NCBI GenBank assembly: GCA_020072965.1
Contig: JAIQFY010000057.1
Coordinates: forward strand, 1-32,398
DNA: 32,398 nucleotides
Direction: 5' to 3'
DNA from: Terriglobia bacterium
GTDB lineage: Bacteria; Acidobacteriota; Terriglobia; JAIQFV01
A program made the translations under genes and the position numbers. Below the pieces are notes generated by a model. It worked only from the letters and a program-made list of their open reading frames with translations, searched no databases and had not been told where the DNA came from. Below, one piece after another: positions 1 to 32,398 of the stretch (position 1 is the first letter of the stretch; each line of letters starts with the position of its first letter).

Positions 1-216
1 TCTTCGATCGGCACGGATAGAAGGTCGTTCCGGGAGCATTCTAAAAATCTCCCGAACTGAACAAAGAGCCACCACAGCCAAGTAAAAGATCCGTTCGCAA
101 GGAGCTTGACAAAAACGACCACATAGAAGGTCTCTGCAAATGGCAATTGCTCCAGAAAGTTCGGTCTCTTGACAATGACGAAACACCATTTCACGATTGC
201 AGAGATCTGACACTCG
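1..216 (+). repeat. Left copy of a long inverted repeat (partner at 32139-32354)
   Basis: Positions 1-216 are the reverse complement of 32139-32354, with position i pairing with 32355-i. I count 8 mismatches in 216 bp; the first 74 bp are identical, and the differences cluster at about 139-175. Identity stops sharply at 217. The copy is cut by the start of the window, so its true length is unknown. Read on the minus strand, the repeat is open in the same frame as the open stretch in the right copy, but this copy has no ATG and hits a TGA about 50 bp upstream of the repeat boundary. It may be a dispersed repeat or a piece of a duplicated gene. I do not recognise the sequence. Confidence 0.9.
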
Positions 217-415
217 TCATTATAAGATATTGTACATTCCCCAGAATAACGAGATAAGGATCCATACCATCATTGCCAAGTATATTGAAGTAAGGGTAAA
301 GAAACTGAAACTGTCAATTCTAGATTCGAATCAGGTAATCGATGAAAAGGAAATTATCTCGATTTGAAAGATTGTCGGTGCCTGCCCCGAGTCTTATGAT
401 ACTCGGATGAATGCC
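217..415. other. Intergenic stretch with a small hairpin
   Basis: No supported gene. The only structure I see is a 6-bp perfect stem (CCGAGT/ACTCGG, 387-392 and 401-406, 8-nt loop). It begins 14 nt beyond the stop codon of the minus-strand RAYT gene and outside its terminal repeat. There is no T-run after it, so it is at best a weak terminator or a REP-like hairpin. Confidence 0.5.
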
Positions 416-440
416 GAGGGTCACATCTTCGCATTTTGCA
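416..440. repeat. RAYT element 1, 3' terminal inverted repeat
   Basis: 25 bp, the exact reverse complement of 1562-1586. It overlaps the end of the transposase gene: the stop codon TGA (421-423 on the minus strand) is the TGA of the TGACCC motif, and the last four codons (Asn-Ala-Lys-Met) are encoded by the repeat. Confidence 0.9.
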
Positions 441-1458
441 ATTGCTGATGGGCGCGTTGGAGAAGGCGGGCCAGGGGAGGATCTTGCTGGCAGCGGCGGT
501 GGAAGCGCTGGAGGGCCGAGGCGACGGAGACGTAATCGATTCCCCCGGCGCGGTGACCTAGTTCGGCCAAGGTCATGGACTTGTGGTGGCGGGCGAGGCA
601 GAGAACGAGGTCTCTTCCCCAGTCGCCATGACGGTCCCAGAACTGGATCCACGACTCGTGCCGGAGGGCTTCGACCACTCCCACAATCTGTTCCCAAGAA
701 GGGGCGGGGGTGAGGAGCCTCAGGGAAGGCTGTTCTCGCCGATTCCCGTCCGCGAGACCGCGAATCCGGTCGACGAATACGGGGCTGCCGAGCACCAGTT
801 GGGCTTGCAGGTTGGTCCATGGCGACTCCAGGCGGCCTCCCTGAAGCGGGGCTTCAACGTAAGATCGGTACGCGGCGGGAGTCAGGCCCACTCGATTGAG
901 AAAAACCCCACTGCTCAGCCACGCGGGTGGCTGTTCCTCTCCGATGAAGGCCCGATAGGAGCTCCACCGGTAGGCGTGCAACGCTTCGAGCGCCGCGCGA
1001 AGGGAGTTCGGAGAGGGTTTCAGGTCGCCTCCCCATTGGCCAAAGGGTGGGTTGGCCTTGCCGAGTCCAAATTGTTGGGTTCGAATGGGATTGAGATGGA
1101 GATAGCGGGAGACTTCCAAGGCGGCGGCAGTGGGCTCCAGCAGCACGGCATGAAAACGCCCATGAAAGAGATGTCCGCTACGGTGATGCCGCCGATTGAA
1201 ATCGCTGCTGAAACCGCCATTGAGGGATTGCAGGGCCCGACTCAGATTGGCTTCCTGCGTCTCGACCTCGAGATGGTAGTGATTCTCCATCAGGACGAAG
1301 GCGTACAGGAACCAACGGAAGCGATCGACCACGTCGGCGAGCAGCTGAAGGAAGGCGAGGCGATCGTCGTCATCCCAAAAGATGGGGCGTCGTTCGTTGC
1401 CTCGAGCGGTAATGTGATACCAGGCGCCTGGAAAACTGATTCGAAGGGCTCTCACCAT
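421..1458 (-). CDS. REP-associated tyrosine transposase (RAYT), IS200-like Y1 family
   Basis: A 345-residue HUH single-strand transposase. The N-terminal Y1 domain starts with WYHITARGN (residues 13-21), followed by the metal-binding H-Y-H triad in LMENHYH (His60, His62). The probable catalytic tyrosine is Tyr119 in SRYLHLNPIR. The C-terminal third (about residues 250-345, around GDWGRDLVLCLARHH) resembles the helical DnaA-C-like domain often found in this RAYT subgroup. I chose the ATG at 1458 because the conserved MVRALRISFPG start sits there; an upstream in-frame ATG at 1566 would place extra residues across the terminal repeat. I see no good ribosome binding site. The last codons and the stop lie inside the 3' terminal repeat. 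The paralogue at 1755-2798 has the same residue numbering for the HYH motif and catalytic Tyr. Known RAYTs nick and join REP-type hairpins; the DNA substrate here is inferred to be the flanking repeats. Confidence 0.9.
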   Translation of the reverse strand: MVRALRISFPGAWYHITARGNERRPIFWDDDDRLAFLQLLADVVDRFRWFLYAFVLMENHYHLEVETQEANLSRALQSLNGGFSSDFNRRHHRSGHLFHGRFHAVLLEPTAAALEVSRYLHLNPIRTQQFGLGKANPPFGQWGGDLKPSPNSLRAALEALHAYRWSSYRAFIGEEQPPAWLSSGVFLNRVGLTPAAYRSYVEAPLQGGRLESPWTNLQAQLVLGSPVFVDRIRGLADGNRREQPSLRLLTPAPSWEQIVGVVEALRHESWIQFWDRHGDWGRDLVLCLARHHKSMTLAELGHRAGGIDYVSVASALQRFHRRCQQDPPLARLLQRAHQQLQNAKM

Positions 1459-1561
1459 CGCCAATGGAGGGGGAAAATAAAAAGCGGGGGGACACCACCG
1501 CCTTGATTTGTATCTCACTTTCAACCACTGCGCAATGAAAAAATGCAATGGCATGGCCAAA

Positions 1562-1586
1562 TGCAAAATGCGAAGATGTGACCCTC
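1562..1586. repeat. RAYT element 1, 5' terminal inverted repeat
   Basis: Perfect 25-bp inverted copy of 416-440, located 103 bp upstream of the transposase start at 1458. It is separated by only 15 bp from the inner repeat of RAYT element 2. Confidence 0.9.
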
Positions 1587-1601
1587 TTCATTGGTACCAG
1601 T

Positions 1602-1624
1602 ATTGGGGGTCAGACTGGGACATT
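1602..1624. repeat. RAYT element 2, 5' terminal inverted repeat
   Basis: 23 bp, perfect reverse complement of 2784-2806, 130 bp upstream of the transposase start. The rest of this upstream region (1625-1754) holds a TATAAT hexamer at 1686-1691 without a convincing -35 box, and no other gene. Confidence 0.9.
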
Positions 1625-1754
1625 GGACAAATGATCCTATGGGGTCAGGACCACATCATTCCGCTCTTCTTTTCGCCCAAGAGAGTATAATCAAGAGTTG
1701 CAAGAGGTCGATCGGATCCCCCGTTGACAAACCTTCCCCCGATGCGGAGTCAGT

Positions 1755-2798
1755 ATGCCGAGGCCATGGCGCATTCAGTGGGAGGGGTGCTGGTATCACG
1801 TTACCTCTCGGGGCAATGGACGAGGGAACATTTTTCATGATGACGAAGACCGCCTGCATTTCCTGGGTTTGTTGGGCCGCATGACAGAAAGGTTCAGGGT
1901 GCGGCTTCATGTTTACGCCCTCATGGACAATCATTATCATTGGTTGCTGCAGACGTTGGAAGCGAATTTGAGCCGAGCGATGCAGTGGTTCAACAGCGGG
2001 TATAGCAGTTGGTTCAACCGTCGCCATCGGCGACCGGGGCATCTGCTGCAAGGGCGGTACAAGGCGATTGTGGTACAACCGGAGCAGTGGGGGCTGGAGT
2101 TGAGCCGCTATGTGCACTTGAATCCCATTCGGGTGGAAAGATTCGAACTGGACAAACGACGGCAGCGCCAAAACCGCGCCGACGTGGGAAGTGAATTGCA
2201 AGTGGAGAGATGGAAGGATCGGATCGAGTATTTGAGAAACTATCGGTGGAGCTCTTATCGGGCCTATGTGGGATTAGACTCGTCGCCTTCGTGGTTGAAT
2301 TGTGCTGAGGTCTTGAGCTGGATGAGAGCTCCGGAGGGGAAGCAAAGACGGGCTTACCAGCAGTTTGTGGAAGCTGCCGCGCGGGAGGGATTGCAGCAGA
2401 CCCCATGGCGGCAGTTGCAGGCGCAGGTGGCCTTGGGAGACGACGCTTTCATACAGGGACTTGAAAAGCACTTGGAGAGACGGGAGCCGCAGGCGGCACG
2501 AGTTCTGCGGAGGCGACCGGATTTCGAAACAGTGGTTGGAATAGTGGAAGGAATGAGGGCGGAGAGCTGGGAGCAGTTCTCGAATCGGCATGGAGATTGG
2601 GGACGTGAGTTGGTGCTGTGCCTGGCTCACGAGCACTGCGAACTGACGCTGCAACAACTCGGACGATTAGTGGGCAAAATGGATTACAGCGCCGTCAGCA
2701 AAGCGATCGAGCGATTTCGGGTGCGAATGGCGACGGATCGAGAATTGGCTGCCCTGGTCGCTCAGGCTACCACGGAATTGTCGAATGTCCCAGTCTGA
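1755..2798 (+). CDS. REP-associated tyrosine transposase (RAYT), IS200-like Y1 family
   Basis: A 347-residue paralogue of the gene at 421-1458. The Y1 domain begins WYHVTSRGNGRGNIF (from residue 13), the HUH-type triad is in LMDNHYH (His60 and His62), and the candidate catalytic tyrosine is Tyr119 in LSRYVHLNPIR. The C-terminal domain again contains a GDWGRELVLCLAHEH segment. The ATG at 1755 has a GGAG six bases upstream and gives the conserved start MPRPWRIQWEG, so I accept it. The stop TGA at 2796-2798 lies inside the 3' terminal repeat, in the same position of the motif as in the paralogue. The two proteins are clearly related but well diverged along their length, so this is not a recent tandem duplication. 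All recognisable catalytic residues are present and the frame is intact. Confidence 0.92.
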   Translation: MPRPWRIQWEGCWYHVTSRGNGRGNIFHDDEDRLHFLGLLGRMTERFRVRLHVYALMDNHYHWLLQTLEANLSRAMQWFNSGYSSWFNRRHRRPGHLLQGRYKAIVVQPEQWGLELSRYVHLNPIRVERFELDKRRQRQNRADVGSELQVERWKDRIEYLRNYRWSSYRAYVGLDSSPSWLNCAEVLSWMRAPEGKQRRAYQQFVEAAAREGLQQTPWRQLQAQVALGDDAFIQGLEKHLERREPQAARVLRRRPDFETVVGIVEGMRAESWEQFSNRHGDWGRELVLCLAHEHCELTLQQLGRLVGKMDYSAVSKAIERFRVRMATDRELAALVAQATTELSNVPV

Positions 2799-2806
2799 CC
2801 CCCAAT
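2784..2806. repeat. RAYT element 2, 3' terminal inverted repeat
   Basis: 23 bp, inverted copy of 1602-1624. It encodes the last codons (Asn-Val-Pro-Val) and supplies the stop codon of the transposase. Its outer part (from 2791) is repeated directly at 4294-4313 on the far side of the inserted IS. Confidence 0.9.
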
Positions 2807-2810
2807 GTTG
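2791..2810 (+). repeat. 20-bp direct repeat flanking the IS (left copy)
   Basis: CAGTCTGACCCCCAATGTTG at 2791-2810 recurs exactly at 4294-4313. If the element is 2811-4293, this is an unusually long target-site duplication. Alternatively the IS inserted between two pre-existing copies of a REP-like repeat. A further partial copy (GACCCCCAATGTT) follows at 4312-4324. Confidence 0.85.
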
Positions 2811-2859
2811 TCATTAGCACATGATATGTCCGGTGTAAAAGACAAGTGAAGTGTCCGCT
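2809..2859. repeat. IS left terminal inverted repeat with two tandem sub-repeats
   Basis: Imperfect inverted match to 4244-4295. It contains two related sub-sites: 2814-2832 (TTAGCACATGATATGTCCG) and 2841-2859 (GACAAGTGAAGTGTCCGCT). Confidence 0.85.
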
Positions 2860-2898
2860 CGAAGCGGCGTAAGGTGGGGCTTTTGTCAGGAGGCCGAC

Positions 2899-4242
2899 AT
2901 GAAGCTCTACCCGGAGCGCGCGAGTGGGCGGGCCATGAAGATTCAAGAAGTGATCATGAGGGCGATGGCGAAGAAGATTAATTGGATTCAAGCTGCGGAG
3001 ATCATTGGAATCAGTCCGCGGCAGATGCGGCGGTGGGTCCAGCGATATGAGGAATATGGGTATGACGGGCTGTACGACCGGCGGTTGGGGCGGCCGAGTC
3101 CGAAACGGGTGGCGGTGGCGACGGTGGAGCAGGTGCTGGGGTTATATCAAGGCCGCTACTATGATTTGAATGTGCGGCACTTTCACGAGAAGTTGAGGGA
3201 GGAACACGGGATTCAGCTCAGCTACAGCTGGGTCAAGAAAGCGCTCCAGGAAGCCGGATTGGTGAAGAAGTACAAGCCCCGGGGGGTGCATCGACGACGA
3301 CGAGAGCGGCGCCCGCTGCCCGGCATGTTGGTGCACCTTGAGGGGAGTCGGCATCGGTGGTTTCAAGACGGGCGCTATTTCGATCTGATTGCGATACTGG
3401 ATGATGCCAGCAGCGAGATCTACTATGCGCAGCTGGTGGAAGAGGAATCCACCCGCACGGTGATGGCGGGGTTACGGGCCGTGGTCCAGGAGCGGGGGAT
3501 CTTCTGTGCGCTGTACAGCGATCGGGCCAGTCATTTCTTCTTGACGCCCAAGACGGGCGAGGGGGTGGATCGGGAGCGGGTCACGCAGGTCGGACGGGCG
3601 CTGGGGCAGCTGGGCATTGAGATGATCGCGGCCTATTCTCCGCAGGCGAGGGGGCGCAGTGAGCGCAGCTTTCAAACCTGGCAGGGACGACTCCCGCAGG
3701 AGCTTCGCCTGCGGGAGATGACCACGCTGGAAGAGGCCAATGGTTTCTTGCGGCAGCACTACATCGCCGAGTTCAATCGTCGCTTGGCGGTGAAAGCGGC
3801 CCAGCCGGGCACCGCCTTTGTCTCGGCGCGAGGGCGGAATCTGGAGGAGATTTTTGCCCTGCAACAGGAGCGGGTGGTGAACCGCGATAACACGGTTCAC
3901 TTCGACCATCAGGTCTTACAGATTGAGCCGACGCGCTGGCACCGCAGCCTGGCCGGCTGTCGCGTCATGGTTTTCCAGCACCTCGACGGAAGCCTCACCA
4001 TCGGGTACGGGGCTCACCGCCTCGGCCCTTACGACCCCGCCCCCCTCGGCACTACTGCGGTGCTTCGGCCCCGGGTGAGAGCGGTTGTGGAAAAGCTTGT
4101 GGACTCACAAGAAAGAAAAAAAGAAGCAAAAAAAGAAAGAAACCATGGCCTGATGGAAAAGTGGAAATCCCATAAAGCGGGATTCCCACTTTTCCACAGG
4201 CCTCATCATCACCTTTCTCAACCGAAGGTGCTGTCAACCTAA
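2899..4242 (+). CDS. ISNCY-family DDE transposase
   Basis: A 447-residue transposase. Residues 15-60 form a helix-turn-helix (AAEIIGISPRQMRRW), followed by a second DNA-binding segment (SYSWVKKALQEAGLV, about 108-122) and an rve-type catalytic core: RHRWFQDGRYFDLIAILDDA (151-170), YSDRASHFF (206-214) and ARGRSERSFQTWQGRLPQEL (250-269). Asp208 and Glu255 fit the second and third DDE positions. The first position, which I remember as Asp in related ISNCY proteins (H-I-D-G-S), is Glu148 here (HLEGS), so activity is doubtful. The ATG at 2899 is preceded by CAGGAGG at the right distance; an upstream in-frame GTG at 2851 would lie in the terminal repeat. The last 40 or so residues are Lys/His-rich and are read across a long hairpin (4147-4202). 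Confidence 0.9.
   Translation: MKLYPERASGRAMKIQEVIMRAMAKKINWIQAAEIIGISPRQMRRWVQRYEEYGYDGLYDRRLGRPSPKRVAVATVEQVLGLYQGRYYDLNVRHFHEKLREEHGIQLSYSWVKKALQEAGLVKKYKPRGVHRRRRERRPLPGMLVHLEGSRHRWFQDGRYFDLIAILDDASSEIYYAQLVEEESTRTVMAGLRAVVQERGIFCALYSDRASHFFLTPKTGEGVDRERVTQVGRALGQLGIEMIAAYSPQARGRSERSFQTWQGRLPQELRLREMTTLEEANGFLRQHYIAEFNRRLAVKAAQPGTAFVSARGRNLEEIFALQQERVVNRDNTVHFDHQVLQIEPTRWHRSLAGCRVMVFQHLDGSLTIGYGAHRLGPYDPAPLGTTAVLRPRVRAVVEKLVDSQERKKEAKKERNHGLMEKWKSHKAGFPLFHRPHHHLSQPKVLST
4147..4202. repeat. Long hairpin inside the 3' end of the IS transposase gene
   Basis: Arms 4147-4171 and 4179-4202 pair over about 24 bp with one bulged base (4153) and one mismatch, around a 7-nt loop. It lies in the last 100 bp of the coding sequence. 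It may limit read-through transcription or translation across the element, as described for some IS elements; that role is inferred. Confidence 0.8.
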
Positions 4243-4243
4243 A

Positions 4244-4295
4244 AGCGGACACTTCACTTGCTAAAAAAAGCGGACATTTTAATTTGCTAATGACA
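4244..4295. repeat. IS right terminal inverted repeat with two tandem sub-repeats
   Basis: Inverted counterpart of 2809-2859, with sub-sites at 4244-4264 and 4269-4290, both of the form AGCGGACA...GCTAA. Confidence 0.85.
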
Positions 4296-4313
4296 GTCTG
4301 ACCCCCAATGTTG
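4294..4313 (+). repeat. 20-bp direct repeat flanking the IS (right copy)
   Basis: Exact copy of 2791-2810. It is followed at once by a second GACCCCCAATGTT (4312-4324), so the target already carried a small tandem repeat. Confidence 0.85.
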
Positions 4314-4393
4314 ACCCCCAATGTTCTCTGCGGAGGGGAACATGCCAGGAAAATATTTTGGGGGGTTCCAAGATTCACTCGACAGATACTTTC

Positions 4394-4490
4394 GCCCCGC
4401 AAGCGGGGCTCGGATGTCATTGGGGACACCGGTACCCCACCCTCGCTCCGCCCCGCAAAGAACGCGGGACGGAGCTTCAGGTGGGGCTAC
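4394..4490. repeat. REP/BIME-like palindromes
   Basis: GCCCCGC-AA-GCGGGGC occupies 4394-4409. A larger imperfect palindrome spans 4432-4490: an outer stem (GTACCCCACC against GGTGGGGCTAC, one bulge), then GCTCCG/CGGAGC and CCCGC/GCGGG, closing a 7-nt loop, about 21 paired bases in all. A small GGCCC-TTC-GGGCC hairpin follows at about 4499-4511. Non-coding; probably related to the RAYT/REP material next to it. Confidence 0.7.
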
Positions 4491-4636
4491 ACTCTGACGG
4501 CCCTTCGGGCCTAAAGGGACAAAAGCCTCACTCGAAAAGCGTCCACTCATGGGAATCGAATCTTCCTCCGACATTGATTATGGCCTTCAATTTCGGAATT
4601 CGGGATCATCCGTGTGAGCGACCTGCTATCGTCACT

Positions 4637-4666
4637 AATCCTGTTGAATCCTGTTAAATCCTGTTT
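4637..4666 (+). repeat. Three tandem 10-bp repeats (AATCCTGTTN)
   Basis: AATCCTGTTG, AATCCTGTTA and AATCCTGTTT follow one another without gaps. No gene is visible between 4314 and 4795; besides these repeats and the palindromes the stretch holds only the promoter of the next gene. Confidence 0.9.
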
Positions 4667-4728
4667 CAAGCCTTCTGAGGCCTTCCCCGCGCCGAAGAAC
4701 GAAACCTCAGTTGTTGTTGAAAGAAGGA

Positions 4729-4757
4729 ATGACAGGAGGGGGAGAATTGATTATAAT
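4729..4757 (+). promoter_or_regulatory. Sigma70-type promoter of the 47-residue basic protein gene
   Basis: -35 ATGACA (4729-4734), 17-bp spacer, perfect -10 TATAAT (4752-4757). The expected start point near 4764 leaves a leader of about 30 nt before the ATG at 4796. Confidence 0.65.
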
Positions 4758-4795
4758 GCCCGACTGTTCATCGCCACAGGGAGGGTTGAGCGAGT

Positions 4796-4939
4796 ATGCG
4801 GGAAAGACAAAGAGAAATCCGGCGCCGGCGGCATCGCCGGGTCAAACGTATCAAGCAGCACACTAAAGCACTCAGGGAACAGTATGCCAAGCCGGCACCT
4901 GTCGCGACCCCTACCGCGGCGGCGGCTTCGGTGGAGTGA
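4796..4939 (+). CDS. Small Arg/Lys-rich protein, 47 residues (possibly DUF6800-like)
   Basis: The frame begins at ATG 4796 with a GGGAGGG about 12 bases upstream and a well-formed promoter before it. Residues 1-32 are strongly basic and predicted helical: MRERQREIRRRRHRRVKRIK, then KALREQYAKP. Residues 33-47 are a Pro/Ala/Thr-rich tail ending in Val-Glu. Such short proteins with an E-x-x-R-R-R-H-R-R core remind me of the small DUF6800 family; that resemblance is from memory and weak. It could bind nucleic acid or ribosomes by charge. It lies between the repeat-rich mobile region and the 3' end of the broken ThiF gene on the opposite strand, 16 bp away. Its promoter and ribosome binding site make it more credible than a random frame, but the function is unknown. 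Confidence 0.6.
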   Translation: MRERQREIRRRRHRRVKRIKQHTKALREQYAKPAPVATPTAAAASVE

Positions 4940-4955
4940 TCAACCCCCGGACACC

Positions 4956-5427
4956 TCAGGGCATTCCTTCGCTGGCCACGGCAGCCCCATATATCCACGG
5001 CACGTTCAGCTTCACGCAGGCATCGTTGATCAAAAACTGTGTTTCGAAATTGTCGGTCCCGTCGATCACCAGACTCGAATTCCGGACCAGGTGCTCGATA
5101 TTCGACGCATTGGCATCCAGCAGCAGGCCCCGGATGCTGATCGTCGAATTAATGCTCCGGAGTTTTTTTTCCGCGGCTGCGGCCTCCGGCCAATGCTCCG
5201 CGGCGTCCCGTTCATCGAACAGGATCTGCCGCTGGAGATTCGATTCCTCCACAAAGTCCCGGTCCACCAAAACCAGGTGACCGATGCCCGCCCGGGCGCA
5301 CAACTCCGCTGACACGGTGCCCAGTGCGCCAAGGCCGAGCATGATGACCCGCGAGCGGGAGAGACGTTCCTGTCCCTCCCGGCCGATCAAAGAGAATTTG
5401 TCTGGAATAGCGACACAATTCAGACAT
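4956..5427 (-). pseudogene. ThiF/MoeB/HesA-family adenylyltransferase, frameshifted and truncated
   Basis: The natural start is ATG 5427, giving MSELCRYSRQILF, the standard ThiF-family opening. That frame loses homology after about 15 codons. The match resumes one base over as IGREGQERLSRSRVIMLGLG, so there is a frameshift near 5375-5390, in a C/G-rich stretch; the span is 472 nt, one more than a multiple of three. The second part keeps the nucleotide-binding loop GLGALG, DRDFVEESNLQRQ and DGTDNFETQFLIND, then WIYGAAVASEGMP and a TGA. Normal family members continue for 80-190 residues with a PCLRC-type zinc site; none of the three frames continues it. An intact homologue would adenylate a ubiquitin-like sulfur carrier (ThiS/MoaD type). 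It follows nrtR in the same orientation by 120 bp. Confidence 0.8.
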
Positions 5428-5547
5428 GTCATCCTTCCAACGAAACCCCGTTGATGCCGGGCAAAATCCCGAGCGCCACTTCCCCGCTCCCCACGTAACC
5501 GGGACCGCTTGAGTATCGGCGAGATTAATGGATGATGTTGAAGATCA

Positions 5548-6240
5548 TTAGAACGAAAACAAGATCCCCTTCCCTTTACGGGTAGAGAATTTTTGTTGGA
5601 CGAAAGAATAAAGCCGGGCCGGGCGATGGACACCCGCCATGCGTCGCTCCGAGCACCCACGGAGGATATCGAGCTGAGTCAGCTTCTTGCGGAAGTTGCG
5701 CTTGTCGATCTTTCGACCCAGAATGATCTCGTAGACCCGCTGCAGTTCGGTCAGGGTAAATTTTTCGGGGAGCAACTGAAATCCGATATTGGAATACCCC
5801 AGCTTATTTTTTAGCCGGTCCAGCGCGCAGCGCTGGATTTCAAGATGGTCGAACGCCAGGCGAGGCAATCGTCGCACGGAAAACCAACGGGCGTCCCGGG
5901 CGTCATCGGAGGCCCGGACCTGCACGAGATTGGCGCAAATGAGAGAGAAGTAAGCAACGGTGATCACCCGCGTCCGGGGATCGCGGTTGGGCGCACCAAA
6001 GGTGTAGAGCTGCTCGAGGTAGACCCCGCTAACATTAGTTTCTTCTTTTAACTCACGAAGTGCCGCTTCTTCTAGCGATTCCCGGGGACCGACAAAACCG
6101 CCGGGAATCGCCCATCGGCCTCGAAAGGGAGGATTCTTTCGCCGGATCAGCAGGACCTTGAGATGACCCCTGATCACGGTAAAAAGCACCACGTCGACAG
6201 TCACCGCCGGTCGCGGGTATTTTTTGTTCTTCTGATTCAT
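5548..6240 (-). CDS. nrtR: NrtR-type transcriptional regulator of NAD metabolism (Nudix domain plus winged helix)
   Basis: A 230-residue protein. An N-terminal Nudix fold (about residues 10-145) carries the box GFVGPRESLEEAALRELKEETNV (residues 48-70). The catalytic glutamates Glu63, Glu66 and Glu67 are intact; only the family's final Gly is Asn69. A C-terminal winged helix (about 155-220) has the signature LLPEKFTLTELQRVYE...DKRNFRKKL and HRPARLYSF typical of NrtR. NrtR proteins repress NAD biosynthesis or salvage genes and are released by ADP-ribose or related metabolites. The gene is the last of pncB-pncA-nrtR, starting 37 bp after pncA. I chose ATG 6240 (MNQKNKKYPRPAVTVD); a GTG at 6255 is possible. 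The palindrome in front of pncB is its likely operator, so the regulator would control its own operon. Confidence 0.88.
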   Translation of the reverse strand: MNQKNKKYPRPAVTVDVVLFTVIRGHLKVLLIRRKNPPFRGRWAIPGGFVGPRESLEEAALRELKEETNVSGVYLEQLYTFGAPNRDPRTRVITVAYFSLICANLVQVRASDDARDARWFSVRRLPRLAFDHLEIQRCALDRLKNKLGYSNIGFQLLPEKFTLTELQRVYEIILGRKIDKRNFRKKLTQLDILRGCSERRMAGVHRPARLYSFVQQKFSTRKGKGILFSF

Positions 6241-6277
6241 AACAGGATGCAACACGCGAATGGCGCCGCTCCCCCAA

Positions 6278-6907
6278 TCAAGCCCGTGCCGTCAAACCCA
6301 GGGGCCCCAGCGCCTCCAGGATACCTTCCGTGGTCACCCACTCCGCTCCGCGACTCCGCATCATTTCAAGTGCAGCCACCCCCCCCTCGGGGACGACGGC
6401 TGCCACGGCATCTTCCACCAAGAGCACGGCATGTCCAAGTTCCCGCAATCCCAGCACCGCTGCCTTGACACAATAATCCGTAGCGACCCCGTAGACGACA
6501 AACCTGCGGCCCTTCAATTTTGCAATCAGCGCCTCGGCAAAAGGATTCGAAAAAATATCAAATTTCTGCTTCTCGAGAATGACCTGGTCAGCTTCGGCCC
6601 GCTCCAGAGCACTCCAGGCTGATGGCGCATCCCGGACGACCATCGGTTTCTTCCCCATGGTCCCCGTAATCTTCCTCTGCCCGGGGGTTCCCACCACGCA
6701 ATGCGGAGGAAACTGCTGAAATTCCGGATCGTCGGGGGTATGCGCGTCGACCGATGAGAGGAGCGGGATGCCACGACGAATTGCCAACTCGGTTAGACGC
6801 TTGAGGTTGGGTATCCGGAATTCGGCCCCCGGAACATAAAGGCGCCCATCGGGCATCATGAAATCGTATTGTGTATCAATGTCCACAAAAGCCCAATCGC
6901 TATTCAT
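6278..6907 (-). CDS. pncA: Nicotinamidase (isochorismatase-fold amidohydrolase)
   Basis: A 209-residue cysteine hydrolase converting nicotinamide to nicotinate plus ammonia, the first step of the four-enzyme NAD salvage route. Near the N-terminus, VDIDTQYDF holds the catalytic Asp (11 in this numbering). SVDAHTPDDPEF and FPPHCVVGT supply the metal-site Asp and His residues, EKQKFDIF the catalytic Lys, and VATDYCVKAAVLGL the nucleophilic Cys. ATG 6907 follows GGGAGG by nine bases, an ideal spacing, so it is preferred over the adjoining GTG 6910. It lies between pncB (86 bp upstream) and nrtR. Its product feeds PncB directly, which explains the clustering. The isochorismatase superfamily includes other amidases, but the context fixes the assignment. 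Confidence 0.92.
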   Translation of the reverse strand: MNSDWAFVDIDTQYDFMMPDGRLYVPGAEFRIPNLKRLTELAIRRGIPLLSSVDAHTPDDPEFQQFPPHCVVGTPGQRKITGTMGKKPMVVRDAPSAWSALERAEADQVILEKQKFDIFSNPFAEALIAKLKGRRFVVYGVATDYCVKAAVLGLRELGHAVLLVEDAVAAVVPEGGVAALEMMRSRGAEWVTTEGILEALGPLGLTARA

Positions 6908-6993
6908 CACGACGGACCTCCCTTCACTTCGTTAGCTTGCGGCGAAGCCAGTGAAAGTTTGCCTTCAGCCGCAGGGTCTTCCAAAGTCCCACC

Positions 6994-8337
6994 TTAATTC
7001 AGATGCTTCATCTTCTGAAAGAGTTCCTCCAGCGCCTGACTATTGATCACTGGATAAGTGTCCGGATTTTCAAAAGCTGCATAACGCTCCTGGAGTCTGG
7101 AGAAATTCAAGGCGGCACGCTCACGGGCAATATGCAATGCGGGAAGCGGTCCCAGTCGATGGCCTTCAGCCATGACGCGTTCGAGCAGAGGCGCGCCTTG
7201 AGAGGACTCTTGGTCTCGAGCGATGACATCGTGGTCAAACTGGTCCCGGGCATTGGTGAACCGAAACACCTGTTTTTTCCCGGGATAGGTCGCTTTCTGA
7301 GGGCTGAGCTTTATGCGATATCGGAAAGAGTTCTCCACTGTTTGTTCCACCAGCTTATAAACACCGCCGAGCGCCGGGGCATCGTGCGAGGTGGAGAGTT
7401 CCGTGCCGACGCCGAAAACATCGATCGGGGCTCCGTGCTGCACCAAATCGCGAACCTTGTATTCATTGAGGTCGCCGGAAGCAAGGATTTGGACCCCGCT
7501 CAACCCGGCGTCATCAAGAATCGTGCGCACCTGCTGGCTCGTCTTGAGGAGGTCACCACTGTCGATGCGGACCCCTTTGACTTTCTGGCCCATGCGGGCA
7601 GCCTTCCTCGCTCCCTCCACCGTATTGTAGGTATCAATGAGCAACAGGGCGGAATCCGGGAAGACGCGGCAATACTTCTCGAAGGCTTCCTCTTCGTCTT
7701 CGAAGGTCATTGTCCAGGAATGGGCCGCGGTGCCGTAAATCGGGATCCCCATACGAAACCCGGCGTAAACGTTGGACGTCCCCACACAACCGCCAATGTA
7801 CGCCGCACGGGCGGCCAGCACCCCGGCCTCCGGCCCGTGGGCACGGCGAGAGCCGAATTCGATCACGCCTCGCCCCCCTGCGGCGGCCACCACTCGAGTC
7901 GCTTTCGTCGCAATCATCGTTTGACAGTTGATCATGGAGAGGAGATAGGTCTCCATGATCTGCGCTTCAATCAGCGGGGCGGAGACGCGTAATATCGGCT
8001 CTCCGGGAAAAACCAGCGTCCCTTCGGGCATGGCCCACAGATCCCCACTGAACCTGAAGTGTTTCAAATAATCAAAAAACTCTTTCCGGACATGCGCGAA
8101 GGTGGGATGAGAACGAAGGAACTCAATTTCCTCGCTTTGAAATTGAACGCTTTCTAAGAAATCTACGACCTGTTCAAGCCCCGCGGCGACCAGATACGAT
8201 CGCTTCTCCGGCAGCTCCCGCACGAAGAGCTCGAACGTGGAGGGGTAATTGACCTCGTTTTCAAAGTATCCCGCGGCCATGGTCAGCTCGTACAAATCCA
8301 CAAGCAATGCCTGATGGCCAGCGGTCACGGTCCCCAT
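6994..8337 (-). CDS. pncB: Nicotinate phosphoribosyltransferase
   Basis: A 447-residue enzyme that joins nicotinate and PRPP, with ATP hydrolysis, to give nicotinate mononucleotide. Recognisable segments run from ALLVDLYELTMAAGYF at the start through IEFGSRRAHGPEAG (phosphoribosyl/nicotinate-binding region) and VKGVRIDSGDL to FGVGTELSTSHDAPALGGVYKL. The length fits the 430-490 residue bacterial group. The reading frame is open further upstream, to 8469, but that would place the promoter and palindrome inside the gene. ATG 8337 has GGGAG nine bases upstream, whereas the nearby ATG 8346 abuts the same GGGAG. It is the first gene of the NAD salvage operon and is divergent from dnaE. Confidence 0.93.
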   Translation of the reverse strand: MGTVTAGHQALLVDLYELTMAAGYFENEVNYPSTFELFVRELPEKRSYLVAAGLEQVVDFLESVQFQSEEIEFLRSHPTFAHVRKEFFDYLKHFRFSGDLWAMPEGTLVFPGEPILRVSAPLIEAQIMETYLLSMINCQTMIATKATRVVAAAGGRGVIEFGSRRAHGPEAGVLAARAAYIGGCVGTSNVYAGFRMGIPIYGTAAHSWTMTFEDEEEAFEKYCRVFPDSALLLIDTYNTVEGARKAARMGQKVKGVRIDSGDLLKTSQQVRTILDDAGLSGVQILASGDLNEYKVRDLVQHGAPIDVFGVGTELSTSHDAPALGGVYKLVEQTVENSFRYRIKLSPQKATYPGKKQVFRFTNARDQFDHDVIARDQESSQGAPLLERVMAEGHRLGPLPALHIARERAALNFSRLQERYAAFENPDTYPVINSQALEELFQKMKHLN

Positions 8338-8422
8338 GTTAAACATCTCCCACTTGAAACAGCTCCGCCCTTCGCGCCACAATTCAACTCCGTGGTCCGC
8401 TGCCCAGGCGAAGCCCCTCATA

Positions 8423-8439
8423 AGTGTATTCTGTACACT
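8423..8439. promoter_or_regulatory. Perfect palindrome AGTGTA-N5-TACACT, candidate NrtR operator
   Basis: Six-base perfect arms (8423-8428 and 8434-8439) around TTCTG, with partial symmetry continuing outward. It lies 12-28 bp downstream of the pncB -10 box, covering roughly +5 to +21, where a bound repressor would block transcription. The operon encodes an NrtR regulator, so NrtR is the obvious ligand. I have not compared it with known NrtR motifs, which differ between lineages. Confidence 0.65.
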
Positions 8440-8450
8440 AATTAACTTGA

Positions 8451-8479
8451 ATGGTAGACGCATCAGCACCGCGAGTCAA
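8451..8479 (-). promoter_or_regulatory. Promoter of the pncB-pncA-nrtR operon
   Basis: On the minus strand: -35 TTGACT (8474-8479), 17-bp spacer, -10 TACCAT (8451-8456). The expected start is near 8444, giving a leader of about 105 nt that begins with the palindrome at 8423-8439. Confidence 0.6.
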
Positions 8480-8864
8480 CAGCAATCCTGGGATGGAAGT
8501 ATCCTCGTCCCTGTCGACGCTGTGACTCGCGGGAAGTGCGGGCACGGCGCTCAGGACTCTTCAACCAGTACAATATTCTCAGGCTTTCGAGGCTCCATGT
8601 CCGGTTTTGAACCCATCGTCTCAACTCCACAAAAAGTCACTATGTTGGCGGGTTGGGTCGACTCCCTTTACTGTGTTTGTCCAAATCCTGGATTTGTATT
8701 AGACTGAATTCGGATGCTCGGTCTGAATTTCATCTCCAACATTGTGAGTGTGCGCACCCGATGAGAAGTATGATTTCGAAGAGGTAGTTTTGACAATTGA
8801 CGGCCTGTTGATCTCCCCGCCGGCTGGTACCTGCAGATTCTCCGATTGAAAGGTTACTCCTCGC
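8480..8864. other. pncB-dnaE divergent intergenic region with a 15-bp palindrome
   Basis: No supported gene in this 385-bp stretch. It contains CAAATCC-T-GGATTTG at 8682-8696, a perfect 7-bp-arm palindrome about 170 bp upstream of dnaE, which could be an operator. A weak promoter-like pair (TTGTCC at 8678 and TAGACT at 8700, 16 bp apart) overlaps it on the plus strand. Confidence 0.45.
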
Positions 8865-11800
8865 ATGGAACACTCGAAATTTGTCCATCTCCACCTGCAC
8901 ACCGACTTCAGCCTCCTCGACGGCGCCAACGATATTGGGGCCTTGATGAAGGAGGCTGAAGCCAAAAAGATGCCCGCCATTGCCATGACGGATCACGGCA
9001 ACCTCTTCGGCGCCATCAGCTTTTATGAAACCGCCATGCACCATGGCATCAAGCCGATCATCGGCTGTGAGCTTTACGTGGCCAAGGGAGCACGGACTGA
9101 ACGCAGTTCAAGCGAAGGAGAAAAAGCCAATCATCACCTGACGGTGCTCGCGACGAGTGACGAGGGTTATCGAAACCTGGTGACGCTGGTCTCGACCGCC
9201 TATCTGGACGGGTTTTACTATCGACCGCGCGTCGACAAGGAGCTGCTGTCGAAGCACCACCGTGGGATTATTGCGCTGTCGGGATGCTTGAATGGCGAGG
9301 TGGAATCGAAGCTCCAAGGGGAACAGGACCAGGCGGCGCTTGAAGTGGCCGGCCAGTGGCAGGACATCTTCGGCAAGGAAAATTTCTTCCTCGAGATTCA
9401 GGATCACGGGCTCGAGAAACAGCGGTTTGTGAACCCCCGGCTGGTGGCGCTCTCGAAGCGTCTGGACGTGCCGCTGGTGGCAACGAACGATTGCCATTAC
9501 CTCCGACGGGACGATTCCCGCGCCCACGATATCCTGTTGTGTATCGGGACCGGCTCGACCGTCAACGATACGGCCCGAATGCGCTATGAGACCGACCAGT
9601 TTTACCTGAAAAGTGATGTCGAGATGCTGGCGACGTTTCAAGAAATCCCGGAGGCCGTCCAGCGCACAGTCGAAATTGCAGAGCGCTGCCACTTCAAGCT
9701 GGAGAAGATCGCTTCGCCCTTCCCCCGCTTTGACGTCCCGGAAGGGCAATCCCTCGAGGAGTATTTTGAACGGGTGGTTCGTGAAGGGTTTGCCGAGCGG
9801 GTGGTTCACTTGAAGGGGCAGGCGGCAAGGGGGGTGTTGCGCCACCGGCTGGAGGAATATGGGGAGCGACTTGAGCGCGAGATCAAAATGATCAAGCAGA
9901 TGCGCTTCCCCGGGTACTTCCTGATCGTTTGGGATTTCATCCGCTATGCCCGTGAGCAAGGCATTCCCGTGGGTCCGGGGCGCGGGTCGGCGGCCGGCAG
10001 CCTGGTCGCCTATTCGATGCGAATCACCGACATCGACCCCCTGCAATACGAACTGCTCTTCGAGCGCTTTCTGAATCCCGAACGCATCTCCCTGCCCGAC
10101 ATTGATATCGATTTCTGCATGCGCCGCCGCGACGAGGTCATCGACTACGTGACTCAAAAATATGGCCGCGATCATGTTTGTCAGATCATCACGTTTGGAA
10201 CTCTGGGCGCCAAGGCCGCTCTGAAAGACGTCGGCCGTGCCCTCGAAATGCCCTACACCGAAGTGGACCGCATCGCGAAGTTGGTCCCCAACACGCTGCA
10301 TATCAAGCTGGACGAAGCCTTGAAACAGACCCCGGCTCTCGACGAACTTTACAAGAAGGATGCCCGGGTCCGGGACTTGTTTGACGTGGCGCGCCGCCTG
10401 GAAGGGCTTGCACGACATGCGTCAATCCACGCCGCAGGCATCGTCATTTCCCCAAAGCCGCTGCTGGAATTTGTTCCCCTATGCACCTCGACCCGGACAG
10501 AAAATATGACCCGGACGGAGAAGCAGCAGGTCATCACTCAGTTCGAGATGACCGACCTGGAAAAGGTCGGACTCATCAAGATGGATTTCCTGGCACTGGC
10601 GACCCTGACCATCCTCGATGACACGGTGAAGCTCATCGAACAACATACCGGACAGAAACTGATCCTGGAGGAACTCGTCCCCGATGATCCGGAGACTTTC
10701 CGGCTCTTCCAGGAAGGGCGCACCAACTGTATTTTCCAGTTCGAATCCAATGGCATGCGCGACATCCTGCGGCGCTATCGGCCGGAGCGCTTCGAAGATC
10801 TGATCGCGCTGAACGCGCTCTACCGGCCGGGCGCCATCCAGGGCGGCATGATCGATGATTTCATCAAGCGAAAGCACGGCGAACGTGAAATCACCTTCGA
10901 TTTCCCGGAACTCAAGCCCATCCTGGAGGAGACCTACGGCGTCATGGTATACCAGGAGCAGGTGATGCAGATTGCCATGGTGCTGGCGGGAAACACTCTG
11001 GGGGAGGCCGACATCCTTCGCCGCGCCATGGGAAAGAAGAATGCCGAAGAAATGGCGGCACAAAAGGAAAAGTTCGTTGAGGGCTGCAAATCCCGGAAGA
11101 TCAATCCCCGTAAGGCCGAAAAGATTTTCAATCTCATGGAACAATTCGCGGGATACGGATTTAACAAGTCCCATTCCGCCGCCTATGCCCTCCTGGCTTA
11201 CCAGACTGCGTACTTGAAAACCCACGATCCGGTGTATTTCATGTCGGCTGTGCTGACCAATGAAATGGGGAACACCGACAAGATCGTGAAGTACATCAAT
11301 GAATGCCGCGACCTGGGTATTGAGATCCTGCCGCCCGACATTAACCAGTCGGACTTGAATTTCACGCCGGCCATCGACTCCGCCCAGGGGACAGCGAAGA
11401 TCCGCTTTGGATTGGCGGCCATCAAGAACGTGGGCGAACACGCGATCAAAGCGATTATCGAGACGCGTCGGGCGAAGGGGCCATTCAAATCGATCTTTGA
11501 TTTCTGTGAACGCGTCGATCTGCGGGCGTTGAACAAACGCATGATGGAGAGCCTGATCAAAGCCGGATGCTTCGACTCCCTGGGTGCGCGGCGGTCTCAA
11601 CTGGCGGCGGTGGTGGACCGGGCCATGGAGGCGGGAGCGAAGGCGCAGCGGGACCGGGAATCGGGGCAGAGCGGATTGTTTGCCACGTCCACTTCCACGG
11701 TTCTGAACGAAAAACTCCCAGACCTGGAAGAATGGCAGGAGCACGTCGTATTGAACTATGAAAAGGAGACGCTCGGCTTCTTCATCACCGGGCATCCCCT

Positions 11801-12377
11801 GGCCAAATATGCGAAGGATCTCGAGGAATTTTCCACGGGCACTACAGAAACTCTGGCGGCGATCGAGACTTCCCGCGAGGCAGCCGTTGCCGGGATCCTC
11901 ACCTCGGTTCGATTTCTCAAGACCCGCCGGGGTGAACGCATGGCGTCCGCCGTGCTCGAGGACATGCATGGAACTCTTGAGGTCGTGGTGTTTCCCGAGC
12001 CCTTCCGGACCTACGAGTCCCTCTTGAAATCGGAGGACCCGGTCTTCATCAAGGGCCGCGCGGACATCGGTGATACGGGCAAGGTCAAGATCATCGTCTC
12101 AGAGCTTCAGCCCTTGAAGGATCTGCGGATGACCCAGGCCAAGAGGATGATTGTGCACGTCAACCTCATCGGACTGGAAACGGACGCTGCACCCAGGCTT
12201 TTGCAGCTCTTTGAAAAGAATCGGGGCGACTGTGCGGTGGTGTTCGAGCTTGAACATGACCGGCAGTTTCTGGTAACCTTGAAACCTGATGACTATGTGA
12301 AAGTCCGGCCTCACCCACACCTCATTCGGGCAGTGGAAGAGATTTGCGGAATTGGCGCAGTCAAACTCATGCCTTAG
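8865..12377 (+). CDS. dnaE: DNA polymerase III alpha subunit
   Basis: A 1170-residue replicative polymerase, close to the 1160 of the E. coli enzyme. The N-terminal PHP domain begins FVHLHLHTDFSLLDG (His8, His10, His12). The polymerase core has GRGSAAGSLVAY, then LPDIDIDF with catalytic Asp412, Asp414 (and Asp416), and the third carboxylate Asp574 in IKMDFLAL. GYGFNKSHSAAYA lies in the fingers region, followed by helix-hairpin-helix material and an OB fold near the C-terminus (VAGILTSVRFLKTRRGERMA). The start gives the canonical short lead into the PHP motif; AAAGG lies 11 bases upstream. accA follows after 27 bp and probably shares its transcript. A dnaE-accA pair is a common arrangement. 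The long open frames on the opposite strand are composition shadows. Confidence 0.98.
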   Translation: MEHSKFVHLHLHTDFSLLDGANDIGALMKEAEAKKMPAIAMTDHGNLFGAISFYETAMHHGIKPIIGCELYVAKGARTERSSSEGEKANHHLTVLATSDEGYRNLVTLVSTAYLDGFYYRPRVDKELLSKHHRGIIALSGCLNGEVESKLQGEQDQAALEVAGQWQDIFGKENFFLEIQDHGLEKQRFVNPRLVALSKRLDVPLVATNDCHYLRRDDSRAHDILLCIGTGSTVNDTARMRYETDQFYLKSDVEMLATFQEIPEAVQRTVEIAERCHFKLEKIASPFPRFDVPEGQSLEEYFERVVREGFAERVVHLKGQAARGVLRHRLEEYGERLEREIKMIKQMRFPGYFLIVWDFIRYAREQGIPVGPGRGSAAGSLVAYSMRITDIDPLQYELLFERFLNPERISLPDIDIDFCMRRRDEVIDYVTQKYGRDHVCQIITFGTLGAKAALKDVGRALEMPYTEVDRIAKLVPNTLHIKLDEALKQTPALDELYKKDARVRDLFDVARRLEGLARHASIHAAGIVISPKPLLEFVPLCTSTRTENMTRTEKQQVITQFEMTDLEKVGLIKMDFLALATLTILDDTVKLIEQHTGQKLILEELVPDDPETFRLFQEGRTNCIFQFESNGMRDILRRYRPERFEDLIALNALYRPGAIQGGMIDDFIKRKHGEREITFDFPELKPILEETYGVMVYQEQVMQIAMVLAGNTLGEADILRRAMGKKNAEEMAAQKEKFVEGCKSRKINPRKAEKIFNLMEQFAGYGFNKSHSAAYALLAYQTAYLKTHDPVYFMSAVLTNEMGNTDKIVKYINECRDLGIEILPPDINQSDLNFTPAIDSAQGTAKIRFGLAAIKNVGEHAIKAIIETRRAKGPFKSIFDFCERVDLRALNKRMMESLIKAGCFDSLGARRSQLAAVVDRAMEAGAKAQRDRESGQSGLFATSTSTVLNEKLPDLEEWQEHVVLNYEKETLGFFITGHPLAKYAKDLEEFSTGTTETLAAIETSREAAVAGILTSVRFLKTRRGERMASAVLEDMHGTLEVVVFPEPFRTYESLLKSEDPVFIKGRADIGDTGKVKIIVSELQPLKDLRMTQAKRMIVHVNLIGLETDAAPRLLQLFEKNRGDCAVVFELEHDRQFLVTLKPDDYVKVRPHPHLIRAVEEICGIGAVKLMP

Positions 12378-12404
12378 ACAGGTAATCCAATCATTGATTG
12401 AGAA

Positions 12405-13391
12405 ATGACTAATTCAAAAGAAATATACGAGCAGCGCGAAAACATCCAGGATCTGGAAGAGCAGATCAACGAGCTCAGTAAGATCAATCAAGACGAGGAG
12501 AGCCGGCAGGAGATCGAGCGGCTCAGGGCCCGCATCGAGCGGGTCCGCCGCGAAGTCTTCTCCAAGCTCACCCCCTGGCAAAAAGTCCAGATGGCGCGGC
12601 ACCCCCAGCGCCCCTACACGCTCGATTACATCCAGCACTGTTTTACTGATTTCATCGAGATTCACGGGGATCGGAAATTTGGGGACGACCATGCCATTGT
12701 CTGCGGGATGGCCCGATTTCATGGCGAACCGGTCGTGGTGGTGGGTCATCAGAAGGCCCGCGACACCAAACAGAAGGTCTTTCGAAATTTCGGAATGCCG
12801 AAGCCGGAGGGGTACCGCAAAGCCATCCGGGTCATGAAGATGGCCGAGAAATTTCAACGGCCTATCTTCACCTTCATCGACACGCCCGGGGCCTATCCCG
12901 GAATCGACGCGGAGGAGCGCGGCCAGGCTGAGGCCATCGCGTACAACTTGCGCGAAATGGCGCGGCTCAGAGTGCCGATCATTACCACGATCACGGGCGA
13001 AGGCGGCAGTGGTGGCGCCCTTGCCATCGCCGTCGGTGACATCGTCAATATGCTGGAGTATGCGATCTATTCGGTCATATCGCCGGAAGGGTGTGCATCC
13101 ATCATGTGGCGCGATGCTTCGCGCGCCGAGGAGGCTGCCACCGCCCTGAAGCTGACGGCGGAGGATCTGAAGGCCTTTGAGTTGATCGATGAGATACTCC
13201 AAGAACCGGAGGGCGGGGCGCACACGGACCCACTCGCCATGGCCAGGTCATTGGATGAGCACCTTCAAAAAGATCTGGCGCGACTCAAGAGCCTCCCCAT
13301 CGAAAAGCTTCTCTCAGAGCGCTATGAAAAATATCGCCGCATGGGCCAGTTTTTTGAAAAGGCGAGTGCCGCCGCGGCGCACAGATCTTAG
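12405..13391 (+). CDS. accA: Acetyl-CoA carboxylase carboxyltransferase subunit alpha
   Basis: 328 residues (E. coli 319). With AccD it transfers the carboxyl group from biotin-BCCP to acetyl-CoA, giving malonyl-CoA for fatty acid synthesis in the cytoplasm. An N-terminal coiled helix ([18 protein letters not shown]) is followed by the crotonase-like core: [48 protein letters not shown] and [16 protein letters not shown], then [12 protein letters not shown]. The signatures and the lead sequence are complete, so this is a full-length gene. The ribosome binding site is weak (TTGAGAA). It lies 27 bp after dnaE. No accD is in the window. It converges with the membrane protein at 13426. Confidence 0.98.
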
Positions 13392-13425
13392 TTGACCCCA
13401 TTCAGGGCGCCTGCCCCGCAGCCCC

Positions 13426-14928
13426 TTACCGGTAGTCCCATTCGATACGCTCCATGCCACGGTCCACTCGGATGAACCGGAATTTGGATCGGAGAGCCTC
13501 CACGTCCGCCTGCTCTTCTCGCAAGTAATCCCACACCCCGGCATCGCTCAGATAATAAATGCGACGATTTGCCATCAGTTCCCGGTTGATTCTTTCGGGA
13601 AGGGACTCCCGGTTCCATTCCCACCCGGAGCGGATGACCTCCCAACCGGGTCGAATCCCGGACTGTTGATAGAAATCCAGGATCGGGGTATATGCGCCGC
13701 CTACGAACCCCGCATTCTGCGGAGCAATCACAAGCAATGTCTCAACCCGGGCCTTGCGCTCCAGCGAGAGTCGGTTAAAACGAACCAGGGCGGCCATTCC
13801 TCCAGCGAAGAATGCAAGATGCCCGACCAACACCACTCCGACTAAGATTTTTCGAGTAGGAGGCCTCTCTTCCCCCTGCATCATCCTCAATCCGACCAGC
13901 GCCGCCAGGATGAACGCCGGGACGGCCAGGAGTTCATAGCGGGGTTGAATCCTGAGATCCGCATTGGGCAGGAGGGTCAAAAGCGGCAACAGCGCCATCC
14001 CCGAGACCAGGGCACGCACGGGGGCCACCTTCGCCCACTTCCGCCAGGTCAGCAACATTCCCACCAGCGACACGCCACCGTTCACGATAGCAAATGCCAG
14101 GAGATAGAGGAACTGCTTCCCAAGCCCATGGGTTCGAATCGGGAGCACTGCGGCCCAACCTTGAACACGGCCCCAGAAATCCGGGTCCATCCTCACGAGG
14201 AATGCGACCATGGCTAGCACAACCAAGGTATAGATTCCGGTATGAACCAGGACAGCGGAAACTCTTCTCCGCCCAGTCAACCCTCGATCCAGGAAAATTA
14301 TCAACGGGAACAGGGCGGCGGCTGTGATCAACTGCTCCCGGATGTGGATCCCCGCTGCAAACAACAACGCGCTCCCCACGAGTTGAGAGAGCTTTCGTGA
14401 TCTTTCCCAGTGGAGTAAAAGGGCCACCGCAGCCAGAAGGCAGGTCAGCGAGGGCACCTCCGTCATAACCATCCCCGAGTAAGCAAGGTACATCGGTGTG
14501 GTGCCGAGCCAGGCCACTCCCCACAGACCCAGCCGGACTCCGCCGACCCATTTCACGCAGAAGTAAAAACAGACCAGACCGCAGATGCCGAATCCCCATA
14601 CGATACTTTGAGCGACCTGGAACGCATGATCTATGCCGACGCCCAAGAGATGCGCCCCCTCCCACGCGACCCTGAGGATGCCCAGAAAGAGCGGCCGACC
14701 AAAGGCCAGATCCGAAACCTGGTGTCGAACGGCCTTGGTCACGTAATCAAAACTGTCCCACTGCCCCATGAAGGGATTTCTACACATCAAGGCGAGGACC
14801 GCAAATCCCAGGAGAAGCAGCACGAGGACCGCTCGTTCCCGGGGGGAAGCGCGGCGCTGATTTTTCGCTTGGAGGGGATGGAGGGTTTGACTAGAATAAT
14901 CCCGACTAAGGGGGGTTGACGCGCGCAT
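13426..14928 (-). CDS. Polytopic membrane protein, GT-C/PMT-like glycosyltransferase candidate
   Basis: 500 residues from ATG 14928. A basic N-terminal tail leads to about ten hydrophobic segments, the first near residues 33-49. Directly after it, FMGQWDSFDY places acidic residues (Asp58, Asp61) in the first external loop, as in GT-C (ArnT/PMT, GT39-like) transferases that use polyprenyl-phosphate sugars. Later segments include LAYSGMVMTEVPSLTCLLAAV, and a conserved-looking IQPRYELLAVPAFILAAL before the last helices. The soluble C-terminal 110 residues contain no motif I know. The frame extends upstream to 15027 but would overlap udk, so I took the first ATG before it. It is divergent from udk (28 bp) and convergent with accA, hence monocistronic. 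Function and substrate are inferred from topology only. Confidence 0.7.
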   Translation of the reverse strand: MRASTPLSRDYSSQTLHPLQAKNQRRASPRERAVLVLLLLGFAVLALMCRNPFMGQWDSFDYVTKAVRHQVSDLAFGRPLFLGILRVAWEGAHLLGVGIDHAFQVAQSIVWGFGICGLVCFYFCVKWVGGVRLGLWGVAWLGTTPMYLAYSGMVMTEVPSLTCLLAAVALLLHWERSRKLSQLVGSALLFAAGIHIREQLITAAALFPLIIFLDRGLTGRRRVSAVLVHTGIYTLVVLAMVAFLVRMDPDFWGRVQGWAAVLPIRTHGLGKQFLYLLAFAIVNGGVSLVGMLLTWRKWAKVAPVRALVSGMALLPLLTLLPNADLRIQPRYELLAVPAFILAALVGLRMMQGEERPPTRKILVGVVLVGHLAFFAGGMAALVRFNRLSLERKARVETLLVIAPQNAGFVGGAYTPILDFYQQSGIRPGWEVIRSGWEWNRESLPERINRELMANRRIYYLSDAGVWDYLREEQADVEALRSKFRFIRVDRGMERIEWDYR

Positions 14929-14956
14929 TCCATCTTCATCCCAGGACTTAAATTCT

Positions 14957-15577
14957 ATGATCATCGGAATCTGTGGCGGCACGGGGTCGGGCAAGACCAC
15001 GGTGGCAAACAAGATCCTTGAGACCATCGACAGTGATTCGGTGGCTCTTCTGCAGCAGGATCATTATTACAAGGAACTCGCGGACTTGCCGGTCGAAGAG
15101 CGCGCCCGACAAAACTTTGACCATCCCGATTCCATCGATATGGAGCTCTTCGTCGAGCACCTTCGTTGCCTGAAGAACGGGCAATCCATTGAAAGACCAG
15201 TGTATGACTTCACCATCGATAATCGCAGCATGCAGACGGTCCGGGTGGACGCCAAACCCGTGGTGATGGTGGAGGGGATCCTGATCTTCGAGAACAAGCC
15301 CCTGCGGGACCTGATGGACATCAAGATCTTTGTGGACACGGACCCGGATCTGCGCTTCATCCGCCGGTTGCGCCGGGATATCACGGAGCGCGGCCGAACC
15401 GTGGAATCGGTGATCAATCGGTATCTCGCCACGGTCCGTCCCATGCATCTCGAATTTGTCGAACCTTCCAAGCGCTACGCCGATGTCATCATCCCGGAAG
15501 GGGGGTTCAACATGGTCGGCATTGACTTGTTGACTGAAAAAATCCGCGCCCTCCTTGCGGCCGCCCATGCCACGTGA
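14957..15577 (+). CDS. udk: Uridine kinase
   Basis: 206 residues, the normal length. It phosphorylates uridine (and cytidine) to the monophosphate in pyrimidine salvage. MIIGICGGTGSGKTTVANKI carries the Walker A loop (GGTGSGKT, residues 7-14). QQDHYYKEL, FDHPDSID and RPVYDF are the family's nucleoside-site segments; VVMVEGILIF and RFIRRLRRDITERGR follow (lid region). ATG 14957 gives the canonical start. It stands alone, divergent from the membrane protein gene and convergent with the FHA-protease gene. Other P-loop kinases such as phosphoribulokinase share the fold, but the YY...DHP pattern is specific to Udk. Confidence 0.95.
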   Translation: MIIGICGGTGSGKTTVANKILETIDSDSVALLQQDHYYKELADLPVEERARQNFDHPDSIDMELFVEHLRCLKNGQSIERPVYDFTIDNRSMQTVRVDAKPVVMVEGILIFENKPLRDLMDIKIFVDTDPDLRFIRRLRRDITERGRTVESVINRYLATVRPMHLEFVEPSKRYADVIIPEGGFNMVGIDLLTEKIRALLAAAHAT

Positions 15578-15712
15578 GAGGGTTTGACCGCTCCGGCATC
15601 GAGGCCACGAAAAGTAGCCAGGAAGGACCTTTGGCGAGAATGCCAGAACTTCCGCACCGCCGGTCTTCACCGCCATTAATTCCAGCGCCCTTAGCGCCTC
15701 AGTGGTGAATCC

Positions 15713-17380
15713 TTACTTCATCAATTCCAAGCCAAATTGAATTGGAACTCCGAAGTTGGCGCCGCCGAATTCGGAAAGGATGGCGTAGTTTACCCCGATC
15801 ACTTTCCCGCGGGCATTAAAGAGCGGTCCGCCACTTCCCCCCTGGGTCGTCTGCGCATCGTAGACGAGCTTGTTGGGGAGAATATCGCTCAGGTGCCCCT
15901 GTGTGGAGAGGGGGCGTATCATGCCACGGCGGGACAGTTCCTGTGAAATTTTCTTGGGATCAGGTCCGGCCGTCGACACTACCGATTCGACCACCTTTTC
16001 ATCGAGTCGGGCCAGCAGCGCGTTCAGGCCCGTAGGATAGCCCAGCAGCACCACGGGCTGTCCCGCTGCCGTAACCGCCCCCTGACGTTCGACCTCAAGC
16101 ACAGGGAGTTTGTTTGAACCCAGATCCGCCTTCACCAGCGCAACGTCCGCCAGCGTGGAGGTCTTGACCACGTCGAGCTTGAACGGATCGACCACCGTTG
16201 GAAAGTATGCCCTGAAGAACTGGAGCCGGGGTCGGAAGCCTCTCCCCGTCAGATCTTTCATCTCCCGATCTTCCCACCATGGTTCAGCGACATGACGGTT
16301 GGTCAGGATCAAGCCCGACCCACTCACCAGAAATCCTGTTCCCGAGTAATAGACCTCGACCATCGGGGCGGTGCCGGAAGTGGTGTAGAGGGTTTGTCCC
16401 TGGGAATCTTTGATCGGTTCGCCGGCGCTGTCGAGGGCAAGAAAGCGCAAGGGATTGCCGGAGGCGTCGTAAAAATGGATGGCGCCTTCGATGTAACAGA
16501 CTCCGTATTGATACTTCTTGATGACCCGTTCTCCCAGCGACCGCTCCCGATTAACGGAGTCGATGTGCCGCGTGGTTTCGTTGAGCTTGGCCCGGAGGGC
16601 CTGGAGTTCTCCGGCCTTCAGCGAGGCGTCGTTCTGTGCTTGCGTCAATTGCTCACGGAGCTTCTGCTCTTCGACCTGCAGCCCGGCCAGCCGCACCTCC
16701 GTTTCGGATTCATGCTGGGCCCGAAGCTCCCCGCCGCGCCTGCGTTCCTCTAAAATGTCCCGCTCCAAAGCCTGGCGAGACCGTTGGTCGACAGCGAGTT
16801 GTTTTTGAAGCTGGATAATCTCTCTTTCAATCTTCCGCTTTGAAAGGGCGCCCTGGATCAACACGAGGGCGCTGAGCGTGACGGAAATTCCAACCAGGAT
16901 GATGGCTCCGATGAAGATCATGCGGGTCCGGGGGGTGGAGTGACGGAGCAGCCCACGAGTGAATTCTCCAAAGAACCGAGTGGTGGATCCTATTCCGCGC
17001 CTCCGGAATCGACGCGATTTTCGAACTGAATCCCGGTACACAACGTGAAAAGGCTTGCACACCTCCCCCTTGGCCATCTCCACATGAAACCGCACTTTCG
17101 GTCCGCCCTCGCCAAATTCCAGCACATCCCCCTCTTTGAGAATGATTTCATCAATCTCGTGATCGTTGACAAAAGTCCCCCGGGAAGACCCGAGGTCACG
17201 CAGATAGTACTCACAATTATCGAAGTAGATTTCGGCATGAAGGTCGGAGGTTTTGTCGTCGGCCCCCGCCTTGAAGCAGACGTCACACTTCGGATCGCAT
17301 CCGATCAGGATGTTTTCCTTCTCAAATTCCTGGGTATCACCCCGGTGGCTTCCCGAAAGATGAACGAAGACTGATTTCAT
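15713..17380 (-). CDS. FHA domain - transmembrane - coiled coil - trypsin-like serine protease
   Basis: 555 residues with four regions. Residues 5-100 are an FHA phosphothreonine-binding domain (ILIGCDPKCDV, LRDLGSSRGTFVND). A basic stretch (120-130) and one membrane helix (about 154-176) follow. Residues 180-290 are a heptad-rich, Gln/Glu/Arg-rich coiled coil. The C-terminus (about 340-555) is an S1/HtrA-type protease: GTGFLVSGSGLILTNRHVA (His363), STLADVALVKAD (Asp412) and TTQGGSGGPLFN (Ser516), so the triad looks intact. I see no PDZ domain. The topology suggests a cytoplasmic FHA sensor linked by one helix to a periplasmic protease, which would connect Ser/Thr phosphorylation to proteolysis. 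No kinase gene is next to it. The 3' end faces udk across 135 bp that contain a GAGGCGC/GGCGGTGA-type repeat. Confidence 0.85.
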   Translation of the reverse strand: MKSVFVHLSGSHRGDTQEFEKENILIGCDPKCDVCFKAGADDKTSDLHAEIYFDNCEYYLRDLGSSRGTFVNDHEIDEIILKEGDVLEFGEGGPKVRFHVEMAKGEVCKPFHVVYRDSVRKSRRFRRRGIGSTTRFFGEFTRGLLRHSTPRTRMIFIGAIILVGISVTLSALVLIQGALSKRKIEREIIQLQKQLAVDQRSRQALERDILEERRRGGELRAQHESETEVRLAGLQVEEQKLREQLTQAQNDASLKAGELQALRAKLNETTRHIDSVNRERSLGERVIKKYQYGVCYIEGAIHFYDASGNPLRFLALDSAGEPIKDSQGQTLYTTSGTAPMVEVYYSGTGFLVSGSGLILTNRHVAEPWWEDREMKDLTGRGFRPRLQFFRAYFPTVVDPFKLDVVKTSTLADVALVKADLGSNKLPVLEVERQGAVTAAGQPVVLLGYPTGLNALLARLDEKVVESVVSTAGPDPKKISQELSRRGMIRPLSTQGHLSDILPNKLVYDAQTTQGGSGGPLFNARGKVIGVNYAILSEFGGANFGVPIQFGLELMK

Positions 17381-17690
17381 AATTTAAAGCATATCCCCCG
17401 TTCAGGATTCAAAATTCCAAAATCCAAAATCCAAAATCCAAATAGATTCCAAACACCAAGCTCCAAGAAAACATCCCCCCTAGCCAGGTTCTTGGCATTC
17501 ATGGTTCCGCGCGGATTGACGGGTGGAGCCTATGAGCAGGGTTATTGATCTGGATCATTAGGCTTGTTTGGATTCTTGAAATTGATATTCGTGGCAGATT
17601 TGGATTCACGGGCCAGAATTTTAATTGAGCGTTCGGATTTGGAATTTGAAATTTATTTGGAATCTGGATTTTGGAATTTGGATTTTGGGG
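17381..17690. repeat. AT-rich intergenic region with inverted runs of AAAATCC / GGATTTT repeats
   Basis: AAAATCC is repeated several times at 17410-17443, and the opposite-strand form (GGATTTTGGAATTTGGATTTTGG and relatives) fills 17637-17690. The two runs could fold on each other over a 200-bp loop. No gene is visible in these 310 bp. Such degenerate TTGGATTT tracts occur between genes in many environmental bacteria. Confidence 0.7.
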
Positions 17691-18494
17691 TTAAAAGACT
17701 ATCATTCCCGCATAGCCGACAACCTCCGCGCGGTCGCCGGAGATATCTCCCGACGTTGCATACTTCACCAGTTCCGCTTTGGAGGCTCCCAGCAGCCGGG
17801 CTGCTGTCAGCATGGCGATGGTCGGTCCGTAGCCGCACATGGTGACATGTTCCTTCTTGATGACGTCATAGAGGCCTTTGGGATCGAGCGCCAAGACCCG
17901 GTCAATGGCGCGCCGGTCCTTCTGGCGTGTCACCGAATCGCTCTCGTAATGGTTCATGTCGCTGGAGGCGATAATGAGGACGGGCTCAATCGATTCCTGG
18001 ACGGTTTGAGCGATCGCTTGTCCGAGCCGTTCCAGGGGAGCAAAGCTCCCCGTACCGACCGCAATGGGCACGAAGGTGAACCCTTCCTTGAGCTGCTGAA
18101 GAAAAGGAAGCTGCACTTCCAATGAATGCTCCGCGACATGTGCCGACTCATCTTCGCTCACCAGCGGGCAGGCGTGAACGATCTTCCGGGCCAGAGCGGA
18201 GTCAATCTTGGTATTCCCTAAAGGCGTTTGCCATTCCCCTTCGCTCATGATCGAAAGCGGTGTTCCCATCCCGGTGTGATTGGGACAAAGGATGATGAAT
18301 CGCCCCGGCAGCTCAAGGCGCGCATAGACGGCTCCCGCCACATGTCCCGAATACATGTATCCGGCATGCGGGACGACACACCCGATGGCCTTTCGAGGCT
18401 CACCCTCGACGGCAAGGTACCCCGTAAGATCGCTGACTAGTTTTTCCTTGTTCGAAGGATAAAAGCGGCCTGCCACTGCAGGACGGCGGATCAT
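17691..18494 (-). CDS. amrB: AmmeMemoRadiSam system protein B (MEMO family)
   Basis: 267 residues, full family length. MIRRPAVAGRFYPSN is the standard start. VPHAGYMYSGHVAGAVYA, LCPNHTGMG, EHSLEVQLPFLQ and IIASSDMNHY carry the conserved His/Asp residues of the MEMO/LigB-like metal fold, and MCGYGPTIAMLTAARLLG follows. In many genomes this protein is encoded beside an AMMECR1 domain (A) and a radical SAM enzyme (C); neither partner is here, so this is an orphan B gene. The biochemical role of the system is not settled. It is divergent from the hydroxyacid dehydrogenase at 18706. The stop codon lies at the very end of the TTGGATTT repeat tract, so the repeat begins where the gene ends. Confidence 0.92.
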   Translation of the reverse strand: MIRRPAVAGRFYPSNKEKLVSDLTGYLAVEGEPRKAIGCVVPHAGYMYSGHVAGAVYARLELPGRFIILCPNHTGMGTPLSIMSEGEWQTPLGNTKIDSALARKIVHACPLVSEDESAHVAEHSLEVQLPFLQQLKEGFTFVPIAVGTGSFAPLERLGQAIAQTVQESIEPVLIIASSDMNHYESDSVTRQKDRRAIDRVLALDPKGLYDVIKKEHVTMCGYGPTIAMLTAARLLGASKAELVKYATSGDISGDRAEVVGYAGMIVF

Positions 18495-18691
18495 GGTAGA
18501 CGCTCCTGCACATCCGCTGACTACCCCAGACGTGATGCTCGAATCCTAATGCCGTGCGCGATCGAAGTCAAGGTGGGCATAGGCCGGGCAGTTCGAGGGC
18601 TCGTTCTTTTCGGCGGTACGGTTCCCGGAAAACCTGGAGATCCCTCGTGAATCATTGTGCGAACATTTTCCTGCCGGACATGGGTCTCGAC

Positions 18692-18697
18692 TATAAT
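18692..18697 (+). promoter_or_regulatory. -10 box TATAAT eight bases before the dehydrogenase ATG
   Basis: A perfect TATAAT ends 8 nt before ATG 18706, so a transcript would begin at or within a couple of bases of the start codon (leaderless). The -35 region is poor (TTCCTG, 18 bp upstream). If leaderless use is wrong, ATG 18730 is the alternative start. Confidence 0.4.
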
Positions 18698-18705
18698 CCA
18701 GGGGC

Positions 18706-19707
18706 ATGCCAAGCCGTGATCTCAAGAAAATGGTTCTCTACCACCAGGTGGGTTTTTCCCTTTGGAACATGACTGATGAACGGGTCAGGGATCTGAAAAA
18801 TCTTTTCCCCGGGATTCATTTTGTTAACACGGAGAATCTCGATACCCTGGCCGAGCAAATCGTGGATGCGGATGCCCTCTGCTCCATGCGGATCACATCC
18901 GAACTTTTCAGGGCTGCCCCAAAACTGAAATGGATTCATTCTGTCGCGGCGGGGATCGGCGGGCTGATGATTCCCGAAGTGCTTTCCAGTAACGTCTTCA
19001 TCACGAACGCACGCGGAATCTTTTCCACCGTGATGGCGGAGCACACCCTGGGGATGATCCTCGCCTTCTCCCGGCGTCTCATCGATAGCTACCGGTTTCA
19101 GCAAAAGCACCAATGGGCGCGGGACGCGCTCTGGGCCCTTCAGCCGCCGATGGGAGAAATTCGCGGCAAGACGCTGGGCATCATCGGGTACGGGTCGATT
19201 GGCCGGGAAATCGGCAGGGGGGCACGGGCGCTCGGAATGAAAATACTGGCGTTGAAGAAGGATCCGTCAACAGGGGTGGAACATGCGGACCATGTCTTCA
19301 CCCTGGCCGAGCGAAATGAATTGTTGAAAGAATCAGATTTCGTAGTCCTCGCTTTGCCCCACACACCCGACACCAAGCAGGTCCTGGGAGAGGTTGAGTT
19401 CAACGTGATGAAGCCCGGCGCCTACGTCATCAACATCGGACGAGGAAAATTAATTGACGAAGAGGCGCTGGTCCGAGCCCTCCGGGAAGGGCGGATCGCG
19501 GGAGCCGGACTTGATGTTTTCTCGACCGAGCCCTTGCCCGAGGGTCATCCCTTGTGGGATCAGCCCAACGTTCTGATCACCCCCCACAGCGCCGCGATCT
19601 TTCCGGAGTATTGGTCGAAGAGTTTGGCGTTACTGGGGGAAAACATTCGTCGATTTCGTTCAGGAGAGACGTTAGAGAACCTCGTGGATAAAAAACGCGG
19701 GTACTGA
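18706..19707 (+). CDS. D-2-hydroxyacid dehydrogenase family protein
   Basis: 333 residues with the classical two-domain fold. The nucleotide-binding domain has LGIIGYGSIGREIGRGARAL (GxGxxG, about residues 155-174). The segment after beta-2 reads ILALKKDPS: the usual acidic residue is replaced by lysines, which hints at NADP(H) preference. The catalytic trio is visible: Arg in INIGRGKLIDEEAL, Glu in DVFSTEPLPEGHPLW and His in LITPHSAA. The overall pattern resembles GhrA/GyaR-type glyoxylate/hydroxypyruvate reductases, but the substrate cannot be set from sequence. It is monocistronic and divergent from the MEMO gene. A TATAAT almost touching the ATG suggests a leaderless message. Confidence 0.9.
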   Translation: MPSRDLKKMVLYHQVGFSLWNMTDERVRDLKNLFPGIHFVNTENLDTLAEQIVDADALCSMRITSELFRAAPKLKWIHSVAAGIGGLMIPEVLSSNVFITNARGIFSTVMAEHTLGMILAFSRRLIDSYRFQQKHQWARDALWALQPPMGEIRGKTLGIIGYGSIGREIGRGARALGMKILALKKDPSTGVEHADHVFTLAERNELLKESDFVVLALPHTPDTKQVLGEVEFNVMKPGAYVINIGRGKLIDEEALVRALREGRIAGAGLDVFSTEPLPEGHPLWDQPNVLITPHSAAIFPEYWSKSLALLGENIRRFRSGETLENLVDKKRGY

Positions 19708-19780
19708 GGAGACACGCCAAGAAAGCACAAAACACACGGCTGCGACGGAAGGGACCCTCCTCGCTACACATCGCCGTCCG

Positions 19781-19996
19781 CTACTCGTCACTCCTTCGAG
19801 CTTCGATTGAAATCTCATCCTCCCCCTCCACCGTCACGCTCATCTCCATGGGCTGGCAACACACCTGGCAATCTTCAATATACTGTTGGAGACGGACGCT
19901 GATGTCCACGAAGAGGACCTGGGCCTGTCCACAGTATGGACAGATCATCTCGCGTGCGATTTCCATAGGGAAGGGCTCGGCGACTCCGGATTCCAC
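19781..19996 (-). CDS. CPXCG-motif cysteine-rich protein
   Basis: A 71-residue small zinc-ribbon-like protein. CPYCG (Cys19, Cys22) and DCQVCC (Cys43, Cys46, Cys47) are the two half-sites. The rest of the small CPXCG family is equally short, ending in an acidic tail as here. The start is uncertain: GTG 19996 (AAGG just upstream) or ATG 19966. It follows ispF by 29 bp and is the last gene of the yacL-like/ispD/ispF run on the minus strand. The function is unknown; metal binding is likely from the cysteines. Confidence 0.8.
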   Translation of the reverse strand: MESGVAEPFPMEIAREMICPYCGQAQVLFVDISVRLQQYIEDCQVCCQPMEMSVTVEGEDEISIEARRSDE

Positions 19997-20025
19997 CTTG
20001 CGGCGAAAGGAGACGACCGGGGCTT

Positions 20026-20505
20026 TCAGTCTTTCTCAATCATTGCCACGGCTTGCGCGGCAATGGCATCTCCATGGCCGATGGCATCAACCCCTTCGTG
20101 AGTTTTAGCCTTCACATTCACTTGTCCGGAGGAGAGAGAGAGTGTTTCCGAGATTCCCGACCTCATGGCCTCGAGATACACTGATAGCTTGGGAGCCTCG
20201 GCAATGATGGTGGTATCGATATTGAGAATACGAAAGCCCTGATCCCGGAGCATGGCATGGACCCGGCGCAGAATCTCCCGGCTTGAGATATCCTTGAATT
20301 GAGGGTCCGTCGAGGGGAAGTGCCGGCCCAGGTCCCCCAGTCCCGCGGCGCCCAGCAAGGCATCGCCCACGGCATGGAGAAGAACATCGGCGTCAGAATG
20401 GCCCTGGAGACCGCGAGGGGAATCGACTTCTACACCTCCGAGAATGAGCTTTCGGTTTTCCACCAGCCGGTGGATGTCAAATCCGGTCCCCACTCGCATG
20501 CTCAT
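20026..20505 (-). CDS. ispF: 2-C-methyl-D-erythritol 2,4-cyclodiphosphate synthase
   Basis: 159 residues, normal length. It cyclises CDP-methylerythritol 2-phosphate in the MEP isoprenoid pathway. RVGTGFDIHRL gives the Asp/His zinc ligands, GHSDADVLLHAVGDALLGAA the third ligand and active-site loop, and VNVKAKTHEGVDAIGHGDAIAA the C-terminal signature, with THEG in place of the more usual TTEG/TTEKLG variants. The ATG overlaps the stop of ispD (shared ATGA), so the two are translationally coupled and carry out neighbouring steps of one pathway; IspE lies between them in the pathway and is not in the window. Confidence 0.97.
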   Translation of the reverse strand: MSMRVGTGFDIHRLVENRKLILGGVEVDSPRGLQGHSDADVLLHAVGDALLGAAGLGDLGRHFPSTDPQFKDISSREILRRVHAMLRDQGFRILNIDTTIIAEAPKLSVYLEAMRSGISETLSLSSGQVNVKAKTHEGVDAIGHGDAIAAQAVAMIEKD

Positions 20506-21209
20506 GGCTGGGGCGCCCTTTCGGGGGATTCCAACGCCAGGTAAAACTCCGCCAGGGGCAAATCTGAAGGCCGGGTGATCTTGATATTCCGCTCACAACC
20601 CAGGACAACACCCACCTCAATACCAAAGTGCTCCATGAGCATCGACTCATCGGTGCCAAAAAAGTTTTCCGCCACCGCCTTCTCAAAGGCCTGGCGCAAC
20701 AAATCGGTGCGATAAGCCTGGGGGGTTTGCACCAGAACGATGCGATCTCGAGGCAGGGTAGCGGTGACCCGCTGTCGATCGATTTGTTTGAGGGTATCCA
20801 ATACGGGAACAGCGCAAATGGCGGCGCCGGTTTTCTGGGCCTCGGTGATAACCCGTTCAATCAAGGGGGGATCAAACAGAGGCCGAACGGCGTCGTGGAC
20901 CACCACCCACTCGTACGCTCCCGCGTCAATCCCTTCCAGCGCACTGGCCACCGATTCCTGTCGATGATCGCCTCCTACCACCACATCCACGGGTTTCCCG
21001 TACGCCTCGGTCCCCAGCAGCCTGGAAAATTCCGTGATCTCATCTTCGCGCAGGGCGACGACGATCCGATCGATGAGGGGGGAAGAATGAAATTTCCGGA
21101 GGGTTCGGATCAAGATGGGCACCCCCCCCAGTTCGTAAAACTGTTTCGGGCGCTCGCCTCCCATCCGAGTGCCCATGCCCGCGGCAGGAATAATCGCAGC
21201 AATTGACAT
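20502..21209 (-). CDS. ispD: 2-C-methyl-D-erythritol 4-phosphate cytidylyltransferase
   Basis: 235 residues. It couples MEP to CTP in the MEP pathway. AIIPAAGMGTRMGGERPKQF is the nucleotide-binding signature (Lys in PKQF); VVVGGDHRQESVASAL, VVHDAVRPLFDP, VPVLDTLKQID and QTPQAYRTDLL follow in order, and FFGTDESMLMEHFG near the end. I chose ATG 21209 (MSIAAIIPAAG), the usual family start; the frame is open upstream to 21263. It overlaps ispF by four bases. The yacL-like gene lies 200 bp upstream in the same direction, an arrangement that recalls the ispD-yacL link in other bacteria. Confidence 0.97.
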   Translation of the reverse strand: MSIAAIIPAAGMGTRMGGERPKQFYELGGVPILIRTLRKFHSSPLIDRIVVALREDEITEFSRLLGTEAYGKPVDVVVGGDHRQESVASALEGIDAGAYEWVVVHDAVRPLFDPPLIERVITEAQKTGAAICAVPVLDTLKQIDRQRVTATLPRDRIVLVQTPQAYRTDLLRQAFEKAVAENFFGTDESMLMEHFGIEVGVVLGCERNIKITRPSDLPLAEFYLALESPERAPQP

Positions 21210-21408
21210 AGATTTTACCCGTGTAGGATTTGTGAGATCGTCGGGGAGCTGACCTGTACGCATTCGGCCGGTCTGTAACGACGCGTCCGACAGATGGTCT
21301 GATGGTGGATCGTTCTGGATACTTAGGATTCTTCCCCGCGGAATCAGACTCCCCGGAAACGGGGGCGACTCCCGGGGGTTTCCATTCCGATGCCGGAGGA
21401 TGTCTCCA

Positions 21409-22524
21409 TCAGGAGTTCACAGCGTTCGGAGGCGAGACCGGCGTGGCCGCGGACTCCTGCGTCCGCTGGGATGTATTCGGCACCGGTTGCGGTGAAGGCA
21501 CCCCTCCCGGTGGAGTGTGAGACGGTCGTGAGAAACCGCGTTCTTCGTATTTTCCAAAGATCATCTTGCCTGCGGTCGTCTGCAAAACGCTGGTGACACT
21601 GGTCTCGATCGTCTTCCCGATCAGCTTTCGGGCGTTATCGACGACCACCATGGTGCCGTCATCGAGATACGCTATCCCCTGGTTGTATTCCTTTCCCTCT
21701 TTCAGGATGAAGACTTTCATGATTTCGCCCGGGAGGACCACCGGCTTCATCGCGTTTGCCAGCTCGTTGATGTTCAATACATCAACCCCCTGAAGCTGGG
21801 CCACCTTGTTCAGGTTGAAGTCATTGGTGACAATCTTCCCCTCCAGGGCCTTCGCCAATTCAATCAACTTCATGTCCACTTCGCGGATGTTAGGAAAATC
21901 AGTCTCGAGAATCTGAACGTTGATCTTAGTGTTCTTCTGAATTCGCTGTAAAATATCGAGGCCCCGCCGGCCCCGGTTGCGCTTCAGCGAATCCGCTGAA
22001 TCTGCCACCAGCTGCAGTTCCCGGAGGACAAACTGGGGAATCACAAGATTGCCGTCCAGAAATCCTGTTTCACTGATGTCGGCAATCCTTCCGTCAATAA
22101 TGACACTGGTGTCTAGAATCTTGTAATCCCGCTTAGGCGGACGCTCGCCCCCGATCAGGCCCCCCAGGGCGGAGAGGTTCAACAGTTCTCCCTTGGAGGC
22201 ACCCACGGCGAGGCCCACATACCCCATCAAGAGAAGGACCACCAGTTCAATGAATGATTTGGAATGCCCCGCCAGCAGAGTTCGGCTCACGAGGGCGCTG
22301 GCAAAGTAAGCGCCAATGATCCCCATCAATGAACCGATGGCCGCCCCAATCAGCCTCTTGAGTGATACCTTTTTCAGTCGAATTTCAAAGAGGATGATCG
22401 CAACACCCAAAAGAACCCCAAGGCCACCCGAAACCGGCCTGCTTAAACCGAATGGGCCCGTGAAAAACGCGATCACCGAAACCAGAAGCACAAAAAAAAT
22501 GCGGATAATAATTACATCCAGCAT
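21409..22524 (-). CDS. YacL-like membrane protein with PIN and TRAM domains
   Basis: 371 residues. Four membrane helices occupy about residues 1-108. A PIN ribonuclease-fold domain follows (about 135-255): ILDTSVIIDGRIADI gives Asp138 and Asp144, with further acidic residues in LVADSADSLK and GKIVTNDFNLNKVA. A TRAM-like beta-barrel domain spans about 265-332 (VLPGEIMKVFILKEGKEYNQGIAYLDDGT), and a Pro/Thr-rich tail finishes the protein. This matches Bacillus YacL and relatives, presumed membrane-bound nucleases of unknown target. A GGGGGTGA-type ribosome binding site precedes ATG 22524. It heads the run yacL-like, ispD, ispF and the CPXCG gene on the minus strand, though the 200-bp gap before ispD may hold its own promoter. 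Confidence 0.92.
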   Translation of the reverse strand: MLDVIIIRIFFVLLVSVIAFFTGPFGLSRPVSGGLGVLLGVAIILFEIRLKKVSLKRLIGAAIGSLMGIIGAYFASALVSRTLLAGHSKSFIELVVLLLMGYVGLAVGASKGELLNLSALGGLIGGERPPKRDYKILDTSVIIDGRIADISETGFLDGNLVIPQFVLRELQLVADSADSLKRNRGRRGLDILQRIQKNTKINVQILETDFPNIREVDMKLIELAKALEGKIVTNDFNLNKVAQLQGVDVLNINELANAMKPVVLPGEIMKVFILKEGKEYNQGIAYLDDGTMVVVDNARKLIGKTIETSVTSVLQTTAGKMIFGKYEERGFSRPSHTPPGGVPSPQPVPNTSQRTQESAATPVSPPNAVNS

Positions 22525-22838
22525 GAAGGTTCACCCCCATCTATTAACCCCCACTTGTCAACAGGCGTATGTAATAAGATAAATTCAAGGCGTTAGGCCT
22601 CTCTCTCTGGCGCATATTCTATCTCAATTAAACTTGCCGACCTAAAGAATTAATCCACCTTGCCATGAATCCGACCCAACGGCCAACATTCAATCCTCAG
22701 GTGGCGGGCTGGCGTTAGTTCGTTCCGGCGCGTTAAAAAAAACCACCATTGCATCAGTGCAACGCTAAAAAGATAGCCGTCCGGGAGCCCCACCTGTTGT
22801 AAAATCATCATGATACCTGAAGATGGAGGAAGATAAAT
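22525..22838. other. Divergent intergenic region between the yacL-like and TPR genes
   Basis: No gene seen in 314 bp. On the plus strand a candidate promoter for the TPR gene is TTGCAT (22749-22754), 17 bp, GATAGC (22772-22777); the -35 box lies in the palindrome TTGCA-TCAG-TGCAA (22749-22762). A strong ribosome binding site GGAGGAAG (22824-22831) precedes the TPR start. Confidence 0.4.
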
Positions 22839-23813
22839 ATGCCCGATGGTAGCCAATCTCTCTCACGCTGTTACCAGAATTTCTGCGGTATCATCCTGAT
22901 CACCTTAAGTTTGCTCCTCCCCGCTCTCCTGAACGGACAAGCCCCTCCTCCCCCGAGCGGCGAGAAGAACGGTTCATCTGCCCCTGCGGTGCAACCCAAG
23001 AGCCCTCCGCCGAAGAAGCAGCCCCAGGCCAAAACTCAGGTGGAATATGACGCCTATCAAAAAATCGAAGCAGCCACCGACCCAAAACAGAAAATGGAAC
23101 TGGTTGATAAGTTTGTGACTGAATTTCCGGATTCGGAACTGAAGGGTGTAGCCTATCAGCAGGGCTTGAACGGAGCCCGCCAGACCAATGATTATGAAAG
23201 GGCCCTCGACTACTCTCGCAAGACCCTTCAAGTGTATCCCGACGATGTTCTCTCCCTGCTGGTTCTCTCTTCCTGGATTCCCGAGCGGGTCACAGATAAC
23301 GACTCCCAAAGAGATGCCAAGCTCACCGAAGCCACCAGCGCCGCCAAAAAACTCCTGGAGGTCGTGCCGACGCTTCAGAAGCCGGCCACCCAAACAGAGG
23401 AGCAGTGGAACACCCAGGTCAAAGAACTGAACGGGAGATCGCACGCCGCCCTGGGGTTCATTGAACTCCTCAAAAAGAACTATACGGGATCTGAAGAGGA
23501 ATTCGAAAAAGCGATCAGCCAGATGCCCACGGAGCCGACCTTTTACTACCGCTTAGGCCTCGCATACACCTATGAGAAAAAATACGATGCCGCGGCCTGG
23601 AATCTGGCGCGTTCGGTCGCGCTCAAGGGCGTCAGTGAGAAGCCGGCCAAAGACGCTTTAGAAATCCTGTTCAAGGCTTATGGGGAGGATCCGGTCAAGG
23701 CCGGGGAGGAGGATCTGATCAAACTGGCAGGCAGCCAGGAAAAAATGCCCAACGACTTTTCATTTGTAAACTTTATGGAATCGAAACTGAACCCCAAGCC
23801 CCCCTCTCCCTGA
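22839..23813 (+). CDS. Secreted tetratricopeptide-repeat protein
   Basis: 324 residues. An N-terminal signal region has a hydrophobic core (IILITLSLLLPALLNG, about residues 18-33), followed by a Pro/Lys-rich linker (34-65). Between about 70 and 280 lie helical pairs of TPR type, for example YERALDYSRKTLQVYPDD and FYYRLGLAYTYEKKYDAAAWNLARSVAL. The C-terminal 40 residues are acidic, then Pro-rich. No catalytic motif is present, so it is probably a periplasmic scaffold; partners are unknown. ATG 22839 is supported by GGAGGAAG seven bases upstream. It stands alone, divergent from the yacL-like gene and convergent with glmM. The 205 bp between its stop and the glmM stop hold nothing recognisable. 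Confidence 0.85.
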   Translation: MPDGSQSLSRCYQNFCGIILITLSLLLPALLNGQAPPPPSGEKNGSSAPAVQPKSPPPKKQPQAKTQVEYDAYQKIEAATDPKQKMELVDKFVTEFPDSELKGVAYQQGLNGARQTNDYERALDYSRKTLQVYPDDVLSLLVLSSWIPERVTDNDSQRDAKLTEATSAAKKLLEVVPTLQKPATQTEEQWNTQVKELNGRSHAALGFIELLKKNYTGSEEEFEKAISQMPTEPTFYYRLGLAYTYEKKYDAAAWNLARSVALKGVSEKPAKDALEILFKAYGEDPVKAGEEDLIKLAGSQEKMPNDFSFVNFMESKLNPKPPSP

Positions 23814-24018
23814 AAATCAGGTGGCTCGAACGGTTCCTGTAATGAGTGCGTGTGGGTTGGCTAAAGAGCTAAGGACGGTCTGTGGGGCGGTCGTCTTTCG
23901 GTCCAGTCGCTGTGGGCGCCAAGAAATTCCGTTCTCTGTTCCCAGCCGATCGCCTTTTCGGGGCCACGATGCCTCGAGGCACCCTCCGAATCTCTTCGGC
24001 AAATTTCTCAACAACCGG

Positions 24019-25401
24019 CTACGGCGTAACGGCACCTTTCTTCTTCAAGGCAGCTGGCGACAATGCCTTCCGGGCTTCGTCGGCGATGGCTTGGGCGTGC
24101 GTGTGGATCAACCGCTCCGAAGTTCCCTCCAACATGATCCTCAAAACCTTTTGCGTGCCGGAATACCTGACATTGACCCGGCCTGTGCCCTTCAACTCCT
24201 GATGGGCCTGGTCAATGGTCACCTGGAGCTCCGTTAGCTGGTCAAACGGGACCTTTTCTTCGACTTCAACATTAATGAGGACCTGCGGGAGGCGGGTCAT
24301 CGCGCCAGCCAACTCTGAAAGGCTTTTCCCGGTCTGCTTCATCAGGTTGATCACCTGCAAGGCAACAATGGTTCCATCCCCCGTGGCGCAGTAGTCGCGG
24401 AAGATAATGTGGCCGGATTGCTCGCCGCCAAAGTTGTAATCGCCCCTGATCATCTCGTCATACACATACCGGTCGCCGACCTTGGTCCGGACAACGGAAA
24501 TTGACGACGGGCGCAAGGCGATCTCCAATCCGCCATTCGACATCTCAGTCGCCACCACGGTGTCGTGCTTCAAGCGTCCCTGGGCCTTTAAGTAGGGGGC
24601 CAGCATCGCCATCAACATGTCTCCGTCAACAAACTCTCCCCGCTCGTCCACCATGACCACGCGATCCGCATCCCCGTCGACGGCGACTCCTACATCGGCG
24701 TGTTCGGCCAGTGTACGCGCCCGCATGGCCCCGGGGTGCTCCGAGCCGCACTCCAAATTGATATTCAATCCGTTGGGATCATCATGGATCACGATCGCAC
24801 GGGCACCCAACTCCCGGAAGATGAACGGGGATACACAGTACGCTCCCCCATTGGCGCAGTCCAGGACCATGGTGATGCCTTTGAGCGATTGATTTCCAAT
24901 GCTTGCCTTCGCGAATTCGATGTACCGGCCGCGCGCGTCGTCGATGCGCTGAGCGCGACCGAGGGCTCCCGCGATAATGTGCTGGTTAGGAATTTCCTCC
25001 TGGAAAAATACGCGTTCAATCTTTTCCTCTGTCTCGTCGGGAAGCTTGGAGCCATCACGCGCAAAGATCTTGATGCCATTATCCGCGGCAGGATTGTGGG
25101 AGGCCGAAATCATGATTCCGGCATCGGCCGCAAAGCTCTTGGTCAGGTGGGCAATGGCGGGAGTGGGCATGGGACCTACCAGTAACACGTGGACGCCCAT
25201 GGAACAGATCCCCGCGGTGAGGGCGTTCTCCAGCATGTAACCGCTGCGCCGCGTGTCCTTGCCGATCAGTATGAGATGTTGGTCCTTGTCGGTCTTGAAT
25301 ACTTCGGCCGTCGCTTTGCCGAGTTTCAATGCCACTTCAGGCGTGATCGGAAACCGATTGGCCAACCCTCGAATACCATCCGTGCCGAATAGTCTTCGCA
25401 T
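24019..25401 (-). CDS. glmM: Phosphoglucosamine mutase
   Basis: 460 residues. It interconverts glucosamine-6-phosphate and glucosamine-1-phosphate on the way to UDP-GlcNAc for peptidoglycan. MRRLFGTDGIRGLAN is the canonical start. GIMISASHNPAADNGIK carries the phosphoserine (Ser101), VAVDGDADRVVMVDERG the metal-binding Asp triad, GGEQSGHIIF the sugar-binding loop, and RYSGTQKVLRIMLEG the phosphate-binding loop. The length agrees with the family (about 445-460). It follows topA on the same strand after 180 bp that contain a nested inverted repeat. Confidence 0.97.
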   Translation of the reverse strand: MRRLFGTDGIRGLANRFPITPEVALKLGKATAEVFKTDKDQHLILIGKDTRRSGYMLENALTAGICSMGVHVLLVGPMPTPAIAHLTKSFAADAGIMISASHNPAADNGIKIFARDGSKLPDETEEKIERVFFQEEIPNQHIIAGALGRAQRIDDARGRYIEFAKASIGNQSLKGITMVLDCANGGAYCVSPFIFRELGARAIVIHDDPNGLNINLECGSEHPGAMRARTLAEHADVGVAVDGDADRVVMVDERGEFVDGDMLMAMLAPYLKAQGRLKHDTVVATEMSNGGLEIALRPSSISVVRTKVGDRYVYDEMIRGDYNFGGEQSGHIIFRDYCATGDGTIVALQVINLMKQTGKSLSELAGAMTRLPQVLINVEVEEKVPFDQLTELQVTIDQAHQELKGTGRVNVRYSGTQKVLRIMLEGTSERLIHTHAQAIADEARKALSPAALKKKGAVTP

Positions 25402-25444
25402 AAGTACCCCGCAACTGTGGACGGGATCATTGACTTTAGTTTGG

Positions 25445-25526
25445 GCCTTTCACCGTGTCGATTCTGGCTGAGACGATCGACCAGCTACCCGTGGAGAGGC
25501 GCCAGAATTCAAGAACGGTGAAAGGC
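25445..25526. promoter_or_regulatory. Nested inverted repeat between topA and glmM (possible terminator, attenuator or REP)
   Basis: Perfect 12-bp outer arms GCCTTTCACCGT (25445-25456) and ACGGTGAAAGGC (25515-25526) enclose a second pair, ATTCTGGC (25461-25468) and GCCAGAAT (25501-25508). The structure lies between the topA stop and the glmM start, 44 bp upstream of the latter on their common strand. There is no U-run, so a classical intrinsic terminator is unlikely. Confidence 0.6.
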
Positions 25527-25581
25527 TTCGTGAATTCTCCAAGAAAAAGTTGACAAAATCATGTCAATCCATCGAACCCGG

Positions 25582-28068
25582 TTATTGGGCTAATACTTCG
25601 ACGGCCTCTTCTTGAGGAGGGATTCGCACCTTCCAATGGCAGGCGGTATTGGAACACTTCCGGGTCGTGCCTCCCTTTTTGGTATGGTGCTCCAGCAGGT
25701 ATTTTGCACCACATTCGGGGCACGGTTCAAGGATCGGCTTATCCCATAGGGTAAATTTGCACTCCGGATATCGCGTGCATCCATAAAAGACCTTCCCAAA
25801 TCTCGACTTCCGCTCAGCCACATCTCCCTGCCCGCACTCGGGGCAGACGAGGCCGACCGTCCGGTGCTTCACGTACTTACATTTGGGGTAATTGCTGCAC
25901 GCGGTAAATTCTCCGTACCGACCATGCTTGATCACGAGCTGGCTGCCACACTCGGGACATTTCTCCTCGAGTAGGACATCCGTCACCACTTTCCGGGCGC
26001 CCTTCTGATTGACGATCTTCTTGGTCGTGCGGCAATCGGGATACCCGGTGCAGGCCAAAAACGCCCCGAACCGGCCTCGCTTCAGGACCATCGGTTTCCC
26101 GCAGTTTTCACAGACTTCTTCGGAAACATCCGGCAGTCCTCCTTCGGTGGGGGACGTCACCGTACCGTTTGTATCAGCGATTTCCTTGGTTAGCTCACGC
26201 GTATTCTTGCAGTCCGGATACCCGCTGCAGGCCAGGAAGCTGCCGTGCCGTCCCCATTTGATCACCATGGGTTTGCCGCACTTTTCGCACACTTCGTCAG
26301 TGGGCTTCTCCTCCCGCTTGACATCACGCATGTTCTTCTTGGCCTGGCTCAAATCCTTTTCGAATTTCTCATAAAATTCCTTCATCGCTTCGGTCCACGC
26401 CAGCTTGCCTTCTTCAATTTCATCCAGTGCTTCCTCCATGCGGGCCGTGTACTGGATGTCAAAGATGTCTGCAAAGTGCTCGACCAGCAAATCGTTGGTA
26501 ATGACACCCAGTTCGGTGGGATAGAACCTCCCTTGGTGCTTCTCAACATACTCGCGTTCCTGCACGGTGTTGATGATCGCCGCATACGTGGAGGGCCGCC
26601 CGATGCCCTTTTCTTCCAGCGCCTTGACCAGGGTAGCTTCGTTGAAGCGGGGCGGGGGCTCTGTGAAATGCTGCTCCGGTTTAATCACATTCAGCTTGAG
26701 CTGCTCTCCCTTGCTCACCAAGGGAAGCTTATGCTCCAACTCTTCGGACTCCTCATCCTTTTCGTCCTCGTCCTTGGATTCATCATACACGGCGAGGAAG
26801 CCGTCGAATCTCAAGACCGATCCGGTGGCCCGGAGGAGGTATTTTCCCGCAAGGATATCGATGGTCGTCTGATCAAACAGCGCCGGCATCATTTGCGATG
26901 CGACAAAACGCTGCCAGATGAGCTTGTACAATTTGAACAGGTCCGGCTCCAGGAAGGGCTGGACCGCTTCTGGGGTCCGTAACATGGAAGTGGGGCGAAT
27001 GGCCTCGTGAGCGTCCTGGGCGCCTTTCTTGGAGCGATAGTGAATGGCCTTCTCCGGAAGATAATTTTCTCCATAGGTTGAGCCAATGTGCCGGCGGCAT
27101 TCTTCCAGCGCCTCACTGCCCACCCGGGTGGAATCGGTTCGCATATAGGTAATCAACCCGACGGTCCCTTCCTCGCCCAAGTCGATCCCTTCATAAAGCC
27201 GCTGCGCAAGCGACATCGTTTTCTTCACCGTAAATCGCAGCTTGCGCGAGGCCTCCTGCTGCAATTTCGAGGTAATGAATGAAGGTACGGGATAGCGCTT
27301 CTTTTCTTTGGTGGCGACCGCCTCGACGAAGAACTCGGATTGCTTCAATGCCGCGACCACGGAATCGGCCTGCTGCTGATTCGAGATTTCCAGCTTTTCG
27401 CCGGAGAACTTAATGAGGCGCGCGTCAAAATTCGGGGGCAGATGCGCCGAAAGGTTGGCATCAATGGTCCAGTATTCCTGGGTGACAAAGGCCTTGATTT
27501 CACGCTCTCGTTCCACGATCAACCGCACCGCCACGGTCTGGACTCGCCCGGCGGAAATGCCCCGCCGGACCTTGTCCCACAGCAGCGGTGAAACCATGTA
27601 CCCCACCAGACGGTCCAGGACACGGCGCGCCTGCTGAGCGTCGACCAGGTTCTGGTCGATCTTGCCCGCATGCCGGAACGATTCCTGGATGGCCTTCTTG
27701 GTGATCTCATTGAACATGACCCGAAAAATGGTCTTTTCAGGGGGAGTCCTTTTCTTCTTCCCGTGATTTCCCAACAGCGCCTCGGCGACATGGTAACCGA
27801 TCGCTTCCCCCTCGCGATCCGGGTCGGTCGCAATGTAGATTGTCTCCGCTTTCTCGGCGGCCGCCTTCAGTTCCCGGATGACCTTTTCTTTCCCCGGGAT
27901 GGTCTCGTAGGTGGGCTCAAAGTTCTCCTTGATTTCCACGCCCAGTTTTTTTCTCGGCAGATCGCGGATATGCCCCATCGAGGCCTTGACTGTGAAGTCT
28001 TTTCCGAGGTACTTATTTATGGTCTTCGCCTTGGCGGGCGATTCAACAACAACTAAGGATTTTGTCAT
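25582..28068 (-). CDS. topA: DNA topoisomerase I (type IA) with five C-terminal zinc-ribbon modules
   Basis: 828 residues. It relaxes negative supercoils by a 5'-phosphotyrosine break. The Toprim domain has VVVESPAKAKTINKYLG (Glu9) and ATDPDREGEAIGYHVAEAL (Asp82, Asp84, Glu86). The core has DAQQARRVLDRLVGY, and the active-site Tyr308 is in GLITYMRTDSTRVG. ATLVKALEEKGIGRPSTYA follows. The C-terminus (about 595-820) holds five Cys4 modules: CEKCGKPM...CSGYPDC, CENCGKPM...CTGYPDC, CPECGSQL...CSNYPKC, CPECGQGD...CTRYPEC and CPECGAKY...CSNTAC. E. coli TopA has three, so the tail is long, as in several other phyla. dprA lies 90 bp upstream in the same direction, a widely conserved dprA-topA pair. 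Confidence 0.98.
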   Translation of the reverse strand: MTKSLVVVESPAKAKTINKYLGKDFTVKASMGHIRDLPRKKLGVEIKENFEPTYETIPGKEKVIRELKAAAEKAETIYIATDPDREGEAIGYHVAEALLGNHGKKKRTPPEKTIFRVMFNEITKKAIQESFRHAGKIDQNLVDAQQARRVLDRLVGYMVSPLLWDKVRRGISAGRVQTVAVRLIVEREREIKAFVTQEYWTIDANLSAHLPPNFDARLIKFSGEKLEISNQQQADSVVAALKQSEFFVEAVATKEKKRYPVPSFITSKLQQEASRKLRFTVKKTMSLAQRLYEGIDLGEEGTVGLITYMRTDSTRVGSEALEECRRHIGSTYGENYLPEKAIHYRSKKGAQDAHEAIRPTSMLRTPEAVQPFLEPDLFKLYKLIWQRFVASQMMPALFDQTTIDILAGKYLLRATGSVLRFDGFLAVYDESKDEDEKDEESEELEHKLPLVSKGEQLKLNVIKPEQHFTEPPPRFNEATLVKALEEKGIGRPSTYAAIINTVQEREYVEKHQGRFYPTELGVITNDLLVEHFADIFDIQYTARMEEALDEIEEGKLAWTEAMKEFYEKFEKDLSQAKKNMRDVKREEKPTDEVCEKCGKPMVIKWGRHGSFLACSGYPDCKNTRELTKEIADTNGTVTSPTEGGLPDVSEEVCENCGKPMVLKRGRFGAFLACTGYPDCRTTKKIVNQKGARKVVTDVLLEEKCPECGSQLVIKHGRYGEFTACSNYPKCKYVKHRTVGLVCPECGQGDVAERKSRFGKVFYGCTRYPECKFTLWDKPILEPCPECGAKYLLEHHTKKGGTTRKCSNTACHWKVRIPPQEEAVEVLAQ

Positions 28069-28158
28069 ATCAGCCTATACTCGATCCGGATAACCTTCAG
28101 AAATTCTCGACGATCTCGGGGGAGTCAATTGTGAGGGCCCTCACGGCCGATCCTCTTA

Positions 28159-29271
28159 TTATGCCCTCCGCACAAAACACTTTCCCGGCAGCTGCCGGAT
28201 ATGGTCTTTGAGCTCGAGCTCCAGCAGTGCTCCCAGCAATTCTGATTGGGAAAGCCGGGTACGCGACATCATGACATCAATGTGCAGGGGCTCATCCACC
28301 CGCAGCACATCATAAACTCTTTTTTCCTCCCCCGTCATTGTCGCATCAAACAAGGATGCTCCCTGCGGGCCGTCCGGTTGCACCGCAAGCAGGCGTTCCT
28401 TTACCCGCGCGGGGCACTCTTCTACCACATCCTGCCATGTTTGCACCAGCTTGGCGCCCTGCTTGATCCAGAGATTGGGGCCAAAGGCGGTTTTCTGCGT
28501 AATGTTTCCAGGCACCGCAAATACCTCTCGATTCTGTTCACATGCCAGCCGGGCCGTAATCAAGGAGCCGCTGTATTCGGCCGCTTCCACGATCAGGGTC
28601 CCCAGCGAAAGTCCGCTGATAATACGGTTCCGGATCGGGAAATTCTGAGGTGCGGGAAAGGACCCGATCGGAAACTCACTGAGGATCGCTCCGTCTTTCA
28701 AAATCTCCCCCGCCAGTTTTCGGTTCTCCTTGGGATAGATCACATCAATCCCGGAACCCAGTACTGCAATGCTCTTCCCTTTCCCTTCAAGCGCTCCCCG
28801 GTGCGCTGCTGAATCAATGCCACGGGCCAGCCCGCTGGTGACAGTCAACCCGCGGGAAGCCAAATCGCGTGCCAACTGGACCGCCATCTGTAGGCCGTAG
28901 GTTGTGGCGCGCCGCGCTCCCACCACAGAGATTGAATCGGTCCCGAGCACTTCGGCTTGACCCAATAGATAGAGCAGAATAGGAGGGTCAAAAATCTCCT
29001 TAAGCAGGGGCGGATAGCTCGCACAGTCGAGAGGAACCAGCGCGACCTGGAGTTGATGGGCCTTGGATATCTCTGCGTCCGCCTCCTCCAGGAGCTTTTG
29101 GCTCGACAGCCTTGCGGCAATCTCTTTCATCACCCCGGCGTCCATCAGCTCCGAAAGAGTCAGTGAAAGAATGCGATCCGGACTTTCGAGCTTGGCCAGA
29201 AGCGCGTGGACCGAGCGCAACCCGAGTCCGCTCAATAAAGAAAGCGCCACCCAAGAACGTAATTCAGCCAT
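28159..29271 (-). CDS. dprA: DNA processing protein DprA
   Basis: 370 residues from ATG 29271 (MAELRSWVALSLLSGLG). DprA binds incoming single-stranded DNA and loads RecA during natural transformation. An N-terminal SAM/HhH-like part precedes the Rossmann domain (about 105-285), with SVVGARRATTYGLQMA, SGLARGIDSAAHRGAL, VLGSGIDVIYPKENRKL, SEFPIGSFPAPQNFPIRNRIISGLS and VVEA...SGSLITARLACEQNREVFAVPG in order. The last 65 residues form a winged-helix (DML1-like) domain. The upstream extension of the frame to 29322 lacks family similarity. It is upstream of topA with 90 bp between, and divergent from dacB. Its presence alone does not prove competence. Confidence 0.95.
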   Translation of the reverse strand: MAELRSWVALSLLSGLGLRSVHALLAKLESPDRILSLTLSELMDAGVMKEIAARLSSQKLLEEADAEISKAHQLQVALVPLDCASYPPLLKEIFDPPILLYLLGQAEVLGTDSISVVGARRATTYGLQMAVQLARDLASRGLTVTSGLARGIDSAAHRGALEGKGKSIAVLGSGIDVIYPKENRKLAGEILKDGAILSEFPIGSFPAPQNFPIRNRIISGLSLGTLIVEAAEYSGSLITARLACEQNREVFAVPGNITQKTAFGPNLWIKQGAKLVQTWQDVVEECPARVKERLLAVQPDGPQGASLFDATMTGEEKRVYDVLRVDEPLHIDVMMSRTRLSQSELLGALLELELKDHIRQLPGKCFVRRA

Positions 29272-29598
29272 ATTGAATTCCGATCGTTGGGGGAAGGATC
29301 GTAAAATCAATCTACGCTCCACCGATTCTCGTTGTCAAGCAGTTTTGGGAACAACTCACCGCCGAGACGCAGAGATTAGGAGCCTCAAGATAGGTTATGG
29401 CGTCCTTCGATTGTCGGGGTTGCCCTCTACATCTAAATCGCCTTTGCACCCATCCCGCAAGTCGTTATAATACACACCCAAACACGATTCGATGTGTCTT
29501 GAACATGAACCGCTGGACGCCGAAGCGCCTCTTCGCGCCGGAACATTGGATCCGATCACTAAACCTTGTTGATCATGCTTATTCAGAGATTTTCACAT
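29272..29598. other. dprA-dacB divergent intergenic region with a CACCGCCGAGACGCAGAG-type repeat
   Basis: Holds the dacB promoter (29443-29471) and a repeat-like tract at about 29357-29376 (CTCACCGCCGAGACGCAGAG). Similar GGCGGTGA/GAGGCGC words occur at about 15655-15705. I see no gene. An out-of-frame 48-codon frame from ATG 29506 overlaps the dacB start but lacks a ribosome binding site. Confidence 0.45.
29443..29471 (+). promoter_or_regulatory. Sigma70-type promoter of dacB
   Basis: -35 TTTGCA (29443-29448), 17-bp spacer, perfect -10 TATAAT (29466-29471). The leader to ATG 29599 would be about 120 nt. Confidence 0.65.
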
Positions 29599-31164
29599 AT
29601 GGACACTTCGAAGCGACTCGTGTTTATCTTCATCTTTCTTCTTTTCATTAACCCCCCGACCACGCTGGCGCGAAAGAAGAAAACCCCGCCACCGACCCTG
29701 GCGCAGCAGATCGAGCAGATATTGAATTCTTCCCCGATCTCCAACGGTTTTTTAGGGATCGAAGTCTACTCCCTCGAACGCAAAAAGATCATCTATGAGA
29801 AGGACGCGGAACACCTTTTTGTTCCCGCGTCAAACACCAAGCTCTTTACGACCGCCACGGCCCTCGCCAAACTTCCCGCCGATCTCCGTTTTCACACCAC
29901 GCTGGAGTCGAGCGGCAAGACCGACAAGTACGGGCGGTTGGGCGGGGATTTGGTGTTTGTGGGTCGCGGGGATCCCAGTCTTTCCAACCCGCCACTGCCT
30001 TATGATCCCAAAGCCCCTCGTTCCGCCCCTCCCTTGTCTGCGATTGAGAATCTCGCAAATCAATTGGTCGCCCGGGGAATCACGACGATTGACGGGGACA
30101 TCGTGGGCGATGATTCTTATTATGTGAACGAGCCGTACGGAGATAGCTGGGGGTGGGATGATCTGATCTGGGGTTATGGGGCGCCGGTTAGCGCCTTGAC
30201 CCTCAACGACAACGTTTTTTCGTTGTCCATTTCTCCGGGAGAGGCGGTTCGAGACCGGGCGTTCATCACCACGGATCCCTTTTATCCCTCCGTCAAGCTT
30301 CAGAATGATCTGATTACTACAGCTCCGGGGACAGAGCGCCACGTTCACGTCGACCGCTCTCCCGGCAGCAACCTTCTTCATCTCTGGGGAACCCTTCCGC
30401 AGGACGCCAAGACAGAACAGGAATTGATTGCGATCGTGGAACCCGCACGACTCGCCGCTGAAACCCTTCGTGACACTCTGCGCAGCAGGGGGATCCGTGT
30501 ATATGGAGAGGTACGCGTGCACCATCGCGAATTGTGGGAGTTGAGCCCGACCATTGCACCCCGTTCGCTGGAAAATACAAAGAGAGCCGTTCTCGCTGAA
30601 ATGGTGTCCCATCCCCTGCGCGAAGATTTGAAAATCATCACCAAGGTTTCACAGAACCTGCATGCGGAGATGCTTCTGAGGCTGCTAGGGGCCCAGGTCA
30701 AAGGCGAGGGCTCCGTCCGGGCGGGGCTTCAAGTCGAAAAGGAGTTTCTGAAAGAAGCCGGCGTGGACGACAAGCTGTTTTTTTTCGGCGATGGTTCCGG
30801 CATGGATCCGCACAACCTCGTGGCGCCGCATGCGATCGTACAATTACTGAGCTATCTCTCGGATCAGCCTTATCGCGAGGCCTTTGTTGATCTGCTCCCG
30901 GTGGGCGGCGTTGATGGGACGCTTGGCTCTCGATTCAAAGGAACCTCACTGGCTGAGAAGGTCCACGCCAAAACGGGAACCCTGACTCACGTGAATGCGC
31001 TCTCGGGCTATGCCATATCCCCCGACAGCGAGCATTTTGTTTTTTCGATGTTGACCAACAATCACCTGCAGGAGTCGAAGATTGCCACGGCCACCATGGA
31101 CAAGATGCTCGAGACCATCCTCACTTGTCGTGAGCCCAGTTCCGGGAAACCCCGCAAGAAATAG
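29599..31164 (+). CDS. dacB: D-alanyl-D-alanine carboxypeptidase/endopeptidase (PBP4, peptidase S13)
   Basis: 521 residues. A periplasmic enzyme that trims or cleaves peptidoglycan stem peptides. The signal sequence is MDTSKRLVFIFIFLLFINPP, ending near TLA at residue 24. The three penicilloyl-serine motifs are present: PASNTKL (Ser78-x-x-Lys81), SQN (351-353) and KTG (458-460). Between the first two lies the large insert typical of class C PBPs, with GGDLVFVGRGDPSLS and DGDIVGDDSYY. GDGSGMDPHNLVAP replaces the more common DGSGLSRYN segment. ATG 29599 gives a clean signal peptide; ATG 29575 in the same frame lacks a ribosome binding site. The next gene starts three bases after its stop, so both are in one operon. 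A run of eight T lies at 30778-30785 in the coding sequence; the frame stays open. Confidence 0.95.
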   Translation: MDTSKRLVFIFIFLLFINPPTTLARKKKTPPPTLAQQIEQILNSSPISNGFLGIEVYSLERKKIIYEKDAEHLFVPASNTKLFTTATALAKLPADLRFHTTLESSGKTDKYGRLGGDLVFVGRGDPSLSNPPLPYDPKAPRSAPPLSAIENLANQLVARGITTIDGDIVGDDSYYVNEPYGDSWGWDDLIWGYGAPVSALTLNDNVFSLSISPGEAVRDRAFITTDPFYPSVKLQNDLITTAPGTERHVHVDRSPGSNLLHLWGTLPQDAKTEQELIAIVEPARLAAETLRDTLRSRGIRVYGEVRVHHRELWELSPTIAPRSLENTKRAVLAEMVSHPLREDLKIITKVSQNLHAEMLLRLLGAQVKGEGSVRAGLQVEKEFLKEAGVDDKLFFFGDGSGMDPHNLVAPHAIVQLLSYLSDQPYREAFVDLLPVGGVDGTLGSRFKGTSLAEKVHAKTGTLTHVNALSGYAISPDSEHFVFSMLTNNHLQESKIATATMDKMLETILTCREPSSGKPRKK

Positions 31165-31167
31165 ACC

Positions 31168-32076
31168 ATGACGATCATTTACTCCGACCGGTACGACCTG
31201 AATCTGGGCGATCATGTGTTCCCGACGGTAAAATACCGGAAAACGAAGGAGCGCGTGCTGGCCGACGGGCTTTGCTCCGCCCCCGAGATTGTGAGTCCCC
31301 CGCCGGCCGACGATGAACAGGTCGCGCTGGTGCACACCCGCGAATACATCCGGAAGCTCAGAAAGGGAAAGCTGAGTACGGAGGAGATCCTGCGGATGGA
31401 AGTACCCTACTCCCGGGAGGGCGTGGATGCGGTCTGGTTATCGACGGGCGGGACGATCGCCGCCGCTCGACATGCGCTCACGGAAGGAATCAGCGTTAAT
31501 TTGGGGGGCGGGTTCCACCACGCTTTTCCGGATCATGGAGAAGGGTTTTGCATGCTCAATGACGTGGCAGTGGCCATCCGCGCCCTCCAGAAGGAATCCG
31601 TCATTCGCACGGCCATGACTGTGGATTGCGACGTCCACCATGGCAACGGCACCGCTGAGATTTTTCACGCCGATCCCACGGTCTTCACCCTCTCCATCCA
31701 CCAGCTCCACAACTATCCCGCCATCAAACCTCAATCAAACATCGATATTGATCTTCAAGACGGGACCCGGGATGAAGAATATCTGGAAAAGCTGGCCGAG
31801 GGACTTGATAAGGCCCTGGCAGAATTCAAGCCTGAGCTCATCGTCTACCTCGCAGGGGCGGATCCATTTCAATATGACCAATTGGGCGGACTCTCGCTCA
31901 CACTTCAGGGCCTTCATCGGCGGGATATGTTGGTCTTTCAAACGGCGCGAGCCCGAAGCATTCCCGTGGCGGTGACTCTGGCCGGCGGCTATGCCTACCG
32001 GGTTGAAGACACGGTCACCATTCACACCAACACCGTCCGAGCCGCCAAGGACGTCTTCACCACTCAAAGCTCATAG
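31168..32076 (+). CDS. Histone deacetylase-family amidohydrolase (arginase-like fold)
   Basis: 302 residues, full length for bacterial members. Active-site pieces: GGGFHHAFPDHGEGFC (His117, His118), TVDCDVHHGNGTAEIF (zinc ligands Asp155 and His157), LAGADPFQYDQLG (Asp232, third ligand) and LAGGYAYRV (Tyr275). It also has FCMLNDVAVAI of the acetylpolyamine/AcuC group. Substrates in bacteria include acetylpolyamines, acetyl-lysine proteins and other amides; the sequence alone does not decide. It starts three bases after dacB, so the two are cotranscribed, though no functional link is established. The stop at 32074-32076 is followed in the same frame by an open stretch of about 90 codons that runs into the terminal repeat, most likely by chance. 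Confidence 0.93.
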   Translation: MTIIYSDRYDLNLGDHVFPTVKYRKTKERVLADGLCSAPEIVSPPPADDEQVALVHTREYIRKLRKGKLSTEEILRMEVPYSREGVDAVWLSTGGTIAAARHALTEGISVNLGGGFHHAFPDHGEGFCMLNDVAVAIRALQKESVIRTAMTVDCDVHHGNGTAEIFHADPTVFTLSIHQLHNYPAIKPQSNIDIDLQDGTRDEEYLEKLAEGLDKALAEFKPELIVYLAGADPFQYDQLGGLSLTLQGLHRRDMLVFQTARARSIPVAVTLAGGYAYRVEDTVTIHTNTVRAAKDVFTTQSS

Positions 32077-32138
32077 GCAGGGTGGCGCATACATCGCGTT
32101 TTGTGCGATGTGTGCGCGTCGTCTGAGGGAATGAATGT

Positions 32139-32354
32139 CGAGTGTCAGATCTCTGCAATCGTGAAATGGTGTTTCGTCATCGTCAACACAGCGAACTTTC
32201 TTGACCAATTGCCATATGCAGAGACCTTCTATGTGGTCGTTTTTGTCAAGCTCCTTGCAAACGGATCTTTTACTTGGCTGTGGTGGCTCTTTGTTCAGTT
32301 CGGGAGATTTTTAGAATGCTCCCGGAACGACCTTCTATCCGTGCCGATCGAAGA
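32139..32354 (-). repeat. Right copy of the long inverted repeat (partner at 1-216)
   Basis: Reverse complement of 1-216 with 8 mismatches by my count. On the plus strand it lies in a frame that is open from after the stop at 32074 to a TGA at 32356-32358; the predicted peptide is hydrophobic (FTWLWWLFVQFGRFLECS near its end) and unknown to me. Differences between the copies, read in this frame, include three silent changes and Asp/Glu and Tyr/Phe exchanges, a weak hint of coding. The copies share the frame, but neither has a convincing start. The 44 bases after the repeat (32355-32398) and 32077-32138 before it hold nothing recognisable. Confidence 0.9.
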
Positions 32355-32398
32355 ATGATCCGACACCCAATCCTGGTATTCGCCCCAGGGCAAATTAG

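What the first reader, a model, noticed from the sequence alone, without database searches (positions are those of the whole stretch)
32139..32354. A 216-bp inverted repeat bounds the window on both sides
The left copy starts at base 1 and the right copy ends 44 bases before the end. If the window is a whole contig, the assembly probably broke in a repeat; if it is part of a chromosome, 32 kb lie between inverted repeats and could invert. The copies differ at 8 positions, so they are not one sequence read twice. Both are open in the same frame with partly conservative changes, which leaves a duplicated gene fragment as an option.
Basis: partly seen in the sequence, partly recalled or inferred. 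Interest (0 to 1): 0.5.

Follow-up and report, generated by a model that had tools for sequence, protein, structure and literature searches.

The report
Two inverted RNA-guided insertion sequence ends
The repeat at both ends of this contig is a short palindromic repeat with the same jumping gene landed in it, once at each end and facing opposite ways; the jumping gene belongs to a known kind that chooses its landing site with its own guide RNA, so the repeat is largely ordinary and also explains why the assembly stopped there.

Summary
The repeat is real: 221 bp, 96% (1-221 and 32134-32354). It is a composite. The inner ~92 bp is a palindromic, REP/BIME-like repeat with dispersed copies. The outer 129 bp (173 bp on the right) is the right end of an IS110-family insertion sequence whose long non-coding region lies downstream of the transposase (IS1111-like layout), inserted at GTC-AG^GTCTCTGCA. 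The window is a whole contig. In the host 7 right ends were found, 6 within 44 nt of a contig end and one at 215 nt; in a sister species 4 of 5 lie at contig ends, the fifth being a degenerate piece. Left ends were found (6 and 4), all joined to GTCAG. Synteny with the sister species places contigs C59 and C21 beyond the two elements, with the window in unchanged orientation. In 13 relatives (host copy C31 included), guides in a covarying RNA loop match each element's own target: right guides n=13, left n=10, 0 of 100,000 permutations each. For C31 itself the match is only partial. A duplicated gene fragment and a single locus read twice are not supported. New member of a known kind.

The parts
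1..129 (+). Right end (RE) of an IS110-family element, transposase sense left to right; the AG core is 128-129; the rest of the element lies beyond the contig start
   Evidence: homologous ends lie downstream of IS110-family transposases in L050 and L051
10..24 (+). GGCACGGATAGAAGG, internal copy of the RE terminus (proposed donor guide of the bridge/seek RNA)
   Evidence: Position; a like copy next to a like terminus in the relatives
106..111 (+). TTGACA, conserved near the RE terminus (proposed -35 of a promoter formed when the element circularises)
   Evidence: promoter function inferred
130..221 (.). Palindromic REP/BIME-like repeat interrupted by the left IS copy; its missing outer arm end lies on contig C59
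   Evidence: Dispersed copies; joined flanks restore the palindrome
32134..32225 (.). Palindromic REP/BIME-like repeat interrupted by the right IS copy; its missing outer arm end lies on contig C21
32226..32398 (-). Right end of a second copy of the same element, transposase sense right to left; the core (CT on this strand) is 32226-32227; reaches the contig end
32331..32345 (-). Internal copy of the RE terminus in the right element (proposed donor guide)

Best explanation
Each end of the window is a REP/BIME-like palindrome into which one copy of a multi-copy IS110-family insertion sequence (IS1111-like layout, non-coding region downstream of the transposase) has inserted at the same place, after GTC-AG and before GTCTCTGCA. 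The two elements point in opposite directions with both right ends facing the window, so that target plus IS end reads as a 221-bp inverted repeat. The contig stops there because the element (about 1.55 kb in the relative L051) is present at several places and the assembler could not cross it. Inferred mechanism, from the published behaviour of the family: the element excises as a circle, is expressed from a promoter made at the joined ends, and its transposase carries a bridge/seek RNA whose target loop pairs with the REP arm and whose donor loop pairs with the element's own ends; strand exchange takes place at the AG core. Shown here: the composition, the insertion sites, the positions of the copies, the synteny, and guide-target matching in relatives. 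Inferred: the circle, the promoter, the RNA's expression and the reaction.
For: Outer and inner parts have different genomic distributions. 6 of 7 host RE copies lie within 44 nt of a contig end; 4 of 5 sister RE matches lie at contig ends. LE copies: 5 of 6 at contig ends in the host, 4 of 4 in the sister, 10 of 10 reading GTCAG|ATCCTATGAA. RE junctions: 11 of 11 CATAGAAG|G. Homologous ends follow IS110-family transposases in L050 and L051, which pass the NF033542 cut-off in 2 of 2. C31 starts with a C-terminus PEGAEFKPVV-stop like the relatives'. Joined flanks restore the palindrome at both sites. Synteny: C59 - C95 - C21. Guides match own targets: 0 of 100,000 permutations for right (n=13) and left (n=10) guides; helices around them covary.
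Against: The transposase body is not in the host or sister assembly (no match at E up to 1e-30), so the host element is known from its ends and from C31 only. For C31 the left guide matches 3 of 4 non-core bases and, in the unbiased scan, its own right target ranks only third of 13, at a site outside the loop; at the aligned loop position only five bases pair (read by eye). C86's target and 2 of 4 sister targets are not in a REP that I recognise. The -10-like part of the proposed junction promoter is weak (GATCCT). Single-sequence folding of C31's non-coding region is no better than shuffles (z -0.28).
Confidence: 0.93

Rival explanations
1. The two ends are one locus read twice, or the window is a small circle closed through a single repeat.
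For: Identical repeats at both ends of a contig are the usual sign of a circle or of a duplicated end.
Against: 8 differences; both ends carry the same (right) IS end in inverted orientation, whereas a circle through one element would show one right and one left end; different neighbours by synteny.
Confidence: 0.02
2. A duplicated gene fragment, kept open in one frame.
For: One frame is open in both copies.
Against: The frame runs across a REP/IS junction; the IS part is the non-coding region read antisense in 2 of 2 relatives with annotated-length transposase frames next to it; the inner part also occurs without the outer part and the outer part beside other sequences.
Confidence: 0.01
3. 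The two IS copies make the 32 kb a functional unit: an invertible segment or a composite transposon.
For: Two copies of one element in inverted orientation flank the segment.
Against: Most of the segment (4713-32077, with small gaps) is collinear in the sister species and has the same orientation relative to the neighbours, where no copy of the element was found at these two places; it carries housekeeping genes such as DNA polymerase III alpha, AccA and topoisomerase I.
Confidence: 0.04

Closest known systems
IS1111-group elements with a seekRNA, e.g. ISPa11 in a Pseudomonas aeruginosa REP (PMC11187229: abstract and sections 6, 8, 9, 10, 13 read)
   Same: Long non-coding region downstream of tnp; top-strand match 5' of bottom-strand match in the RNA; insertion into a repeated palindrome; GL-P----SG motif in the transposase
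   Different: Transposase of the relatives 379-383 aa, longer than the 330-350 aa given for IS1111; subterminal inverted repeat only about 5 bp in the host element (CTATG/CATAG)
IS621 and its bridge RNA (PMC11208160: passages read)
   Same: IS110-family recombinase; target and donor guides; insertion into REPs
   Different: IS621 has its bridge RNA in the left end, this element in the right end; core CT in IS621 as recalled, AG here; sequence relation to the IS621 transposase is distant (E 4.8e-6)
ISPpu9, seven copies in REPs of Pseudomonas putida KT2440 (PMC8450116: abstract start in a search listing only)
   Same: IS in several REP copies of one genome
   Different: Not compared in sequence
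REP sequences with RAYT transposases (PMC2817692: search listing only)
   Same: The target palindrome is dispersed, and B-like arms stand on both sides of a Y1-transposase gene on C15
   Different: Low copy number; no mobilisation tested; the arm matches on C15 are short (E 0.1 and 0.7, seen by eye)

Membership tests
IS110 family | DEDD transposase with PF01548 and PF02371 domains | tested here: met
   Tested on relatives only: PF02371 above cut-off in 2 of 2, PF01548 above cut-off in 1 of 2; NF033542 above cut-off in 2 of 2. The host's own transposase is unassembled except for 10 C-terminal residues and 12-13 N-terminal residues.
IS110 family | Sequence-specific insertion at a short core, with no long target duplication | tested here: met
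   10 of 10 left junctions GTCAG|ATCC, 11 of 11 right junctions CATAGAAG|G; joined flanks at the two window sites give an intact palindrome with one AG
IS110 family | Bridge/seek RNA with target and donor guides | tested here: inconclusive
   Met in the relatives as a group; partial in the host copy C31. RNA not shown.
IS1111 group | Long non-coding region downstream of tnp | tested here: met
   Relatives L050-L053 and the host copy C31
IS1111 group | Subterminal inverted repeats of 7-17 bp | tested here: not met
   Host element about 5 bp by eye (CTATG/CATAG); the relative L053 has 8 bp (TATGAGGC). So the element is filed under the IS110 family with IS1111-like layout, not as an IS1111 member.
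IS1111 group | Transposase of 330-350 aa | tested here: not met
   379 and 383 aa in the two nearest complete relatives
REP/BIME | Dispersed, non-coding palindromic repeat | tested here: met
   Copies at C70, C1 (2), C19 (2), C43 and C53; palindromic fold of the joined sites and of C70
REP/BIME | Association with a RAYT transposase | tested here: inconclusive
   Arms on both sides of a PF01797 gene at C15:177961-178287; mobilisation untested

The most novel reading that the evidence does not exclude
Natural retargeting between sister species: the same IS keeps its left target (G[GT]GTC-AG) but reads a different right half (GTC in 7 of 7 host junctions, GC in 4 of 4 sister junctions), because the right guide of its bridge RNA has changed, so that each lineage of the element colonises its own host's repeat families.
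Probability: 0.4. Interest if true: 0.45.

Novelty: new member of a known kind. Interest (0 to 1): 0.3.

Why it matters
One cause explains a set of contig breaks in two genomes. The element belongs to a branch of RNA-guided IS110-family elements with ~380-aa transposases in which both target guides can be read from sequence. It also gives a sister-species pair in which retargeting of such an element to different repeats could be tested directly.

Tried and rejected
Rfam: no match in 4 loci at E up to 0.5. A pattern scan of viral contigs gave 3 hits, which I judged by eye to be chance matches without the element's ends. Folding C31's non-coding region alone gave no signal. My first hand-written structure was off by one column in helix 2; I then used the RNAalifold structure of the same alignment, so the cells-paired control leans towards it. 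I considered the two IS110-family genes on C84 and C39 as the element's transposase; their flanks, read by eye, do not carry this element's ends. A small circle was rejected because both window ends carry the right end. I did not identify the organism.

Selection in the guide test: 25 candidates were looked at (20 plasmid loci L072-L091 out of 268 plasmid records with a match, plus L050-L053 and C31) and 13 were used, those with both a donor copy and a right end of the expected form. Left out: L078 (donor copy, no right end found), L079 (imperfect donor copy), L081-L083 and L085-L091 (one or both missing). The right flank of L052 and the loop anchor of L053 were set by hand after the script had misplaced them. 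C31's own left flank is unknown, so the host consensus was used. L072, L074, L076 and L080 look alike and are not fully independent. In the ranking, ties count as first. Weak hits left out of the left-end count: 3 in the host, 2 in the sister (E 0.33-0.62).

Full report
Observation. The inverted repeat exists and is slightly longer than stated: 1-221 against 32134-32354, 96%. The 8 differences are confirmed; 7 fall in the inner part and 1 in the outer part. The window is a whole contig, C95 of 108, of a 5.9-Mb genome, here called the host.

Two repeats, not one. Searching the genome with each end splits the repeat. The outer part (window 1-129 and 32226-32398) is found at 7 places: both window ends, C82, C53, C67, C31 and C86. 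Six lie within 44 nt of a contig end; C31's lies 215 nt from one. The inner part has further copies at C70, C1 (two), C19 (two), C43 and C53, plus shorter pieces. Of these only C53's is close to a contig end, where it adjoins the outer part; a partial arm also stands beside the left end on C21. The inner part is a palindrome: joined to the flanks beyond the IS copies, both window sites read GAGTGTCAGGTCTCTGCA...TGCAGAGATCTGACACTC, like the uninterrupted copy on C70. Similar arms stand on both sides of a Y1-transposase gene on C15 (short matches, E 0.1 and 0.7; seen by eye; the gene). It is therefore most likely a REP/BIME element, but its mobilisation was not tested.

The outer part is an IS end. 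A 20-base pattern shared by host and sister copies gave two records in the scan of genome contigs: a Desulfobacterales MAG (L050) and an Anaerolineales MAG (L051). In both, a like end (GGCACGGATAGAAGG ... TTGAC ... CATAGAAG) lies downstream of the stop codon of a gene of 379 or 383 aa. The two proteins pass the PF02371 cut-off in 2 of 2, the PF01548 cut-off in 1 of 2 and the cut-off of NF033542, 'IS110 family RNA-guided transposase', in 2 of 2. Their profile finds the ISCro4 and IS621 transposases among solved structures at E 2.5e-6 and 4.8e-6. Contig C31, whose copy is diverged, begins with PEGAEFKPVV and a stop, like the relatives' C-termini, followed by a complete non-coding region and the right end. 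The transposase body was not found in the host or in the sister (no match at E up to 1e-30; 2 of 399 genomes of the class had one), as expected for a collapsed multi-copy element; short fragments would have been missed at that threshold. The two PF01548 genes of the host belong to other elements.

The other end. The end of contig C21 gave the left end: 6 copies in the host, 5 at contig ends and one truncated inside C69, and 4 of 4 at contig ends in the sister. All 10 read GTCAG|ATCCTATGAA. The 11 main right junctions, 7 host and 4 sister, all read CATAGAAG|G. This fits an AG core shared by element and target. Right halves of the host targets: GTCTCTGCA (4, the palindrome of the window; C82 holds only half of it), GTCTCCGCATTC in a second palindrome (2, C31 and C67), GTCGGTCTG (1, C86, no REP recognised). 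Sister: GCACCGACA (2), GCACTATTT (1), GCTCAATTC (1). A fifth sister match, a degenerate 67-nt piece on C43, sits inside the palindrome type of the window.

Synteny. Most of the window (4713-32077, with small gaps) aligns collinearly with sister contig C10 in blocks of 80-89% identity; 1805-4712 does not align, and 1599-1804 aligns at a place that C59 also matches. C59 read backwards stops about 300 bp before the counterpart of 4713, and C21 read backwards starts about 390 bp after the counterpart of 32077. C59 and C21 each carry a left end on the side facing the window. The order C59 - IS - window - IS - C21 follows. On the left it is less clean, because the first 4.7 kb of the window is mostly absent there and a short piece occurs twice in the host (74% alike). 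The link rests on synteny, not on reads. The sister shows no copy of the element at these two places, and the segment has the same orientation relative to its neighbours.

Guides. Between the stop codon and the donor copy the relatives have a loop: a stem; a 5' strand complementary to the top strand of the right target; a hairpin; a 3' strand like the left target with AG; then the other half of the stem. Thirteen of 25 examined elements were used (see Tried and rejected for the choice and hand corrections). Right guides: summed score with own targets 103.0, against 84.2 on average with shuffled targets, 0 of 100,000 shuffles as high; 11 of 13 rank their own target first, ties included, although L050's best site lies outside the loop; L077 ranks its own second and C31 third. 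Left guides, n = 10: 30 of 40 non-core bases against 13.9, 0 of 100,000; L072 matches only 1 of 4. Helices: 10 of 13 pairs show changes on both sides, 90.3% of cells are paired, 0 of 500 shuffles as high on each of five measures, and every slid version scores lower; the structure was derived from the same alignment. The order, top-strand match before bottom-strand match, is the one published for IS1111 elements (PMC11187229, section 9).

The host's own guide. C31 has the same loop, with GGGGCAG against the target GGGTCAG on the left, and on the right AGACC, which pairs with the core G and GTCT; the distal bases do not match (read by eye). The unbiased scan does not pick this site. C31 may be a decaying copy, since its donor copy differs from the others. 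For the host the guide is thus supported by position and partial match only.

What it is not. A single locus read twice is made unlikely by the differences, by the two right ends and by the different neighbours.

Novelty. REP targeting by elements of this family and guidance by their RNA are in print (PMC11187229: abstract and sections 6, 8, 9, 10, 13 read; PMC11208160: passages read). Natural redirection is reported there for ISEc11/ISXne4 (PMC11187229, section 10). Four library searches with general terms showed me no paper on this element, but none was aimed at it. The difference between host and sister in the right half of the target may be a second case of redirection; it could not be tested, because the sister's guide region is not assembled.

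Noticed in passing
window 421-1566 (-), arms 399-444 and 1558-1603: A RAYT-like Y1 transposase (PF01797; NCBIfam REP_Tyr_transpos 61 bits, below its cut-off of 80) framed by inverted copies of another REP-like repeat.
   Followed up: partly
window 1755-2798 (+): A second Y1 transposase gene beside the first; the host genome has 36 PF01797 matches, a large number.
   Followed up: no
window 32076-32133: A third REP-like repeat just after the histone-deacetylase-like gene, with more than 20 further matches in the host and many in the sister.
   Followed up: no
L023 (G000:C39, contig end): Another IS110-family element, cut by the contig end, that begins next to a REP of the type framing the window's RAYT gene: a second IS that may target REPs here.
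   Followed up: no
L060 (G000:C69:22703-22820): A truncated left end of the window's element followed by a REP-like palindrome, apparently a deletion remnant.
   Followed up: no
L050 (JANQIE010000221.1): The Desulfobacterales relative appears to sit in a different palindromic repeat (GGTGGGC...GCCCACC type), and its contig also ends just past the element.
   Followed up: no
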